In this document: one piece after another, positions 1 to 64,000 of the stretch | Layout of the letters: the number at the start of each line of letters is the position of its first letter | Numbering within the stretch: position 1 is the first letter of the stretch | NCBI GenBank assembly: GCA_030695565.1 | Contig: JAUYRZ010000074.1 | Span: 62,001 to 126,000, forward strand | Source of the DNA: Archangium sp. | GTDB taxonomy: Bacteria > Myxococcota > Myxococcia > Myxococcales > Myxococcaceae | Reading direction: 5' to 3' | DNA length: 64,000 nucleotides | Notes under the pieces: model-generated | Database searches by the model: none | What the model saw: only the letters and a program-made list of their open reading frames with translations | Told to the model about the DNA's origin: nothing | Program-made: the position numbers and the translations under genes

Positions 1-2408
1 TGGTGGTGACCGACGACCTGGTCATCGTTCAGTTCCGCGGCCAGACCGGCGCCTACCTCGAGCCAGCGCCCGGCACGGCCACCCTCGACCTGCTGCGCCT
101 GACGCGGGAAGAGCTGAGGGTCGATGTGCGCGCCGCCCTCGAGCACGCCCGCCAGATCAACACCTTCACCCGCTCCGAGCCTCGCGCGTTGCGCGCCGGT
201 GACAACCAGCGCCGGGTGAGCGTCGAGGTCATTCCCCTGCTGCCGCCCATCGTCGCCGAGCGGCACTTCGTGGTGCTCTTCCGCGAAGAAGCGCCCGTGC
301 CGGCAGGCGAAGTGACCGTGGTCTCCACGGTCAGCGCCGAAACCACCCACCGGGAGATGGAAGAAGGCCTGCGCAGCGAGCTTACTTCGACGCGCACCTA
401 CCTGCAGTCGGTCATCGAGCAGCTCGAGGCAGGCAACGAAGAGCTGCGCGCCTCCAACGAAGAGGTGGTCAGCAGCAACGAAGAACTGCAGAGCACCAAC
501 GAAGAGATGCAGACCGCTCGCGAAGAGCTGCAGGCGACCAACGAAGAGCTCTCGACCGTCAACGACGAGATGGTGCAGCGCAACGCCGAGGCGATGCGCA
601 TCAACGACGACCTCACCAACGTGCTGCACGGCGTGGGCATCGCCATCGTCATCCTCGGGCGTGACTCACGCATTCGCCGCTTCACGCCCGTGGCCGCGAA
701 GCTGCTCAACCTCATCGCCACCGACGTGGGCCGGCCCATCAGCGACATCAAGTCGAACCTGCGCGCGCCCGACCTGCTGGCCCTGGTGGCCGACGCGCTC
801 GAGCACCTTGCCCCCTGCGAGCGCACCGTCACCGATGAGACGGGCCGCTGGTACCAGCTCACCGTGCGGCCGTACCTGACCACCGAGCGCAAGGTCGACG
901 GCACGGTGGTGACCATCGTCGACGTCGACGCGATTCAGCGCGGCAAGTCGATGCTCGCCGAGGCGCTCGCCTACGCCGAAGGCATCGTCGACACCGTGCG
1001 CGACCCGCTGCTGGTGCTCGATGAGCACCGCAAGGTGCGTTCGGCGAACCGCTCGTTCTACCGGAAGTTCCAGGTCAGCCGCGAAGAGCTCGAGGGCAAG
1101 CCGTTCGAGCAGCTGGGCAACCCGCGCTGGGTGCCGCCGGTGTTGATCTCCGCGCTCGATCGCCTCGCCGCGAACGCCGGCCTCGAAGACGCCCGCCTCG
1201 AAGACACCCCCAGCCGCTTCGCGGGGCGCTCGATGCTGGTGTCGGGCCGGCCGCTGCTCCGCTCGGGGCAGGCGCCGTGGGTGCTGCTGGCCTTCGAAGA
1301 TCTCACCGAGCAGATGCGCAGTGACGCGGCGGTGCGCCGCAGTGAACGCGCGCTGCGCGAGATGCTGGGGGCGGCGTCAGAGGCGATCCTCATCGCCAAC
1401 GGCAACGGCCTCATCACCTACGCCAACGAGATGGCGGCCCGCACGTTCGCCTACCCGCTCGAAGAGCTGACCGGCCTGTCGATCGAACGGCTGGTGCCCG
1501 AGGAGCGGCGCGACGAGAAGTACGACAACTTCTCGCCCTCGTCGCAGGGCGTGATGAGCGGCAACCGTGAAGTGCGCGGCCGCCGCAAAGACGGCACCCT
1601 CTTCCCCGCCGAGGTGGGGCTGAGCGTGATGGAAGGCGAGCAGGGCCCGCTGGTGGTGGCCTTCGTGTCAGACGTCACCGCGCGCCACGAGGCGGAAGCG
1701 CGCATCAGCGCCTACAAGAAGAACCTGCAGGAGATGGCCTTCGACGCGGCGCTGGTGGAAGAGCGCAGCCGCCGCAAGCTCGCCGCCGACCTGCACGACA
1801 ACATCGGCCAGACGCTCGCGCTCGCGCAGATTCGTTTGAAGGCCGCGCAGAGCCGGCTGGAGACCGGGGGGGCCGCGAAGGATCTGGGCGAGGGCATCAA
1901 GCTCATCGGCGTCGCCCTGACCGACACCCGCGAGCTCACCTTCGAGCTGAGCCCTCCGGTGCTCTACGACCTGGGGTTGCCCGCGGCCGTGTCGTGGCTG
2001 GGCGAGCAGCTCGAGGCGCAGCACGGGCTGCACGTCGAGGTGGAAGCCGACGTGCCCTTCGGCAAGCTCGAAGACGAGACCGCCGGCCTGCTCTTCCGCG
2101 CGGTGCGCGAGATGCTCACCAACGTGGTCAAGCACGCGAAGACCTCCAAGGCGTCGGTCTCGGTGCACCGCATCGATGGCTCGTTGCAGGTGGTGGTGGC
2201 CGACGAGGGCACCGGCTTCGATTCCAACCGGCTCAAGAGCTACGAGGCGGCCAAGGGCTTCGGGCTCTTCAGCGTGCGCGAGCAGATCACCCGCCTGGGC
2301 GGCACCTTCGAGGCGGTCTCCAGCCCGGCCGCCGGCACCCGCATCACCCTGCAGATTCCGTTGAATGACCGCAAAGCAGTTCAACCCGCTGTTGGAGAAG
2401 TCAAATGA
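1..2408 (+). CDS. CheR/CheB-fusion-type PAS sensor histidine kinase, 5' truncated by the window edge
   Basis: Probable membrane-free sensor kinase that phosphorylates the next gene's product. The visible part (about 801 residues) begins with the stretch that follows the CheR methyltransferase in CheB-CheR-PAS fusions, so CheB/CheR domains probably lie before the window. Domains in order: Glu/Asn-rich coiled coil (about 115-205, repeats of the NEEL type), PAS about 205-310, PAS about 325-435, PAS about 450-560, HisKA_3 dimerisation domain with the phospho-acceptor His in ADLHDN (about residue 598), and HATPase about 695-790 with N box (REMLTNVVKHA) and GFGLFSVREQ. The in-frame GTG at position 3 is not believed to be the real start. 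The stop overlaps the next start codon as ATGA, which indicates translational coupling and a cognate kinase-regulator pair. The presence of CheR/CheB upstream is inference. Confidence 0.9.
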   Translation, partial: VVTDDLVIVQFRGQTGAYLEPAPGTATLDLLRLTREELRVDVRAALEHARQINTFTRSEPRALRAGDNQRRVSVEVIPLLPPIVAERHFVVLFREEAPVPAGEVTVVSTVSAETTHREMEEGLRSELTSTRTYLQSVIEQLEAGNEELRASNEEVVSSNEELQSTNEEMQTAREELQATNEELSTVNDEMVQRNAEAMRINDDLTNVLHGVGIAIVILGRDSRIRRFTPVAAKLLNLIATDVGRPISDIKSNLRAPDLLALVADALEHLAPCERTVTDETGRWYQLTVRPYLTTERKVDGTVVTIVDVDAIQRGKSMLAEALAYAEGIVDTVRDPLLVLDEHRKVRSANRSFYRKFQVSREELEGKPFEQLGNPRWVPPVLISALDRLAANAGLEDARLEDTPSRFAGRSMLVSGRPLLRSGQAPWVLLAFEDLTEQMRSDAAVRRSERALREMLGAASEAILIANGNGLITYANEMAARTFAYPLEELTGLSIERLVPEERRDEKYDNFSPSSQGVMSGNREVRGRRKDGTLFPAEVGLSVMEGEQGPLVVAFVSDVTARHEAEARISAYKKNLQEMAFDAALVEERSRRKLAADLHDNIGQTLALAQIRLKAAQSRLETGGAAKDLGEGIKLIGVALTDTRELTFELSPPVLYDLGLPAAVSWLGEQLEAQHGLHVEVEADVPFGKLEDETAGLLFRAVREMLTNVVKHAKTSKASVSVHRIDGSLQVVVADEGTGFDSNRLKSYEAAKGFGLFSVREQITRLGGTFEAVSSPAAGTRITLQIPLNDRKAVQPAVGEVK

Positions 2409-3049
2409 ACATCCTCCTCGTTGATGACCACCAGATGATGCGTGATGGGCTCAGAGCAGTGCTGGAGCGCGAGAGCGATCTCCACGTGAGCGGCGAGGCG
2501 GCTGACGGCCGCACCGCGCTCGAGCTGTGCTCCACCCTTCACCCCGACGTGGTGGTGATGGACATCGGCATGCCGGGCCTCAACGGCATCGAGGCCACCC
2601 GTCAGGTGACCACGCACCACCCCCGCACCCGCGTGGTGGCGCTCTCGATGAACGCCGATCGCCGCTACGTGCACGCCATGTTCGAAGCGGGCGCCTGGGC
2701 GTACCTGGTGAAGAGCTCGGCGTCTGACGAGCTGATCAGGGCGATCCGCGCGGTGTCGCATGACGAGAAGTACGTCAGCCCCACCGTGGCCAGCGCCGTG
2801 CTCGACGCCTTCGTGGTGGGCCCCAAGGCCACCCAGCGCGACCCGCGCAGCGAGCTCTCGCCCCGCGAGCGTGAAGTGCTGCAACTGCTCGCCGAGGGCA
2901 TGACCTCGAAGGAGATCGCCGGCAAGTTGGACCTGGCCGTGTCGACCATCGAGACCCACCGCAAACAGATCATGGCGAAGCTCGAGCTGCGTTCCGTGGC
3001 GGAGCTGACCAAGTTCGCCATCCGCACCGGGATCACCACGCTCGAGTGA
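2405..3049 (+). CDS. NarL/FixJ-family response regulator (receiver + LuxR HTH)
   Basis: DNA-binding response regulator of 214 residues. Receiver domain 1-120 has the acidic pair D7/D8, phospho-acceptor D53 in VVVMDIGMPG, and conserved K103. A LuxR-type helix-turn-helix occupies about 149-210 (LSPREREVLQLLAEG, then STIETHRKQIM). HisKA_3 kinases usually pair with this regulator class, and the ATGA overlap with the upstream kinase makes that kinase the likely partner. Targets are unknown. All canonical receiver residues are present, so it should be a phosphorylation-controlled transcription factor. Confidence 0.95.
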   Translation: MNILLVDDHQMMRDGLRAVLERESDLHVSGEAADGRTALELCSTLHPDVVVMDIGMPGLNGIEATRQVTTHHPRTRVVALSMNADRRYVHAMFEAGAWAYLVKSSASDELIRAIRAVSHDEKYVSPTVASAVLDAFVVGPKATQRDPRSELSPREREVLQLLAEGMTSKEIAGKLDLAVSTIETHRKQIMAKLELRSVAELTKFAIRTGITTLE

Positions 3050-3457
3050 GCGTGACGGGCGGAAGGCAAACGCCCTCATGAAGAGAACGGGGTTCAACGG
3101 TTCCATCCCCCCCGGAGCCGGACCCCGCTGTCCCCGAATGTGGGGACCCGGTTCAGCAGGAGTTATGGCGTGTCGAGAATCATGCGCCGGCCGCTGCCGA
3201 CAGAAATGAGTTCCCAACTGCACCCGATGGCCGCCCCAGCCGGGGCAGTTGTGCGTTTCAGTTCTCGTGATTGTGAGCCCTTGCATCGAGCTCACTCACT
3301 AACGCGCGATGACCATCGGCGTTTCTGATGAACAACGTGACTGAAAGCGGATGCCGTCATTTGGCGCGCGCCTCTCCCTGCTTCGTGGGATGCGGTTGTG
3401 GCTTGACTGGGCGACATTGGGTCGACGCTGCAGCGAGCGCATTTCGGGGGGGATTCG
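3050..3457. other. 408-bp intergenic region with a short hairpin
   Basis: No convincing gene is seen here. A perfect 6-bp inverted repeat (GTCCCC at 3130-3135, GGGGAC at 3142-3147, 6-base loop) sits 80 bases after the regulator stop. It has no T run, so it could be a weak terminator or a regulatory site. The region also must carry the promoter of the 3458 gene, but no clear -35/-10 pair was found. Confidence 0.4.
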
Positions 3458-4315
3458 TTGAACGCCACGGTGGTTTTGATTGACCAGGATGCTGTCGCCC
3501 GTGCGTGGGCTGCCCAGGCGTTGGGGGCGAGCGGGTTGACCATTCTGGGGTTCGATTCGGCCAAGACGTTCTTCGCGCTGATGGGCCCTCCGGGGCCGCC
3601 CTGCCTGGTGGTCGACTCCAACCTGCCCGACATGACCTGTCACCAACTGCAGGCCGAGTTGGTGCGCCGCGGGCTGCGGGTGCCGCTGGTGTTCCTGATC
3701 GGCCACGAGCAGATCGAGCTGGCCATCGCCTTGATGAAGGCGGGCGCGGTCGACGTGCTGGTCAAGCCGGTCGACGTCGACGAGCTCAAGCGGCGCATTC
3801 ACGCGGTGCTGGCGGCCGGTGAACGCGCCAGGGCGCACGTCAACGCAGCGCGGGAGCGGTTGGGCCGCCTCACGCAGCGGGAGCTCGAGGTGGTGATGCT
3901 GGCCACCAGCGGCTTGAGCAACAAGGACATCGCCGATCACCTGTCGATCAGCTTCCGCACCGTCGAGGTGCATCGCCGCAACGCCATGCGCAAGACGGGC
4001 ACCTCGAACATCGTCGAGCTGACGCACTTCGTGGGCAGCGCGTGGAGCGCCGATGCCGCGGGCGCCGACGGTACCCACCGCCTGGAGGTGCTCACCGAGC
4101 GGGAACGCGAGATCCTGCAACTGGGGAGCGACGGGCTCACCAATAAAGCGATCGCCACGCGCCTCTCCATCAGCGCGCGCACCGTGGAAACCCACCGGGG
4201 AAATGCGTCCCGCAAGGTCGAGCCGGGGCTTGAAACGGCCTCTCCCGAACCCGCGAAGGATCAGCTCTCACTGTGGGGTACGGGCGAACCCTTACGTGCA
4301 GTTGGAGATTCCTAA
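3458..4315 (+). CDS. FixJ-like response regulator with two tandem LuxR HTH domains
   Basis: A 285-residue regulator with receiver 1-118 (D9/D11, phospho-acceptor D53 in LVVDSNLPD, K103 in VLVKPVD) followed by two helix-turn-helix repeats rather than one. The first (about 138-192, LTQRELEVVML ... FRTVEVHRRNAM) is complete. The second (about 212-255, LTEREREILQL ... ARTVETHRGNAS) has good recognition helices but loses its C-terminal helix and ends in an unrelated Pro/Glu-rich tail. The start is a TTG at 3458 preceded by a G-rich ribosome site (GGGGGG, 3446-3452); no better in-frame start is visible. It stands between the NarL-type pair and two single-receiver genes on the same strand. Function beyond DNA binding is unknown. 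Confidence 0.85.
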   Translation: MNATVVLIDQDAVARAWAAQALGASGLTILGFDSAKTFFALMGPPGPPCLVVDSNLPDMTCHQLQAELVRRGLRVPLVFLIGHEQIELAIALMKAGAVDVLVKPVDVDELKRRIHAVLAAGERARAHVNAARERLGRLTQRELEVVMLATSGLSNKDIADHLSISFRTVEVHRRNAMRKTGTSNIVELTHFVGSAWSADAAGADGTHRLEVLTEREREILQLGSDGLTNKAIATRLSISARTVETHRGNASRKVEPGLETASPEPAKDQLSLWGTGEPLRAVGDS

Positions 4316-4387
4316 ACTCGACGCAGATCTCTACTTTGAGAATGCGGGTGTGGTGGGGGCCCGCAATCAACTTCGGAGCGCCAAAAT

Positions 4388-4813
4388 ATGAAACGTAGAG
4401 ACGCGAGGTTTCTCGTGGTCGACGATGTTCCTTTGTCCCGGGTGGCCACGCACCACGCGCTGCGGGCCCTGGGGTGCCGGGTGATCGACGAAGCATCGCA
4501 GTGCCCTCGCGCCCTCGAGCTGCTCTCCGCGCAGCACTACGACCTGGTGATCACCAACTGGAACATGGCCGACATGGGGGGCCGCGAGTTGCTGCAGCTG
4601 ATCCGGAGCACTCCGCTCGCGGCTGGGACTCCGGTCGTCATTGCCACCCCGGTCACGGCGGAGGTCGTCGCCGAAGCAGCGGAGGCCGGCGTCAGCGCCT
4701 TCCTCCCGCGCCCGTTCGGGTTTCAGACCCTCGAAGAGGTGCTGCGCATCTTCATCGGCAAGCCCTCCGACGAACCGACTCGTTCGCCCGCACAACGCAC
4801 CTTCGTCTCCTGA
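4388..4813 (+). CDS. Pseudo-receiver protein (CheY-like, phospho-acceptor Asp replaced by Asn)
   Basis: Single-domain CheY-like protein of 141 residues. It keeps the acidic pair D12/D13 but has Asn at position 57 (VITNWNMADMGG) where the phospho-acceptor Asp is expected, and Arg108 (LPRPF) where the conserved Lys is expected. It is therefore predicted not to be phosphorylated in the normal way. The neighbour starting at 4850 is a canonical receiver with similar sequence (VITDWYMPRASG), so the two look like a duplicated pair of which one has degenerated or changed role. A GGAG ribosome site lies at 4375-4378. Possible roles are a constitutive or phosphorylation-independent binding partner; this is inference. 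Confidence 0.9.
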   Translation: MKRRDARFLVVDDVPLSRVATHHALRALGCRVIDEASQCPRALELLSAQHYDLVITNWNMADMGGRELLQLIRSTPLAAGTPVVIATPVTAEVVAEAAEAGVSAFLPRPFGFQTLEEVLRIFIGKPSDEPTRSPAQRTFVS

Positions 4814-4849
4814 GCACTTCGTCACTTCAACATCGAGGAACCAAGACCC

Positions 4850-5299
4850 ATGAACCGAACCAATACCCGCCTCCTGGTCGTCGACGACAGCATCTCCATG
4901 CGGCACATCATCTGCGACCTGTTGCACGAACTGGGTTTCCCCAACGTCGACGAGGCGGGTGACGGCGCCGCGGCGCTCGAGCTGTTCCAACGCACCGCGT
5001 ACGACGTGGTGATCACAGATTGGTACATGCCGCGCGCGAGCGGCATCGATCTGCTGCGCGCCATTCGCCACAGCCCCGAGCGCAACGAGACGCCGGTGCT
5101 GGTGCTCACCGGGCACGTGACCACCGCGCGCGTGGTCGAAGCGATCGAAGCAGGCGCCAACGGCTTCGTGGCCAAGCCCTTCGTGGCCCCGTCGTTGTGC
5201 GAGAAGGTGTTGCGCCTGGTGGCGGCGTTGCCCCCCGTGGCTGAAGCGAGCAACGCCTTCGCGCAGGCCTCTTCGGCGTCGATGGGTGCTCGCCCATGA
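4850..5299 (+). CDS. Single-domain response regulator (CheY-like)
   Basis: A 149-residue receiver with all key residues: D12/D13, phospho-acceptor D57 in VITDWYMP, T87 in LVLTGH, and K109 in VAKPF. There is no output domain, only a short Ala/Ser-rich tail, so it should act by protein-protein contact, as CheY or Spo0F do. It follows the pseudo-receiver by 36 bases and overlaps the next gene by ATGA, so the three are probably one transcription and translation unit. The cognate kinase is not identifiable from sequence; the truncated kinase at the left edge is a candidate. Confidence 0.93.
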   Translation: MNRTNTRLLVVDDSISMRHIICDLLHELGFPNVDEAGDGAAALELFQRTAYDVVITDWYMPRASGIDLLRAIRHSPERNETPVLVLTGHVTTARVVEAIEAGANGFVAKPFVAPSLCEKVLRLVAALPPVAEASNAFAQASSASMGARP

Positions 5300-6009
5300 A
5301 CACCTGGAGTGTCGAGCAGCCCCGAGCCCTCAAGAATCACCAGCGGCACATCGACGATCGTTCGGTGGAGGTGCCCGCGTCGCGTTGCAACTTGGGGGGG
5401 CTGCTGTACGTGCCGCCCAAGCCGCGCGCGGCGGTGATCATCGCTCACCCCAGCGGCATCAGCCGGCTCTCGCGCCGTGAACGGTTCGTGGCGGGCAGCC
5501 TGGCCCGGGCGGGCTTCACCACCCTGCTCATCGACCTGCTCACCGAAGAGGAAGACGAGGTGCGTGAAGGCGCGCACTGCGACATTCCCCTGCTGGCCGA
5601 CCGCCTCTTGTGCGCGGCGCGTTGGTTGAGCACCACCGGCGGCGCCGACGCGTTGCCCCTGGGCTACTTCGGGGTGGGCAATGGCTCGGCGGCGGCCCTG
5701 GTGGCCACGGCCATCGAGCCTACCCGCGTGCTGGGGCTGGTCTCGCGCGGCGGCCGGCCCGACTACGCGGGCGCTTCGCTCTTACTCACGCGGGTGCCTT
5801 CACTCTTCATCGTCAACGGCAACGATCCGCACGAGCTGGCGGCCAATCGGGCCGCGTGTGGCCTGTCGCCGCACCGCCGCCTCGACGTGGTGCCTTCAGC
5901 GGGTGGTTCGTTCCTCGAAGGGGAAGCCCTCGATCGCGTCACCACGGTGAGCGCTGCGTGGTTCACGCACTGGCTCGACCCGGTGTTCGCGTTGCCTGAC
6001 TGGGTTTGA
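5296..6009 (+). CDS. Dienelactone-hydrolase-like alpha/beta protein lacking catalytic Ser and His
   Basis: A 237-residue alpha/beta-hydrolase-fold protein resembling the dienelactone hydrolase family whose members carry LLIDLLT, GYFGASTG, VSRGGRPD and GATHLFEE motifs (family pattern from knowledge). Here LLIDLLT, VSRGGRPD and the acid residue D177 (VNGNDPHEL) are kept. The nucleophile elbow reads GYFGVGNGS, with Gly128 in place of Ser, and the histidine segment reads SAGGSFLEG, with Gly at about 204 in place of His. It is therefore predicted to be catalytically dead. Its start codon overlaps the stop of the receiver gene (ATGA), tying it to the signalling cluster. A role as a binding or sensor protein is inference. 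Confidence 0.85.
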   Translation: MNTWSVEQPRALKNHQRHIDDRSVEVPASRCNLGGLLYVPPKPRAAVIIAHPSGISRLSRRERFVAGSLARAGFTTLLIDLLTEEEDEVREGAHCDIPLLADRLLCAARWLSTTGGADALPLGYFGVGNGSAAALVATAIEPTRVLGLVSRGGRPDYAGASLLLTRVPSLFIVNGNDPHELAANRAACGLSPHRRLDVVPSAGGSFLEGEALDRVTTVSAAWFTHWLDPVFALPDWV

Positions 6010-6030
6010 CGCTCTCTGTCTGAAGTGGAG

Positions 6031-6070
6031 ACGCGTCGCGATGTCCGGGGGGGCATCGCGACGCGTTTTT
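6031..6070. terminator. Strong bidirectional hairpin terminator
   Basis: A perfect 13-bp inverted repeat (arms 6031-6043 and 6054-6066, 10-base G-rich loop) is followed by five T at 6066-6070. It lies in the 65-bp gap between convergent genes ending at 6009 and 6075, so it is well placed to terminate the rightward signalling cluster; the reverse orientation lacks an equally long T run. Confidence 0.9.
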
Positions 6071-6074
6071 GCGT

Positions 6075-7415
6075 TCAGGTTCCGAAGGGCCAGGTATCGG
6101 GTACCTGGTCGAAGGCCGGTTGATTGAGGAGCGGGCTGAGCGCCTTCGTCTCGTCGAACCACACGTATTCATCGAACTGCAGCGCGAGGCTCGCCTCGAA
6201 GTAGTGGCTCATCAGCTCGGCCGCGGGCCGGTACACCACGCCGATGGCGCGCTCGAGGCGCCGGGGCATCAGCTCTTCACGCAGCGCCAGGCGCTTCGGC
6301 GACCGCAGCGGCAGCATGAAGGCCGGCGTGCCCGTGGCGTGGAACAACGCCTCGTAGCTGCCCGCCTGGGCCGGTTTGAGGCGCATCTTCTCAGCCTCCT
6401 CGCCCCAGCCTTTGGCGGCCAGCACCGAGCCGGTGTTGGTGCCGAAGCCCACGCTGTAGGCCTTGGCGCCGTAGTGCCGCCGGCACAGGTGGCCCAGGTT
6501 GAGCTCGCCGCGATCGACGTGCTCCGTGGCCGCCGCGTCACCCACGTGGGAGTTGTGCGCCCACACGATGGCCTTCGACTGCGAGCCGCCGGCGTGCAGC
6601 AACGCCTGCAGGGTGTCGAACATGTGCTGCTCGCGCAGGTTCCACGACTCGACCGAGCCGTAATACATCACGCGGTAGTAGCGCTCGGCGTTGGCCACCA
6701 CGCGCGCGTTGCAGACCGCGTCGAAGTAGCGGTCGCGATCGTGGCGGCCGTACTCGATGCGGCGCTCGAGCAGCTCCTCGAGTTGTTTGACCACCGCGCC
6801 TTCGGCTTCTTCGTATTGCCGGTTCAGCGGCGCGTGACCGTAGGCGGCGGGGTCGAACTGCCACTGGGTGAGCAGGCCATACCGCGTGCGCGCCACCTCG
6901 GCGGCCGCGGGATCCAACCTGCCCAGCGCGTCGATCACCTCGGAGGCCGAGATGAACTGGCTGTAGAGATCGAGCCCGAAGAAGCCGGTGCGCTGCGAAG
7001 GCGCGCGCACTTCTGCGTTGTGCGCGCGCAACCACTCCATCAGGTCGACCGTCTCGTAGTTGCGCCACAACCACTGCGGGAACCGGTCGAAGGCCTTCCA
7101 GGTGCGCTGATCTTTCGGCAGGTGGCGCACGTGGCGATCGACGCGCGAGGCGTCAGGCCAGTCGGCTTCTGCCGCGAGGATGGTGAAGCCGTGGTGTTTG
7201 ACCAGCTCGCGCGTCAGGCGTGCGCGCCAACGATAAAATTCCGACGTCCCGTGCGTGGCGGCGCCGAACAGCACCACCTTCGCGTCACCCACCCGCTCGA
7301 GAAAGCCGCGCACGTCCGCCGTCTCGATTCCATTGATGGGCTCGTGCACTTCTCGAACGAGTTTCTCGAGCCCATCGTTCAGCTGAAGAGTTTCCATCCT
7401 GCCCGAACGCTGCAT
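6075..7415 (-). CDS. Erythromycin esterase family protein
   Basis: Member of the EreA/EreB-like family (also found beside phosphoribosyltransferase or isoaspartate methyltransferase genes). About 446 residues from the chosen ATG at 7415, which has a G-rich ribosome site (GAGGGG) upstream; ATG at 7397 is an alternative. Conserved segments visible are ATHGTSEFYRWR (His about 55), LAAEADWPDA and VWAHNSHVGDA, matching the family's catalytic region. The segment that is normally GEATHG reads GAATHG, so the usual Glu is Ala (about residue 52). Most chromosomal members have no demonstrated macrolide activity, so antibiotic resistance should not be assumed. It is divergent from the 7490 gene. Confidence 0.88.
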   Translation of the reverse strand: MQRSGRMETLQLNDGLEKLVREVHEPINGIETADVRGFLERVGDAKVVLFGAATHGTSEFYRWRARLTRELVKHHGFTILAAEADWPDASRVDRHVRHLPKDQRTWKAFDRFPQWLWRNYETVDLMEWLRAHNAEVRAPSQRTGFFGLDLYSQFISASEVIDALGRLDPAAAEVARTRYGLLTQWQFDPAAYGHAPLNRQYEEAEGAVVKQLEELLERRIEYGRHDRDRYFDAVCNARVVANAERYYRVMYYGSVESWNLREQHMFDTLQALLHAGGSQSKAIVWAHNSHVGDAAATEHVDRGELNLGHLCRRHYGAKAYSVGFGTNTGSVLAAKGWGEEAEKMRLKPAQAGSYEALFHATGTPAFMLPLRSPKRLALREELMPRRLERAIGVVYRPAAELMSHYFEASLALQFDEYVWFDETKALSPLLNQPAFDQVPDTWPFGT

Positions 7416-7489
7416 GTCACATGCCCCCCTCACCGTTCGCCCCGGTTGTTCTTTCGCTTCATGGCGCGTGCAGTGCACGACGCTCCTGG

Positions 7490-8668
7490 ATGAATCTCTT
7501 GGGTGCTCAGCGCACAGGCTTGGAGCTCCGCACGCAACGCGCCGCGCAGCTGATGCAACGCTGGGCCCGGCGCACGGGGCTGCTCTCCGGGCAGGCGCAC
7601 CAGCGTTACCTCTTCACCGACGCGATGGCGGTGTGCACCCTGCTGTCCCTGGCCCGTCAGACCGGAGAAGAGCAGTACCTCGAGCTCGCCACCCGTCTGG
7701 TGAACGCGGTGCACTTCACCCTGGGCCGGCACCGTGAAGACGATTGGCGGGAAGGCTGGCTGAGCGGGTTGTCGGAGCGCGGGGCGAGCGCTCACCCCAC
7801 CTGGGGTGGCCTGCGCATCGGTAAACCGCTGGCCGAACGCAGGTGGGACGACGCGCCCGATGAGCAGCTGGAGTGGGAGCGGGATGGCCAGTACCTCCAC
7901 TATCTGACCCGGTGGATGCACGCCCTCGATCAGCTCGCCCGGCTCACCCAGCAGCCCCGCTACAACGTGTGGGCGCGCGAGCTGGCGGCGGTGGCCTGGG
8001 CGGCGTTCAACGTGCAACCGGGCCGCACCGGGGGCCGGCAGCTGGTGTGGAAGATGAGCATCGATCTCTCCCGCCCCCTGGTCGAGACGATGGGGCAGAG
8101 CGACGCCGTCGACGGCCTCATCACCTGTGTTCAGCTGCAGGCGACCGCCGTGGCCCTGCACGCGAGCGCTGAAGGGCCTTCGCTCACCGAAGAACGTGCG
8201 GGCTTCGCGGCCCTCGCCCAGACGCCTTCGACCCACGACCCGCTCGAGCTGGGCAGCCTGCTCACCCACGCGTGGCGCGTCACCCAGTTGCAGAAAGCAG
8301 GCGCGCGGTTCGACCCCGGGCTGTTGCCCAGCCTGCTCTCGTCGGCGCTGGAGGGACTGGCGCACTACGCCCAGCAGAATGCCCTGCACCGGCCCGCGCT
8401 CTCCCGAATGGCGTTCCGCGAGTTGGGCCTCGCCATCGGGCTGCACGCGCTGGAGCGGCTCTCGGCCCGGGAACCGTCGCGCGACACCGCCCCGTTGGTG
8501 GAGGCGCTCAGCCCGGCCACCCTGCTCGGCTCGGAGATCGACGCGTTCTGGCTCGACGCTGCGCACCGCGAAGCAGCCTCCTGGCGCGAGCAACTCGACT
8601 TGAACGAGGTCACGCTGGCCACCAGCCTGTGCCCGCAGGGGTACCTCGAGCTGGCTGAGGTCAGCTGA
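7490..8668 (+). CDS. Conserved hypothetical protein, probably all-helical toroid
   Basis: About 392 residues from ATG 7490; an in-frame ATG at 7421 would add 23 residues and overlap the divergent esterase start. No named family is recognised with certainty. The sequence is rich in helix-pair patterns with aromatic and Trp/Asp positions (LFTDAMAVCTLLSLA, DGQYLHYLTRWMHALDQLA, WARELAAVAWAAF, LVWKMSIDLSRPLVETMG), which recalls six-hairpin (alpha/alpha)6 barrels of glycoside hydrolase and epimerase type. No signal peptide is present, so it is probably cytoplasmic. No catalytic assignment is made. Confidence 0.75.
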   Translation: MNLLGAQRTGLELRTQRAAQLMQRWARRTGLLSGQAHQRYLFTDAMAVCTLLSLARQTGEEQYLELATRLVNAVHFTLGRHREDDWREGWLSGLSERGASAHPTWGGLRIGKPLAERRWDDAPDEQLEWERDGQYLHYLTRWMHALDQLARLTQQPRYNVWARELAAVAWAAFNVQPGRTGGRQLVWKMSIDLSRPLVETMGQSDAVDGLITCVQLQATAVALHASAEGPSLTEERAGFAALAQTPSTHDPLELGSLLTHAWRVTQLQKAGARFDPGLLPSLLSSALEGLAHYAQQNALHRPALSRMAFRELGLAIGLHALERLSAREPSRDTAPLVEALSPATLLGSEIDAFWLDAAHREAASWREQLDLNEVTLATSLCPQGYLELAEVS

Positions 8669-8760
8669 AGAGCAAGCGTTGCAGCGTGGAGCGCAAGCCG
8701 TGTCACTTCGCCGCGCTGTTTCGATGCGTTCCCCTCGGGTTCCCTGCTTCTGCGCAGGGC

Positions 8761-9213
8761 ATGCTCGATGCAGCGCTCGCAACGATGCGTGAAGACGGGC
8801 CGGCCATCGAGCCACGCCGCCTCCGGGTAGCCCTCGCGGAAGATGATGATGATCAGCGGTGGGCGTTGGAGTCGGCGCTGATCGCAGAAGGCTTCGAGGT
8901 GTTGTCCTTCGAGGATGGCGCGGAGCTGCTCGACTTCTTCGAACTGGCAGGCCCCCGCGCGGCGGATGTGATCATCGCCGACCTCAACATGCCCGGACGT
9001 TCTGGACTGGACGGGCTGGAGCGCGCGCGCGCCCGGGGGTTGAGCGCCCCCATCTTCGTGGTCACCGGTGAAGGTTCTTCGGAGCTGAGGAGCCGGGTGG
9101 CCCACCTGGGCAACGCGCTCTTTCTGCAGAAGCCCATCGACGCTTCACGCCTGGCCCAGGCCATCTACCGGGTCGCTTCGTTGGCAGGCAACGAGCCGGG
9201 CAGCCAGGGGTAA
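8761..9213 (+). CDS. Response regulator receiver protein
   Basis: CheY-like receiver of about 150 residues from ATG 8761. The acidic cluster EDDDD is at 27-31, phospho-acceptor D74 in IIADLNMPG, T102 in VVTGEGS and K124 in LQKPID, all canonical. There is no output domain. The frame stays open upstream to a GTG at 8686, but that extension (Cys/Phe-rich) does not look coding, and the receiver fold begins about 20 residues after the chosen start. It follows the helical hypothetical gene and is not adjacent to a kinase; the PAS-GAF kinase at 11129-13417 is the nearest. Confidence 0.88.
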   Translation: MLDAALATMREDGPAIEPRRLRVALAEDDDDQRWALESALIAEGFEVLSFEDGAELLDFFELAGPRAADVIIADLNMPGRSGLDGLERARARGLSAPIFVVTGEGSSELRSRVAHLGNALFLQKPIDASRLAQAIYRVASLAGNEPGSQG

Positions 9214-9256
9214 CGGGCACGCTCGCTGCTACATCCTCCTCGGAAGAGAGGCGCGC

Positions 9257-9592
9257 ATGACTTCTGTCCGAGCCGAGAAGTCCTTCATCCGGGTGCTCAA
9301 CGCGTTGGCCGAGCTCGAGGCGTTGAGCTCGAACGATTCGTTCGCGGGCACGGGGGCCTGGGTGGCGAGGCTGCAGCGGCGGCTCGATCGCTACCTCACC
9401 TTGACCGGTCACCTCTCGTCGCGGCAACCCGAGCTGACGGCAGACCTGATGCGCACGCTGCAGCTGCGCGTCAAAGAGGCCGTCGCGTCGGGTGACCGCA
9501 CGGCGGTGTTCGCCGCGGCCGCCGACCTGCGCGAGGAGATCGCTGCGCACTTCCGTTCTCTCCAGAGGGTTGCCCACGCGCCATCACCCTGA
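9257..9592 (+). CDS. Small helical hypothetical protein
   Basis: A 111-residue protein without a recognised family. It is predicted mostly helical (long amphipathic stretches such as VARLQRRLDRYLTLTG and ADLREEIAAHFRSLQ), has no Cys and no membrane segment. A GAGAGG ribosome site lies about 6 bases before ATG 9257. It lies between a receiver gene and a CBS-domain gene on the same strand, with 43- and 49-base gaps, so the three may be one transcript. The His/Glu-containing C-terminal helix faintly recalls hemerythrin-like bundles, but the metal ligands are not there. Confidence 0.7.
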   Translation: MTSVRAEKSFIRVLNALAELEALSSNDSFAGTGAWVARLQRRLDRYLTLTGHLSSRQPELTADLMRTLQLRVKEAVASGDRTAVFAAAADLREEIAAHFRSLQRVAHAPSP

Positions 9593-9641
9593 AGGGCGTG
9601 TGGCTTGCACGCTTGCCGCGAACCAACCTGGGAGAACGGTC

Positions 9642-10112
9642 ATGAAATGCGAAGACGTCATGCTGACGCTGGTTTTCAAGTGCGATGAGAGCAGCACGGT
9701 GGCCGAGTGTGCGCAGCTGATGCGCGACGAGCAGCTCGGGTTCGTACCGGTGCTCGATGCGCAGCTCACCGTGGTGGGGGTGGTCACCGATCGCGACATC
9801 GTGGTGCGGGTGGTCGCCGAGGGCCGCGCGTTCTCCACGCCGGTGAGCGAGGTGATGAGCACGGGGCCGTTTCTGTCGTGCGACCCGGACGACGATCTGC
9901 ACGAGCTCGAGCAGCGCATGGCGCGCGAGAAGAAGACGCGCGTGCTGGTGAAGGCGACCGATGGCTCGTTGCTGGGGGTGATCAGTCTCTCCGACATCGC
10001 CCAGTGCGAGCGGTCGGCGGCGCGCACCGGGAAGTTGCTCAAAGAAGTCACGCGCCGCGAATCGGTGTCCCTGGTCGTGTCTCCCGCTCCCTTCGGGAGA
10101 GGGTTGGGGTGA
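9642..10112 (+). CDS. CBS-domain pair protein
   Basis: A 156-residue protein made of two CBS domains (about 7-60 and 68-125), with the typical GVVTDRDIVVRVVAEG and LGVISLSDIA motifs. Such stand-alone CBS pairs bind adenine nucleotides and regulate partner proteins. Start ATG 9642 has a GGGAGA ribosome site; an upstream open frame to 9492 overlaps the previous gene and is rejected. The last ten residues (VSPAPFGRGLG) are encoded by a palindromic intergenic repeat (10081-10118), so the natural C-terminus has probably been replaced or extended by the repeat. Confidence 0.9.
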   Translation: MKCEDVMLTLVFKCDESSTVAECAQLMRDEQLGFVPVLDAQLTVVGVVTDRDIVVRVVAEGRAFSTPVSEVMSTGPFLSCDPDDDLHELEQRMAREKKTRVLVKATDGSLLGVISLSDIAQCERSAARTGKLLKEVTRRESVSLVVSPAPFGRGLG

Positions 10113-10118
10113 GGGTCG
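10081..10118 (+). repeat. Palindromic repeat element, copy A (inside the CBS gene end)
   Basis: Short hairpin-forming element with arms CTCCC...GGGAG followed by GGGTTGGGGTGAGGG. The same right flank and pyrimidine/purine arms recur at 17346-17387, and a decayed copy is at 56277-56312. This copy lies over the stop codon of the CBS gene and supplies its last ten codons. Confidence 0.8.
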
Positions 10119-10124
10119 CGTTGT

Positions 10125-10673
10125 TCAGTGATGAGCTTGCTTGGCGACAGGGAGCGGGCGGCCGCGCTGCAGCATGAGCACCTGCACCAACGCGGCGCCG
10201 AACGCCCTCGCGTAGCTGGGCCCGCTGGCGGTCACCAGCTTGCCGTCGATGACCACCTCCTGGTGCCGGGCCAACGCGTGCCGCGCGCTGAGCGACGCCA
10301 GCTCCGAAGGAGAGGCGGTGGCCCTGCGGCCGACCAGCACGCCGGCGCGCGCGAGGATGACCGGAGCGATGCAGATGGCCCCCAGCACCTTGCTCGCGCG
10401 GCTCATCTCGACGGCGATGCGATGCGCCGCGGGGTCATCGAAGAACGTGCGGGCGCCCTCCCCGCCCACGAAGACGGCGCCGTCGAAGCGATCGACGCGC
10501 ACGTCGACCAGGGCGACCGACGCGATGATGGTCGACCCTTTCACGCCGGTGCAGGCGCCCGTCTCCTTGCTGCAGATCACCACGCGGTGTCCCGCTGCTT
10601 CGAGCGCGTGCCGGGGTTCGATGAACTCTTCGTCCCGAAAGTCCTGCTGCGCCACCACCATCAAGATGTCCAT
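10125..10673 (-). CDS. DJ-1/PfpI family protein
   Basis: A 182-residue class I glutamine-amidotransferase-like protein from ATG 10673 (the open frame continues upstream but that part is not coding-like). Features: ILMVVAQQDFRDEEF with the conserved acidic residue that contacts the active Cys (about E15/E16), and the nucleophile elbow GAICIAP with C101. PfpI proteases have His after the Cys; here it is Ile, so protease activity is unlikely and a DJ-1-like glyoxalase/deglycase or stress role is possible. It converges with the CBS gene, 12 bases apart. Confidence 0.88.
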   Translation of the reverse strand: MDILMVVAQQDFRDEEFIEPRHALEAAGHRVVICSKETGACTGVKGSTIIASVALVDVRVDRFDGAVFVGGEGARTFFDDPAAHRIAVEMSRASKVLGAICIAPVILARAGVLVGRRATASPSELASLSARHALARHQEVVIDGKLVTASGPSYARAFGAALVQVLMLQRGRPLPVAKQAHH

Positions 10674-10968
10674 TGGGCCCCGCTCCGTTGTTGGAGGGGA
10701 GCAACTTTCCCGAAAGCCAGAGCCGCACCGCGCCGGCGGATTCTTCACCGGCGCGGCGGGCTCCCCCGGTCCCCTCCACCCACGGCACGATGAATTGCAC
10801 TGCGGGTGCCAGCCACCGCCGCGCGTGAGTGGGAGGCGCTGAACCGCAAGCGCTGCTTCTCCCGCAAAAAGCCTTGCGTACGCGCGCCAGGGAACGCGTT
10901 CTTTCCGAGCGGAACTCTGCGGTGAGCCGCTTGCAGCCGTTGCCCTCGCACCAACGCGAGGACAAGCG
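10674..10968. other. Intergenic region between divergent genes, with a 9-bp hairpin
   Basis: About 295 bases between the leftward PfpI-like gene and the rightward small gene. It contains a perfect 9-bp inverted repeat (CCGCGCCGG 10728-10736, CCGGCGCGG 10748-10756, 11-base loop) in the leader of the PfpI-like gene. No additional gene is supported. Confidence 0.45.
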
Positions 10969-11151
10969 ATGCGCAAGACCATCATCACCGAGGTCAGAGG
11001 GCAGTGGGTCGTGTCGGTCGAGGTGAAAGACGGCCGCCGGCAGGAGTACGTCTGCGAGACCCTCGTGCTCGCGAAACGCTGGGCCCTGCTCTTCGGCGCG
11101 CCGGCGCGGGCTCAGGCGAGATCAGCGATCAGGGCGCAACCGGAAGCGTGA
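10969..11151 (+). CDS. Small hypothetical protein (60 aa)
   Basis: A 60-residue basic protein of unknown function. ATG 10969 has a GAGG ribosome site about 8 bases upstream, and the N-terminal half (TIITEVRGQWVVSVEV, then EYVCETLVLAKRWALLF) reads like a compact beta-beta-alpha fold. The last 23 bases overlap the end of the oppositely oriented kinase gene. Short length and lack of a known family keep confidence moderate. Confidence 0.5.
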   Translation: MRKTIITEVRGQWVVSVEVKDGRRQEYVCETLVLAKRWALLFGAPARAQARSAIRAQPEA

Positions 11152-13417
11152 AGAAGAAGCTGGCGCCTTCGTTGGCAGGGCTGTCGGCCCACACCTTCCC
11201 GCCGTGGGCTTCGATGATGCCCTTCACGATGAACAGCCCCAGGCCCGCGCCCGAAGAACTGCCCGGCGCTGCCTGCCAGTAGCGATCGAACACCGAAGCG
11301 AGCTGCGCGGCTGGAATGCCCGGCCCGGTATCGGAGACCCGGAAGCAGATGAAGGCGCCATCGCGCATGGCGGTGACCCGAATCGAGCCGCCGCGCGGCG
11401 TGACGTGCATGGCGTTGCCACACAGATTGCCGAACACCTGCAGCACCCGATCGCGATCGCACGTCACCGCGGGCAGGTCGGGCGGAAAGTCAGTCACCAG
11501 CGTGGTGCCCTGCTCCGTGGCCATGGGAGCGAGGGTCTGCACCAGGTCACCCACCAGCACGTCGAGCGACTCGGGGCAGGCGCGCACCGAGAAGTGCCCG
11601 GCCTGAATGGTCGAAGCGGCGAGCAGGTCTTCCACCATGCGGCCGACGCGCTGCACCGAACGCTTGATGGACTCGAGCTGGCTGCGGCCGCTTCTCCGGT
11701 CGATGCCGTCTCGTTCGTCGCCGAAGGGCCGGGTGAGCAGGCTCAGGTTGAGCGCGATGGCGTTGAGCGGGTTGCGCAGGTCGTGCGAGACGATGGCCAT
11801 CACGTTGTCGCGCGAGCGCACGGCGGCCTGGGCTTCCTGGTAGAGCCGCGCGTTGTCGAGCGCGAGCGCAGTGCGAAACGCCAGCTCTTGCGCGAGCGAG
11901 ACGTCACGCGCGTCGTACTTGCGGCTCGAGGTTCCGTACTGAAAGAAGATGGTGCCCATCAGCCGCTGGCCGATCACCACTGGCACGCCCAGGCACGAGC
12001 CCACCTCCAACCCCTTCAGGTCGTCTTCGAAAGGCGCGTCGCTCGCGCCTTCCACCGGGTGCAGGCGGCTCGATTCGGTGAGCAGCACCGGCGCGCGGGT
12101 GTTCGCCACCTGGGCAAGCAAGCCCGTGGGGCCGTGCAGCAAAGGCTCGAACTTCGCGTGAAAGTGGTGGAGCTGCTGCTCGCCTTCGGGGTCGCGGTGC
12201 GCGGCAGAAGCAAACCGAAGCCGCTCGCCATCCCACCGGTGGAGCACGACCCAGTCGGCCAACTGAGGCACGGCGATGCGGGCCACCCGCGACAGCGTCT
12301 CGGCCGGATCGAGGGTGCTGGCCAGCGCCCGGCTGGTGTCGGAGAGCAGCTGGAGCCGCTCGCGATCATGGCGTTGCTCATCGTTCAAGCGCGCCAGCTG
12401 AATGGCGTGACAGACGCGCTCCGCGAGCATCTCGAGGCAATGTTGATCGTCTTCCGTGAACCCGCCGGGACCCCGCTTGTTGGCCACGTAGAGCGTGCCG
12501 AGGCGCGCTTCGCCGAAATGGAGCGGCACGCCCAGCAGGCTGGCCGGCGGTGGAGCGGTGAACGGCAAACCAGCGAGGCGGCGGTCTTCGAGGTCGCCGA
12601 GCACCGCTTCGAGGCCCGGGCAGGGCGGCACCACGACGAGCCGATCGCCCAGCGCGAGCGCGCCGTAGTCGGCCCCGGTGAGCAGCGTGGCCTGCTCGGT
12701 GATGGTCTGCAGCACCGCTTCGGTCGGTTCGTGCGGCGTGGCCAGCGCGTGGGTGATGCGCAGGGTGGCGCCGTCGACCGCTTCGAGCCGGGCGCGCAGC
12801 TGCTCTTCGGCGTTGCGCGCTTCACGTTCTTCGCTCTCGGCCCGGCGGTGCGCGGTGATGTCGGTGAAGGCGGTGCGAAAGGCGATCACCCGGCCGGCCG
12901 CGCTGAGCACCGGCGTGCTCAGGGTCTGCAGGGTGACCCGCCCGCCTTCGGGCGTGGCGAGCGAGAGTTCGCTCTTGCTGGGTGAACGCGACTCAGCGCA
13001 CTCGCGCAGGTGCGACCAGAAGCCAGAGGCCTCCTCCAGGTGCACCAACGAAGCGAAGGGGGCGCCGATGAGGCGGCTGCGATCACCGCCCACCAGGGCC
13101 GCGCCCGCCACGTTGACCTCGAGCACGCAGCCGTTCTCGTCGAAGGTGAAACAGGGCAAGGGCGCGGAGTCGAAGAGCTCGGCGTAGCGGGCGCGCGACT
13201 GCTCCAGCGTGCGCTGCATTTCTTTGAGGCCGCGGTTCTGCAGCTCGAGCTCGACCTCATGCACCTGGAGGGAGTTGAGCAGGCGTTGTTGGGCGGTCTC
13301 TGGTTTGTGTTCGACGGGGGTTTCGCCGCCTTCGACCCGAGCGTGACTGGTGGCGCCGCCTTCGAGCAGCTTGAGCCGCTCGACCAACTCTTCTTTCGAC
13401 ATCTGCTCGAAGTTCAT
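11129..13417 (-). CDS. PAS-GAF-GAF sensor histidine kinase
   Basis: Soluble hybrid-sensing kinase of 762 residues from ATG 13417, with GGGGAG ribosome site upstream. Order: N-terminal coiled coil 1-75, PAS about 76-190, GAF about 215-340, GAF about 365-525, HisKA with phospho-acceptor His545 in VSHDLRNPLNAI, and HATPase about 645-760 (N box FGNLCGNAMHVT, SDTGPGIP, GAGLGLFIVKGI). No membrane segments. Two GAF domains suggest small-molecule or redox sensing. No regulator gene is coupled to it; the receiver genes at 8761 and in the left cluster are possible partners. Confidence 0.92.
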   Translation of the reverse strand: MNFEQMSKEELVERLKLLEGGATSHARVEGGETPVEHKPETAQQRLLNSLQVHEVELELQNRGLKEMQRTLEQSRARYAELFDSAPLPCFTFDENGCVLEVNVAGAALVGGDRSRLIGAPFASLVHLEEASGFWSHLRECAESRSPSKSELSLATPEGGRVTLQTLSTPVLSAAGRVIAFRTAFTDITAHRRAESEEREARNAEEQLRARLEAVDGATLRITHALATPHEPTEAVLQTITEQATLLTGADYGALALGDRLVVVPPCPGLEAVLGDLEDRRLAGLPFTAPPPASLLGVPLHFGEARLGTLYVANKRGPGGFTEDDQHCLEMLAERVCHAIQLARLNDEQRHDRERLQLLSDTSRALASTLDPAETLSRVARIAVPQLADWVVLHRWDGERLRFASAAHRDPEGEQQLHHFHAKFEPLLHGPTGLLAQVANTRAPVLLTESSRLHPVEGASDAPFEDDLKGLEVGSCLGVPVVIGQRLMGTIFFQYGTSSRKYDARDVSLAQELAFRTALALDNARLYQEAQAAVRSRDNVMAIVSHDLRNPLNAIALNLSLLTRPFGDERDGIDRRSGRSQLESIKRSVQRVGRMVEDLLAASTIQAGHFSVRACPESLDVLVGDLVQTLAPMATEQGTTLVTDFPPDLPAVTCDRDRVLQVFGNLCGNAMHVTPRGGSIRVTAMRDGAFICFRVSDTGPGIPAAQLASVFDRYWQAAPGSSSGAGLGLFIVKGIIEAHGGKVWADSPANEGASFFFTLPVAP

Positions 13418-13503
13418 CGTCGACTCCCCCAGTGGAACGAGTCGGGAGGATCGGAGCCCCTTCACTTGCCGGCAATCGTCAGAAGTAGGGTGAGAAGCGT
13501 TCG

Positions 13504-14007
13504 CTACTCTGCTGGCTGATCGACCTGGCGCTCACCCCGAACGGGGATGCGCCTGGTCATCGACTCGCCTGTCTTCGGCAGCTGAATCTGCAGCAGGCCG
13601 TTCATCAGCTCGGCGCTCACCCTGTCGGCGTCGATCTCGGTGGGCAGCGTGAAGCTGCGGGAGAACGAGCCCCCCGAACGCTCCATTCGACAGTGCGTCT
13701 CGCCGTGCGTCTCCTCTTCGTGCTCGCGGCGGCCGGTCACCGTCAGCCGGTTGCTGGTCAACGAGATGTCGAGGTCCTTCTCCTGAACGCCGGGCACGTC
13801 AGCCTCGAGAATGAAGGCGTCGTTGGTTTCCCGCACATCGAACAGGGGGTTGAAGAGCTGCGCGCTGCGCTCCGGGGGCATGCCGCGGTACAGGTCGGTG
13901 AACGGATCCCAGCGCAGCATTTCGCGCATGGTCTGGATCGGGTCGAGCTGAAGACTCAGCTCTGGAAACAGAGCGGTAGGGTCACTGCGAGTACTCATGT
14001 TCGGCAT
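13504..14007 (-). CDS. Hsp20 family small heat-shock protein
   Basis: ATP-independent holdase chaperone of 167 residues. The alpha-crystallin domain spans about 53-145 (FNPLFDVRETNDAFILEAD, LTVTGRREHEEE, then ELMNGLLQIQLPK at the place of the usual A-x-x-x-x-GVL motif), with a short C-terminal tail containing RRIPVR, an IxV-like oligomerisation motif. Start ATG 14007 has a GAGG ribosome site; the open frame upstream (to 14181) is rejected because it crosses the leader. A short hairpin at 14031-14050 lies just upstream. Confidence 0.94.
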   Translation of the reverse strand: MPNMSTRSDPTALFPELSLQLDPIQTMREMLRWDPFTDLYRGMPPERSAQLFNPLFDVRETNDAFILEADVPGVQEKDLDISLTSNRLTVTGRREHEEETHGETHCRMERSGGSFSRSFTLPTEIDADRVSAELMNGLLQIQLPKTGESMTRRIPVRGERQVDQPAE

Positions 14008-14030
14008 GGCGTTCCTCAGGTGGGTTGAAC

Positions 14031-14050
14031 GGCGACTCGCTGGAGTCGTC
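14031..14050 (-). other. Hairpin in the leader of the hsp20 gene
   Basis: Inverted repeat with arms CGACTC (14033-14038) and GAGTCG (14043-14048), 4-base loop, extendable by further pairs to 14031-14050. It lies about 24 bases before the hsp20 start codon. It is not a CIRCE element. It could be a regulator site or part of a leader structure. Confidence 0.4.
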
Positions 14051-14131
14051 GCGGCCCACGAGCAATTCACATGCCCGACCGTGTCCACTCGGTAGCACTT
14101 CGACGGCGCGCGAAGTTCTTGCGCCAGCGGT

Positions 14132-14782
14132 TTAATGGCGTCCCAACGGAGTGCCCCCGGAGAACCCATCGCCTTCGACACGACCTCTGCGACGCAAGAA
14201 TCGCAGCAGGCTGCGCGGAAGCTCGGGCCTGGCGATCAAGAGCACCGCCGCAAAACCGAGGACCATGACGACCAGCGTGATCCACTGCGTGCGGGAGAGT
14301 TCATCGACGTGGGGTGGGGCCTCGAGCGGAGCAGCGGTGAGCTTGGTGAACAGCGCGTCGATGGCACTGGAGATCGCGACGTTGGGCTCGCCTGCCTTCA
14401 GCAGCGGCGCGATGCGTTCATCGATGAGGCGCTGACGCACCTCGGGGGTCAGCACGTGTTGAAGGCTCGACCCCACCTCCATGCGCACGCGTCGATCCTC
14501 GGTGAACACGAAGAGCACCACGCCGTTGTCGAGCCGCGGGCGCCCCGGCTTCCAGAGTTGAAACGTGCGCTGCGTGAACGACTCGAGGGGCTCGCCGCCG
14601 GTGGTCTTGCCGATCCACACCAACACCTCGGTGCCCGTGGCGTGCTCGTGGTTCTGCAATCGGCGCTCGAGCGAGGGGCGCACCTGGGGTGAGAGCACCT
14701 GCGCCTCATCGGTGAGCCATCGTGAGGGCGAAGGGGGTAAAGGCGCGGCGGCGAGAAGGGCAGTGAGCAGGAGAGAGAGCAT
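14132..14782 (-). CDS. TPM-domain (YgcG-like) secreted/membrane protein
   Basis: A 216-residue protein with a signal peptide (about 1-15), a TPM domain (about 22-145; WLTDEAQVLSP, GTEVLVWIGKT, DNGVVLFVFTEDRRVRMEVG) and one membrane segment (about 165-185) before a basic tail. TPM proteins such as Rv-type phosphatases and YgcG occur next to LemA and are linked to envelope maintenance. Here the ATG overlaps the TAA of the upstream lemA-like gene (TAATG), so the two are translationally coupled. The exact activity is unknown. Confidence 0.88.
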   Translation of the reverse strand: MLSLLLTALLAAAPLPPSPSRWLTDEAQVLSPQVRPSLERRLQNHEHATGTEVLVWIGKTTGGEPLESFTQRTFQLWKPGRPRLDNGVVLFVFTEDRRVRMEVGSSLQHVLTPEVRQRLIDERIAPLLKAGEPNVAISSAIDALFTKLTAAPLEAPPHVDELSRTQWITLVVMVLGFAAVLLIARPELPRSLLRFLRRRGRVEGDGFSGGTPLGRH

Positions 14783-15429
14783 TAGAAGCGCACCGAGGGT
14801 TGACGGGCTGGAGAGGGAGACGGCGCGAAGGCCGGCTTCTCGTCGAAACGATCGCCGAAGCCGCGCGCGATCAGCATGGTGGGCAGGGCGTTGCGCAGCA
14901 GGTTGAACTGCCGAGAGGCTTCGTTGAAGCGCATGCGCTCGATGGAGACCCGGTTCTCGACGCCCTCGAGCTGCGACTGGAGATCCCGAAATCGCTCGGC
15001 CGATTGCAGCTCGGGGTTCGCGCCCGCGTCGGCGAGCAGCTGCTGCAGTGACGTGCTGAGCGCCTGCTGCGCCGTCTGAAACTTTTGGAAGGCCTTGAGA
15101 TCTCCGAGCGCGTTCTGCAGCCGTGCACCCGAGTTCTCCGAGACCTGAGCGCGGGCCTGGGCCAACTCGGTGAACGGCTCGGCCTCGAAGGCCGGCGCCG
15201 CGCGCACCGTCTCGACGAGGTTCGGCACCAGCTCGGCGCGGCGTTGATAGACGGTCTGCACCTGCGTCCAGCGTGCGCGGACTTCTTGATCAGCGCGTAC
15301 GAGCTGCTTGTAGGTGCTGAAGGCCCAACCGACCGCGAGGAGCGCCACGCCTACAACGATCAACCTCGAGAACAAGGGCCCCGCCGAGCTTCTCCGGCGA
15401 GACGATGACACCTGGGCAGTCGTGGCCAT
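14782..15429 (-). CDS. lemA: LemA family protein
   Basis: A 215-residue inner-membrane-anchored protein: one N-terminal transmembrane helix (about 20-42) followed by a long helical domain with the family segments VYQRRAELVPNLVETVR, SQLEGVENRVSIERMRFNE and RQFNLLRNALP. ATG 15429 has a perfect AAGGAG ribosome site. It leads a two-gene unit with the TPM gene, a common lemA-ygcG arrangement. The role in the cell is not well defined; envelope stress is the usual suggestion. Confidence 0.92.
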   Translation of the reverse strand: MATTAQVSSSRRRSSAGPLFSRLIVVGVALLAVGWAFSTYKQLVRADQEVRARWTQVQTVYQRRAELVPNLVETVRAAPAFEAEPFTELAQARAQVSENSGARLQNALGDLKAFQKFQTAQQALSTSLQQLLADAGANPELQSAERFRDLQSQLEGVENRVSIERMRFNEASRQFNLLRNALPTMLIARGFGDRFDEKPAFAPSPSPARQPSVRF

Positions 15430-15477
15430 GCCGGTCTCCTTGAAAGAAAGGAGACAGCAAGGACGATGCCGATCCCT

Positions 15478-15750
15478 TCATTCGGCCGAAGCGCTTCTCC
15501 GTTCACGTGCAAAGGGTTCGCTGCCCGGGCCATGGCTGGCGAGGTCGCGCAGAGGGCAGTTCATGCAGGTGAAGCCGGCCCAGCCTTCGCGCACGGACAC
15601 GTCGAGGCAATTGCCGTAGTGCCCGCAGTAGAGCCGGCGGTGCATGGCGATGTCTTCTTCGCCCCGCAGGGGCGCCTCCATCGACGTCGGCATGGGCTTC
15701 AAGCTGAAGTTGGGGTTGTTCACTTCGAGTACGACCTTCTGGTTCCTCAC
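15478..15750 (-). CDS. Small four-Cys protein of unknown function
   Basis: A 90-residue protein from a GTG at 15750 with an AAAGGA ribosome site. Its centre carries YCGHYGNCLD and TCMNCPL, that is C42, H44, C48, C62 and C65, a spacing able to bind zinc or an Fe-S cluster. The motif stretch looks conserved in style (GWAGFTCMNCPL) but no family name is recognised. It lies 48 bases upstream of the lemA-tpm unit on the same strand and is divergent from the HtrA gene. Function not assigned. Confidence 0.65.
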   Translation of the reverse strand: MRNQKVVLEVNNPNFSLKPMPTSMEAPLRGEEDIAMHRRLYCGHYGNCLDVSVREGWAGFTCMNCPLRDLASHGPGSEPFARERRSASAE

Positions 15751-15898
15751 GAATCGTTCCTTTCACCGCGACACAACGCCGCAGCAGGCGTGCCGAGTGC
15801 GGCAAGAAGGGAGGTACGCCCCGCGGGTCTTCACTGAACAGTGAGTCGAACAGCCGGGATCCGTCGAAGCAGGCAGGCGGTTTGCACCACTTCGCACG

Positions 15899-17344
15899 AT
15901 GAAGACGCTCAGCTTCGTCGTCGCCCTCGGGCTCGCCCTGCCCACGTTCGCGGACGCTCCAGATGGCGGCGTGGTGACCCCGCCGACGGTGCAACCTCAT
16001 GAGGCGAAAGCGCTTTCGCGTGCCTTCGCAGCGACGGCCAAGGCGGTGCGGCCCAGCGTGGTGCGCATCGACGTCGAAGAAGCGCGGGGTGGCGGTCGGC
16101 GCGCTCAGCAGCAAAGTGAGCTACCCGAATTCTTCGAACGCTTCTTCGGCGACCCCGAGCGGCGCGATCTCCCGCTGCGCGGCACGGGTTCGGGCGTGGT
16201 GTTCGACACCGCGGGGCACATCGTGACCAACCGTCACGTGGTCGCCAACGCCGACAAGATGACGGTGACGCTGGTCGATGGCCGCGAGCTCACCGCGAAG
16301 GTGGTGGGCAAAGATTCACGCACCGACGTGGCGGTGCTCAAGCTCGATCAACCGCCGAAGGATCTGGTGGCCGCGCGCCTGGGAAACTCGGATGCGTGTG
16401 AGGTCGGTGAGTGGATGCTGGCGGTGGGCAGCCCGCTGGGCATGGAGCAGACGGTGACCGCGGGCATCTTGAGTGGCAAGGGCCGGGCGCGCGGGCGGGT
16501 GCAGATGTCGGGCGATCGCGTGCGCAGCTATCTGCAGACCGACGCGAAGATCAACCCGGGCAACTCAGGCGGGCCGCTGGTGGATCTCAACGGCGAGGTC
16601 ATCGGCATCAACACGTTGATCAACGCGGGCCCCGGCGGGAGCTACGGCTTCGCCATTCCCATCAACGAGGTGCGCGAGGTGGCCAGCCAGCTGATCAAAT
16701 CAGGCAAGGTGGCCTACGCGTACCTGGGGGTGATGGTGGGCGACCTCGACGCGCTGGGCCCGGAGCAACGCGAGAAGCTCGGCAAGGGCACGCCCGCGAA
16801 GGGGGGCCTGGTGAGCGACGTCAGCCGCGACAGCCCTGCGGAGAAGGCGGGCATCAAGCCAGGCGACGTCATCACCAGCGTCGATCGACAGCCGGTGGAG
16901 GTCGGCGCCGACGTGGTGGACTCCGTCTCGGCGCGGCCGATCGGCTCGAAGGTCGCGGTGCAGCTGATCCGGGAAGGCAAGCCGAAGACGGTGCAGGTGA
17001 CGTTGGGTGAGCTGCCTGCCGACGACGAAGAGTTGGCAGCAGGCGGCGGTCCGGAAAACCTGGAGCGGTTTGGCATGTGGGTGCAGACGCTCACACCCGA
17101 GCTGGCGGCGGCGCTGGGTCTCGAGCCCGGCACCCAGGGCGCGGTGGTGAGCGAGGTGGTGAGAGGCAGTCCCGCGGCGCGCGGGGGGATTCAGCAGGGC
17201 GACGTGATCTCTGAGGTGGATCGCAAGCCGGTCAACGGCAGCGCCGAGCTCCGCCGCGCGCTGGAGCAGCCGAAACGAGGCGGGTTCTTACTTCGGGTGA
17301 AGACCGCACGAGGCAGCCGCTTCATCACCCTCAAAGACCGCTGA
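15899..17344 (+). CDS. HtrA/Deg-type periplasmic serine protease with two PDZ domains
   Basis: A 481-residue S1C protease for periplasmic protein quality control. Signal peptide about 1-20 (cleavage after FADA). The catalytic triad is H113 (TNRHVVANAD), D143 (SRTDVAVLKL) and S223 (NPGNSGGPLV). PDZ domains lie at about 275-370 and 390-478. Length and order match DegP/DegQ. It is a single gene, divergent from the four-Cys gene; the stop is followed two bases later by the palindromic repeat copy B, which may act as its terminator. Confidence 0.95.
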   Translation: MKTLSFVVALGLALPTFADAPDGGVVTPPTVQPHEAKALSRAFAATAKAVRPSVVRIDVEEARGGGRRAQQQSELPEFFERFFGDPERRDLPLRGTGSGVVFDTAGHIVTNRHVVANADKMTVTLVDGRELTAKVVGKDSRTDVAVLKLDQPPKDLVAARLGNSDACEVGEWMLAVGSPLGMEQTVTAGILSGKGRARGRVQMSGDRVRSYLQTDAKINPGNSGGPLVDLNGEVIGINTLINAGPGGSYGFAIPINEVREVASQLIKSGKVAYAYLGVMVGDLDALGPEQREKLGKGTPAKGGLVSDVSRDSPAEKAGIKPGDVITSVDRQPVEVGADVVDSVSARPIGSKVAVQLIREGKPKTVQVTLGELPADDEELAAGGGPENLERFGMWVQTLTPELAAALGLEPGTQGAVVSEVVRGSPAARGGIQQGDVISEVDRKPVNGSAELRRALEQPKRGGFLLRVKTARGSRFITLKDR

Positions 17345-17345
17345 G

Positions 17346-17387
17346 CTCCCTCTCCCTGCGAAGCGGGGAGAGGGTTGGGGTGAGGGG
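17346..17387. repeat. Palindromic repeat element, copy B
   Basis: Hairpin with arms CCCTCTCC (17348-17355) and GGAGAGGG (17367-17374) and the flank TTGGGGTGAGGGG. It directly follows the HtrA stop codon, so it probably also serves as a transcription end or RNA-stabilising element. The 112 bases after it, up to the arsR-type stop at 17500, contain no supported gene. Confidence 0.85.
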
Positions 17388-17499
17388 CCGTGCTGGGCAC
17401 CATCACCACGGCGGGGGCCTCGACCACCAACGCCACCACCGCCAGCCCCTTCACGGTGGACGGCGGCTCGGTGTCGGCCACCGCCGGCACCCCAGAGAG

Positions 17500-17799
17500 T
17501 CAGAGCCCCCGCACGAGCAACTTCAACCGCCGCACCACACGAGGCTCGAGGCAGTAGCAGGTGCTGGGCCCTGAAATCGTGCCCCGAATGAGCCCCGCCT
17601 CTTTGAGCACCTTGAGATGTTGCGACACGGTCGACTGAGCGAGCGGAAGTTCATCCACCAGCTCACCGCAGACGCAGCTGTTCCTGGCCGCGAGCAACCG
17701 AAGAATCTTCACCCGCGCTGGATGACCGAGGGCCTTGGCGAGTACCGCCAGCTCCTCGTCGGCTGGTGCACGCGCCGCTTCCGCTGAAGACTTCTTCAT
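17500..17799 (-). CDS. ArsR/SmtB-family transcriptional regulator
   Basis: A 99-residue winged-helix repressor. Family segments: [16 protein letters not shown], then [31 protein letters not shown]. The CVC in helix alpha-3 resembles the ELCVCDL thiolate site of arsenic-sensing ArsR, and a further CYC occurs near the C-terminus (STCYCLEP), so a thiol-based metal(loid) sensor is likely, although no arsenic-resistance gene is adjacent. Its start codon is 18 bases from the start of the divergent DUF1624 gene, with an inverted repeat between them, pointing to autoregulation and control of that gene. Confidence 0.93.
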
Positions 17800-17815
17800 C
17801 GTAATGCGACGATTA
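17798..17815. promoter_or_regulatory. Candidate ArsR-family operator between divergent starts
   Basis: The sequence ATCGTAATGCGACGATTA contains a perfect inverted repeat ATCGT-N6-ACGAT (17798-17813) and flanking TAAT/ATTA. It fills almost the whole 18-base gap between the arsR-type and DUF1624 start codons. Operator assignment is inference from position and symmetry. Confidence 0.5.
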
Positions 17816-17817
17816 GC

Positions 17818-18963
17818 ATGAACTCCCCCAAGCTGCCGCGGCTCAACTCCATCGACGCGGTGCGTGGGCTCATCATGGTGGTGATGGCCCTCGACCACGC
17901 GCGCGACTTCCTGGGGCTCAAGGCCTTCAACGTCACCGACCTCACCAAGACCGACGCGCCCTATTTCTTCACCCGCTGGGTGACGCACTTCTGCGCGCCG
18001 GGGTTCATGTTCCTCGCCGGCACCGCCGCCTTCCTCGCGCGACGCCCCAGGCCCGAGCTCTCGCGTTTCCTGCTCACCCGCGGCCTGTGGCTGGTGTTCG
18101 CCGAGCTCACCCTGATCAACTTCGCGTGGAGCTTTTCGTTCCGCCCCCCACTGCTGATGGTCATCTGGGCGCTGGGTTGGTCGATGGTGCTGCTGGCGGC
18201 GCTGGTGTGGCTCCCTGCGAAGTGGCTGGCGGTGCTCTCGCTCATCACCATCGGCGTGCACAACGCCTTCGACGGGCTGCACGCGGGGCCGCTCGCCGAC
18301 GCGACGGGCACGCTGGTGGGGACTGGGAGCGACTGGGCGCTGAGCCTGCTGCACCAGAAGAATGCACCGGTGATCTACCCGCTCATCCCCTGGGTGGCGG
18401 TGATGGCGCTCGGCTTCTCGATGGGCCCGCTGTTCTTGCTCGAGGCGCAGCGGCGGACTCGCGTGCTGGTGATCGTCGGCGTGAGCTGCATCGCCGCCTT
18501 CTTCGTCTTGCGCGGGCTCAACCTCTACGGAGACCTGGTGCCGTGGACCCCGCAGGCCTCGAGCACCTTCACCGTGCTCTCGTTCTTGAACGTGACGAAG
18601 TACCCGCCTTCGCTCATGTACCTGCTGATGACGCTGGGGCCGCTCTTCCTGCTGCTCGCGCTCGCCGAGCGGATGTCAGGACCGGCGATTCGGCTCCTCG
18701 TCGTGTTCGGCCGGGTGCCCTTCTTCTATTACCTGCTCCACCTGGTGTTGCTGCACGCCATGGCGGTGGGGCTCGGGCTCGCCCAGGGCTTCAGCGCCGC
18801 GGAGTTCATGAGCCCCTTCTGGAAGTTTCCGAAGGCGTTCGGGCTGAATCTCGGCGGGGTCTACGTGGTGTGGGCCGCGGCGGTGCTGCTGCTCTATCTG
18901 CCCAGCCGCTGGTTCGCCGCGCTCAAGGCGCGCCGCAAAGACTGGTGGCTCAGCTACTTGTGA
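17818..18963 (+). CDS. DUF1624-like multi-pass membrane protein (heparan-glucosaminide acetyltransferase-like)
   Basis: A 381-residue integral membrane protein with about ten hydrophobic segments. The N-terminal signature [20 protein letters not shown], with its Asp/Arg and DHARDF, is that of the DUF1624/YeiB-like acyltransferase superfamily, which moves acyl groups across membranes. Substrate unknown. ATG 17818 fits the family N-terminus exactly. It is divergent from the ArsR-type regulator with only 18 bases between the start codons. The 3' end overlaps the convergent propeller gene by 10 bases. Confidence 0.88.
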
Positions 18964-20654
18964 ATGAGGTCGAGCGCCCAGTTGTGAACGCCGATGGCGC
19001 GCGCATACCCCTCGTCCCCTCGGCCGCTGCTCGTCGCGCCGCCGACACCGGGCGCCAGGCCCTCTCGCCCGTTGCAGTCGTGACTGACGAGCTGGAGTGT
19101 CTCGACGCGGCGTTTCCCTTCCAGCTCGCAGCTCACCTTGAGCTTCGCCTGGTACTCGGTGGTGGAAGTGCACTGCGACGGCACTTCGCCGCGGGTCGCC
19201 AGCTCGGCCAATTCGTTCAACCGCTGCCTGGTCTGCCCAGGATTCAGCGTCAGAGAGCCGGCTGCGCCCTTACGCAGTTCATCCAGCGTGGTCCTGCCGG
19301 TCGCTCCACGCTCATTCCAGGTGAGGCGAAGCACGTTCTCATTTCCGCCGAAGCAACCCTGCGCACCGAAACGCACCGACACTTCGCCGCGAGGGCTCTC
19401 ACGTAAGCAGCGCAGCGGTTCGTCGGCCTTCTGCTTCGTCGCGCGCGCGAGATCGTAGCGATCGAGCGGATCAGTGCTCGCGCGCCAGCTTCGGCCGGCA
19501 TCTCCGGAGCGAAGGAGCGCGCCCTCCTTCGTGCGTGCGAGGGCGGTGCGCTCACTGAGGAAGACCAACTCACTGAAGGTGGCGTCGTTGGGCAAAGGGG
19601 CGAGCTCCAGCCAACTGGCGCCACCATCGTCCGACAAGAAGCCGCGCTTCACATCGAAACCGGAGCGCGAGCTACCGCCCGCGGGCCTGAAGGTTTCGAG
19701 CCGAGGAGACTCACCACTCGGGGTGCCCGTGATCCGGCCCACCCGGCTCAGTCCCGAAGCGTCGTAGTAGTGGATCGACTCGCCCTGCAGAGTCACCACG
19801 CCGGCCTTGCCGCGTTCGCTCGGAATCGCAGCCAGCACGGGTTCCCATTCTTCCGCTCTCGACTTCGCGGAACGCGCGGTGATCAACGCGCGTCGTCCAT
19901 CAGCCAGTGTGACGGAAACGGTTGGCGCGTCGGCCGGAACGTCGAGAAGCGTCCACGTCTTGCCACCATCGATCGTGCGGAAGAGACCGGGCTCTCCGGA
20001 GACGAAACCGACTTTTGCGTCGACTCGCCAGACCGCTGTGAGTGTCTGTTCCTGCGCTCCCGTCTGCCTGAAAGCCGGGGGCAATGAGAGCGGAGTCCAC
20101 GTCGAGCCTCCGTCGTTGGTCTCGAACACGTGTCCGTACCACCCGCCGACCCAGCCGCGCTTCCCGTCGAGAAATGAGAGTGAAATGCACCGATCATCCG
20201 AGTCGGTGGGGCTCTTCTTCGCCGCAGCCCAGCTCTTCCCCGAATCGGCGCTGGCGAGAACCGCACCGCTCGATCCGCACAACCAAGCGTGAGGACCCAC
20301 GTGCGACAGAGAATAGAACCACTGTCCTTCAGGTACGGGCACCGAACTCCACGTGCGCCCGTCGTCTGCGCTTCGAAAGACTTGGGCGCCGACGTACCCG
20401 GCGAGCAGAACCGAGCCATCGGCGAGCCGCGCACCAAGGGAGAGACTCGTCGAAAACTCGTTCTTCTGATTGACCGGCGAGGCGCCCGGCGTCCAGGTCG
20501 CCCCGCCGTCTTTCGTCACGAAGACCGAGCCGCACAGATCGAAGGCCATGCCCGCCGAATCTGAGGTGAAGACCACCCCGCCCAGCCGGCAGTGCTGCAG
20601 CTGGGGCCCTGAAACGAGCAGTCCCCCGAGTAGGAAAGAAGTGAGCGCGCCCAT
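18954..20654 (-). CDS. Ycf48/BNR-repeat beta-propeller secreted protein
   Basis: A 566-residue exported protein with an N-terminal signal (about 1-17) and several sialidase-type BNR/Ycf48 repeats, each with a D-G-G-x-T-W signature: TKDGGATWTP, SADDGRTWSS, SADSGKSWAA, TNDGGSTWTPL, TIDGGKTWTLL, SDDGGASWLEL, SGDAGRSWRA. This predicts a beta-propeller. The C-terminal third has Cys pairs and no known domain. Such proteins in myxobacteria are usually of unknown function. It converges with and overlaps the DUF1624 gene end. Confidence 0.88.
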   Translation of the reverse strand: MGALTSFLLGGLLVSGPQLQHCRLGGVVFTSDSAGMAFDLCGSVFVTKDGGATWTPGASPVNQKNEFSTSLSLGARLADGSVLLAGYVGAQVFRSADDGRTWSSVPVPEGQWFYSLSHVGPHAWLCGSSGAVLASADSGKSWAAAKKSPTDSDDRCISLSFLDGKRGWVGGWYGHVFETNDGGSTWTPLSLPPAFRQTGAQEQTLTAVWRVDAKVGFVSGEPGLFRTIDGGKTWTLLDVPADAPTVSVTLADGRRALITARSAKSRAEEWEPVLAAIPSERGKAGVVTLQGESIHYYDASGLSRVGRITGTPSGESPRLETFRPAGGSSRSGFDVKRGFLSDDGGASWLELAPLPNDATFSELVFLSERTALARTKEGALLRSGDAGRSWRASTDPLDRYDLARATKQKADEPLRCLRESPRGEVSVRFGAQGCFGGNENVLRLTWNERGATGRTTLDELRKGAAGSLTLNPGQTRQRLNELAELATRGEVPSQCTSTTEYQAKLKVSCELEGKRRVETLQLVSHDCNGREGLAPGVGGATSSGRGDEGYARAIGVHNWALDLIHK

Positions 20655-20695
20655 GGGCCCTTAGTGTCCCATGAAGCGGTTCAGGTTCCTTCGTC

Positions 20696-22474
20696 TCAGG
20701 GTCTGATCAGCCCGGAGACCACGTTGCCCGCGTGGTACGGCAGCCGCCACGTGAAGAGGTTGGGGTCGACCACCCCGCCCGTCGAATACGCGGTCAACGA
20801 CATGACGTAGGTCTGACCCGCCACGAGCAGGCCCGGCGGGAAGGTGAACGTGGTGTTCGGCGTGTCGATGGTGAACGTCGCCGCGGTGCGCGTGGCCCCG
20901 TTGCTCACCGTGAGGCGATCGACCACCAGGCGATAGCGTTGCGCCGTACCGAGCGTGGGCGCGCCCCAGGTCACCGTCGGCGTCAGCCCCACGCCCACCT
21001 GGTCGAGCATGAAGTCGGCGTTGTTGAGGCGCGCGGTCACCGGAGGCCCGAGCACCGGCTGAACGGGCGCCGAGGTGAACGTCTGCAAGCTGAAGAGCGA
21101 GATGAACTGCGAGCTGTAGGCCTGCGCGGTCGAGCCGGGCAACGTGCGCTGCAACGGCACCCGGTAGGCCACGTACGCCACCGTGCTCCAGGTGGCGCCA
21201 TAGGGCAGCGCGGTGTTCATGGTGGTCGACGGCACCTCTGGCTCGTACGCGTACCAGTTGAGCGCTTCGGCGAAGGCGTCGCCCGTGTTCTGCCGGGGGA
21301 AAGGCGTCTGGTAAAGCGAAGCGAGGAAGAGCCGGTACGTGCCGGGATTGAGCTGGGCCGCGGCCGCCGAGTAGTCCGCGCCGCGATAGTCGTAGGTGAA
21401 CGAGGTCTGCGGCGGCACCACCATGTTGCCCGCCACCGTGCGCGACTGGCCGTCGGCCATCGAGAGCGAGGTGACCTCCATCACCCGGGTCACGCTGGCG
21501 CTGCCCGTGCCTCCGTCGACCACGTACGAGTGCTGCGTGAGGAACGCGGTGTCGCCCTGCGCCGAGTCGATCATCTGAGAGCCGAACGCGTTCGAGTACA
21601 GGAAGTAGTTGAGCGTGCCGATGTAGCTGGTGACGCCGGCCGTCGGCACGTTGGTGCCGTAACGCTCGAAGCCCACGAGCTCCGACTGGCCCGCGTTGAA
21701 CGAGATGAAGGAGAGATAGTCGTTGGTGCCCCAGGTGTTGAGCCCGGTCACGCTGAAGGTGAGGTTGGTCGGGTCGATGCTGGCAGGCGCCGAGTCGGGC
21801 CGGCCCACCAGGTCGTAGTCGAGCACCAACGCGCGCGAGCTCGTCGCGTAGAACGTGTTGTTGAGGCGCAGCAGGTACGGGCCCTGCGGCACGTTGGGCA
21901 CCACGAAGGTGCCATTCGTCTGGCCGCTGCCCGCCCGGTACACGAGGCCACCGTCATCGGTGATCCACGCGCCCACCGTCGAAGTGGAGAGGTTCGGGAG
22001 GTCGGTGATGGTGCCGCCGTCGGCCAGCAAGAAGGTGCGCGTGCCGGAGGCCGTCACATCATTGGGGCCCACCGTGCCGCCACCGGTGCCGCCGCCCGTC
22101 ACGCCACCGCCACTGCCGCCGCCCGTCACGCCACCGCCGCTGCCACCGCCCGTCACGCCACCACCGCTGCCGCCACCCGTCGCGCCGCCACCGCTGCCGC
22201 CGCCCGTCGTCGCGCCGCCGCCGGTGCCGCTGCCACCTCCGACACTGGAGGTGCTGCAGACGCCCGCGGTGCAAGCCTGACCGATGAAACACGCCTGGCA
22301 GACGTTGCCAGGGTTGCCGCACGCCTCAGCCGCGGTGCCGCCCTGACACTTTCCCGTCGAGTCACAACAGCCCGCGCAGTTGCTGGGGCTGCACTTCGCC
22401 GGTCCACAACCAGGGCTCAGCGCGAGGAGTGCTCCGAAAGCGAGGCCGGTGAAGAGAGACTTGAGGGTCGACAT
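20696..22474 (-). CDS. Cys-rich/Gly-repeat lipoprotein of unknown function
   Basis: A 592-residue predicted lipoprotein from ATG 22474. Signal peptide ends at LALSPGC (lipid Cys about 23, slightly unusual lipobox). Then comes a Cys-rich segment (about 23-72, ten-plus Cys, CAGCCDSTGKCQ type), a Gly/Ser/Thr/Val-rich tandem repeat linker (about 80-135) and a large beta-rich domain with no recognised family, ending in a fibronectin-like region (ARLNNADFMLDQ ... YRLVVDRLTVSNG). Probably an outer-membrane surface protein. Upstream in-frame codons to 22624 overlap the divergent peptidase gene and are not used. Confidence 0.8.
   Translation of the reverse strand: MSTLKSLFTGLAFGALLALSPGCGPAKCSPSNCAGCCDSTGKCQGGTAAEACGNPGNVCQACFIGQACTAGVCSTSSVGGGSGTGGGATTGGGSGGGATGGGSGGGVTGGGSGGGVTGGGSGGGVTGGGTGGGTVGPNDVTASGTRTFLLADGGTITDLPNLSTSTVGAWITDDGGLVYRAGSGQTNGTFVVPNVPQGPYLLRLNNTFYATSSRALVLDYDLVGRPDSAPASIDPTNLTFSVTGLNTWGTNDYLSFISFNAGQSELVGFERYGTNVPTAGVTSYIGTLNYFLYSNAFGSQMIDSAQGDTAFLTQHSYVVDGGTGSASVTRVMEVTSLSMADGQSRTVAGNMVVPPQTSFTYDYRGADYSAAAAQLNPGTYRLFLASLYQTPFPRQNTGDAFAEALNWYAYEPEVPSTTMNTALPYGATWSTVAYVAYRVPLQRTLPGSTAQAYSSQFISLFSLQTFTSAPVQPVLGPPVTARLNNADFMLDQVGVGLTPTVTWGAPTLGTAQRYRLVVDRLTVSNGATRTAATFTIDTPNTTFTFPPGLLVAGQTYVMSLTAYSTGGVVDPNLFTWRLPYHAGNVVSGLIRP
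22075..22238. repeat. Imperfect 27-bp tandem repeat coding a Gly-rich linker
   Basis: About six imperfect 27-base units inside the lipoprotein gene, each coding nine residues of the type GGGSGGGVT. Unit differences are mostly third-position and Val/Ala swaps. Length polymorphism between strains is expected. Confidence 0.8.
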
Positions 22475-22598
22475 GGGGCCGGAAGGAACCACTTTGCAGC
22501 CGCTCACGCCAGCCATCTCCGAGATCACCGCGATGACTGTAAATACGCATTCCAGACCTGCCGGGGAACGCGCACCCACTCGCGCGAGATACCTCTGC

Positions 22599-23531
22599 AT
22601 GACTTCGACGCTCACCGTTGGCACGCGCTCCTCCGCAGTGACGCAGCTCCAGCAGCAGCTCTCGAAGCTGGGCCACTACAAGGCCAAAGTCGATGGCTCC
22701 TACGGGCCGGTCACCAAGAAGGCGGTCTCGTCGTTCGAGAAGCAGCACAACCTCAAGGCCGATGGCATCGCCGACGGGAAAACGCGCGACGCGCTGGCGG
22801 CTGCGGCCACCACCCCCGCTGCCCCCGTGAAGCAGGGCATGTCGGGCGCGAAGGTGAAGACGCTGCAAACCCAGCTGCAGCGCCTGGGCTTCTACAAGGC
22901 GCCCGTCGACGGCAGCTTTGGCCCCGTGACGAAGGCAGCGGTGCAAGCCTACGAGCGCAAGAACGGCTGGAAGCCCGACGGCATCGCCGGCGCCCGCGTG
23001 CAGGCCTCTCTCGCGAAAGACGTGAAGGCGCTGCCCAAAGCCGACTGGAAGACCGTGGCTGCGCCGCCTGCCGACTACCGCATCGTCAATTTCCGCGGCG
23101 TGAAGGTGAACGTCCGCACGCGCGTGATGATCGAGCGGGCCGAGTCGTACATGAAGCAGATGGGCATCAACACGAAGCTGAGCATCAGCCAGGGCAGCTA
23201 CAACACCAGCGTCTCGGCCAGCGCAGGCACGCACGATGGCGGCGGCGCGCTCGACATTCGCACCACGGGTTACTCGTCGGCTACCGCGGACAACGTGGTC
23301 AAGGCGCTGCGCATGGCGGGCTTCGCGGGTTGGCGCCGCGGCGTGAACGACTCCTTCTCGCCGCACATTCACGCGATCGCCATCGGTGACGCGCGCGCCA
23401 CGCAGGTCGCGAAGAATCAGGTCGCCGAATACTTCCGCGGCGGCGACGGCCTGGTCGGCTCAGCCCGCGACATGCACCTCACATCGACCGGGCACAACAT
23501 CGGCCGGCCCGTGCCGAACTGGGCGCGCTGA
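22599..23531 (+). CDS. Peptidoglycan-binding, M15-like peptidase (endolysin-like)
   Basis: A 310-residue protein: two PG_binding_1 repeats (about 5-68 and 78-140, each with VDGSYGPVTKKAV/VDGSFGPVTKAAV and DGIA) and a C-terminal domain with GTHDGGGALDI and SPHIHAI. H212, D219 and H256/H258 match the zinc-ligand pattern H-x6-D ... H-x-H of M15-type DD-peptidases. It probably cleaves peptidoglycan cross-links or stem peptides. No signal peptide is visible at ATG 22599, unusual for a wall enzyme, so it may be released by lysis or another route, as endolysins are. An upstream open frame (to 22380) overlaps the divergent gene and is rejected. Confidence 0.87.
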   Translation: MTSTLTVGTRSSAVTQLQQQLSKLGHYKAKVDGSYGPVTKKAVSSFEKQHNLKADGIADGKTRDALAAAATTPAAPVKQGMSGAKVKTLQTQLQRLGFYKAPVDGSFGPVTKAAVQAYERKNGWKPDGIAGARVQASLAKDVKALPKADWKTVAAPPADYRIVNFRGVKVNVRTRVMIERAESYMKQMGINTKLSISQGSYNTSVSASAGTHDGGGALDIRTTGYSSATADNVVKALRMAGFAGWRRGVNDSFSPHIHAIAIGDARATQVAKNQVAEYFRGGDGLVGSARDMHLTSTGHNIGRPVPNWAR

Positions 23532-23553
23532 AGGAGCGCGACCCCGATGAGGT

Positions 23554-23578
23554 GCTGGCGTGAACCGTTCACGCCAGC
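23554..23578. terminator. Hairpin between convergent genes
   Basis: Perfect 11-bp inverted repeat GCTGGCGTGAA / TTCACGCCAGC with a 3-base loop, in the 62-base gap between the convergent peptidase and DUF1552 genes. There is no T run on either side, so it would be a non-canonical terminator. Confidence 0.6.
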
Positions 23579-23593
23579 GACCCACCAGAGGTC

Positions 23594-24985
23594 TCACACC
23601 AGCGAGTTGGCGACCACGCCCTTCGCCAACGTCGCGTCACCGAAGTCGTCGGTGGGCGCGCCCGTGCTCTTGCGAATGCCCATGCCGTTGATCAGCGTGT
23701 TGAGCATCTGATTGACCGGGCCCTTCTGGTGGTCGATCACCTGGCCGGTGCGCAGCGTGCCGCCACCACCACCCGCGACGATCCACGGCGTGGTCGACGC
23801 GTCGTGACCCGGGCCGTTGCCCAGATCGTTGGTCCACACCGCCGCGCAGTCGTCGAGCAGCGGGCCCCCGTTGGGCGAGCTGTACGCCGCCAACCGGTCG
23901 ACCAGGTGCTTGAAGAAAGTCAGCTGCAGGCGATCGATCTGCGAGTGCAGCTCGACCGCGTCGGGGATGGCCTGGCCTTCCGAGCCGTCCGACGAGATGC
24001 GGTGGCTGATCCAGTGGAAGCTGGGCACCTTCACCCCGTTGAGCATGTACTGGGTGCCGTCGTTGCCATGCCCGACCTGCAGCGTGGCGACGTGGTTCAA
24101 CTGGCAGTTGAACGCCCAGGCCGCCAGATCCATGAAGCTCTTCACCGCCTGCGGCCGCACGTCGTTGGCTTCGGGCGACGTGAGCGCCTGCGCCGATGAG
24201 ACCTGCATGGGGTCGAGATCGCAGGTGGTCATCTGCAGCTCCATGTCGCGCACGGCGTCGAGGTGCTGCTGCAGGCGCAGCTTGTCTCGCGGCGAGAGCT
24301 GGGGCTTGGCCGTCAGCTCGCGCAGCTCGGCACGCACCAGGTCGTTGACGCTCTTGCGGCGGTTGGCCACCAGCTGCTGCGTCGCAGGCGGCGCCGACGA
24401 GAGCCCGGTCAGGCGCATGTACGCGCTCAACGGTGAACGTTCGGCGGCGGCCCGCTGCTGCGCCGCGCTCCACGACAAGCCGTTGCCGATGTACGTGTTG
24501 GTCGGGCCGGCCATGAACACCAGCGGCGCGCGCCCGGTGCCGTTGAGCAGATCGCTCAAGTGCCAGTCGACCGAGCGGCCGCGAGCCAGCGGCGCGTTGC
24601 CCATGCCCCCGGTGTGGTTCTGCGCGGTGAGCACCTGCGGCAACGCCTCGGAGTGACCACACGAGTTGCGCGCGAAAGGCAGCCGCACGTTCTTCACCAT
24701 CAGCAGCTTGCTGGCGTAGTCACCCAGGACGCTGGTGGCGCGATCGGCGTTGGTGGTCTTCAGGTCGGCCACCGTGAGCGCACCGAGGGCGCGAGGCCAG
24801 AAGCGTTCACCCACCTCGCTGCCTTGCTGCACGATGCCGTTGCCTGCTCTGACCACCATGAGGAAACGGTGGCGCGTGATGGCCTGGGCCGCTGCGGACC
24901 GCGGCAACAACGACTCGAAGAACGGAAGGGCCAGCGTGACGCCGCCAAGACCCGTGAGAAAACGACGTCGGCTCCAGTTGCTCAT
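23594..24985 (-). CDS. DUF1552 (HXXSHH) family secreted protein, copy 1
   Basis: A 463-residue exported protein with a Tat-type signal (SRRRFLTGLGG, cleavage near AAAQA). The family motif HXXSHH appears as HWISHR, and other family segments include LTAQNHTGGMGNAPLARGRSVD and DDCAAVWTNDLGNG. Family members resemble sulfatase/DUF1501-type proteins and are encoded with DUF1592-type proteins; their activity is not established. ATG 24985 overlaps the stop of the upstream DUF1592-type gene (ATGA), so they are a coupled pair. A second pair occurs at 46810-50873. Confidence 0.9.
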   Translation of the reverse strand: MSNWSRRRFLTGLGGVTLALPFFESLLPRSAAAQAITRHRFLMVVRAGNGIVQQGSEVGERFWPRALGALTVADLKTTNADRATSVLGDYASKLLMVKNVRLPFARNSCGHSEALPQVLTAQNHTGGMGNAPLARGRSVDWHLSDLLNGTGRAPLVFMAGPTNTYIGNGLSWSAAQQRAAAERSPLSAYMRLTGLSSAPPATQQLVANRRKSVNDLVRAELRELTAKPQLSPRDKLRLQQHLDAVRDMELQMTTCDLDPMQVSSAQALTSPEANDVRPQAVKSFMDLAAWAFNCQLNHVATLQVGHGNDGTQYMLNGVKVPSFHWISHRISSDGSEGQAIPDAVELHSQIDRLQLTFFKHLVDRLAAYSSPNGGPLLDDCAAVWTNDLGNGPGHDASTTPWIVAGGGGGTLRTGQVIDHQKGPVNQMLNTLINGMGIRKSTGAPTDDFGDATLAKGVVANSLV

Positions 24986-26727
24986 TTTTCCTCCACTGCG
25001 CGCGTCTTGAAGGACTCGCTCTCGACCAGCAGCCGCAACACCTGCGTCACCGGTACTTTCTGTGTCCACGAAACCTTGCCCACCCGGTTGATCATCGTCT
25101 TGTCTGCTTCGCCCAGGCCGCGGCCATGGAGGAACTCCACCCAGTGCTGCGCGTAGCAGCGGTGCGCCATGGGCTCTTCGATCATCACCTTGGAGAACCC
25201 GGCAGCGCCGTCGAACGCGCGCGGCTTGCCCTCGAAGGTGTAGCTGTCTGCGGCGTTGACCGGCAGGCCGTTGTCCAGGTCTCTCCAGCGGCCGAGCGCG
25301 TCGTAGTGCTCGAAGGCGAAGCCCGCGGGGTTGATCATCGTGCTGTGGCAACCCGAACCGCAGGTGCCCACGCCGGTGAACTCGGTGATGCGGGTGCGCA
25401 GCGTCTTGGGCACCGACGGATCAGGCCGGGGCAACATCGGCACGCCGTTGGGCGGCGCAGGCAGCGGCGCGCACAGCAGCTTGTGATTCAAGAACACGCC
25501 GCGGTGAATGGGGTCGCTCTCGGTGGAGGTGGCGTTCGCCGCGAGGAAGCCGATCTGCGTGAAGAGGCCACCGCGCTTGCCATCGTTGAAGGTGATCTTC
25601 TGGAAGGTCGAGTCGAAGGTGCCGCTCAGCCCGTAGACGCGCGCCAGGTTGGCGTCGACGTACGAGGTGGGCGAGGTGAAGAGCCCTTCGAGGCCGGCGT
25701 TCTCGGTGAAGATCTGCGCGTCGACGAAGCGCTCCTGCTCCTGTTTCATGGAGTCGCGCAGGCCGACGGAGAACTCGGGGAACAGCGTCGTCGAGCGGGT
25801 GATGTCGGCGTAGCGCGTGGTGCCCAGCAGCTGGCTGTGGAACGCGTTGACCGCGCTGCGCGCCTTCGGGTCGGCCACCATGCGGGTGACCTGCGCGGTG
25901 TAGCCCTCGACGGTGAGCAACGAGGCCTCTTCTCCCGCGCGCAGCAGCTCGTCGTCAGGCATCGACTGCCACAACGCGTACGAGAGGCGGTTGGCGAGCT
26001 CAGCGCCGCTGACCACGATGACGCCGGAGGTCACGTCGGTGGACAGCTCGATGCGGTAAAGAAAGTGCGGCGACTGCAGCATCGCCTCGAGCACCATGCG
26101 CGCGCCGCCCTGTTTGGCCGGCATCGCGGCGTAGAAGGTGGGGGCCAGCGCGAAGATCGCGGTGTAGGTGGCCAGCTCAGCGGTGGTGAGCGCGCGGCGA
26201 AAGGCCCGGCGGCCGATGGCCCGAATGAGCCCTGCGTCGTCCGCGGGCAAGGTGCCCCCGGCGATCGCGGTGAGCGACTGGGTGGTCAACGTCGCCTGGC
26301 GCGCGAGCTCTTCAGCCGCGGTCTGGAAGTCCTGCCACTCGGCGCTGGTGACGACCAGGTTGCCACCGTTGTTGTTGAAGGTGGTCGAGCTCGAGTCGGC
26401 CACGAACGAGGTGGTGATGCCCAACGACTGCTGCGCACCGAGCAGGTCGCGCGCGGTGTTCTCGTACTCTCCGTGCGACAAGCGGCCCACGCGTGACGAC
26501 GGGGTGGGCATTTCGCGCGGCGCGTCGACGGGGAGGTTGGGATCGACCGGGAGATTTGGATCGATCGGCCGCGGCGTGAGGTCCGGGTCGGTGACGTTGG
26601 GGCCTTGACCGACCTGCTGCTGCTCATCGGGCGACGGGCTGCCCAGCATCGTCAGAGCGCCCTCACAACCCAGCGTGCCCAGCCCCAGCCCCAGAAGTCC
26701 GACAAGGAGTGAAGTCCTGTTTTGCAT
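24982..26727 (-). CDS. DUF1587/1595/1592/1588/1585 lipoprotein, copy 1
   Basis: A predicted lipoprotein of 581 residues (signal to LGTLGC, Cys about 21; ATG 26727, with ATG 26748 as alternative). Domain signatures in order: RLSHGEYENTARDLLG (DUF1587), IGRRAFRRALTTAEL (DUF1595), EAMLQSPHFLYRIEL (DUF1592), LLCAPLP then CGSGCHSTMINPAGFAFEHYD (DUF1588, with a CxxxCH heme-like site), and HRCYAQHWVEFLHGR (DUF1585). These multi-domain proteins are typical of Planctomycetes and Myxococcota; a c-type-heme-linked redox or degradative role is suspected but unproven. Coupled to the DUF1552 gene. Confidence 0.9.
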   Translation of the reverse strand: MQNRTSLLVGLLGLGLGTLGCEGALTMLGSPSPDEQQQVGQGPNVTDPDLTPRPIDPNLPVDPNLPVDAPREMPTPSSRVGRLSHGEYENTARDLLGAQQSLGITTSFVADSSSTTFNNNGGNLVVTSAEWQDFQTAAEELARQATLTTQSLTAIAGGTLPADDAGLIRAIGRRAFRRALTTAELATYTAIFALAPTFYAAMPAKQGGARMVLEAMLQSPHFLYRIELSTDVTSGVIVVSGAELANRLSYALWQSMPDDELLRAGEEASLLTVEGYTAQVTRMVADPKARSAVNAFHSQLLGTTRYADITRSTTLFPEFSVGLRDSMKQEQERFVDAQIFTENAGLEGLFTSPTSYVDANLARVYGLSGTFDSTFQKITFNDGKRGGLFTQIGFLAANATSTESDPIHRGVFLNHKLLCAPLPAPPNGVPMLPRPDPSVPKTLRTRITEFTGVGTCGSGCHSTMINPAGFAFEHYDALGRWRDLDNGLPVNAADSYTFEGKPRAFDGAAGFSKVMIEEPMAHRCYAQHWVEFLHGRGLGEADKTMINRVGKVSWTQKVPVTQVLRLLVESESFKTRAVEEK

Positions 26728-26853
26728 AGGGCCGGACTTTTCTCGCATCAGCGGCCGACCGCGCAACGTGTGCACTCGGGTTCTCAGGTGACACGATTGG
26801 GTGCGAGCGGAAGCGCGGGCTGCGCACCAATCTGAGAATGGCCGGTTACGCGC

Positions 26854-28275
26854 TCAGTACTGAAAGTAGATGTAGGGCTGCGCCTCCACATTCGAGACAT
26901 GTCGGATGATCAGCCCCAGCCCCACGAGCGCAAAAGCGCGCACCAACGCCGGACTTTTCAGGAACACCGCGTTGCTCTTCTCGAAGACCGGCGCGGGCAA
27001 CACATAGAACACGATGCACGCGCTCAACGCGCCCCACGCGAGCCACGAGACGCGCGCGAGATCGAAGGTGAGCGTGCCGAGCTGCGAGAACATCGCCAGC
27101 GCCAGCGTCATCGAGTCGGCGCGGAAGAAGATGCGCGCGAACACCACGGCGTTGAACATCACGAACCAGCCGGCGAACTTGCGGCCGAAGCTCGTCTCGT
27201 GGCTGCGCGGTTTGCCCGCCTGCCACCACCACACGCGCCAGCTGACCAGCAACACGCCGTGCAAGCCGCCCCAGACCAGGAAGCGCCAATCGGCGCCGTG
27301 CCACAGGCCGCCCAGCGACATCACCAGCATGGTGTTCCGCAGCGTCTCCAACTTGCTGCCCTGGTTTCCACCCAGCGGCCGGTAGAGGTAATCGCGCAGC
27401 CAGGTGGAGAGCGTCATGTGCCACCTGTTCCAGAAATCGAACAGGTTGGTCGCGTGGTACGGCTTGTTGAAGTTCTCCGGGAACTCGAAGCCGAAGAGCG
27501 CGCCCACGCCGATGGCGATGTCGGAGTAGCCCGAGAAGTCGAAGTAGATCTGAAACGTGTAGCCCACCGCGGCGAGGGCGCACTCGAGCGCGCTGTAGTT
27601 GCCCGGGTTGGTGAAGATGGGATCGACCAAGGCACCCGCGAGCAGGTCGGCCAGCAGCAGCTTCTTGGCCACGCCCTGCGCGATGCGCAGCAACGCCCGT
27701 GCACCCGCTTCGCTGTCGAGGCGAGGGCGGGTGTCGAGTGGCTCCATCAACTCCGAGGCCCGCAGAATCGGCCCGGCGACGAGCTGGGGGAAAAACAGCA
27801 GGTACACCAGCTGGTGCAGGTAGCTGCGGCGGCCACTCGTCTGCCGGCGGTAGACGTCGACGATGAAGCTGATCGCCTGAAAGCAGACGAACGAGAGGCC
27901 GATGGGGAGCAGCAGCTCGAACTTCGGCGGTGAGAACGGCAGCTCGAGGGCGTGCGCCAGGTTGCCCGCGCCGTTGAGAAACAGCGTCGCGTATTTGGAG
28001 AGCACCAGCGTGCCCAGGTGCAGCGTGATGGCGACCACCAGCAACGCCTTGCGCGCCTGGGGGTTCTTCCAGCGCTCGAGGGCGTGGCCGCCCAGCCAGT
28101 TCACCGCGGCGATGCCCGCGAAGACCAGCAGCGGGGCCGGGTTCCACGCGGCGTAGAAGACCAGGCTCGAGACGAGCAACACCACCAGCCGCGGCCAGCG
28201 TGACGGCGCCACCAGCCAGAAGGCGGCGTAGCTGACGGCCAACAACGCGAAGAAGGGGAAGCTGTGGAAGATCAC
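26854..28275 (-). CDS. MBOAT family O-acyltransferase (AlgI/DltB-like)
   Basis: A 473-residue multi-pass membrane acyltransferase. Family features: FPQLVAGPILRASEL, FDFSGYSDIAIGVGALFGF, FNKPYHATNLFDFWNRWHMTLSTWLRDY (written here in pieces: WNRWHMTLS and WLRDYLYRPLGG), and LWHGADWRFLVWGG with the invariant His (about 326). It transfers acyl (often acetyl) groups to an exported polymer. The start is a GTG at 28275 that overlaps the stop of the upstream SGNH gene (GTGA); the MBOAT plus SGNH pairing is typical of cell-surface acetylation systems. Confidence 0.93.
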   Translation of the reverse strand: MIFHSFPFFALLAVSYAAFWLVAPSRWPRLVVLLVSSLVFYAAWNPAPLLVFAGIAAVNWLGGHALERWKNPQARKALLVVAITLHLGTLVLSKYATLFLNGAGNLAHALELPFSPPKFELLLPIGLSFVCFQAISFIVDVYRRQTSGRRSYLHQLVYLLFFPQLVAGPILRASELMEPLDTRPRLDSEAGARALLRIAQGVAKKLLLADLLAGALVDPIFTNPGNYSALECALAAVGYTFQIYFDFSGYSDIAIGVGALFGFEFPENFNKPYHATNLFDFWNRWHMTLSTWLRDYLYRPLGGNQGSKLETLRNTMLVMSLGGLWHGADWRFLVWGGLHGVLLVSWRVWWWQAGKPRSHETSFGRKFAGWFVMFNAVVFARIFFRADSMTLALAMFSQLGTLTFDLARVSWLAWGALSACIVFYVLPAPVFEKSNAVFLKSPALVRAFALVGLGLIIRHVSNVEAQPYIYFQY

Positions 28276-31202
28276 GGCGGAGGGCTCCAGCCGTCGTAGG
28301 CGCCCAGCAGCGCTTCGATGAAGGTGCGCGAGAGCTTCTGGTAGCCCTCGGTGGTGAGGTGCACGTGATCGGCGTGGGCGAGCTTCTTCTTGCGCCACTT
28401 CTCGATGGAGCCCTTGCCGCCCATCACCTCGCGCGTGCGCCAGAACGCGCAGCCCTGCTCGAGGGCGATCTGCTCCATGGCGATCGTGACCTCGCCGATG
28501 GACTCCGCTTCACGCCAGCCCTTGCCGTCGCGTTTGAAGCGCATGCGATCGGTGGGCGCGAGGATGAGGCAGTCGGCCTCGGGCGCGGCCTGTCGCAAGG
28601 TGGTGAAGAGCGGAGGGTAGCTGGCGGTCATCTCTTCCACGTGCGACTGCGAGAGCCCGCTCTCGTTGGTGCCGAAGAAGAAGACGAAGAGGTCGGGCTG
28701 GCGGGCGCTCACCTGCTGCATCAACGCGCCCTGCTCGTAGGAAGCGAGCGTGCTGGCGGTCGAGCCCGGCAAACCGAGCGCGTCATAGACGATGCCCGGC
28801 TTCATCAGCTCGTGAGCGACGCCGAAGAAGCTCATCGGCCCGGGCCCTGGGTTGCTCACGGAGACGACGTGTCGATGCCCGGGCGCGGCGAACTCGAGCA
28901 CGCGCACGCCACGGGTGTCAGCGGGGGGCCCCATGATGAGGGGCACCAGGGTGCCGTCGATGATCACCTCGGGCGGGAGCGCTCCGGGTTCTTCGAGGTA
29001 GTAGACCTGCAGCCGCGCGGTGTCGGCTTCGGTGCCCAGCGGCTCGTCGAACGACATGGTCATGCTCGCGCCCGGTGAGGCTTCGGCGCGCACGCCGGTC
29101 AGGCCCCAGACGAGGCTGCTGGTGCGCAGCTTGAGCGCGTCGGTGATCGACCAGTGACCGAAGAGCGAGCGCCAGACGCCGGCGCGCTCGAGGCGCGGTG
29201 ATGCCTGGCCAGCGGCGACGAAACCCCGGCCGGAAGAGCCGAAGCGCGTGGCGAGCTGCAAGCGGGATTCATCGGTGAAGGTGTGCGCGGCGGTGTGCGA
29301 GGCGCCCAGCTGCATGATGGCCACCCGGCCGGTGCCGTCTTTCTCGAGGGCACGCAGCCGGGCGAAGAAGCGCGAGAGCACTTCGGGGTGCACGAGGTAG
29401 CCGGCATCGGGGGCGGCGGTGCCGCCATCGGGTTCACAGACCGGGGCCTCTTCGATGATGCCTGCATCGGCGCCTTCACCGGTGGGCCGCTCGACTTCAC
29501 GCGAGTTGTTGCGGCCGCGACGGTGAATGGAAAGGAAAGGGCCACCGTTCGCATCGACTTCGCCCGGGGGGACCGGTGGGTGCGGTGCCTTCTGCTTCAC
29601 CCTTCGCGACTTGCAACGGAGCGGAGGCGCACGCCGGCCACCATTGAGCGCGCCCACTTCCCTCGTACGCGCCCGGTGTTCTCGCCGGGCGTTCTCCAGC
29701 GCCTCGTCGAGTTGGTAGCCCATCAAGTCGCCACCGAGCGCGAGCGGATGCACGAGGTCGCGGTTCATCAGGCCCGCGCTCCACCAGCGCTCGATCGACC
29801 CTTCCCCACCCATCGCCGCCTGCATGTCGTACCAGGCGCAGCCATTCTCCCGCGCGAGCTCGCCCATGTAGGCGGCGACCAGCCGGGTCTGCGTTCTGGG
29901 GGTCAGCGTTTGATCCATGCGCCAGATGCCGGCGTCAGGCGGTGACGCGAGCAAACACGCCGCGCCCGGCGCCGCTGTTCGCACGCGGTCGATCACCGTC
30001 TGCATGCGCTCGCGCGCGGTGGCCAGCGAGTACCGATTGAGCGAGAGATCGAACGCGTCGTTGCCGCCGAGCATCAAGATGACCAACGAAGGCTCTCGGG
30101 CCTGCAGCTGCGCGGAGAAGAGCGCTTCGTTCTCCACCAGCAACACCGTCGCAGAGCCACCGGGAAGCCCGAGCGAGTCGACCACCACGCCCGGTGCTTC
30201 ACGCTCGAGCACCACGCCGTCGAGCCGCACCGCGCCGCGCCGCGTGCGCAACATCACCTCCGTGATTCCTTCCGGCAGCGCGAGTGAAGGGAACGACGGT
30301 TGGCCGGGCGTTCCTCGGGTGTCCAGCTCACCCAGCATCTGACCATCTCCGAGCACCTGCACCACGCCGGGGTTCTGCTGCGCGACCGCGAAGAGCTCGA
30401 GCCGGCGTGCACCCGAAGCCAGATAGCTGGTGGTCTGCGGTGCGTCGGCCGCCGCGGTGAAGGCGACGCCACCGAGTCCACCGAGCGCGAGGGGCGTGGC
30501 GTCGGTCACCTTCTCGATGAGCCAGCCTTCGGTCGCGGTGCCGGAACGCACGGTGCGGCCGGCGTTGCGCGTCGGGCGATCGATGAAGAGGAAGCCCTGC
30601 CCCGCATCGCCGTACCTTTGCTGAAGCCGGCGGCGCAGCACGTCGGTGATGTGGTCGGACGCGATGAGCGAGGTGCCGACGGTCACCACGCGCACGGGCG
30701 CTTCGAGCTCGTCGAGGGCCGCGAACCACGGGCTCAACGCGGTCGCGCTGCAGCGCTCGTCGAGGCAGGCGTCGACGATGGAGCTGTGCGGCGCCTGGAC
30801 CCGGGCCAGCAGCACGTCCCAGCGTTTGGCCTCCACGTTCTTCGTTCTGTGCGGCTCGGGGAACTCACCGGTGAGGTCGAGCGCCTCGAAGACCATGCCC
30901 GGCGCGTCGTCTTCCAGGGCGACTTCGATCGTCTCGAGCACAGGCAGTGGCGGCTGCGCGACTCCGGCGCCGGCGCGATGTGGCCACACCAGGCGCGCCA
31001 GGGTGTCTTTCGGCGACGCGCGCAGCTTGGGGAAAGGCCGGAGGGCGTCGGGCAGCGGCAACACCGAGAGCACCAGCGCGAGCACGATGGTGGTGAAGAA
31101 GGTGCGCCCGATGGGTGGGCCCTCTCGACGCAGCACGGGCGGGCCTGCGGTGGGGGGCGCGCGGGGAGGCAGGCGTTTGAGTGTGATGTTGGGCAGTGCC
31201 AT
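28272..31202 (-). CDS. Tandem double-SGNH hydrolase/acetylesterase-like protein
   Basis: A 976-residue protein with a membrane anchor (about 33-51) and two SGNH (GDSL-like) domains. Domain 1: VGTSL with S178, LGGND (379-382), RDLVH (D482, H485). Domain 2: LGASHT with S635, FGTNE, HADHVH near the end. Both keep Ser and the Asp-x-x-His, so both could be active O-acetyl transferases or esterases facing the periplasm, partnering the coupled MBOAT. The residues between (about 505-600, DNA 29402-29690) are Arg/Pro-rich, lack family character and have lower third-position G/C, so this may be two genes joined by an indel (real or an assembly error). Confidence 0.85.
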   Translation of the reverse strand: MALPNITLKRLPPRAPPTAGPPVLRREGPPIGRTFFTTIVLALVLSVLPLPDALRPFPKLRASPKDTLARLVWPHRAGAGVAQPPLPVLETIEVALEDDAPGMVFEALDLTGEFPEPHRTKNVEAKRWDVLLARVQAPHSSIVDACLDERCSATALSPWFAALDELEAPVRVVTVGTSLIASDHITDVLRRRLQQRYGDAGQGFLFIDRPTRNAGRTVRSGTATEGWLIEKVTDATPLALGGLGGVAFTAAADAPQTTSYLASGARRLELFAVAQQNPGVVQVLGDGQMLGELDTRGTPGQPSFPSLALPEGITEVMLRTRRGAVRLDGVVLEREAPGVVVDSLGLPGGSATVLLVENEALFSAQLQAREPSLVILMLGGNDAFDLSLNRYSLATARERMQTVIDRVRTAAPGAACLLASPPDAGIWRMDQTLTPRTQTRLVAAYMGELARENGCAWYDMQAAMGGEGSIERWWSAGLMNRDLVHPLALGGDLMGYQLDEALENARREHRARTREVGALNGGRRAPPLRCKSRRVKQKAPHPPVPPGEVDANGGPFLSIHRRGRNNSREVERPTGEGADAGIIEEAPVCEPDGGTAAPDAGYLVHPEVLSRFFARLRALEKDGTGRVAIMQLGASHTAAHTFTDESRLQLATRFGSSGRGFVAAGQASPRLERAGVWRSLFGHWSITDALKLRTSSLVWGLTGVRAEASPGASMTMSFDEPLGTEADTARLQVYYLEEPGALPPEVIIDGTLVPLIMGPPADTRGVRVLEFAAPGHRHVVSVSNPGPGPMSFFGVAHELMKPGIVYDALGLPGSTASTLASYEQGALMQQVSARQPDLFVFFFGTNESGLSQSHVEEMTASYPPLFTTLRQAAPEADCLILAPTDRMRFKRDGKGWREAESIGEVTIAMEQIALEQGCAFWRTREVMGGKGSIEKWRKKKLAHADHVHLTTEGYQKLSRTFIEALLGAYDGWSPPP

Positions 31203-31345
31203 GAGCCGGCGCGTTCAGCGTTTCCTGCCAGCATCATGCGGGCGATGCAATGTGGGGTGAGGCGACGGAGATGCCCCTCACCCAACAAGTGTGTGAATAG
31301 GACTTCCGCTCGGGGCGTAGATGGCGCACCTCCTGAGGAGAACCC

Positions 31346-31843
31346 ATGCACAACCTTCCCCGACTCGTCCTTGGTGCTGCTGCCGTCTCCAGCTTGATCA
31401 TCATCGCCTGTGGCGCGCCCCCGCGTGACCGCGTGCTCGACATTCTCCCTGACAACCCCACGGGGCAGATCGGAGGCACTCCGTGGACCATGACGAAGGC
31501 CAGCGTTCGCCGGAGTGGCCAAGACGGCGGCACCCTCGATGTGAAGCTCTTCGGGATGGACGTCGCCGACTGCGCGAGCTCGTCACCTGACGCGGGCTAC
31601 ATCATCTTCAACATGCCGGCGAAGGTCGGGAAACGGACGCTGCAGCTCTCGTTGAGCGATCTCGGGGGTCCTGACAATCAGACCATCACCTTCGTGACGC
31701 CGCCTTCGAGCAACAACATCGCGGTCGACGGCGTGCTCAACGTGACTGAAGTGACCCAGACCTCGCTCACCATGGGCCTGCTCGCCAAAGGCGGGAAGAC
31801 CACCGACGTGAACGGGACCTTTACGGCCACGTTCTGTCAGTAG
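31346..31843 (+). CDS. Small lipoprotein of unknown function
   Basis: A 165-residue predicted lipoprotein: signal peptide ending LIIIACG (lipid Cys about 22), then a beta-rich domain (GGTPWTMTKASVRR, TLDVKLFGMDVADC, LQLSLSDLGG, NGTFTATFC). ATG 31346 has a clear GAGGAG ribosome site. Two Cys late in the sequence may form a disulfide. No family recognised; such short lipoproteins are frequent in myxobacteria. It is divergent from the SGNH gene. Confidence 0.82.
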   Translation: MHNLPRLVLGAAAVSSLIIIACGAPPRDRVLDILPDNPTGQIGGTPWTMTKASVRRSGQDGGTLDVKLFGMDVADCASSSPDAGYIIFNMPAKVGKRTLQLSLSDLGGPDNQTITFVTPPSSNNIAVDGVLNVTEVTQTSLTMGLLAKGGKTTDVNGTFTATFCQ

Positions 31844-32342
31844 TCGCTCCGGCACGACCCGGGGGCCGACGAGCACGTGCGCGCATCTCCCAGAGTCCCG
31901 ACCCAGACGTTCCAGCTCTGACCACGCTTCGACTGGCGAGGCGCCCCGGTCATCGAGGAGACACTGCTTCAGCGTGCGTTCACCAACCGCGTCGCCATCG
32001 GCGGGCGTGCTCAACGCACTCACGCCCGCGGTGCCGACGATGAGCTCGGTGGTGGCGTTCGCGCTGAAGGCCGCCGGCACCACCCTGACGAATGCGGAGC
32101 GTGGGTTGATGCTCGATTGGCTGCGCTGCGGCGCGCTGGAGTAGACCAGCGCTCCCCCCGACCGAGAGAAGTCGAGGGGAGACCCCGATTCTCATTCCCG
32201 CCAACCCTCTCGATGTGAACGGTCAGACCGGTTGTCGCGCCTGGTGAACGGCCGCTGACACATTGTCCCGACCGAAGACGCTCCGCCGTGATTCTCCCCC
32301 GCGAACACGCGCTGGCATCGAGCTTGCGATGCAGGCCACGCA
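31844..32342. other. 499-bp intergenic region, partly a gene remnant
   Basis: Between the small lipoprotein and the secretin gene. The first part holds a coding-like fragment described separately (31931-32144). The remaining 198 bases have no gene; they contain a GG-N10-GC element resembling a sigma-54 promoter at 32313-32327, 15 bases before the secretin ATG, of uncertain value. Confidence 0.5.
31931..32144 (+). pseudogene. Possible remnant of a heme-protein/lipoprotein 3' end
   Basis: Reading toward the stop at 32142-32144 gives VPTMSSVVAFALKAAGTTL then TNAERGLMLDWLRCGALE, which resembles the C-terminus of myxobacterial c-type-cytochrome-like lipoproteins. Upstream, coding character moves to another frame (for example APVIEETLLQRAF), with no start codon or ribosome site, so a frameshifted, 5'-deleted gene is suspected. 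This is a reading by eye and could be chance. Confidence 0.35.
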
Positions 32343-34418
32343 ATGCGCGTCATTCTGCCGTTGCTGCTCTTGAGCTCTATTCCCGCCATCGCCAACGCTG
32401 AGCCACGAGCCGGCTGCGCCGAGCTGCGAAAGACCGCGCGTTTCACCGTCTACTTCGAGCGCGTCGATCTGGAGAAGCTGGTGCAGACGGTCTCCGACGC
32501 GACCTGCCGTTCGTTTCTGGTGGGCGAGAACGTGAAGGGGAAGATCTCCATCATCGGCCCGGAGAACGGAAAGCTGCAGCTCGACGCTGATCAGTTCTAC
32601 TCGGCCTTCCTCGCTGCGCTCGACGTCAACGGCTTCACCGCGGTGACGCAGGGGCGCTTCACCCGAATCATCGAGAAGCCCCGCGCGCGGCAGTTCCCCG
32701 TGCCGGTGGTGCAAGACGGCGAGAGTTTTCCTTCACCGAATGAAGTGGTGACCCGCATCTTCCACTTGAAACACGCCGAGGCCGAGACGTTGCGCACGCC
32801 GCTGGCTGCATTCGTGAGCCAGGGCGGAGAGCTGCTCGCCGTGCCACCCGACGTGCTGATCGTCACCGACCTGGTGGCCAACCTCATCCGCATCGGTGCG
32901 CTGCTCGAGACGCTCGACGTGGAGAAGGCGTCGACCGACGTGACCAAGCTGGTGACGGTCAAACACGCGGCGGCCGATGAGCTGCTGGAGAAGGTGACCC
33001 GTGCACTGGCCCCGCGCGCCGGGGTGAAGAGCGCCGAGACGCTCACCTCGCTCTCCGACGATCGCACCAACCGCCTGCTGTTCACCGGCCCCTCCGCGCT
33101 GGTCGATCGCGCGCTCACCCTGGTGGAGCAGCTCGACATCGACGTGCCCGGTGACAGCCGCGCGCGGGTGTACCGGCTCAAGAACGCCGACGCGAAGGAG
33201 CTCGCCGCCACGCTGGAGGCGATGACCAGCGGCGGAGCAAAACAGAAGGGTCCTGCGCCCACGGCCGGGAGCACCAGCGGCGAGGTGCGCATCAGCGTGA
33301 ACGAAGCGCTCAACGCGCTGCTCATCGTCAGCAGCGCCGGCGACTACCGCGCGCTGGCCGAGGTGATCGATCAGCTCGACCAGCCCGTGCGCCAGGTGTT
33401 CATCGAGACGGTCATCATGGAGGTCAACCTGCAGCGTGACTCGCAGTTCAGCCTCTCCATGCACGGCGTGGGCGGCACCGCGGAGACACCCTTCATCTTC
33501 GGCTCGCAACCCGAAGGCGCGCCGTCTTCGCTCTCGCTCAAGTCGTTGGCCGCCTCCTCGGGCCTGCTCGCTGGCGTGCAGGGCCCCGCACTCACCGCGG
33601 TCTCCAAGGTGTTGGGCATCGACCTGTCGACCTTCGGGTTCGCGCTGCAGGCCTCGCAGTCGAACTCCGACGTGAACATCCTCTCCACGCCGCACATCCT
33701 GACGGCGGACAATAAGGAGGCAGAGATCGCCGTCGGCCAGCGCGTGCCGTTTCAGCTGGGCGCCAATCAGCAACAGCTCGCGGCTGCGTTGGCGAGCGGC
33801 AATACCAACGCTGCCAATCTGACCGCGCTCACCGGCTCCATCTCGCGCGAGAAGGTCGAGCTCAAGCTCACCGTCAAGCCGCACATCGGCGCGGGCGAAG
33901 ACATTCGCATGGAGGTCAACCAGACCGCCGAAGAGCTCGCCGGCACCAGCAGCGCCGCGGGGCCCATCACCTCGACGCGCAGTCAGAAGACGACGGTGGT
34001 AGCGAAGAACGAAGAGACCATCGTGCTCGGCGGCATCATGCAGGACCGGGAGATCGACTCGATCTCCAAGGTGCCGGTGCTGGGCGACATTCCGCTCATC
34101 GGCCAGCTCTTTCGCAGCACCAAGAAGACCAGGTCGAAGGTGAACCTGCTCGTCTTCCTCACGCCGCACATCATCTACGACACCAACGACTTCAAGCGGC
34201 TGCTGGAGCGCAAGATGGAGGAGCGCAAGCGGCTCATCGAAGAGTTCTACGGAGAACGAAACGAGATCGAACGCACCATCGACTTCGGCCGCAAGCCGGG
34301 GCCGATGGCTGCGCTTGACCGGGCCATCCGCCGCGAGTTGGCGAGACCCGAGAACGGTGGCCTGGGAAGCCCGAGCGATGTGCGCATCGAGCCGAACCGC
34401 GAGGACCTGCGCAACTGA
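32343..34418 (+). CDS. GspD-like secretin (type II secretion outer-membrane pore)
   Basis: A 691-residue secretin: signal peptide about 1-19, N0 domain (about 30-110, FTVYFERVDLEKLVQTVSD), repeated N1-N3 domains (VVTRIFHLKHAEAETL, TKLVTVKHAAADELLEKV, ARVYRLKNADAKELAATLE), and the C-terminal secretin ring (about 400-625) with DVNILSTPHILTADNKEA, VGQRVPF and VPVLGDIPLIGQLFR. A charged C-terminal tail follows. It forms an outer-membrane channel. No other type II or type IV pilus genes are near, so it is an orphan copy or uses partners encoded elsewhere. Confidence 0.93.
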   Translation: MRVILPLLLLSSIPAIANAEPRAGCAELRKTARFTVYFERVDLEKLVQTVSDATCRSFLVGENVKGKISIIGPENGKLQLDADQFYSAFLAALDVNGFTAVTQGRFTRIIEKPRARQFPVPVVQDGESFPSPNEVVTRIFHLKHAEAETLRTPLAAFVSQGGELLAVPPDVLIVTDLVANLIRIGALLETLDVEKASTDVTKLVTVKHAAADELLEKVTRALAPRAGVKSAETLTSLSDDRTNRLLFTGPSALVDRALTLVEQLDIDVPGDSRARVYRLKNADAKELAATLEAMTSGGAKQKGPAPTAGSTSGEVRISVNEALNALLIVSSAGDYRALAEVIDQLDQPVRQVFIETVIMEVNLQRDSQFSLSMHGVGGTAETPFIFGSQPEGAPSSLSLKSLAASSGLLAGVQGPALTAVSKVLGIDLSTFGFALQASQSNSDVNILSTPHILTADNKEAEIAVGQRVPFQLGANQQQLAAALASGNTNAANLTALTGSISREKVELKLTVKPHIGAGEDIRMEVNQTAEELAGTSSAAGPITSTRSQKTTVVAKNEETIVLGGIMQDREIDSISKVPVLGDIPLIGQLFRSTKKTRSKVNLLVFLTPHIIYDTNDFKRLLERKMEERKRLIEEFYGERNEIERTIDFGRKPGPMAALDRAIRRELARPENGGLGSPSDVRIEPNREDLRN

Positions 34419-34424
34419 GAGGAA

Positions 34425-34991
34425 TCAGCTCTTGAGCGGGTGCGTGCCGAGCCACTTTTGATCACGCACCGGAGAGCGAATCTCGAGCTCGCACGCGGCC
34501 GCGCCGGTCTGAACGCAGGTACCTTGCACGATGAGCGCCTCGGCGCCGACGGTGTGCAGGGCCTCGTAGAGAATGCCTTCTTCGAGCGCGCAGTGGTGCG
34601 GCGTGGTCTTCCGCAACAACGCGTGGCCGGGCAGAAAACGAAGCACCTCCCAGCCGCCGATGTCCTTGCCGCGGTTGGCGTGGTGGTACATCGCGTCGAT
34701 TCCGTACAGCACGTCGCCCGCGCTGAGCAGCTCGGGCGTCAGGCGCTTCTGGTGCGAGTCGCGAAAGAGCTGCCTTCCCATCTGCAGCAACGACGCCCGG
34801 CCACCCCGCTTGACGAGGTGTTCGAGCAAGTCGAGCAACGTGGCGATGGGGTACCAGCTGCCCGGCTCCAGCGCCTTCAAGCGCTCGACCCACGCCGCGC
34901 CGAGGATCTGCTCCGGGTACTTCACGGTCTGCATCACCGCGAGGATGTCGGAGCCCAGCGTCTCATGGGTGGGGTTCTGGTACTGACTCAT
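34425..34991 (-). CDS. Conserved hypothetical protein, possibly V4R/heme-NO-binding-like
   Basis: A 188-residue cytoplasmic protein. Pattern: LLDLLEHLVKRGGRASLLQMGRQLFRD (written in parts), LYGIDAMYHHANRGKDIGGWEVL, FLPGHALLRKTTPHHCALEEG, GAAACELEIRSP. The order of helical bundle, then strand with C/H, then Cys-containing strands near the C-terminus recalls the V4R/heme-NO-binding fold often seen in myxobacteria. This is pattern resemblance only. It converges with the secretin gene, 6 bases apart. Confidence 0.75.
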   Translation of the reverse strand: MSQYQNPTHETLGSDILAVMQTVKYPEQILGAAWVERLKALEPGSWYPIATLLDLLEHLVKRGGRASLLQMGRQLFRDSHQKRLTPELLSAGDVLYGIDAMYHHANRGKDIGGWEVLRFLPGHALLRKTTPHHCALEEGILYEALHTVGAEALIVQGTCVQTGAAACELEIRSPVRDQKWLGTHPLKS

Positions 34992-35249
34992 GCCTCGCGC
35001 TTAGTGCCGCGCGGCCTCCGCCACAATCCTGCGTGTGGGGGGGGGTCGCGTTCGGGCGCCGTCCTGCTGCGGTGAGGGTCTCGACCAGTTTGGTGAACTG
35101 ATGACTGACATGTGGAAGCGGGCGCTGGGTCTCCTCGTTTGCGGCTGCGTGGCCAGCACGGCGTGGCGCAATCGAAACGACACGCAGCGCGCCTGCCTCT
35201 TGCAGTCCTCCCCAACAAGGAGGGGCGTGTCGACGCACGCTTTGCGCAC

Positions 35250-37376
35250 ATGGGGGCTGGCAGCGTGTTCACCGAGAAGACCTGCTGGCGACGAGCCCTC
35301 GCGCACCGGGTCGCCTTCCTGGTCGACGGCGCGAACTACTTCGATGTGCTCGCCTCGGCGATGCAGCGCGCGAAGCGCTCCATCTACATCGTCGGGTGGG
35401 ACCTCCACAGCCGCATGGAGCTGCGGCCCCAGTCACCCGATGATCCCTGCGTGTTGGTGGAGCTGCTGCACGAGCTGACCGAACGCAACCCCGCGCTCGA
35501 GGTGCGCGTGCTCACCTGGGATCCTTCGCCCATCCTGGCGTTCGAGCGCGAGTTCCTCCCGATGTTGCGGCTCTCACTCGGCGCGGGGCGCCGCCTGCAC
35601 CTGCAGCTCGCCGCTGATCACCCTTCGGGGGCCACCCATCACCAGAAGATCGTGGTCATCGATGACGCGGTCGCGTTCGTGGGCGGGCTCGACCTCACCG
35701 TCAACCGCTGGGACGAGCGCCAGCACCGCGCGAAGGATCCCGCGCGGGTGCTCCCCAATGGCGAACCCTACGGCCCCTTTCACGACGTGCAGGTGGCCGT
35801 CGACGGCGACGCGGCGGTGGCCCTGGCTGACCTGGCGCGCGCCCGCTGGTGGAGCGCCACGGGCGATCGACTCGACGCACCGCCGGTCGACACCGATCCG
35901 TGGCCGAGCGGGCTCGAGCCTGATCTGCGGGAGGTGCAGGTCGCCTTCGCCCGCACCCAGGCCGAGTGGAAGGAGACCCCCGCGGTGCGTGAGGTCGAAG
36001 CGCTCTTCCTCGCCGCCATCGCCTCGGCGCGGCGCTGCATCTACATCGAGAACCAGTACATCACCTCGCTCACGGTGCGTGACGCGTTGGTCGCCCGGCT
36101 GCGCGAGCCTGGGGGCCCCGAGGTCATCGTGCTGATGCCCAACGAACAATCGGGCCCGCTCGAGAAGCTGACCATGGGCGTCTTGCGCACCCGGGTGCTG
36201 CGCGCACTGCACGAAGCCGACGTGCAGGGGCGCTTGCGGGTGTGGTGCCCGCAGGTGCGCGCCGGCGCGAAGAGCCAGTGGGTGAACGTGCACGCCAAGG
36301 TGATGGTGATCGATGATCGGCTGCTGATCATCGGCTCAGCCAATCTGTGCAATCGGTCCATGGGGCTCGACACCGAGTGCAACGCTGCCTTCGAGAGCGA
36401 GGGTGATGACGAGACCGCGCGGGCGATCCGTGCCTTCCGCGACGGGCTGGTGGCCGAACACCTCGGGGTGGCGCCCAGCGTGGCCAGCCAGGCCATCGAC
36501 CAGTGCGGCTCGGTGGTGAAGGCCATCGAACAGCTGCAGGGCGGTCCGCACACCCTGAGCCCCATCGCCATCGATGGGGAAGAAGAGAGCGGCCCGTTGG
36601 TGCCCCTGGCCGAAGTGGTCGACGCCGAAGGGCCGGTCGACGAAGCGCTGGTGCGCCAGGCGATGCCCGACGAGGCGGTGGCGGAGAGCCGCCGCAACCT
36701 GCCGCGCGTGTTCATCATGCTGGGGCTGGCCCTCGCGCTCGCCGCCGCGTGGACGTGGACCCCGCTCAAGCATGTGGTGCAACCGAGCAGACTCTTCGAG
36801 CTCGCCACGCCGCTGCGCTCCCACCCGCTGGGCCCGGTGGTGTGGGTGCTCGTCTTCGCGTTGGCCTCGTTGGTGATGGTGCCCCTGCTGCTGCTCACCG
36901 TGGTCACCGTGATGCTCTTCGGCAGCTGGGTCGGCTTCATCACCGCGATGGCTGGCAGCATGGTGGGCGCGCTCACCTCGTATGGGCTGGGCCGGGTGTT
37001 GCTGCGTGACACCGTGCGCAGGCTCACCGGTAGGCGGCTGGCGAGGCTCGCCCGCAAGCTCACCCGGCGCGGGTGGTTGGCGATCGTCGCCGTGCGCATG
37101 GTGCCGGTGGCGCCGTTCGCCATCGTGAACATGGTGGCCGGCAGCGTGCGCATTCGGCCGCGTGACTTCATCCTCGGTACGTTGCTGGGCATGGCCCCCG
37201 GCACCCTCGCGCTCGCTGCGGATCGGGTGGTCGCGGCAGCCAGAGACCCCACCCCGGTCACCGTCGCCGTCGCGCTCATCGTCGTCGTGCTGGTGGTGCT
37301 GGTGCTGCTGGGCGCCAGCAAGCTGCTCGAGCGCACCCACCGGGTCCCTCCTCCGCGGCCCAGCGGAGCGGCATGA
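35250..37376 (+). CDS. Phospholipase D/cardiolipin-synthase-like protein fused to a VTT (DedA-like) membrane domain
   Basis: About 708 residues. Two PLD domains carry HKD motifs: HQKIVVID (H131, K133, D138) and HAKVMVID (H348, K350, D355), with IIGSANL after the second. The C-terminal part (about 480-690) is a VTT/SNARE-associated membrane domain (VMLFGSWVGFITAMAG, AVRMVPVAPFAIVNMVAG). The soluble half resembles cardiolipin synthase-type transphosphatidylases; the VTT domain may act as a lipid scramblase-like anchor. ATG 35250 is chosen; a GTG at 35265 with a better ribosome site (GGGGGC) is possible. Coupled by ATGA to the next gene. Confidence 0.9.
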   Translation: MGAGSVFTEKTCWRRALAHRVAFLVDGANYFDVLASAMQRAKRSIYIVGWDLHSRMELRPQSPDDPCVLVELLHELTERNPALEVRVLTWDPSPILAFEREFLPMLRLSLGAGRRLHLQLAADHPSGATHHQKIVVIDDAVAFVGGLDLTVNRWDERQHRAKDPARVLPNGEPYGPFHDVQVAVDGDAAVALADLARARWWSATGDRLDAPPVDTDPWPSGLEPDLREVQVAFARTQAEWKETPAVREVEALFLAAIASARRCIYIENQYITSLTVRDALVARLREPGGPEVIVLMPNEQSGPLEKLTMGVLRTRVLRALHEADVQGRLRVWCPQVRAGAKSQWVNVHAKVMVIDDRLLIIGSANLCNRSMGLDTECNAAFESEGDDETARAIRAFRDGLVAEHLGVAPSVASQAIDQCGSVVKAIEQLQGGPHTLSPIAIDGEEESGPLVPLAEVVDAEGPVDEALVRQAMPDEAVAESRRNLPRVFIMLGLALALAAAWTWTPLKHVVQPSRLFELATPLRSHPLGPVVWVLVFALASLVMVPLLLLTVVTVMLFGSWVGFITAMAGSMVGALTSYGLGRVLLRDTVRRLTGRRLARLARKLTRRGWLAIVAVRMVPVAPFAIVNMVAGSVRIRPRDFILGTLLGMAPGTLALAADRVVAAARDPTPVTVAVALIVVVLVVLVLLGASKLLERTHRVPPPRPSGAA

Positions 37377-38062
37377 GCCTCCTGCGGCTGGCGACCTGGA
37401 ACGTGCATGGCTGCGTGGGCGCCGACGGCGTGGAGAACCCCGAGCGCATCGCCAGCGTCATCCGCGAGCTCGACCCCGACATCATCGGCCTGCAGGAGAT
37501 GAAAGAAGGCGCGTTGCCCCGCATCGCCGAGCTGACCGGGCTGCACGCCATCGCCGGCGTCACCCGCCCCGAGTTTCAGTTCGGCAACGCGCTGCTCACC
37601 CGCCACGCGGTGGAGTCGGTCACCCGGCACGACGTGAGCTACCGGGTGCGCGAGCCCCGCGGCGTGCTCGACGTGCAGCTGCGGCGCGCTGAAGACGGAG
37701 CGCGCGTGCGCGTGCTGGTGACCCACTTCGGCCTCAAGGCAGACGAGCGGCGGCGGCAGGCCGATCTCCTGCTGGCCCTGGTGCAGGAGCCGGGCGCTCC
37801 CCTGCTCGCGGTGATGGGCGACTTCAACGAGTGGCGGCCTTTCGTGCGCACGCTGCACCGCCTCGACATGCACCTGGGCCCGGCCCAGGGCGTGCGCAGT
37901 TTTCCTTCGGTCCTACCGGTGTTCAGGCTCGATCGCGTCTGGGTCTCACCGCACCAGTCGTTGCTGGAGGTGCGCGCGTGGAGGGGCCGGGGCGTCTGGC
38001 GCGCGTCGGATCACCTGCCCGTCACCGCGCTGGTCGAACTCACGCCGCAACCGAGCCTGTGA
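37373..38062 (+). CDS. Endonuclease/exonuclease/phosphatase (EEP) family protein
   Basis: A 229-residue EEP-fold hydrolase. Catalytic and metal residues are visible: N10 in TWNVHG, E42 in LQEM, the VTHFGLK segment, GDFNEW, and SDHLP near the C-terminus. No signal peptide, so cytoplasmic. It overlaps the PLD-VTT gene by ATGA. The pairing repeats the E. coli ybhP-clsB (ybhO) arrangement, where an EEP protein accompanies a cardiolipin synthase, suggesting a phospholipid-linked phosphodiesterase role (inference from that parallel). The 3' end overlaps the convergent kinase gene by 23 bases. Confidence 0.92.
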
Positions 38063-40100
38063 GTGAATCGAGCGCGCGGCGCAACCGGGCGAGCTCGACC
38101 GGCTTGGGCACGAAGCCGTCCATGCCCGCGGCGAAACACTCCGTCTCATCTGCGCGCATCGCGTTCGCCGTCATCGCGACGATGAGTTGCCGGCGGCCGG
38201 TGCTGCGTTCGCTGGCGCGGATCTGCCGCGTCGCTTCGAGGCCGTCGAGCTCGGGCATCTGCAGATCCATCAACACCAGGTCAAAGGCGCCGCACTGCAC
38301 GGCCTCCACCGCGGCACGCCCGTTCCACACGTGCACCACCTCGTGGCCTTCCCGCTCCACCAGGCGCCGCGCGAGCATCGCGTTGACGGCGTTGTCTTCC
38401 GCGAGCAACACGCGCAACCGTCGCGCGGGCGCACGCCTCTGCCCTGCTGCGCCGCCCGGGAGTGAAGGCCGGGGCTGCTCGACCGCGGGCCGCGCCAGCT
38501 TCAACCGCACCGTGAAGCTCGAGCCGCAAGGAGAGCTCTCCACCGACACCTTGCCGCCCATCAGGGTGGTCAACTCGCGGGTGATGGTGAGCCCCAGCCC
38601 CGTGCCGCCGTAACGCCGGCTGGTGCTGCCGTCGGCCTGCGTGAACGCTTCGAAGATGGAGGCCAGCCGGTCGGCGGGAATGCCGATGCCCGTGTCACGC
38701 ACCTGCAAACACACCTCGTCGGGCGAAGCGCCGCCGAACAGGCTCACTTCGATTTCACCCTTCGCGGTGAACTTCACCGCGTTGCCGGCGAGGTTGCTCA
38801 CCAGCTGGCTCAACCGCAGCGGGTCGCCCAGGCGTTCACAGGTGAAGTTCGGCGCGACGGAGGTGATGAAGCGTACGCCCTTCTCGCCGGCCTGCAGCGC
38901 GAGGGCGGCAGTGGCGTTCTTGATCACCTCTTCGAGATCGAGAGGCACCGTCTCGAGCGTCAGCTTTCCCGCTTCGATGCGCGCGATGTCGAGCAGGTCA
39001 TTCACGATGGCCAGCATGGTGCGGCCCGACTGGCGCACGCCTTCCAGATAGCCGCGTTGTTCGGGGTTGAGCGGGGTCTCCAGGGTCAGCTCGGTCAACC
39101 CGATGATGCCGTTGAGCGGCGTGCGGATCTCGTGACTGGTGTTGGCCAGAAACTGCGACTTGGCCCGCGAAGCCGCCAGCGCCTGCTCACGGGCGTCGCG
39201 CTGTTCGGTGATGTCCTGCAGCGCGCCGAGCACGCGCACGGTGACGCCGTCGCGCTGCACCGCCTGCCCTTGCAGCCGCATCCACCGCGCCCGTTCACCC
39301 ACGGTGAGCTCGATCTCCACGTCGAAGGCCTGGCCGGTCTCCACGCACTTCGCCAGGGCCGCGTGGTGCAGCACCTCAGCCGGTACTACGTTCGTTTCGC
39401 CCAACAACGTGGTGGCTTCGGCGCTCAAGCGCAGCGTGCGCTCGGGCAGCTCCAGCTCCCACCCGCCGACCTGCGCGAGCCGGCCGGTCTGTCGCAGCAT
39501 CGCTTGCTGACGCTCCAGCCGTTCACTGCGGCGGCGCAGGCGGCGCACCAGCCAGAGCACCACCACCACCGCCACCAGGCTGGCGATCACCGACATCGCC
39601 CCGCCTTGCACCAACCGTCGCCGGAGCGCGGCATCGGCGTGCTTCGTGGTGAGGGCCACCACCAATCGCGCCGGGGGCCCCGAGGTCAACTCGATGGGCA
39701 CCACGAACGACAAGGCGCCCCGGTCGTCGACGAATCGATCGACTGGCAGGTCGATGAAGCGCGCGCTGCGGGGGCTGCGCTGCGCCTCGTCACCGACGTA
39801 GCTGAGCAGCACGCCATCGGCGCGGATCACCAGCGCGAAGTCGAAGTGCGGCGTGCTCGCGACGTGTTTGAGCAGGTCGCCGAGGGCCTGCCGATCGTCG
39901 AACTCGATCGCCGTCGCGGCCAGCTTGCCGGACAGAGAGCCGAGCGTGCGGGCCTCCGACTCCAGCGCCTCGCGCATCATCTGGCGCTCGCTGACGCCGG
40001 TCAGAACCGAGTGGGCGACCAGCGCGGCCAACACGGGGCCCAGAGTGCCGAGCAACAACCAGCGCTCGACCGCGAGTGGAGAGCGGGGGCTCACGCCCAC
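38040..40100 (-). CDS. Membrane hybrid sensor histidine kinase with receiver
   Basis: A 686-residue hybrid kinase: transmembrane helix about 14-34, periplasmic sensor about 40-165, second helix about 168-186, PAS about 203-303, HisKA with His323 in [14 protein letters not shown], HATPase (N box [25 protein letters not shown]), and C-terminal receiver with D612 (LVLMDLQMP) and K666 (VPKPVE). GTG start at 40100. It is divergent from the YfiR-like plus TonB receptor pair, a combination that recurs in deltaproteobacteria; the periplasmic YfiR-like protein may bind its sensor domain (inference). Confidence 0.92.
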
Positions 40101-40240
40101 TTCAAGTGCACCATCCGATCCACGTCAGGGACGAAGGCACCCGCGACCCGCCCCACCCCGGCTGACTGCAACACGACCCGGTGATCCCGCCCGATTGCAG
40201 CTGGGCTGCACGTTGCAGCACCACCCGCGTGGGGAGCGTG

Positions 40241-40804
40241 ATGCCGGTGTCTGCAGTGACCACCATGGTGTTGGCAGGACTCGTCGCTGCGGCGCCGGGA
40301 GATCGGCTCGCCGTGCCGCTCGAGCTGCAGGCCGAGCTGTTGGCCAAGGTGGTCCGCTACGATCGCAACTTCGTTCACCGGGTCGGTGACCGCGCGCGGG
40401 TGTTGGTGGTCTATGCACCCGATTCCCCCGAGTCGGAGCGCGTCGCACGCCTGCTCTCCGCGGCGCTCCAATCGCAGCGATCGATCGGCGGCGTGGCGCA
40501 CGAAGAAGAGCTGGTGCCCTTCGTGAACGCGACGAAGTTGGTGGCCCTGGCGCGCGAACGCAAGGCAGCCCTGGTGATCTTCGCTCCCGGCCTCGCCGTG
40601 CACGCCAGCGCGCTGGGCACCGCCTTCGATGGTTTCGACGGCTTGACGGTGAGCACCACCACCGACGGCGTGCGCGAGGGCCTGGTGCTCGGCTTCGACC
40701 TGGTCTCCGGCCGGCCTCGCATGCTCCTCAATCTCACCCAGTCCCGCCGGCAGCACGCCGACTTCCGGGCCGAAGTGCTCCAACTGATGACGGTGTACCC
40801 ATGA
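40241..40804 (+). CDS. YfiR/HmsC-like (DUF4154) periplasmic protein
   Basis: A 187-residue exported protein from ATG 40241 (GGGGAG ribosome site, 4-base spacer). Signal peptide about 1-18. Family segments: LELQAELLAKVVRYDRNF, VLVVYAPDSPESERVARLL, GLVLGFDLVSGRPRMLLNL, then QHADFRAEVLQLM. YfiR proteins are periplasmic regulators of inner-membrane signalling proteins (YfiN diguanylate cyclase in Pseudomonas). Here the neighbour is a hybrid histidine kinase, a likely partner. The stop overlaps the receptor start (ATGA). Confidence 0.87.
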   Translation: MPVSAVTTMVLAGLVAAAPGDRLAVPLELQAELLAKVVRYDRNFVHRVGDRARVLVVYAPDSPESERVARLLSAALQSQRSIGGVAHEEELVPFVNATKLVALARERKAALVIFAPGLAVHASALGTAFDGFDGLTVSTTTDGVREGLVLGFDLVSGRPRMLLNLTQSRRQHADFRAEVLQLMTVYP

Positions 40805-43056
40805 AGAACATCGGTTTCCTGCTGCCGTTGCTGATCGCCGCTGCTGCGTTCGGCGCAGAGGCCGAGCCGAGCGTCGACGAGCTCCAGGGGCTGCTCGACG
40901 TGAAGGTGGTCTCTGCCGCCAGCCGCACGCAGGAGCGTTCTGACGACGCGCCCGCCACCATCACGGTGGTCACCGCCGACGATCTGCGCCGCTACGGGCT
41001 GCGTTCGCTGCACGAGGCGATCAACTTCTTCTCACTGGGCATGGTGTCGGCCGACCCGCTGCACGCCGTCGAAGTGGGCAGCCGCGGCGTGCTCTTCACG
41101 TCCGACTTCGGCAACCACATGCTGCTGCTGGTCGATGGTCACGTGATGAACGAGCAGTGGAACGGCACCGCCTACTTCGAGCAGGGCGCGGGGGTGCCGA
41201 TCGAGTTCATCGACCGCATCGAGTTCATCGTGGGGCCGGGCAGCGTGCTCTACGGCAGCTTCGCCATGCTGGGCGTCATCAACGTGGTGACCAAACGCCC
41301 GCGCGACCTCGGCCACCTGCAGGTCACCGCCGAAGGCAGCCTCTTGCCGCCGCAGGGAATCGACGGGGCACCGCAGCTGCGCTGGCCGGGTTTCGGAGGC
41401 ACGGGGCGGATCTCCCTGCTCACCGGTCACGAGACCACGCTGGCTGGTCACCCCTTCGAGTTCACCCTGGCCGCCGAGTACTACGCGCACCGGGGCCAAT
41501 CGCTGACTTTCCGCACCGAGAGCGGCTTGACCGAAGGTGATGGCGAACGCACCTGGGCGCAGAGCTGGGGCGCGCGTGCAGAGGCGGGAACGTGGGGCGG
41601 CACCACCACCAACTCGTGGTGGACGCAGGTGCCTTCGGCGCTGCTCAAGGTGCGCTGGGGTGATTTCACGCTCTGGGCGCGAGGTGCGCTGTATGCGCGA
41701 GGTGCACCCGCACGCGATGCGTTCGGCCCCGCGGTCAACTTCGACGGGCCGCACACCGAGGTCGATCGGTGGGCGAACTTCGAGCTGCGCTGGAGCAAGA
41801 CGCTCAGCCCCCGCCTGGAGGTGATGGCGCGTGCGTACTTCGATCTCTACGACTACCGCTGGCGTGGGCGGAGCTCGAGCTGGTTGACCTACGGCAGCGG
41901 CTCCGCGCTCCCCGAAGGCGCTGACCCCGCGCAGTTCGAGTTCGAGACGGGCCTCGACGGCAACTCGCGCTGGGGTGGGCTGGAGGTGCAAGGCACGTGG
42001 GACTGGCTGGGCGACGGCCGCTTCCCCTTGATGGTGGGCGTCGATGGGCGCCTGCGCCACTTCGACGCGGCGTCACCCTTCAGCAGTGACGGCACGCTGT
42101 TCGAGACCAACGGCGTGTACGCCGCCGACGAGTGGCAACTGGCCGCCTACGCACAACAACGGGCCCGGCTGCACCCGCGGTTGACCCTCAACGTCGGCGC
42201 GCGCGTCGACATGCAGAGCGCCTTTGAGCCGCGCGTGTCGCCCCGGGCCGCCCTGGTGTGGACCGCGCCGTGGGAAGGCAAGCTCAAGCTGGTGTTCAAC
42301 TCGGCCTTCCGCACGCCCTCGGGCTACGAGCGGCTCGCCGAGTTCACCACGTACCAGGTGAAGAACCCGGCGCTGCGGCCGGAGTCGGTGCTCACGGGCG
42401 AGCTCGGTTACGAGCAGCGCCTGGGCCGTCATCGCCTGTTCGCGGGCGGCTTCGTCTCTTCGTTCACCGACATGGTCACCTTCGAAGCGGCGCCCGAAGA
42501 GCTCGGGGCTGACCTGTTCTGGTACGACAACCGCGGCGCGCTGCTGAACCTGGGCGGTCACCTGCTCGCCGAGGGCAGCTTGGGTCAGCTCAGCTACGCG
42601 GCCAGCTTCACCGCTGCGGTGAACAAGGACGCGAACTTCGATCACGCCGAGTTGGTCGCCTCGCCCACCTGGTTCGGCAACGCGCGCGTCTCGTGGGACT
42701 TCGGTGAGGGGCTGCCCCGCGCTTCGCTGGTGAGCGCGTTCTCGGGGCCCCGGTTGATCACCGCCGCCGACGCGACCAGCGCCGACGCCGATGGCAACGA
42801 AGTGGGCTGGGATGCCGCCAGCCGCACCATCGGGCCCCAGGTGGAGCTGCGCGCCACGGTCGACGCGAAGGTGCGCGCCGTGCCCGGGTTGTGGTTGCGC
42901 GGCGTGGTGGGCGGTTGTTTGACGCCGTTCTCCGCGTACACCGCGGGCGCGCGGCTGGCGCCCGATCCTTCGCTGGCTTCGAGCACGCCCATTCAGATGC
43001 CCAACAGCCGGCTCTTCGTGATGATGACGGTGGGCTGGTCTCTCGACGGGCCGTGA
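40801..43056 (+). CDS. TonB-dependent outer-membrane receptor
   Basis: A 751-residue outer-membrane beta-barrel transporter. Signal peptide about 1-19 (cleavage after AFGAEA), plug domain about 45-165 (APATITVVTADDLRRYG, IDRIEFIVGPGSVLYGSFAMLGVINVVTKR in the standard order), then a 22-strand-type barrel rich in aromatic alternating strands, including the family segment NSAFRTPSGYERLAEFT. Substrate unknown. It is coupled to the YfiR-like gene and faces the hybrid kinase; this looks like a receptor-periplasmic-kinase signalling module rather than a simple siderophore system. Confidence 0.92.
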   Translation: MKNIGFLLPLLIAAAAFGAEAEPSVDELQGLLDVKVVSAASRTQERSDDAPATITVVTADDLRRYGLRSLHEAINFFSLGMVSADPLHAVEVGSRGVLFTSDFGNHMLLLVDGHVMNEQWNGTAYFEQGAGVPIEFIDRIEFIVGPGSVLYGSFAMLGVINVVTKRPRDLGHLQVTAEGSLLPPQGIDGAPQLRWPGFGGTGRISLLTGHETTLAGHPFEFTLAAEYYAHRGQSLTFRTESGLTEGDGERTWAQSWGARAEAGTWGGTTTNSWWTQVPSALLKVRWGDFTLWARGALYARGAPARDAFGPAVNFDGPHTEVDRWANFELRWSKTLSPRLEVMARAYFDLYDYRWRGRSSSWLTYGSGSALPEGADPAQFEFETGLDGNSRWGGLEVQGTWDWLGDGRFPLMVGVDGRLRHFDAASPFSSDGTLFETNGVYAADEWQLAAYAQQRARLHPRLTLNVGARVDMQSAFEPRVSPRAALVWTAPWEGKLKLVFNSAFRTPSGYERLAEFTTYQVKNPALRPESVLTGELGYEQRLGRHRLFAGGFVSSFTDMVTFEAAPEELGADLFWYDNRGALLNLGGHLLAEGSLGQLSYAASFTAAVNKDANFDHAELVASPTWFGNARVSWDFGEGLPRASLVSAFSGPRLITAADATSADADGNEVGWDAASRTIGPQVELRATVDAKVRAVPGLWLRGVVGGCLTPFSAYTAGARLAPDPSLASSTPIQMPNSRLFVMMTVGWSLDGP

Positions 43057-43065
43057 AGTGAGCGG

Positions 43066-43314
43066 CTACTGCGGCACGTTCTTGCCGCGGAGCAACTCGC
43101 CCCGCAACGAGCCCTGCAGCTCAGCGCCGGCGTCGAGTTCGATCACGCCCGCATCCATCACCTCGCCGTTGATACCGGCATCCATCTGCGAGCGGTGAGG
43201 CACGTCGGCAGCCAACGCAGCCGTGCCGCCGCTCGCCACCAGGCCCACCGCAGCCATCGCGATCGCCGCGCCCAGGGAGCGTTTCCAGTTCGTCTGCTTC
43301 GAAGTGTTCGTCAC
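43066..43314 (-). CDS. Small secreted protein, Asp/Gly-rich
   Basis: An 82-residue protein with a clear signal peptide (about 1-36, AALAADVPH) and a short acidic mature part containing repeated DAG (MDAGINGEVMDAGVIELDAGAE in pieces). No known family. It lies 33 bases downstream of the cytochrome peroxidase-like gene on the same strand, so it is probably co-transcribed. Ribosome site GAGAA upstream. Function unknown. Confidence 0.7.
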   Translation of the reverse strand: MTNTSKQTNWKRSLGAAIAMAAVGLVASGGTAALAADVPHRSQMDAGINGEVMDAGVIELDAGAELQGSLRGELLRGKNVPQ

Positions 43315-43347
43315 GGGTGTGTTCTCCTTCTTCGAAAAGGGTCGTGT

Positions 43348-44640
43348 TCAGAGCGACTGGAGGTACTCGCCGAGCTCGGTCTTCTCCTTCGCGCTGAGGC
43401 CCAGGCGGAAGTGCGTGTCGTAATGAGTGATGACGTCGCCGAGCGTGGCGAAGCGGCCATCGTGGTAGAAGCCGCCCTTCGCGTGGCTGAAGAGTCCGGC
43501 GAGCGGAGCGGTGCGGTAGCGCTCATCGGGTGAACGCCGCGCCTGGAAGTCGTCGATGCCGAGCTCTTCGGCGGTGTGCAGGTTCCAACCAGGTTCAGTG
43601 AACAGCGGAGGCACGTGGCAGGTGGCGCAGCGGGCCTTGCCTTCGAACAACAGCTTGCCGCGGGCGGCAAAGTCGGTGTCGAAGGTGCCTTCTTGCGGCG
43701 CCGGAGCTCGCAGCACCAGCTGGTAGACCTGCAACGCGGCCAGCTTCGCGGTGGTGAGGTCGGGCGCGTGGCGCACGTTCGAGAAACCCTCGCGCGCCGC
43801 GATGGGGAAGCGGTCTTCGTCATCAAGCCGCGGATCCCAGAAGGTGCCTTTTCCGTTCATGTGCCAGCCGGTGGTGTGTTGACCGAAACCCGCGAGGCCG
43901 AACGCAGGGGGAATCAGGCTGCCGGCAGGGCGGCCGTCGGGCCTGAAGGACTTGCCGTCGAGCAGCAGCTGAGCGTTGAACCGGCCCGGGCCCCACGCGT
44001 TGAGCACCGTGCGTACGGTCTCTTCGGAGACGCCGAGCAGCGTGGTGAAGGTGGAGACGTCGGGCGAGAGCGCGATGATTGCTCCGATGTCGAGGTCACG
44101 GTTCGCCCAGCCGTCGAGGCGTTTGCCGATGCCCGCCGACGTCGAGTCGTCGACGGTGGAGTGACACAACGCGCACTGCACGCCGATGGAGTTGAGCGTG
44201 CCGTCGTCCCCGAAGAAGCCCTTGAGGCCCACCACCGCGTCGAGCTCGAGCAGGCGCAGCGTGGTCTGCGGATCATCGAGATCGAGCTGCTGACGCAACG
44301 CGGGCGACAGGGCTTCTTCGTCGAATTTCAGACCGAGGGAGAGCGCGCTGCGGGGGCTCAGCCCCAGCGGCTCACCTCGAATCGCCCGGTGCAGCTGCAG
44401 CGCCTCACCCCAGAACGCCTCGTCGCCGAAGGTCTCGTAGCGGAAGGTGCGGCGGCCTTCTTCGATGAGCCGGGTGGCGTGTTGAATCACCGGCTCGCGC
44501 TGCGGCAGGTTGCAGACGAGCGCACCGGCGTCGGGCTCCACGTGCAGCGCGAGGGGCCTCATGCCCTGAGTGCAGCTGGTCGCGGCCCAGCCCGCGGCCA
44601 GCATCACCGAGAGCACGATTGGCAGGAGGCTCGATCTCAT
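43348..44640 (-). CDS. Di-heme cytochrome c peroxidase/MauG-like exported protein
   Basis: A 430-residue exported protein. Signal peptide with a possible lipobox (WAATSC, Cys about 23). Two CxxCH heme-binding sites: CALCH (about residue 155) and CATCH (about 338), with a conserved GxFxHxG-like segment KGGFYHDGRFATL near the C-terminus, as in bacterial di-heme peroxidases. It would act in the periplasm or outer membrane on peroxide or an organic substrate. The small secreted protein follows it in the same operon. Confidence 0.9.
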   Translation of the reverse strand: MRSSLLPIVLSVMLAAGWAATSCTQGMRPLALHVEPDAGALVCNLPQREPVIQHATRLIEEGRRTFRYETFGDEAFWGEALQLHRAIRGEPLGLSPRSALSLGLKFDEEALSPALRQQLDLDDPQTTLRLLELDAVVGLKGFFGDDGTLNSIGVQCALCHSTVDDSTSAGIGKRLDGWANRDLDIGAIIALSPDVSTFTTLLGVSEETVRTVLNAWGPGRFNAQLLLDGKSFRPDGRPAGSLIPPAFGLAGFGQHTTGWHMNGKGTFWDPRLDDEDRFPIAAREGFSNVRHAPDLTTAKLAALQVYQLVLRAPAPQEGTFDTDFAARGKLLFEGKARCATCHVPPLFTEPGWNLHTAEELGIDDFQARRSPDERYRTAPLAGLFSHAKGGFYHDGRFATLGDVITHYDTHFRLGLSAKEKTELGEYLQSL

Positions 44641-44711
44641 CGTCGGTCAGGCAGTGCATTCGCCGGACCTGCGTGGAGGCTGTGAGAATCAGGACGTCAG
44701 GCCCCCAGGTC

Positions 44712-45890
44712 TCAAGACCGAGCGCGCAAAAAGCCTTCCAGCCCATCGAACGCCGCGCTGAGCACCGGCTCCGAAGGCAGGAACACCACCCGAAAATGCC
44801 GGGTACCCGGGCGCTGGCCGAACCCATCACCATGCACGAAGAGCACGCCGGTCTCGCGCACCAGCTCGAGCACGAAGGCCTCGTCACCACCGGCCCAGGC
44901 GCGCTCGATCGAAGGCAGCGCATAGAACGCGCCCTGTGGCTCCACCACCGAGATGCCGGGCATGGCGCGCAGCCGCTTCATCATCAGGTCGCGCCGCGCG
45001 CGCAGCTTCTTCATCATCTGCGGCAGATGATCCTGCGGGCCCTCCAGCGCCGGTTTGACCGCGTACTGAAACGGCCCCGGACCACACAGCCGCGCATCGG
45101 CCAGGCGCTGCACGGAAGCCGCGACGCCGGACAGCAGCTTCGGGGTGTTGAAAGCGAGCCAGCCGACCCGCCAGCCCGGGCACAGATACGCCTTCGACAA
45201 ACCGTTCAGGGTGATCAACGGCACGTCGTCGCACAGCGTCGCGGTCGGCACGTGTTCTCCGGAGAACAACACCCGGTCGTAGATCTCATCCGAGAGCACC
45301 ACCAGGCGGTGTTTCCGAGCGACGGCCAGCACCTGCTCCAACTGCGTGCGGGTGGCGACGGCGCCGGTCGGATTGTTCGGATTGCAGATGACGATGGCCC
45401 TGGTGCGCGAGGTCACCTTCGCGGCGATCTCCTCGGCGTCGAGGGCCCAGCCCTTCGACTCGTCGAGAAAGTAGGGCACCACCGTCGCCTGCAGCCGGGT
45501 GGCGATCGCGTTGTAGAGCGGGTAGCCGGGGCTCGGCAGCAAGACCTCATCGCCCACCTCGAGCAAGGCGGTGAGCGCCAGGTCGAGGGCTTCACTGACG
45601 CCCGCGGTGATGAACACGTCTTCGGGCCGCACGGTGGGCTGAAGGCTCGCGGCGACCGCCTCGCGCGCTTCTTTCAGGCCGGCCGAAGGCACGTAGTGGT
45701 TGTGCCCATCACGCAACGCGCGTTCGACGGCCTCGCTGAGGTGCGGCGGCGTGGCGAAGTCGAAGCGCAATGGATCGCCGATGTTGCAGGGGAGGATCTT
45801 CATTCCCTGCGCCTCGAGCCGCGCCGCTTCAGCTGCGATGTTGCGGATGGCGTACTTCACGTTGGCGATGTGCCGCGCGGGCTGAATCAT
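44712..45890 (-). CDS. PLP-dependent class I aminotransferase (AlaA/aspartate aminotransferase-like)
   Basis: A 392-residue fold-type I aminotransferase. Segments: YVPSAGLKEAREAVA, PSPGYPLY, CNPNNPTGAV, LSDEIYDRVLF, LNGLSKAYLCPGWRVGW with the Schiff-base K233 and R241, and HFRVVFLP with the substrate carboxylate Arg. The N-terminal MIQPARHIANVKYAIRNI is typical of AlaA-like alanine transaminases. ATG 45890 is used; the frame stays open far upstream but that part lies antisense to the neighbouring lipoprotein. Cytoplasmic, no operon partner. Confidence 0.94.
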   Translation of the reverse strand: MIQPARHIANVKYAIRNIAAEAARLEAQGMKILPCNIGDPLRFDFATPPHLSEAVERALRDGHNHYVPSAGLKEAREAVAASLQPTVRPEDVFITAGVSEALDLALTALLEVGDEVLLPSPGYPLYNAIATRLQATVVPYFLDESKGWALDAEEIAAKVTSRTRAIVICNPNNPTGAVATRTQLEQVLAVARKHRLVVLSDEIYDRVLFSGEHVPTATLCDDVPLITLNGLSKAYLCPGWRVGWLAFNTPKLLSGVAASVQRLADARLCGPGPFQYAVKPALEGPQDHLPQMMKKLRARRDLMMKRLRAMPGISVVEPQGAFYALPSIERAWAGGDEAFVLELVRETGVLFVHGDGFGQRPGTRHFRVVFLPSEPVLSAAFDGLEGFLRARS

Positions 45891-45941
45891 GGGTGCATCG
45901 TGCCTGTTTTCACCGCGCCTTCCAGCCGCTTCACCGCCGAG

Positions 45942-45947
45942 TACAGT
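45942..45947 (+). promoter_or_regulatory. -10-like hexamer TACAGT close to start codon
   Basis: TACAGT ends 7 bases before the ATG at 45955 and there is no Shine-Dalgarno sequence between, suggesting leaderless transcription of the lipoprotein gene. No convincing -35 is seen. Confidence 0.45.
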
Positions 45948-45954
45948 GGTCGTC

Positions 45955-46809
45955 ATGCCGAATCGTGTCGCCGCTTCGCTGCTCTGCGTCGTGATGAGCG
46001 GCTGCACCGGTCTGGTCAGCGAGCCTGACGCGGGCCTCGTGCTTCCCGATGCGGGCGAGGTGACGGATGCGTCCGTGCAGGTCGATGCAGGCACGCCGGA
46101 CGCTGGCCGAGACGCGGGTCCTCCCTGTTCCGTCGGCAACTGGTGCGAAGACTTCGAGACCGGGGGCGACGCAGGCTGGACCTCACGGGTGGAGGAAGAC
46201 GCGGGGCTCTTCCTCGCGGAGCCTCCTCCAGGCTCGCTGACGCCGGGCCACGCCCTGCGGGTCGTGGTGGAACGGGGCCGCGCCACGATGCAGGTCGCGC
46301 CTGAGCGATTCTTCCCCTCCGACGCCGGGTACCACGTGTTCGGTCGCGCCCTGTTCTTCGGTGAGCGCATGCCCGCCGACATGGAGAACAAGCGCCACGG
46401 CTGGGTCACGCTCGAAGGCACGAGCCCGATGCACGGGAGCTATTCGCAGGTGGGCTTCCGGCACGACAGCGGCCGTTCGCCGTTCGGAAACTTCTTCGTG
46501 CTCACACCGTGGCAGGACTGCTGGGCCAATGGGCAACCGGGCGCGCAGCCGACGCCGGTCGGCCGGTGGTTCTGTTGCGAATGGGAGTTCGACGCGACCG
46601 GGAACGCGCTGCGCATGTGGCAGGACGGCACGTTGATGGTCGACGTGACGGCCATGGGTTCAGGCTGCACCGATGGCATGGCGAGCCGGCCGTGGGTGTT
46701 GCCAGCGCGGCCTTCGATCGGCATCGGCTTGTACACGTACGACGAGGTGTCGCTGCGCGCGTGGGTCGACGACGTGGTGCTGTCGAGCTCGCGCGTCGGT
46801 TGCCAGTAA
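45955..46809 (+). CDS. Lipoprotein with a jellyroll-like domain, function unknown
   Basis: A 284-residue lipoprotein (lipobox VVMSGC, Cys17) followed by an Asp/Ala/Gly-rich linker (PDAGLVLPDAGEVTDASVQV and DAGTPDAGRDAG) and a beta-rich domain with CEDFETGGDAGW, WVTLEGTSPMHGSYSQVGF and WCCEW-like Cys/Trp segments, ending in YTYDEVSLRAWVDDVVLSS. This pattern resembles concanavalin-like (LamG/polysaccharide-lyase accessory) domains of myxobacterial surface lipoproteins; the assignment is inference. It converges with the DUF1552 copy 2 gene end to end. Confidence 0.8.
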   Translation: MPNRVAASLLCVVMSGCTGLVSEPDAGLVLPDAGEVTDASVQVDAGTPDAGRDAGPPCSVGNWCEDFETGGDAGWTSRVEEDAGLFLAEPPPGSLTPGHALRVVVERGRATMQVAPERFFPSDAGYHVFGRALFFGERMPADMENKRHGWVTLEGTSPMHGSYSQVGFRHDSGRSPFGNFFVLTPWQDCWANGQPGAQPTPVGRWFCCEWEFDATGNALRMWQDGTLMVDVTAMGSGCTDGMASRPWVLPARPSIGIGLYTYDEVSLRAWVDDVVLSSSRVGCQ

Positions 46810-48276
46810 TCAGCTCGGATCGTACAGGTCGGCGAGCGGCCCCGCGGCCACGCGCGTGCCACCTTCAGCGCCGAACAGGTCGAGCTTCTGACTCACGAGG
46901 GGCCCACCCAGCGTCTGCCAGAGGTTGGAGAGCTGACGGTGGTTCGTGCCGCCATTCATGAGATCCGGGTACACCAGCGTGCGGCCACCGGTTCGAAGAC
47001 CGAGCGCTCCGCCCCCCATCATGAACACCGGGAACTCGCTCGCGCCGGAGTGATGACCGTCGCCGTTGTCTGACGTGTAGACGAGCACCGTGTGGTCGAG
47101 CATCGAGTCGCTCGTGCCGGGTTCTGGCGTCGCCTCGAGGTCTCGCGCGATCGACACCAGCGCTTCGACCTCGGCGCGCCACACCTCGAAGAACGCCGCG
47201 CGCCGCTGCTGCCGCTGAACGATGACGGACCCTGCGTCGTTTCCCTGCGAGTTGTAGTTGTGCCGCTCGTCGTGGTTCTGCTTCCCGGCGAGCACGCCGA
47301 ACTCCGCGCCGTAGTCGATGCCGTGGAACGCGCCACCGACGCCGACGCCGATGACCGCGACGTTGCTCACGCCGAAACGCAGACCGGCAGACACCGTCTT
47401 GCAGTGGTCTCTCAAGGCATCGAGCGGAGGTCTTCCCGCCAGCGGCTTGGCCGGCAACGTCGCGCCTCTCGCCGCCGCAGCCACCGCGCGGAACCGCTCG
47501 AGGTCTTGCGTCATGTCCTCGACGGCCGTGCGGTACTGGAGGATCTGTGCCCCGGTCTTCCGGCTCGGCGCCACGTGCGAGACGAGCTGTGACCGCGCGA
47601 GCGCCAACACGTCAGCCCGGTCTGCCAGCTGCGCCAGGCCGTCAGAGGAAGCGAGCGGCCCGACGAAGGCCGTCCACGCAGCCAGCGTCGAGTTCAGCGT
47701 CGCCAAGGGGCGACCCGCCCCGGCTGCGCACGTCGTGTACGCAATCGTCGTCGCCGCGTCGGGGTCGTAGCCGACGCGCATCGCAGCCAACGGCGTGCGC
47801 GCGTCCCCAGTCCCACGAACGAGCGGCAGCGCAGCGAGCACCGCGTCCAGCGTCGGGCCGCCCGGACTTCCGGCGATCGTGCGCGTCGACGACAACACAC
47901 CGTGGCTCGCGGCGTGCGAACCGCCGGTGATGCGGGAAGAGAGGCCCAACACCACGCACGACTTCGACGAGAGGTTGCCGAGGTTTACGAGCGCCGGTGC
48001 CGTCGTCAGGTCGCCGCTCAAAATCTGCGGAGCGGTCATCGGGCCGTACGACACCGCCCCGTCTTCGCCCCACCGGCCCAGGTCAGAGATCGGCACTCCG
48101 CCGCGATTGGCCTGCGCGAATTGCAGCATCTGCTGGCTCATCAACACGCGGCCGTCGAAGCCGTTGCCCGAGAGCATGAAGACGAAGCGACGCGGGGGCG
48201 TCGCGGCGGCTGAAGCAGAACGCGCCGCGAGAATTCCCACGCTCGCGCCCATCAGGAAGTGACGTCGATTCATCAT
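46810..48276 (-). CDS. DUF1552 (HXXSHH) family secreted protein, copy 2
   Basis: A 488-residue exported protein with a short Tat-like signal (NRRHFLMGASVGILAA). Family segments include FVFMLSGNGFDG, HDERHNYNSQGNDAGS (the HXXSHH site is HDERHN) and DHTVLVYTSDNGDGHHS. It is diverged from copy 1 but plainly the same family. Its ATG overlaps the stop of the upstream DUF1592-type gene (ATGA). Activity unknown; co-occurrence of the two families argues that they work together at the cell surface. Confidence 0.88.
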   Translation of the reverse strand: MMNRRHFLMGASVGILAARSASAAATPPRRFVFMLSGNGFDGRVLMSQQMLQFAQANRGGVPISDLGRWGEDGAVSYGPMTAPQILSGDLTTAPALVNLGNLSSKSCVVLGLSSRITGGSHAASHGVLSSTRTIAGSPGGPTLDAVLAALPLVRGTGDARTPLAAMRVGYDPDAATTIAYTTCAAGAGRPLATLNSTLAAWTAFVGPLASSDGLAQLADRADVLALARSQLVSHVAPSRKTGAQILQYRTAVEDMTQDLERFRAVAAAARGATLPAKPLAGRPPLDALRDHCKTVSAGLRFGVSNVAVIGVGVGGAFHGIDYGAEFGVLAGKQNHDERHNYNSQGNDAGSVIVQRQQRRAAFFEVWRAEVEALVSIARDLEATPEPGTSDSMLDHTVLVYTSDNGDGHHSGASEFPVFMMGGGALGLRTGGRTLVYPDLMNGGTNHRQLSNLWQTLGGPLVSQKLDLFGAEGGTRVAAGPLADLYDPS

Positions 48277-50873
48277 CGCTCGGCCCTCATCAGCATCGCG
48301 TCGTGGGCGTAGAGCGCTTCGAGCGCGGCAGAGAGCGAGCCGCCGGCGAACGCCGTTTCCATGTCTGCGAGCACGCAGGCATCGGCGGCCGTTTCGTGGC
48401 GCCCCACGAAGTAGCGGAACACGTGGCGCAGAAAACAGCGGCGCGCGTGCGGGTCGTCACCGATCGCGCGGCTCAGCTCGAGCGCGTCGTTGACGACGAC
48501 CTCACCGCGGCCGGGCCAGTTCGGAATCGTCGACGTGCCGTTCGGCGGCGCGCCGTGGTCGATGGCACGCACGAAGCCCGCGTGGTTGTAGATCTCGAAG
48601 GGCATGCCGAGCGGGTTCATGAGCGCGTGGCACGCACCGTTCGAGCAGCGCAGCTCCGCGGCAGCCGGCCCGAACGTCGCGTCGAGGCGTGACCGTGCAC
48701 TCGTCGTCGGATCGCCGCCGAGCTGCGCACGCAGCTGAACGAGGTCGAGCCCCGCCACCGATTCACAGAAGAGGTGTTCCCGAATCCAGTAGCCGCGCAC
48801 CACGGCGCTGGGGCCGTTCTCCGCGTTCGCCCCGTGCGCGGCGAGCCAGGCGGGGTGCGTCAACACGCCGGACCGTTCGGTCGCCGGCAGCGTCATCCAC
48901 CGTTGCTCGTGCAGCGGGTCACTCAAGATGTCCCTGACCACGTCGGCCCCCACGGGCGCGGTGTGAAGGTCGGTCATCGGGGCGGTTCCTGCGTAGGGGA
49001 ACGAGGCGCCGAGCCACAACGCTTCCCACGTGGGCGTCGCGCACATGCCGACGACTCCGCCATCGGCAGCGATCGAATGCGGCACGCACTGCTGCTGTTG
49101 ATCCACGCAACAATTCGCGCCGTTCGGCACCACGCTGCGCGCACACAAGTCGACGTCGCACCCGGTGGGCCGCCCCGCGATGAAGTCGCCGCCGACGCTC
49201 GCCGCGGTGCGGAACGTGGTGCCTGTGAACAAGGCGCGGAAGACGTCTCGATTGTCGCGCTCGGCAGTCACCACCATGCGCGCGATCGTGTCGTCGAGTT
49301 GGGCGTCGTAATACGGCTCGTACTGCGTGATGGTCGGGTCATCACCCGCGAACACGCGCCACGACGCGCTCGCCCACGTGGCGATGTTGTTCCTCGGCCC
49401 GTGCAAGGTGGGGTCGTGAAGGTCGAAGGCGCTCGTCGCCGCGGGCACGTCCTTGGCGATCGAACCGACCTTGGCGTAGTCGAAGTACTCGCGAAAGAAC
49501 GCCGCGATGCGCGGCGCGAGCCAGTAGCGGCCACGACGCGCGCGCAGCGGGTCGTGCTCGAAGAACGAGGGGAGGAACTCGGTGTTGCCCCAGTCGCTCT
49601 GCAGGTCGGGACGCGCGGGCGGCGTTACCGGCCATTCACCGCCGATGAAGCCGTTCTCCAGCGCGAACACCCGCGCGGCCTGGGCGCGAAGGCCGCTCGT
49701 GTCCAACGTGCCTGCGTCTTGTGCGGCCCGGAAACCAACGAGCCACGCGAGCTCGGGTCGCGGCGCGTAGCCGGTGATGAAGTTGCTCGCCGTGTGCGTG
49801 CTGAGCGCGCTCGCCAACAGCTGCGCGTATTCATCGGCTGTGACCGCTCCGCCGGTCGCACCTTCGAACTGAAAGAGCACGCCAGGAAGAACGAAGGTCG
49901 CCTCGTAGACCAGCCGCAACGTCTTCTGACGATCACCCGGTGAGCCTTCGGCGGTCAGCTTCTGGTCGAGGAAGCCGCGCATCGCGGTCTGTTCATCGGG
50001 CGTCGGCGTGCGCGAGAGCACCCGCGCGAGCAGCGCGTCGATGAACTGGTCGCGACAGGCCTGGCCGATGCCGGTGACGGCCACCTGAGGATCCGTGATG
50101 CACGGGTAGCTCACCATGCCGGTCCGCTGGTCGCGGTACCACGCGCTCCAGTCGTTGATGAGGGGACCCGCCGAGAAGTTGCGCGAGTTGGCGAGCACGT
50201 CGAGGTACAGCTGCAGGCTCGTCACGTCGAGGCTCTGGTCGCGCGAGAACGTCGTGTACGGGCCGCGTGAATCAGACAGCGGGTTCGCCGCCATCGCGGG
50301 ATCCAGCTGCGCGCCACCGAACACGTGAATCCACTCCGGGCTGCCGAGACGGCGATAGCGAGGTTCGAGATTGACGGGCTGCGTGCAGGTGAAGAGCGTG
50401 TTCTGCGCGATCGCGTTCACGTCGGTGGGCGGAGGCGGCGGCGCTTCGATGCAGCCTGTCTTGGCGCCCTGGTCGATCCACCGGCGCACGAGCTCGACTT
50501 GATCGGCGTTGACGTACGGCTGACCTGCGGCCGGCGCTTGCGTGGGCGGCATCGCGCGGAGCGGGTCACTCGTCGTCATGCGGAGGATCAGCGGACTGCG
50601 GTCAGCATGACCGGGCGCAACGTGACCGCTGGTCGACAGCGCGTTCAGGTTCGCCGCGGCGAGGTTCGGCGAACGGGGGCCCGCGGGAAAATGACAACCC
50701 GCGTGGGCGCAGGTCGCTTGCAGGTACGTGCCGGCCTGACGTTCGAGATCGGCCTGCTCCGGCGTGCAGGCGCTGGTGCCGCCGTCTTCAGCACCGGGAG
50801 GAACCGGCCCTGTCGTCACGAGTCCTTCGCAGCCGGAAAGGACGAGCAGCGAGACGAGCAGGACGCGGTTCAT
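48273..50873 (-). CDS. DUF1592/DUF1588-type multidomain lipoprotein, copy 2
   Basis: An 866-residue lipoprotein (signal to VLSGC, Cys15) with two heme-like motifs of the uncommon C-x4-C-H form: CAHAGCH near the N-terminus (about 56-62) and CSNGACH near the C-terminus, the latter followed by MNPLGMPFEIYNHAGF (DUF1588 type) and a DUF1585-like end (RCFLRHVFRYFVGRHE). The central part corresponds to DUF1592 (FVLPGVLFQFEG) but is longer than copy 1. ATG 50873 is supported by a promoter-like element just upstream. Coupled to DUF1552 copy 2. Confidence 0.85.
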   Translation of the reverse strand: MNRVLLVSLLVLSGCEGLVTTGPVPPGAEDGGTSACTPEQADLERQAGTYLQATCAHAGCHFPAGPRSPNLAAANLNALSTSGHVAPGHADRSPLILRMTTSDPLRAMPPTQAPAAGQPYVNADQVELVRRWIDQGAKTGCIEAPPPPPTDVNAIAQNTLFTCTQPVNLEPRYRRLGSPEWIHVFGGAQLDPAMAANPLSDSRGPYTTFSRDQSLDVTSLQLYLDVLANSRNFSAGPLINDWSAWYRDQRTGMVSYPCITDPQVAVTGIGQACRDQFIDALLARVLSRTPTPDEQTAMRGFLDQKLTAEGSPGDRQKTLRLVYEATFVLPGVLFQFEGATGGAVTADEYAQLLASALSTHTASNFITGYAPRPELAWLVGFRAAQDAGTLDTSGLRAQAARVFALENGFIGGEWPVTPPARPDLQSDWGNTEFLPSFFEHDPLRARRGRYWLAPRIAAFFREYFDYAKVGSIAKDVPAATSAFDLHDPTLHGPRNNIATWASASWRVFAGDDPTITQYEPYYDAQLDDTIARMVVTAERDNRDVFRALFTGTTFRTAASVGGDFIAGRPTGCDVDLCARSVVPNGANCCVDQQQQCVPHSIAADGGVVGMCATPTWEALWLGASFPYAGTAPMTDLHTAPVGADVVRDILSDPLHEQRWMTLPATERSGVLTHPAWLAAHGANAENGPSAVVRGYWIREHLFCESVAGLDLVQLRAQLGGDPTTSARSRLDATFGPAAAELRCSNGACHALMNPLGMPFEIYNHAGFVRAIDHGAPPNGTSTIPNWPGRGEVVVNDALELSRAIGDDPHARRCFLRHVFRYFVGRHETAADACVLADMETAFAGGSLSAALEALYAHDAMLMRAER

Positions 50874-50879
50874 TTTTCG

Positions 50880-50908
50880 AACGTAGGCGACGAGCAAGGT
50901 CATGTCAG
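50880..50908 (-). promoter_or_regulatory. Sigma-70-like promoter, near-leaderless
   Basis: On the minus strand CTGACA (50908-50903), a 17-base spacer and TACGTT (50885-50880) match a sigma-70 -35/-10 pair; TACGTT ends 6 bases before the ATG at 50873, so the transcript would start at or next to the start codon. Confidence 0.55.
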
Positions 50909-51012
50909 CCGCTCGACCACGACGCCCCGTTCGCATCGAGCGCAGTCGAGATGCCCCCTCGCCTCGCACCTGACCCCTCGACTTCGCTCGGGGAGACCGG
51001 TGTGCGCCTCTG

Positions 51013-51840
51013 CTAGTTCCGAGAACCCCCTCGGGTACGGGGGAAAAGCAACAGGTACACCTCGGGGTGCGGATTGATCAACACCGTCTTCCCTGCCTTC
51101 GCCAGGGCCATCGCGCCTGCGAACCATGGCTCCTTCACCAGGTCTTCATCTGCTTCGACGTACTCGGGCACCAGCAGATCGAGCTCGACGGTGTGCCCAC
51201 CGGTCTCCTGCGCGAGCGCGGGCCCGAACGAATACGCGCGCCACTCGGGCAGCGGCTGGAGATCGTTGTGCACCGCCCCGCCATAGAGCAGCAGCACCTT
51301 CTCCGCGGTACCGCCCTCTTCGCGCTCGATGACCTCGAGGGCCTTCGCCTCGACCTTGCGCTTGACCAACAGCAGGCTCGCCTCCGCATCGAGTGAGCCC
51401 GCGTCGTCGATCATCGAGCGATGGTCATCGCAGTCGATCATCAGGATGTGGTTCTTCGCGCCCATCTCATACGTGCGGTCGAGCAGCGTGGTGACCTCGT
51501 CCTCCGTGGTCTTGGGGCGCTGCGTGGTCTTCTCCACCGCCGCGGTCGCCTGCTTCTCTGCCGCGCCGCACTTGCCGTTGAGCATCCACGTCTCGACCAC
51601 CACCGACGTGAGGCGCCCCTTCAACGCCGGGAGCAGCTCGCGCGTGAAACGCCGAATGGCGCTGGGCACCTTCGGCGCACCGTTCACCTCGTGGTACTCG
51701 CCCACGGCCAGGATGGCGGGCTTGCGCTCGAGCACGCGCTGAAAGCCTGCCAGCGGTGAAGGCACCACCGTGCAAGGAGCGCAGCTGGCGATCCCCGCAT
51801 CGGGTGCAGCGGCGAGGAGCAGCGCGACGAACAGCATCAC
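51013..51840 (-). CDS. ChaN/EreA-superfamily GExH-motif exported protein
   Basis: A 275-residue exported protein (signal about 1-15). The motif ILAVGEYHEVNG (G47, E48, H50) plus VVVETW (about 81-86) is the pattern shared by ChaN-like, TraB/GumN and erythromycin-esterase proteins. Two further His-containing segments (CDDHRSMID, GGAVHNDL) fit a metal or heme site. A hydrolase or heme-binding role is inferred; ChaN itself binds heme. ATG 51840 overlaps the stop of the molybdopterin oxidoreductase gene (ATGA), implying a functional link. Confidence 0.8.
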   Translation of the reverse strand: MMLFVALLLAAAPDAGIASCAPCTVVPSPLAGFQRVLERKPAILAVGEYHEVNGAPKVPSAIRRFTRELLPALKGRLTSVVVETWMLNGKCGAAEKQATAAVEKTTQRPKTTEDEVTTLLDRTYEMGAKNHILMIDCDDHRSMIDDAGSLDAEASLLLVKRKVEAKALEVIEREEGGTAEKVLLLYGGAVHNDLQPLPEWRAYSFGPALAQETGGHTVELDLLVPEYVEADEDLVKEPWFAGAMALAKAGKTVLINPHPEVYLLLFPRTRGGSRN

Positions 51841-53960
51841 GCGACCCGCTCGACCTCGACCCGCACACCGCTGAAGGCCGCGTTGCCGCTAAGCGCGTCG
51901 ATGACCAGCTCGTCGGTCAAGTCGTTCACGCTCTCACCGGCATGCGCGGCGGCGACCTGCAGCTTGATGCCGTCGCGGCCGTGCCCGTAGCCATGGGGCA
52001 GGCTGACCACACCCCTCATCATCGCGGCGCTCAGCTCGACGGGCACCACCACCTCACCCACGCGCGACTTCACCCGCGCCTTGTCTCCCGCCGAGAGCCC
52101 GAGCTCGCTCGCGTCTTCGGGGTGTACCAACAAGGTGCAGCGGGGCGCGCCACTGACCAGCTTCGGTGCGTTGTGGAGCCACGAGTTGCAGTCGCGCAGG
52201 TGACGCCGGTTGATCAACATCAACCCCGGCGCACGCGGCGTGTTCAGCGTGGCCTCGAGGCGCGCGACGTCGGCGAGCAGCTCCTTCGGCGCGAGGTCGA
52301 GGCGTTTGTTCTTCGTGTGCAGCGAGCCTGGCAAGACCGGCTCGAGCGGCCCGAGATCGATTCCGTGCACGGCCTTCTGCACCTTCTTGAGGGACAGGCC
52401 ACCGAGGCCACCCCGCGGCCCGAGGCGCAAGCCGAGATCGAGCATGCCTTCGACGCCCAGCTTCTCGAGCGCGGCCCAGGTCAACGACCGTTGCAGCGAG
52501 AAGCCGCGCAGCGCCTCGAGGCGTTTGCCCAGGCCGAGCAAGATCTCCCAGTCGTGGCGTGCGTTCGGGCCCTTGTCGAAGAGCGCCTTCGCGTAGCGCG
52601 TGGTGTTGCGCACGGAGAGCAGGTGAAACGCGATGTCGTAGTGCTCGCGCTCCAGCGGTGAAGGTGGAGGGAGAATGAGGTTGGCGTGGCGGGTGGTCTC
52701 GTTGAGGTACGGATCGATCGCCACCATGAACTCGAGATCATCGAAGGCGGTGTCGAGCTGACGGCCGTTGGGCGTGGACAACACCGGGTTGCCCGCGATG
52801 GTCACCATGGCGCGAACGCGGCCTTCACCCGGCGTGAGGATGTCTTCGGCCAGCGTGGCCACCGGGAGCTCGCCGCCCGATTCAGGCAGACCGCGCACCC
52901 GGCTCTTCCAGCGTCCGTAACTGCCGCGGCCACCGCTGAGCACCTTGGGCAACGTGCGCGGATCGAACACGGGCGAAGGGAACATCGAGCCGCCCGCGCG
53001 ATCGAAGTTGCCAGTGACCAGGTTGAGCACGTTGATCAACCACGCGCACAACGAGCCGTAGGCCTGCACCGAGGTACCCATGCGGCCGTACGCCACCGCC
53101 GCCTTCGCCGAGACGAAGTCCTTCGCGATGCGCTGAATGGTCTCCACCGGAACGCCGGTCGCAGCCGTCACCCGCTCGGGCGGATATTGCTTCACCAGCG
53201 CGCTGACCACCTCGAGGCCATCGACGTACGAGGCCACCCGGCCCGGCGTCTTCAACACCTCGTGCAGCAACGCGAGCAGCAGCAGCGCATCGGTGCCCGG
53301 CGTGATGAAGACGTGCTCGTCGGCGCGCTCGGCCGTCTCGGTGCGGCGCGGGTCGATCACCACCAGCTTGCCGCCCCGTTTTCGCAGCGCATCGATGCGG
53401 CCTTTGATGTCGGGCGCGGTCATCAAGCTGCCGTTCGACGCGATGGGGTTCGCGCCCAGCATCAGGAAGTACTGGGTGCGATCGACGTCGGGCACCGGGA
53501 GCATCAGCTGGTGACCGAACATCCAGTACGCGACCAGCATGTGCGGCAGTTGATCGACCGAGGTGGCCGAGTAGCGGTGCTTCGTCTTGAGCGCGCGAAC
53601 GAAGAGCGCGGCCATCAGCAACGAGCCGGTGTTGTGAACGTTGGGGTTGCCTAAGTAGACGCCCACCGAGTTGGTGCCGTGGCGTTGCTGCACGGTGTGC
53701 AGACCCTTCGCCGCTTCGTCGAGCGCGGTGTCCCAGGAGATCGGCTCCCACTTGCCGTCGCGCTTTCTCATCGGCTGACGCAGGCGATCGGGATCTTCGT
53801 AGAGCGCCTGGAGCGCCGTCGCCTTCGGGCAGATGTGCCCGCGGCTGAACGGATCTTCGTCGTCACCCCGAATCGAGAGGACCTTCGTGCCCTCGTACTC
53901 GATGCGGACGCCGCACATCGCTTCGCACAGGTTGCAGGCCCGGTAGTGAACGCTCGGCAT
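51837..53960 (-). CDS. Molybdopterin-dependent oxidoreductase with one 4Fe-4S cluster
   Basis: A 707-residue cytoplasmic DMSO-reductase-superfamily enzyme. The [4Fe-4S] site is C9-x2-C12-x3-C16-x27-C44 (ACNLCEAMCG, HICPK), followed by molybdopterin-binding segments (GVYLGNPNVHNTGS, LGANPIASN, DPRRTETAERADEHVFITPGTD) and a C-terminal molydop-binding domain (LVHPEDASELGLSAGDKARV). No Tat signal. Start ATG 53960, preceded by a TACGGT hexamer; the upstream open frame to 54056 is antisense to the neighbour. The substrate is not predictable. Confidence 0.92.
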   Translation of the reverse strand: MPSVHYRACNLCEAMCGVRIEYEGTKVLSIRGDDEDPFSRGHICPKATALQALYEDPDRLRQPMRKRDGKWEPISWDTALDEAAKGLHTVQQRHGTNSVGVYLGNPNVHNTGSLLMAALFVRALKTKHRYSATSVDQLPHMLVAYWMFGHQLMLPVPDVDRTQYFLMLGANPIASNGSLMTAPDIKGRIDALRKRGGKLVVIDPRRTETAERADEHVFITPGTDALLLLALLHEVLKTPGRVASYVDGLEVVSALVKQYPPERVTAATGVPVETIQRIAKDFVSAKAAVAYGRMGTSVQAYGSLCAWLINVLNLVTGNFDRAGGSMFPSPVFDPRTLPKVLSGGRGSYGRWKSRVRGLPESGGELPVATLAEDILTPGEGRVRAMVTIAGNPVLSTPNGRQLDTAFDDLEFMVAIDPYLNETTRHANLILPPPSPLEREHYDIAFHLLSVRNTTRYAKALFDKGPNARHDWEILLGLGKRLEALRGFSLQRSLTWAALEKLGVEGMLDLGLRLGPRGGLGGLSLKKVQKAVHGIDLGPLEPVLPGSLHTKNKRLDLAPKELLADVARLEATLNTPRAPGLMLINRRHLRDCNSWLHNAPKLVSGAPRCTLLVHPEDASELGLSAGDKARVKSRVGEVVVPVELSAAMMRGVVSLPHGYGHGRDGIKLQVAAAHAGESVNDLTDELVIDALSGNAAFSGVRVEVERVA

Positions 53961-53966
53961 GCCGGC

Positions 53967-53972
53967 ACCGTA
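53967..53972 (-). promoter_or_regulatory. -10-like hexamer TACGGT close to start codon
   Basis: On the minus strand TACGGT ends 6 bases before the ATG at 53960 of the molybdopterin oxidoreductase gene, with no Shine-Dalgarno sequence between, again suggesting a leaderless transcript. Confidence 0.4.
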
Positions 53973-54022
53973 GCGCCTTCGCTGCAGGGCAGGCGCGGTG
54001 TACGTCGAAGTGAATCTTTGGC

Positions 54023-54028
54023 TACAGG
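54023..54028 (+). promoter_or_regulatory. -10-like hexamer TACAGG close to start codon
   Basis: TACAGG ends 6 bases before the ATG at 54035; a weaker match than the TACAGT elements elsewhere. It shares the 74-base divergent gap with the oxidoreductase promoter. Confidence 0.35.
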
Positions 54029-54034
54029 GAGCGT

Positions 54035-55504
54035 ATGCAGCGCGCCGTGACTCCAAGAACCGTTCTTCCTGCGTTGGCGCTGCTGCTGGCGGGCTGCGCG
54101 GGCGTGCAGCGTGTTCCTCTCCGCAATGAAGTGGTGCGAATGCGCGACGGCCGCTTCATCGGACCGCTCGAGATCCCGGTGCCGCGAAGGGCTGATCACC
54201 AGGGCCACGACTTCGAGTTCCACGTCACGCTGCGCACGCGCTGTACGCCGAAGCTGGTGCTCGCCTTTCCCGACGGCGAGACGCAGACGCTGGGCGACTC
54301 CGATGGGCGATGGCAGGCACTGCTCGAGGCCCGCGCGACGGGTGAAAGGGCTGCTGCTGCCGCGCCGGCTCCCGTGGCCTTGCCAGCTCAACCACCGCCC
54401 GTGAGTGAAGAGCCGCTGCCGTATCCGGGGCCTTCTTCCGGCACCAGCGCGTCCATCGCCGTCGATGCCGAGGTGGTGGTGCCCTTCCCTCAACAGCCCG
54501 CGGGTCACTGGGAGACCGTCACCACCGAGACCTGGAGCGGGCAGCTCGCCTTCGAGAAGGAGCGTGCGCATCGATGCTCCCGCGTGGCGGAGTACCGCGC
54601 GACGTATCTGAACGCCTTCGATGAAACGGGGATGATCACGGTCTGGGCCGAAGTGCCGCAGGAGCTCTTCGAGGCCGAGCTCAGCTACGAGATCGTCGAG
54701 CTCGTTCCTCCGAAGGTCGTGGTCGAGCAGCAGGTGGTGGTCGAAGCCAGACCGCCTCCGCCCCGCGCGCGGCCACCTCAGCCATCACCGAGAACCGAGC
54801 GCCCTGCACCCGCGGGTGACGCACGTGCGACGTGGGTTCCCGGCCAATGGGTCTGGAGCGAGGGCAAAGGAGAATGGGTGTGGCACGCAGGTTCGTGGCG
54901 AGCACCCGCCGCGCCTGCGTTGCGCGTCGAAGTGACCGGCGCGCCGCCGAACCCGGGCTGCACGTGGGCGTCGGGCTATTGGATCTGGGAAGGCACCAGC
55001 GGCAGCTGGTCCTGGCAGAAGGGATATTGGAAGGCGCCACCGCCGATCGAAGACGTGCGGGGAGAACCGCCTGGGCCGGGTGCGCCGTGGCAGCTGGGTT
55101 CGTGGTCGTGGAATGGCGTTCGTTTCGTGTGGGCGCCCGGGCGCTGGGGCAAGCCGCCGGTGTTGGTGGAGGCGGTGCCTGCGGCTCCGTTCTCGGGCGC
55201 GCAGTGGGTGCGAGGCGATTGGATTCTCGTCAACGGCCGGTGGGTCTGGTCGCCGGGCTTCTACGAGAGCGCTCAACGTCCGCCTCCTCCGCAAGCGGAG
55301 ACGCCGGGTGTGGCTCCGGGGCCGGGCGCGGTGTGGCTGCAGGGCTACTGGCGTTGGGAAATCACGCTCAGCCAGTTCGTGTGGATCTCAGGTCACTGGG
55401 AGCTTCCGCCGGGTGAGAACTACGTGTGGATCCCCGAGCCGCAAGGTGCGGGCGGGTTGATCATCCGCGGTCACTGGGAACTTCGGGCGAGGGTCGTACC
55501 GTGA
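54035..55504 (+). CDS. YXWGXW-type repeat lipoprotein
   Basis: A 489-residue lipoprotein (lipobox LLLAGC, Cys21). The N-terminal domain is beta-rich, followed by a Pro-rich linker and about eight Trp/Tyr/Gly-rich repeats such as WVPGQWVWSEGKGEWVW, ASGYWIWEGTSGSWSW, LGSWSWNGVRFVWAPGRWG and QGYWRWEITLSQFVWISG, the YXWGXW class seen in proteobacterial surface proteins. A structural or adhesive role is inferred. The stop overlaps a GTG start of the next gene. Confidence 0.87.
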   Translation: MQRAVTPRTVLPALALLLAGCAGVQRVPLRNEVVRMRDGRFIGPLEIPVPRRADHQGHDFEFHVTLRTRCTPKLVLAFPDGETQTLGDSDGRWQALLEARATGERAAAAAPAPVALPAQPPPVSEEPLPYPGPSSGTSASIAVDAEVVVPFPQQPAGHWETVTTETWSGQLAFEKERAHRCSRVAEYRATYLNAFDETGMITVWAEVPQELFEAELSYEIVELVPPKVVVEQQVVVEARPPPPRARPPQPSPRTERPAPAGDARATWVPGQWVWSEGKGEWVWHAGSWRAPAAPALRVEVTGAPPNPGCTWASGYWIWEGTSGSWSWQKGYWKAPPPIEDVRGEPPGPGAPWQLGSWSWNGVRFVWAPGRWGKPPVLVEAVPAAPFSGAQWVRGDWILVNGRWVWSPGFYESAQRPPPPQAETPGVAPGPGAVWLQGYWRWEITLSQFVWISGHWELPPGENYVWIPEPQGAGGLIIRGHWELRARVVP

Positions 55505-56274
55505 GCCGCGTGCTCGTCGTGGTGTTGGCGCTCAGCGCGTCGTCATGCGGGCTGCTCCTCGATGGCGCGTATCTGATCAGCGGGAAGAACTCGTACAAAG
55601 ACGTCGAACAACGAAGGCCCACCGGCCAGCAGCAGACCGCGCCTGAACGCAGGCTCACCTTCGAAGGGCCTCGCGTGCGCGTGGTCTGTGAAGACGTCAC
55701 CCGCGGCGTCGATCGCGTGTGGAGCGTGCACAAGACCTACGAGCACCAGGGCGGTTGGTACCAGGTGCATTGGCTGCCGGTGTTGCTCGAGGGCATCATC
55801 GGAGGCGGGCTGGCGATCGGCTTCGGCGTGAAGTGCGGCGACGGTTCAGGCGATTGCAACCTGATGTACGCGACGATTCCGTTCGCGGTCGACGTCGCGT
55901 ACTCGCTGATTCGGCTGCTGACGATCCGCCCGCCGAAGCTGGTCGACAAGAGCCTCACGCAGCCGCACACCGATGCGCATCCGACGCCGAGCGCGAAGAA
56001 CACCACCGCGTGCGAGCCCGACATGGAGATCGTCGCGACCGCATCTACTTCAGGCGGCCCGCTGCGGTTGCGCGTCGACGCGAGCGGCTGGATTTCGGAT
56101 CAGGACCAGGCGCAGCTGATGGGCTTCGTGATGGGTTACCGCGACGCGCAGGTCAGGGTGTTCGGCAACGGCAAGCAGCAGGTGCCCGACTTGAATCGCT
56201 GCACCTTCTTCCGCGAGCGGCAGAGCCTCGATCCGTCCCGCCCTCCGGTGCCGGCCGACTGCGAATCGCGGTAG
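55501..56274 (+). CDS. Lipoprotein of unknown function, coupled to the repeat lipoprotein
   Basis: A 257-residue predicted lipoprotein from GTG 55501 (GTGA overlap with the previous stop). Signal to LSASSC (Cys16). It has two hydrophobic stretches in the middle (HWLPVLLEGIIGGGLAIGF and IPFAVDVAYSLIRLL), so it may be embedded in the membrane, and a soluble C-terminal domain with single Cys residues. No family recognised. It ends beside repeat copy C. Confidence 0.75.
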   Translation: MSRVLVVVLALSASSCGLLLDGAYLISGKNSYKDVEQRRPTGQQQTAPERRLTFEGPRVRVVCEDVTRGVDRVWSVHKTYEHQGGWYQVHWLPVLLEGIIGGGLAIGFGVKCGDGSGDCNLMYATIPFAVDVAYSLIRLLTIRPPKLVDKSLTQPHTDAHPTPSAKNTTACEPDMEIVATASTSGGPLRLRVDASGWISDQDQAQLMGFVMGYRDAQVRVFGNGKQQVPDLNRCTFFRERQSLDPSRPPVPADCESR

Positions 56275-56276
56275 TT

Positions 56277-56312
56277 CCCCCTCGCCCTGCGAAGCGGGGA
56301 GGTGGTCGGGGG
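56277..56312. repeat. Palindromic repeat element, copy C (degenerate)
   Basis: CCCCCTCGCCCTGCGAAGCGGGGAGG-type hairpin followed by a decayed GGTCGGGGGG flank. Central TGCGAAGC matches copy B exactly. It begins three bases after the lipoprotein stop codon and may end that transcript. Confidence 0.65.
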
Positions 56313-56318
56313 GCCAAC

Positions 56319-56334
56319 GATGTCATACGACATC
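56319..56334. promoter_or_regulatory. Perfect 6-bp inverted repeat, candidate operator
   Basis: GATGTCATACGACATC is a perfect palindrome of 6-bp arms around ATAC, 62 bases before the glycosyltransferase ATG. Position and symmetry suit a repressor site such as a GntR or TetR type; no cognate regulator is adjacent. Confidence 0.4.
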
Positions 56335-56395
56335 ACTGTCGCTGATCGCCTGATGCGCTTCGCGGCTGGCGCGCCGTTTGAAAAGCGGCGGCCGA

Positions 56396-57757
56396 ATGGA
56401 GACGCAATCACGTCCACCGGACATCGCGTTCGCGTTGGTGCTGTTCATCTTCGTCGTGCTGATGGGCGCGACGTGGTTTCGCCACACCGACGTCGGCGAC
56501 GCGCAGCTGTATCAAGTGATCGCGCGCCACATGCTCATGCGCGGCGAGTGGTTCTCGATGGAGTACCTGGGGCAACCCTTCTTCGACCACCTGCCCTTCG
56601 GTCTGTGGCCGATCATCGCCGCGCAAGCGGTGGATGAACGCCTCGTCATTCCGCTGCACGCGCTGTTCTCGGTGCTCACCGTCGGACTCGTGGGTGTTCT
56701 CGGGCATCGGCTCAGCGGCCCCTGGGCGGCGCTCGCTTCGATGTTCTTCCTCGCGACCACGCAAATGTACTTCTTCCAGACGAGCTATCCGACGCTCGAC
56801 CCGGTGTTGCTCCTGCTCACGACGGCCAGCGTGCTGCCTGTGCTGACCGGACCCGGAACGGCGAGGCAGTGGCTGCTGGCGTGGCTCTTCGCGGCGATGG
56901 CCGTGGCGGTCAAAGGGCCGTTCGGGTTGTTGCCGCTCGGGGGTGTGCTCGGCGCGCGCGTGCTCGTCGATCGATCGTGGCGTCACCTCGGCCTGGGTGC
57001 GGTGGTCTTCGTACTCGCGGCGGCACCGGTGTTGCTTTTCCTCGCGCTCCGTCCTGATTGGCGCGAGGGCTACGGGGTCGGCCAGCTGCTCGCTTCCGCC
57101 GTCGGAAATCGCAGCGATGGAAGCGCGGGCCTGACCGTCGCGGCGAAGTTCATCGGTGAACGATTCTGGCCGTGGTTTCCACTCCTCTTTCTGGGCATCG
57201 CGGCGACGACAGGGAGGATCACCTGGCTTCGAAACAACGTGCACGCATCCCGCATCGTGGCGGTCGCCTGCGGGCTCATGGTGCTGGGGCTTTCGCTGCC
57301 GCACCGCAAGCTCTGGCACCACACCCTGGTGGTCTACCCGCTGCTCTGCGTGCTGCTGGGTGTGACACTCGCGCCCCGGATCTCGACGGTCTTCAGCAAG
57401 CGCCGGCTGATCATCGGTCTCGCGGCCATGGCAACGATGTCGGTGTTGGCGGTCGCAGGTGGAGTGGACCGGCTCCTGATGGCGCGACCGTGCGTGCTCG
57501 CCACCGACTTCACCCAGGAGGTGCACCGGCTCAAAGCAGGCGAGCGTGTGCTGGTGATCTCCGAACACCCCGAGTGGGACATGCTCTCAGCCCTCGCGTT
57601 CGAGTTCGACGTCACGCCGTTTCGCACCTCGGCGTGGGAAGAGGGTTCGGTTGCGCTGGTTGCTGAAGCCTCGTGGAGCTCGGCGCCCCCTCAGTGGCGC
57701 GCGCTCCAACGAGCGCGCGGCTGGGTCTTCGCCGTCAACGACTCAGGGCAGCAGTGA
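56396..57757 (+). CDS. GT-C family membrane glycosyltransferase (ArnT/PMT-like)
   Basis: A 453-residue integral membrane protein with about eleven hydrophobic segments. The first loop has TDVGDAQLYQVIARHM and EYLGQPFFDHLPFG, the D-x-Y and PxFD-like pattern of ArnT/protein-mannosyltransferase enzymes that use polyprenyl-phosphate sugars. The soluble C-terminal part has no known domain. ATG 56396 is chosen over TTG 56378. Substrate unknown; lipid A or protein glycosylation is possible. The 3' end overlaps the convergent membrane gene by 15 bases. Confidence 0.87.
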   Translation: METQSRPPDIAFALVLFIFVVLMGATWFRHTDVGDAQLYQVIARHMLMRGEWFSMEYLGQPFFDHLPFGLWPIIAAQAVDERLVIPLHALFSVLTVGLVGVLGHRLSGPWAALASMFFLATTQMYFFQTSYPTLDPVLLLLTTASVLPVLTGPGTARQWLLAWLFAAMAVAVKGPFGLLPLGGVLGARVLVDRSWRHLGLGAVVFVLAAAPVLLFLALRPDWREGYGVGQLLASAVGNRSDGSAGLTVAAKFIGERFWPWFPLLFLGIAATTGRITWLRNNVHASRIVAVACGLMVLGLSLPHRKLWHHTLVVYPLLCVLLGVTLAPRISTVFSKRRLIIGLAAMATMSVLAVAGGVDRLLMARPCVLATDFTQEVHRLKAGERVLVISEHPEWDMLSALAFEFDVTPFRTSAWEEGSVALVAEASWSSAPPQWRALQRARGWVFAVNDSGQQ

Positions 57758-58162
57758 GAGGCCCAACACGCCGGTGAGCCCGCCCGCGAAGAGCGCGAGC
57801 AGCCCCAGAAGGCCGTGCGTGCCCGCGAGCTGTTTCTCGTTGGCGACGAGCCGCCGGCCCAACCACCACATGATCAAGAAGAGCAGCGTGGTGAGCAACG
57901 CCAGCTTTCCGTGGAAGGTGGCCAGCGGTTCCCACTTCCGCAAGAGCACCGCGGAGCACAACCCGATGATCCACGAGAAGCAGAACAACGCCGCCGTCAC
58001 CGGGCCCAGCTTGACGTGACGGACCCGCGTGGAAGCCGGCGCGGGAATGCGGCGCAGGCGCTGCTTTCGCTGCGCGAAGCCGTCGCGGAAGACGACCAAG
58101 GCGAACAGGAGCGTCACCGTCCCCAGCAGCGGGTGCAGATAGATGAGGAGCTCGCTCGCCAC
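57743..58162 (-). CDS. Four-helix membrane protein with conserved His (cytochrome b-like)
   Basis: A 139-residue protein with four hydrophobic helices, each with a His or aromatic near its end: IYLHPLLGTVTLLFA, HVKLGPVTAALFCF, FHGKLALLTTLLFLIMWW, GTHGLLGLLALFAGG. Spacing of the histidines resembles small heme-b membrane anchors (DUF4079/DUF420 type); heme binding is inference. The start is a GTG (58162). Single gene, convergent with the glycosyltransferase and divergent from the 58213 lipoprotein. Confidence 0.8.
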   Translation of the reverse strand: MASELLIYLHPLLGTVTLLFALVVFRDGFAQRKQRLRRIPAPASTRVRHVKLGPVTAALFCFSWIIGLCSAVLLRKWEPLATFHGKLALLTTLLFLIMWWLGRRLVANEKQLAGTHGLLGLLALFAGGLTGVLGLSLLP

Positions 58163-58199
58163 GGTGCACCCCTAACCGCTCCCCCGCGCGGAGAGCGAG

Positions 58200-58205
58200 T
58201 ACAGT
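58200..58205 (+). promoter_or_regulatory. -10-like hexamer TACAGT close to start codon
   Basis: TACAGT ends exactly 7 bases before ATG 58213, the same hexamer and spacing as at 45942. No ribosome site between. Confidence 0.45.
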
Positions 58206-58212
58206 TTCGCGA

Positions 58213-60684
58213 ATGTCGAACCGCCTCGCAGCCCTCCTCTCCGTCGTGCTGTTCGCGTGCAACCCCGCCAACCCGCCCCAGGGTCTTCCACCAGGCCCCG
58301 GCCTGGGTGGTTCCTGCGCAGCAGATGGCCGATGCCGCGCAGGCTTCACCTGCAGCTCGGCGCAGCTCTGCGAAGGCGCGCGCAGCAGCGAAGACGGCAC
58401 CGCCTGCACGCTCGGCGTCGAGTGCGTCAGCGGCAATTGTTCACCCAACGGCGCACGAGGCATCTGTTCGGCTGCGGGCACCGGGGCGCTGGGCTCGAGC
58501 TGTCAGGGTGACTCCGATTGCGCCGCGACGCTCAAGTGCGGCTTCAACGGCGAGACGTTGTTTCCCCGCTGTCTGCCATCAGGGACCAAGGACCTCGGCG
58601 GTGACTGCAGCGTGGGCCTCGACTGTGCGCAGGGGTTGCTCTGCGTGACGGGCAGCTGCGCCATCGTGAGCCTCACCAGCGCGATGACCCCGCACGGCTA
58701 TCCGCCCGTGCTTCCGCAAACGCCAGGCACCGGTTGGAAAGGCGCCACCTGCACGCCCTCGAAGGCTTCCGGAGAAACGGCGCTCTGGGTGCTGCCGCGC
58801 GACACGGATGAACAAGCCGTGCGTGAAGACTTCTACCGCCTGCCCTTCCCCAACGATGCGTTGCGTGACGCCAGCGGGCGCATCGACTTCAGCCGGCACC
58901 CGAAAGATCCCGCACCGATGTTCGGCTTCGACGTGCTCGGCCGCTACCTCGAGGCGCTCGCACCCGAGCCGTTCAGCAACGCCCCGACCGTCATCTTCCG
59001 CTTCGATGGGCCGATCGAGTTCAGCAGCCTGGTGCTCAACGGCGCCTCGCCGAACGTGCGCCTCGTGAAGTTCGAGACCGGCCAGATGTACCCGCATGGT
59101 CTCTCGCTGCAGCTCAACGGCGGCGGCAATCGCTACACCTGTCACAACTGGGTCGGCATCAGACCCTTCAACGGCGAATCGTTGAGCGCGGGCACTTGGG
59201 GCGTGGTGCTGCTCAAGGGCATCAAGGGCAACGGAGCCGCGGGTGCGGAGCTCCAGCCTTCACCCGACTTCACCGCGATGTTGAGCGCGACGATCCCCAC
59301 CGACGCGCGCCAAGCGCTCGCGTGGCCCGGCTACGCACCGCTGCGCGCGTATCTGACCGCGCAGAACATTCCCGTGGGCGAGGTGATCAACGCGACTGTC
59401 TTCACAGTGGGTGATGCGCAGCGCTTGATGAAACGGCTGGCCACCCGCATCGCCGCAGCACCCGCGCCCGTCGCCGAGACCTGGGTGAAGTGTGGCAGCG
59501 GCACGCCGTCACCCTGCCCCGACACCACGGGGCCTCGCGCGTGTGGAGCAGCGAACACCTCCTTCGAGGAGTGGCACGCGTTGATCGACCTGCCCATCTA
59601 CCAGACGGGCACCGCGCCCCATCTCACGCCTGCGCAAGGCGGCGCGATCGACGCGAACACCACGCCGGTGCGCACCGAGAAGGTCTGCGCCACGCTCACC
59701 ACGCCGCTGGGCACTCCGCCCGCAGGTGGTTGGCCGGTGGTGCTCTACGCGCATGGCACCGGCGGCAACTACCGCAGCCACGCAGGTGATGGCGCCGCGG
59801 CCGCGCTCAGCAGCCTCACCTTGCCCGGTGTTACAGGAGCGCTGCAGGTCGCGGTGCTCGGCTTCGATCAAGTCGGTCACGGCCCCCGGCGTGGCCCCGG
59901 CGGGCAGACCACTTCACCCGACGACATCGTCTTCAACTTCGCGAACCCGGCTTCGGCGCGCGGCACGATGGCGCAAGGCGCGGCAGATCTTCACGGCGTC
60001 ACGCGGTACTTGAAGAGCCTCGCCGCCACGCCTGCGCCAGAGCTGCCTGCGCTCGACGTGAGCCGGCTGGTGTACTGGGGCCACTCGCAAGGTGCGACCG
60101 AAGGCGCGCTCTTCCTCGCGCAGGATCGCAGCATCGAAGGCACGGTGTTGTCGGGCGCATCGGCGTGCCTGGTGAACGCGCTCACCTCGAAGAAGGCGCC
60201 GATCGACCTCGCCGGTGGCCTGTGGGCGGCGTTGGGTGAAGCGAGCCCTCAGGCACTCAACGCCTATCACCCGGTGCTCGGGTTGTTGCAGGCGTGGAGC
60301 GACCCCGTCGACCCGCTGCACTTCGCGGCGAACGCTTCGGTGATGCCGGTGGAGGGCGCGCTGCCGGCGTCCGCTCGGCACGTGTTTCAAATCTGGGGAA
60401 AGGATGACCTGTTCACCGCGCAGCCCGTGCAGTCGGCGTTCGCAGCGGGCGCGCGGCTGGGCTTCGTGGGGCCGAAGGTCGACACCTTCGATGCGAGCCC
60501 GCTCACCAGCGTGTCGGGCAACGTGACGATGCCTCGGGTGGTGACCGCGGCCCTGCGGCAGTACGTGCCCCTCGGGTACGACGGGCACTTCGTGGTGTTC
60601 TCCAACGTGACGGCCACGACCGATGCGACCCGTTTCATCGGGCGCGTGCTGCGCGGTGAAGTGCCGACGGTTCCTGAACCCTAG
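58213..60684 (+). CDS. Large Cys-rich lipoprotein with an alpha/beta-hydrolase domain
   Basis: An 823-residue lipoprotein (lipobox VVLFAC, Cys16). Residues about 30-155 form a Cys-rich, myxobacterial-type region with CxxxC/CxxGxC pairs (CSSAQLCEGA, CVSGNCSPNG, CSVGLDCAQGLLC). The C-terminal half is an alpha/beta hydrolase: PVVLYAHGTGGNYRS (oxyanion region), LVYWGHSQGATEG with nucleophile S625 (G-H-S-Q-G), and later acid and His regions (IWGKDDLF, GHFVVF). Probably an extracellular lipase or esterase anchored to the outer membrane. Single gene. Confidence 0.85.
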   Translation: MSNRLAALLSVVLFACNPANPPQGLPPGPGLGGSCAADGRCRAGFTCSSAQLCEGARSSEDGTACTLGVECVSGNCSPNGARGICSAAGTGALGSSCQGDSDCAATLKCGFNGETLFPRCLPSGTKDLGGDCSVGLDCAQGLLCVTGSCAIVSLTSAMTPHGYPPVLPQTPGTGWKGATCTPSKASGETALWVLPRDTDEQAVREDFYRLPFPNDALRDASGRIDFSRHPKDPAPMFGFDVLGRYLEALAPEPFSNAPTVIFRFDGPIEFSSLVLNGASPNVRLVKFETGQMYPHGLSLQLNGGGNRYTCHNWVGIRPFNGESLSAGTWGVVLLKGIKGNGAAGAELQPSPDFTAMLSATIPTDARQALAWPGYAPLRAYLTAQNIPVGEVINATVFTVGDAQRLMKRLATRIAAAPAPVAETWVKCGSGTPSPCPDTTGPRACGAANTSFEEWHALIDLPIYQTGTAPHLTPAQGGAIDANTTPVRTEKVCATLTTPLGTPPAGGWPVVLYAHGTGGNYRSHAGDGAAAALSSLTLPGVTGALQVAVLGFDQVGHGPRRGPGGQTTSPDDIVFNFANPASARGTMAQGAADLHGVTRYLKSLAATPAPELPALDVSRLVYWGHSQGATEGALFLAQDRSIEGTVLSGASACLVNALTSKKAPIDLAGGLWAALGEASPQALNAYHPVLGLLQAWSDPVDPLHFAANASVMPVEGALPASARHVFQIWGKDDLFTAQPVQSAFAAGARLGFVGPKVDTFDASPLTSVSGNVTMPRVVTAALRQYVPLGYDGHFVVFSNVTATTDATRFIGRVLRGEVPTVPEP

Positions 60685-60718
60685 CCGGAGAGGGCTGCCG
60701 GGAAGGCCGGTGACTCGG

Positions 60719-60724
60719 TATGGT
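60719..60724 (+). promoter_or_regulatory. -10-like hexamer TATGGT close to start codon
   Basis: TATGGT ends 8 bases before ATG 60733, the first gene of the toxin-antitoxin pair; a GGTGAG ribosome-like stretch overlaps it, so leaderless or led transcription are both possible. Confidence 0.35.
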
Positions 60725-60732
60725 GAGTCACG

Positions 60733-61032
60733 ATGACTCGCAAACCGACTCAGCCGCGTTCACGTGGAATTCGACAGCTCACGCTGCGAGGCTTCGGCCC
60801 TGAGCTCGAGTCGCGCCTTCGCCAAATGGCTGAAGCCGAGAACCTGTCGCTGAATCAAGCGGCCCTCCGCTTCCTCGAGCGCGGCGCCGGGTTGTCCGAG
60901 CGACGAGCCAAACTGGACACGATCGGGAGCGGGCTGGACGAATTCATCGGAGGCTGGACGAAGAAGCAGGCCGAGTCGGTACTGGGCTCTACCCGCGACT
61001 TCGAGCGCATCGACTCGGAGTTCTGGAAGTGA
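60733..61032 (+). CDS. VapB/FitA-type ribbon-helix-helix antitoxin
   Basis: A 99-residue antitoxin. N-terminal RQLTLRGFGPELESRL and LSLNQAALRFLERGAG fit a ribbon-helix-helix DNA-binding fold (strand then two helices), and the C-terminal tail (WTKKQAESVLGSTRDFERID) is the toxin-binding part. Its stop overlaps the toxin's GTG start (GTGA). FitAB/VapBC pairs are autoregulated by the antitoxin. No identified target. Confidence 0.85.
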   Translation: MTRKPTQPRSRGIRQLTLRGFGPELESRLRQMAEAENLSLNQAALRFLERGAGLSERRAKLDTIGSGLDEFIGGWTKKQAESVLGSTRDFERIDSEFWK

Positions 61033-61424
61033 AGGTTCTCCTCGATACGAACGCGTACGTGGCGTTGCGACGCGGGGACGAGGCGGTGGCTGAGTTCGTG
61101 CGCGACGCCGAGAAGGTCGTCTTCTCTGCAATCGTGGCGGGAGAGCTTCTCCACGGGTTTCGAAACGGCACGCGTGCACCAGAAAACACGAAAGAACTCG
61201 CCCGATTTCTCGAGCGACCCGAGGTGCTGTTCGTGCCCGTTGGTTGGGACAGCGCCGACAGATTCGGGCGAATCGCCACCGGCCTGCGCAAGCAGGGCAC
61301 GCCCATTCCGACCAACGACGTGTGGATCGCTGCGCATGCCATGGAAACGGGCGCCGACCTGATCTCCTTCGACCGGCACTTCGCACACGTGCACGGGCTG
61401 GCGTGGATCCTCCCCGGCGCGTGA
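61029..61424 (+). CDS. VapC/FitB-type PIN-domain toxin ribonuclease
   Basis: A 131-residue PIN-domain protein from GTG 61029. The four acidic residues of the family are present: D6 (LLDTNAY), E39 (VAGELLHGF), D97 (PTNDVWIAAHA) and D115 (ISFDRHF). These bind Mg2+/Mn2+ and cleave RNA. Coupled to the antitoxin by GTGA, as expected for a type II toxin-antitoxin module. Confidence 0.93.
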   Translation: MKVLLDTNAYVALRRGDEAVAEFVRDAEKVVFSAIVAGELLHGFRNGTRAPENTKELARFLERPEVLFVPVGWDSADRFGRIATGLRKQGTPIPTNDVWIAAHAMETGADLISFDRHFAHVHGLAWILPGA

Positions 61425-61435
61425 GGGCAGGCTGC

Positions 61436-61441
61436 TAGGGT
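61436..61441 (+). promoter_or_regulatory. -10-like hexamer TAGGGT upstream of ATG 61452
   Basis: TAGGGT ends 10 bases before ATG 61452. No clear ribosome site lies between, so a leaderless or very short leader is possible. Confidence 0.4.
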
Positions 61442-61451
61442 CCGCTCCGTC

Positions 61452-62786
61452 ATGCGCGCGAAGGACAAGTGCCCCTCTTGTTTCCAGCCCGTCTCGCCGA
61501 CGGACTTTCTGTGCGCGAACTGCGAGCTGATTCTCGACGCCTCGCAGGTGCCCGAGCGGCCGGTGGGCGACGTCAGCGTGGTGCGCCGCATGCTGGAGGC
61601 CCCGCAGCGCGGCATGACCGCGGGCAAGCCGAACCCCAGACCGCCCCGCTCTTCACCCACCGAAGGAATGGAAGGCCCGACCAAGAAGCTCGACCTCGGG
61701 CCTGAGCTCAGCGGCGTGCCCGTGGTGGTCGCCACGCTCACCGGTAAGGCGGTGCAGCTCAGCGAGTTCGAAGCCTGGGTGGTCTCGCTCATCGACGGCC
61801 TGAGCGACGCGGTGGGCCTCGCGAAGAGTGCGGGCGTGCGTGAGCTCGAGCTGCGCGTGGTGCTGCGCACGCTGCAGGAGAAGAAGGTCATCGACTTCGC
61901 CGACGAGCCACTCAGCGACGCCGACCTCGACATGCCGCAGGTGCTGGGCACGCTCGACGAAGAGGATGAGCTGCAGACCGCGCCGGGTCTGCCCGATCCG
62001 CGGCAGTTCGGCGCGAACACGGATCGCCGTGATGGCCGCTTCGTGGCGCCGCCTTCGAAGGCCGCCTCGCACGCGAACATTCCTCCGATGCCGGAGAACC
62101 TGCCGCTCGCTCCGCCTCGGGCCGCCGTGGTCATTCCGCCGATTCCCGACAACCTGCCCCTGGCGCCGCCTCCGCGAGAGCCCATCGTCACCGGCAGACG
62201 AGGTCCCCTCATTCGTGCGGGACGGGCTGCGATGCTGCCGGCCGGGGGTGACCTCCCGACGGCTCCCGGGGGAAACGGTGTGGCCGGGCCCTACCCCTCG
62301 GTGCCGGCCGAAGAACGCACCGGGCTTCCCCCGGCGCGCGCGGTGTCGACCCGCCCGCCCGCACCGCCGCTCCCGAAACCCGAGCGCACCGACCCGCGCA
62401 TCGCATACTCCGGCAACGTCAACCGCAAGGTGCTCGACGCGCTGGCGAAGGTGAAGCGGGTCGAAGCGCCTGCATCAGCGAACCCGCAGAAGGAGCTGCC
62501 GGTCGCCGACGTGCTCGCCCGCGACACCTTGCAGGTCGCCCTGCGCATGGAACAGGGAGGCCGGCTCGACGAAGCCATCCGCTTCCTGGAAAAATCCATC
62601 GCGCAGAGCCCCGAAGCCGCTTCGCTCTACAACCGCCTGGGCATCATCCTCATGCGCGAGCGCGCCGACTTTCGCAGGGCCGAGACGCTCATCCGCAAGG
62701 CCATCGAGCTGGCGCCCGACAACACGGTCTATTCGACCAACCTGCAGCAGGTGCTCTCGAACCAGGCGCTGCGCTCCCACCGTTGA
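61452..62786 (+). CDS. Zinc-ribbon/TPR-repeat protein of unknown function
   Basis: A 444-residue cytoplasmic protein: N-terminal zinc ribbon C7-x2-C10 / C21-x2-C24 (CPSC, CANC), a winged-helix-like segment (about 85-160, FEAWVVSLIDGLSDAVGLA), a long Pro-rich linker (NIPPMPENLPLAPP repeats), and C-terminal TPR repeats (about 360-435, RMEQGGRLDEAIRFLEKS then FRRAETLIRKAIELAP). This layout is common in myxobacterial regulatory or protein-interaction proteins. No promoter other than TAGGGT is seen. Function unknown. Confidence 0.8.
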   Translation: MRAKDKCPSCFQPVSPTDFLCANCELILDASQVPERPVGDVSVVRRMLEAPQRGMTAGKPNPRPPRSSPTEGMEGPTKKLDLGPELSGVPVVVATLTGKAVQLSEFEAWVVSLIDGLSDAVGLAKSAGVRELELRVVLRTLQEKKVIDFADEPLSDADLDMPQVLGTLDEEDELQTAPGLPDPRQFGANTDRRDGRFVAPPSKAASHANIPPMPENLPLAPPRAAVVIPPIPDNLPLAPPPREPIVTGRRGPLIRAGRAAMLPAGGDLPTAPGGNGVAGPYPSVPAEERTGLPPARAVSTRPPAPPLPKPERTDPRIAYSGNVNRKVLDALAKVKRVEAPASANPQKELPVADVLARDTLQVALRMEQGGRLDEAIRFLEKSIAQSPEAASLYNRLGIILMRERADFRRAETLIRKAIELAPDNTVYSTNLQQVLSNQALRSHR

Positions 62787-62852
62787 CCCTCATGTAGGCG
62801 AAGGTTTCGCGAGCCGTTCAGTGGGGCTGAAGGCTCTACTCAAAGTACGCCC

Positions 62853-63440
62853 ATGGAGCTCCGCAACCCCCGGCCAGCACTGCGAATCGTCGACGGCGCC
62901 ACCGCCGAAGCGGCGCTCGTGCGGGCGGCGGCCCAGGGCGACAACAGCGCCAGCGAGCGGCTCTACCTCGCCTGCGCTCCCGACCTGACCCGCTGGGTGT
63001 CGCGGGTGGTGCTCGGCTCGGCCGACGCGCAGGACATCGTGCAGGACACGTTCGTCGCGGCCTTCACGCAGCTCAAGTCACTCAAGCAGCCCGAAGCGTT
63101 TCGAGGCTGGCTGCGCACCATCGCGCTGACGCACATTCGCCGGCGCTTCCGCACGCAGCGGCTGTTGCGCCGGCTGGGGTTCAGCGCGGCCGAACCGTTC
63201 GAGGTCGAAGCCATCATCAGCGACGACGCGCCGGCCGAGGTGGTCACCGAGGTGCGCCAGGTGGCGAGCCTGCTGCGCCAGCTGCCCGCCGATGAAGCGC
63301 TCGCGCTCGTCTTGCGGCGCGTCGAAGGCTACCGGCTCGAAGAGATCGCCGAACACTTGAACTTGTCGTTGGCCACCGTGAAGCGGCGGCTCGCAGCGGC
63401 TGAAGCCCACTTTCAGGCCCTGCAGGAGGTGCAGTCATGA
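62853..63440 (+). CDS. ECF-family RNA polymerase sigma factor
   Basis: A 195-residue extracytoplasmic-function sigma-70 factor. Region 2 (about 35-105) has ADAQDIVQDTFVAAFT and LKQPEAFRGWLRTIALTHIRRRF; region 4 (about 135-190) has LPADEALALVLRRVEGYRLEEIAEHLNLSLATVKRRLA. It probably controls its own operon. The stop overlaps the ATG of the FecR-like gene (ATGA), the usual sigma/anti-sigma arrangement. Confidence 0.95.
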   Translation: MELRNPRPALRIVDGATAEAALVRAAAQGDNSASERLYLACAPDLTRWVSRVVLGSADAQDIVQDTFVAAFTQLKSLKQPEAFRGWLRTIALTHIRRRFRTQRLLRRLGFSAAEPFEVEAIISDDAPAEVVTEVRQVASLLRQLPADEALALVLRRVEGYRLEEIAEHLNLSLATVKRRLAAAEAHFQALQEVQS

Positions 63441-64000
63441 TTCCACGACGTCCACTCTCGGAGTTCGTGAACCCGCCCGAGGTGAACTCGGCGGAGCTGC
63501 ACGTCGAATGGCACGAGGTGCGCCGCCGGGTGCGCCGTCATCGTCAGGTCCGTGTTGCGGCAGTGGCCGCCGCGGGGTTGCTGCTCGTCGGCGCCGTCGC
63601 CGGCGTGGTGCTCCGCTCGAACGAAGTCACCCTCTTCGCAGGTCAACAGGCCCTCGCCCTCGACGCGCCCCGCTCACTGACCCTCATCGATGGTTCCGAA
63701 GTTCAGCTCGCCGTCGGCGCGCAGATCGATCTCACGCTCGCCGATGATCGGGAAGTGGTGGTGGTGCTCCAGCGGGGGCGCGCTTCGTTCGACGTGACCA
63801 AACGGCCCTCGCGCCGGTTCGTGGTGAAGGCCGACTCCATCGAAGTGCGCGTGGTGGGCACCAGGTTCGCGGTGCGCCGTGACGGCCGCGCGGTCGAAGT
63901 GGAGGTCGAACGCGGCATCGTCGAGGTGCGTGAAGGTGACGTGGTGAAGCGGCTGGTGAAGGGTGAACGCTGGGCCCGCGTGCTCCCGCTGGCCGAAGCC
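63437..64000 (+). CDS. FecR-like anti-sigma/signal-transducer protein, 3' truncated by the window edge
   Basis: Reads from ATG 63437 to the window end (188 codons). N-terminal cytoplasmic part (about 1-40, Arg-rich), one transmembrane helix (about 40-58, VAAVAAAGLLLVGAVAGVV), then a periplasmic FecR domain (about 70-175) with LTLIDGSEVQLAVGAQID, LQRGRASFDVTKRPSRRFVV, and VVGTRFAVRRDG. FecR-type proteins receive signals from a TonB-type receptor and control the partner ECF sigma factor. The C-terminus is off the window. Confidence 0.9.
   Translation, partial: MIPRRPLSEFVNPPEVNSAELHVEWHEVRRRVRRHRQVRVAAVAAAGLLLVGAVAGVVLRSNEVTLFAGQQALALDAPRSLTLIDGSEVQLAVGAQIDLTLADDREVVVVLQRGRASFDVTKRPSRRFVVKADSIEVRVVGTRFAVRRDGRAVEVEVERGIVEVREGDVVKRLVKGERWARVLPLAEA

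Follow-up and report, generated by a model that had tools for sequence, protein, structure and literature searches.

A gene of the alpha/beta-hydrolase fold in the window, by which we mean the whole analysed stretch of 64,000 nucleotides from Archangium sp., has lost its catalytic Ser and His and directly follows, with a 4-bp overlap, the gene of a phosphorylatable single-domain receiver (Table 1). Because the catalytic residues are lost, yet selection maintains the gene directly behind the receiver gene, the dead hydrolase has, as judged from sequence, probably become a non-enzymatic signalling partner. On balance we favour, with some reserve, a model in which a pseudoenzyme kept by selection was recruited as the partner or output of a phospho-receiver within a stress island.

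Table 1. Positions in the window of the pseudo-hydrolase gene, its former active-site motifs and the neighbouring genes
Feature	Position	Strand	Details
PAS-HisKA_3-HATPase kinase, 3' part	3..2408	+	Domain matches; upstream part precedes the window and carries CheB/CheR domains
NarL/LuxR-type response regulator	2405..3049	+	4-bp overlap with kinase gene
Response regulator, receiver and two LuxR-type HTH domains	3458..4315	+	Domain matches
Pseudo-receiver	4388..4813	+	Acceptor Asp to Asn, Lys to Arg; residue comparison
Single-domain CheY-like receiver	4850..5299	+	D12/D13, D57, T87 and K109 intact
ATGA start/stop overlap, 4 bp (translational coupling)	5296..5299	+	Receiver stop and pseudo-hydrolase start
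Pseudo-hydrolase gene	5296..6009	+	237 aa, ATG start; 2O2G-type alpha/beta hydrolase without catalytic Ser/His
Former oxyanion loop HGSG	5446..5457	+	Now H-P-S-G; residues 51-54, 2O2G alignment
Former nucleophile elbow GASTG	5671..5685	+	Now G-V-G-N-G; residues 126-130, 2O2G alignment
Acid residue D177, kept	5824..5826	+	Opposite acid position in 2O2G alignment
Former His motif ATHLFEE	5896..5922	+	Now S-A-G-G-S-F-L-E-G; residues 201-209
Erythromycin-esterase (Ere) family protein, convergent	6075..7478	-	GEATHG to GAATHG; motif comparison

Fold, active site and clade of the pseudo-hydrolase

By sequence, the closest solved relative of the window protein is 2O2G, which was also the sole good PDB match (phmmer E 7e-40, residues 21-227). 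The AlphaFold2 model, computed from a 40-sequence alignment (pLDDT 88.5, pTM 0.87), shows the strand and helix order of an alpha/beta hydrolase, so that a complete fold is predicted, and its top structural match is again 2O2G (Foldseek E 4.9e-19; Z 30.2, rmsd 1.9 A over 212 residues, 42% identity). A complete alpha/beta-hydrolase fold is likewise predicted by AlphaFold (pLDDT 88.8) for the divergent relative at locus L047, which has 43% identity to the window protein. In sequence as well as in fold, the similarity spans the entire domain and thus places the protein among the homologues of the 2O2G-type dienelactone hydrolase family, and the features of an active enzyme of this family, i.e. the Ser-Asp-His triad and the HGSG of the oxyanion loop, are absent from it. 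The Pfam model DLH (PF01738) gave no match to the window protein at E up to 10; its gathering cut-off was passed by three of four intact relatives tested. Naming the protein by Pfam or NCBIfam was rejected, as the only hits were chance matches to phosphoribosyltransferase models (E 0.26 and 0.13).

From the motifs alone, the first-pass annotation had read Gly in place of both the nucleophile Ser and the catalytic His, with the acid residue retained, and the alignment to 2O2G bears out all three points: Ser is replaced by Gly128, His by Gly204, with ASHLFEE of 2O2G corresponding to AGGSFLEG, and D177 stands where 2O2G has its acid. Further losses are G52P in the oxyanion loop and the change of N62 to E. 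No G-x-S-x-G occurs elsewhere in the whole 237 aa, and a search for another alignment with a Ser at the elbow found none, the only candidate, S131 just after GVGNG, being Ala in all seven other main-clade members.

In a maximum-likelihood tree, nine proteins, including that of the window, form one dead clade with branch support of 98/98, and all nine are without Ser and His, i.e. the loss extends to all close homologues, which had been proposed as a check on recruitment. S/D/H are present in 41 of the 54 aligned sequences. Since the same losses recur through a nine-sequence clade under purifying selection, and 27 of the 31 tree rows outside it keep the Ser along with Asp and His, the catalytic loss is not a matter of chance. 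The absence of Ser requires four changes on the tree in total, and all nine dead sequences lie on one side of a branch; the clade is therefore compatible with one loss, with about three further losses outside, although the placement of L044 and L048 is less sure because of their long branches. As part of the explanation preferred here, it is reasonably likely that Ser, His and the oxyanion-loop Gly disappeared a single time, in the common ancestor of this small clade of myxobacteria.

Of the 96 family genomes searched, those of two congeneric species contain close relatives (83% and 80% identity), and additional paralogues or homologues are present in G010 (three of them) as well as in G011, G046 and G052. 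A profile search of 195 genomes found no window-clade members elsewhere in the phylum; eight profile rows scored at least 295 bits and all others less than 190 bits, a gap which is partly by construction, as the profile was built from these same eight rows. A scan of the species-genome collection recovered only three of the same loci. The dead-hydrolase clade is so far confined to a few related genera. Outside the main clade, Ser loss was also seen in L037:4299-4985, L045:3222-3905, L042:11607-12323 (minus strand) and L078, where the nucleophile is replaced by G, G, N and H, respectively; none of these four has a receiver gene directly upstream.

Coupling to the receiver and gene neighbourhood

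The partner gene encodes a CheY-like phospho-receiver with the acidic pair DD, the acceptor D57, T87 and K109. The ATGA overlap agrees with the earlier description of the two genes as translationally coupled, and the conservation of this coupling, which had been named as a second check on recruitment, was found as well: a receiver-domain gene lies next upstream on the same strand in all eight dead-clade loci whose upstream DNA could be read (the ninth, in G052, is at a contig end), whereas none of 39 distinct loci with intact homologues has one within 900 bp upstream (418 bases only for L031). Fisher's test, computed with 40 intact homologues, gives p ~3e-9 for this difference, and relatedness of the sequences makes its true weight smaller. 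In six of the eight loci the upstream genes are single-domain receivers with a 4-bp ATGA or GTGA overlap; the remaining two are a hybrid kinase ending in a C-terminal receiver (L040) and a LuxR-type regulator (L044).

Moreover, the receiver subfamily (E<=1e-24) occurs in five of the 96 family genomes, all five of which carry the dead hydrolase (p ~1e-7, with a weight again lowered by relatedness), and two genomes of the same genus, 79-80% complete, have neither the receiver subfamily nor the dead hydrolase. Across the six coupled pairs, the pairwise identities of the two partners correlate with r 0.94 (11 of 720 permutations were as high), a correlation which also follows from common descent. 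At two loci, L091 and L086, the receiver and its pseudo-receiver neighbour are found without the hydrolase; hence the hydrolase either joined a receiver pair or dropped out of one, and the receivers do not need it.

The genes in the window are ordered as PAS histidine kinase, LuxR regulator, double-HTH regulator, pseudo-receiver, receiver, pseudo-hydrolase and convergent Ere gene, past which lie CBS, DJ-1/PfpI, kinase and Hsp20 genes, and the order regulator, pseudo-receiver, receiver and hydrolase is also present in L038, L039 and L042. The upstream kinase has an H-box, DLHDNIGQ, and an N-box-like NVVKHA; it appears to be a CheB-CheR-PAS-HisKA_3 fusion (window 3-2408, L037:12387-14000), which is about 1330 aa long in L039:2271-6272 and L042. 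The receiver with a tandem LuxR-type HTH pair at 3458-4315 is unusual, and this arrangement appears to be kept in the orthologues L039 and L038. The loss seen in the pseudo-receiver is shared by five additional loci, where the acceptor is replaced by N, R or T and the true receiver is always adjacent.

The Ere neighbour has lost its active-site Glu in the window and at two orthologous loci, L100 and L101 (A, A and T): the motif reads GAATHG in the window and in G010, and GTSTQG in G008, where the catalytic His is changed to Q too. Glu and His are kept in all 27 other Ere homologues examined (E/H/E/H). In a studied Ere enzyme, E47A, the change that corresponds to this Glu loss, slows catalysis, and activity falls 1000-fold when H50 is mutated (PMC7979712). 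By its motif, the Ere-like neighbour is a putative second decatalysed enzyme beside the first. The nearest intact Ere homologues (L102, L103, L104 and L105) appear, as judged by eye, to be the C-terminal portions of fusion proteins that also carry a domain resembling protein-isoaspartate methyltransferase; a hydrolase-Ere fusion was considered for the long frames L102 and L105 and rejected, as no hydrolase domain was found in them and the extra part looks like this methyltransferase.

Proposed role and alternative readings

Clade-wide catalytic loss under purifying selection and a conserved gene coupling to a partner are the marks of pseudoenzyme recruitment. The loss of the catalytic residues, the retention of the predicted fold, selection, and the conserved coupling and gene order are directly supported; from these we infer the following scheme. 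The pseudo-hydrolase would be made as a coupled pair with the stand-alone receiver, which the upstream CheB/CheR-PAS histidine kinase would phosphorylate; the receiver would bind the pseudo-hydrolase in dependence on its phosphorylation, and the pseudo-hydrolase would serve as an output or adaptor domain that is detached from the receiver. Perhaps under the control of a small molecule bound where the substrate once sat, it might then adjust the kinase and LuxR-regulator pathway of the stress island with its Hsp20, CBS and Ere-like proteins. Against this model, adjacency and shared ancestry can yield association without interaction, most carriers belonging to one genus, and the upstream receivers of L040 and L044 differ from the usual stand-alone receiver. 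The first-pass annotation had suggested recruitment as a binding or sensory protein; the sequences support recruitment as a non-enzymatic receiver partner, and a binding or sensory role in particular is a possibility beyond that. More speculatively, and with doubtful prospects, the pseudo-receiver, the true receiver, the pseudo-hydrolase and the degraded Ere homologue, whose genes lie together, might form a receiver-controlled non-catalytic complex, in which the output domain of a response regulator is a separate dead hydrolase. If so, one lineage would have converted an entire former enzyme module into components of signalling.

The protein might instead sense a ligand by itself, its former pocket binding a small molecule and the receiver being merely a co-expressed neighbour or a downstream target. 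The predicted fold is fully kept, and GID1 is a lipase that became a hormone receptor by losing the His of its active site (PMC3531792). However, the former active-site columns vary inside the clade, with G or D at the elbow followed by N, H, G, T or P, with G, A or P at the His position and with D, P, C or R at the acid position, whereas a shared specific ligand should hold some of them. Thus the non-conservation of the former catalytic positions lowers this reading, which we consider unlikely.

Between the three orthologues, dN/dS (NG86) of the pseudo-hydrolase is 0.16-0.28, similar to that of the receiver (0.16-0.29), and it is 0.20-0.32 for the Ere-like neighbour and 0.15-0.16 for the pseudo-receiver. 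At 21 positions (one being the start Met, which reflects only trimmed intact rows) residues are conserved in the dead clade yet different in intact relatives, suggesting new constraint rather than drift. Clade-specific residues include 62, 70, 87, 90, 93, 108, 138, 161, 163, 164, 178, 183, 219, 221 and 226. Together with the varying catalytic columns, these clade-specific positions indicate that the protein is, so far as sequence tells, constrained for something other than its old chemistry. The gene could also be a relic on its way out, degenerating and kept by chance beside the receiver; since Ser was lost on about four branches of the sampled family tree, activity seems dispensable in the lineage. 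This reading is already disfavoured by the dN/dS values, by a frame open in all species, by the 21 positions and by the high-confidence fold, and is very unlikely; a pseudogene was rejected on dN/dS, fold confidence and conserved open frames.

That the protein is still an enzyme, with a different chemistry or a rearranged active site, is hardly more than a slight chance. The acid D177 is kept in most clade members (it is lost in L041, L042 and L048), and L047 has an Asp at the nucleophile position, as in dehalogenases and epoxide hydrolases. Nevertheless, the clade shares no conserved His column, different residues stand at the elbow, and all eight members that were compared have Pro or Ala at oxyanion-loop position 52, where the intact family has Gly. 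The only polar residues that the clade conserves strictly are R63, T76, D87, D96, R103, W110, Y124, R151, S219, W222 and W226, and most of these are also common to the intact family; Asp as a new nucleophile was rejected, as it is found in L047 alone and there without a His. Least probable of all is a regulatory dead subunit dimerising with an active paralogue in the manner of iRhom, for although intact paralogues occur in G010 and G011, the second family copy in G008 is also without Ser, the only other clear family member in the window genome, about 15 kb upstream, also lacks Ser and His (GAGTG, ATRLFEE), and no intact paralogue was found in this fragmented assembly.

Relation to known hydrolase-fold proteins

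Most known cases of a hydrolase fold that now serves as a receptor or adaptor come from plants and animals. The studied bacterial case, RsbQ, still needs its triad, whereas the window clade is fully decatalysed and receiver-coupled. With intact relatives in neighbouring genera, the dead clade offers a clean system for the transition from enzyme to signalling partner, and the same system suits the question of which targets are served by single-domain receivers that have no output domain. Literature searches found no report of a receiver-coupled hydrolase pseudoenzyme.

The nearest comparison is 2O2G itself, a dienelactone hydrolase-like protein of Anabaena variabilis with the same fold; it and most relatives keep Ser-Asp-His, whereas Ser, His and the oxyanion Gly are all gone from the window protein. 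Elsewhere, the hydrolase family occurs in phosphoribosyltransferase-hydrolase fusions of Rhodococcus plasmids, among Hsp20, CBS and universal-stress genes, and in phosphoribosyltransferase-hydrolase-Ere fusions of Salipiger. These keep the same stress-island company (Ere, Hsp20, CBS) as the window gene, which, unlike them, is a separate gene behind a receiver gene. Rv2030c and Rv0571c of the DosR regulon are fusion proteins of this phosphoribosyltransferase, alpha/beta-hydrolase and erythromycin-esterase kind.

RsbQ-RsbP is a single sensing module made up of a PAS domain and a hydrolase whose triad is required (PMC3183031). As in the window, an alpha/beta-hydrolase gene adjoins a signalling gene, and the pairing is conserved with variable outputs; however, the window pair has neither the intact triad nor an adjacent gene with an N-terminal PAS domain, its partner being a stand-alone receiver. 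GID1 and KAI2/D14 are plant proteins with a helical lid which also use the hydrolase fold in signalling. GID1 has lost its His but keeps Ser and Asp for ligand contact, whereas the window clade has lost Ser too and does not conserve the former catalytic positions. FrsA is stimulated by dephosphorylated EIIA-Glc (PMC6877527), and in the 3OUR complex a hydrolase-like protein (Foldseek E 2e-9) is bound by a phosphorylation-controlled regulator; it differs from the window protein in its family and in that its regulator comes from the sugar phosphotransferase system and is no two-component receiver. A paper on bacterial pseudo-receivers (PMC12632262) describes the kind of gene at 4388 and concerns receivers. 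By these tests the window protein belongs to none of the RsbQ-RsbP, FrsA and GID1 families; it is part of an alpha/beta-hydrolase-fold clade of pseudoenzymes that is linked with phospho-receivers.
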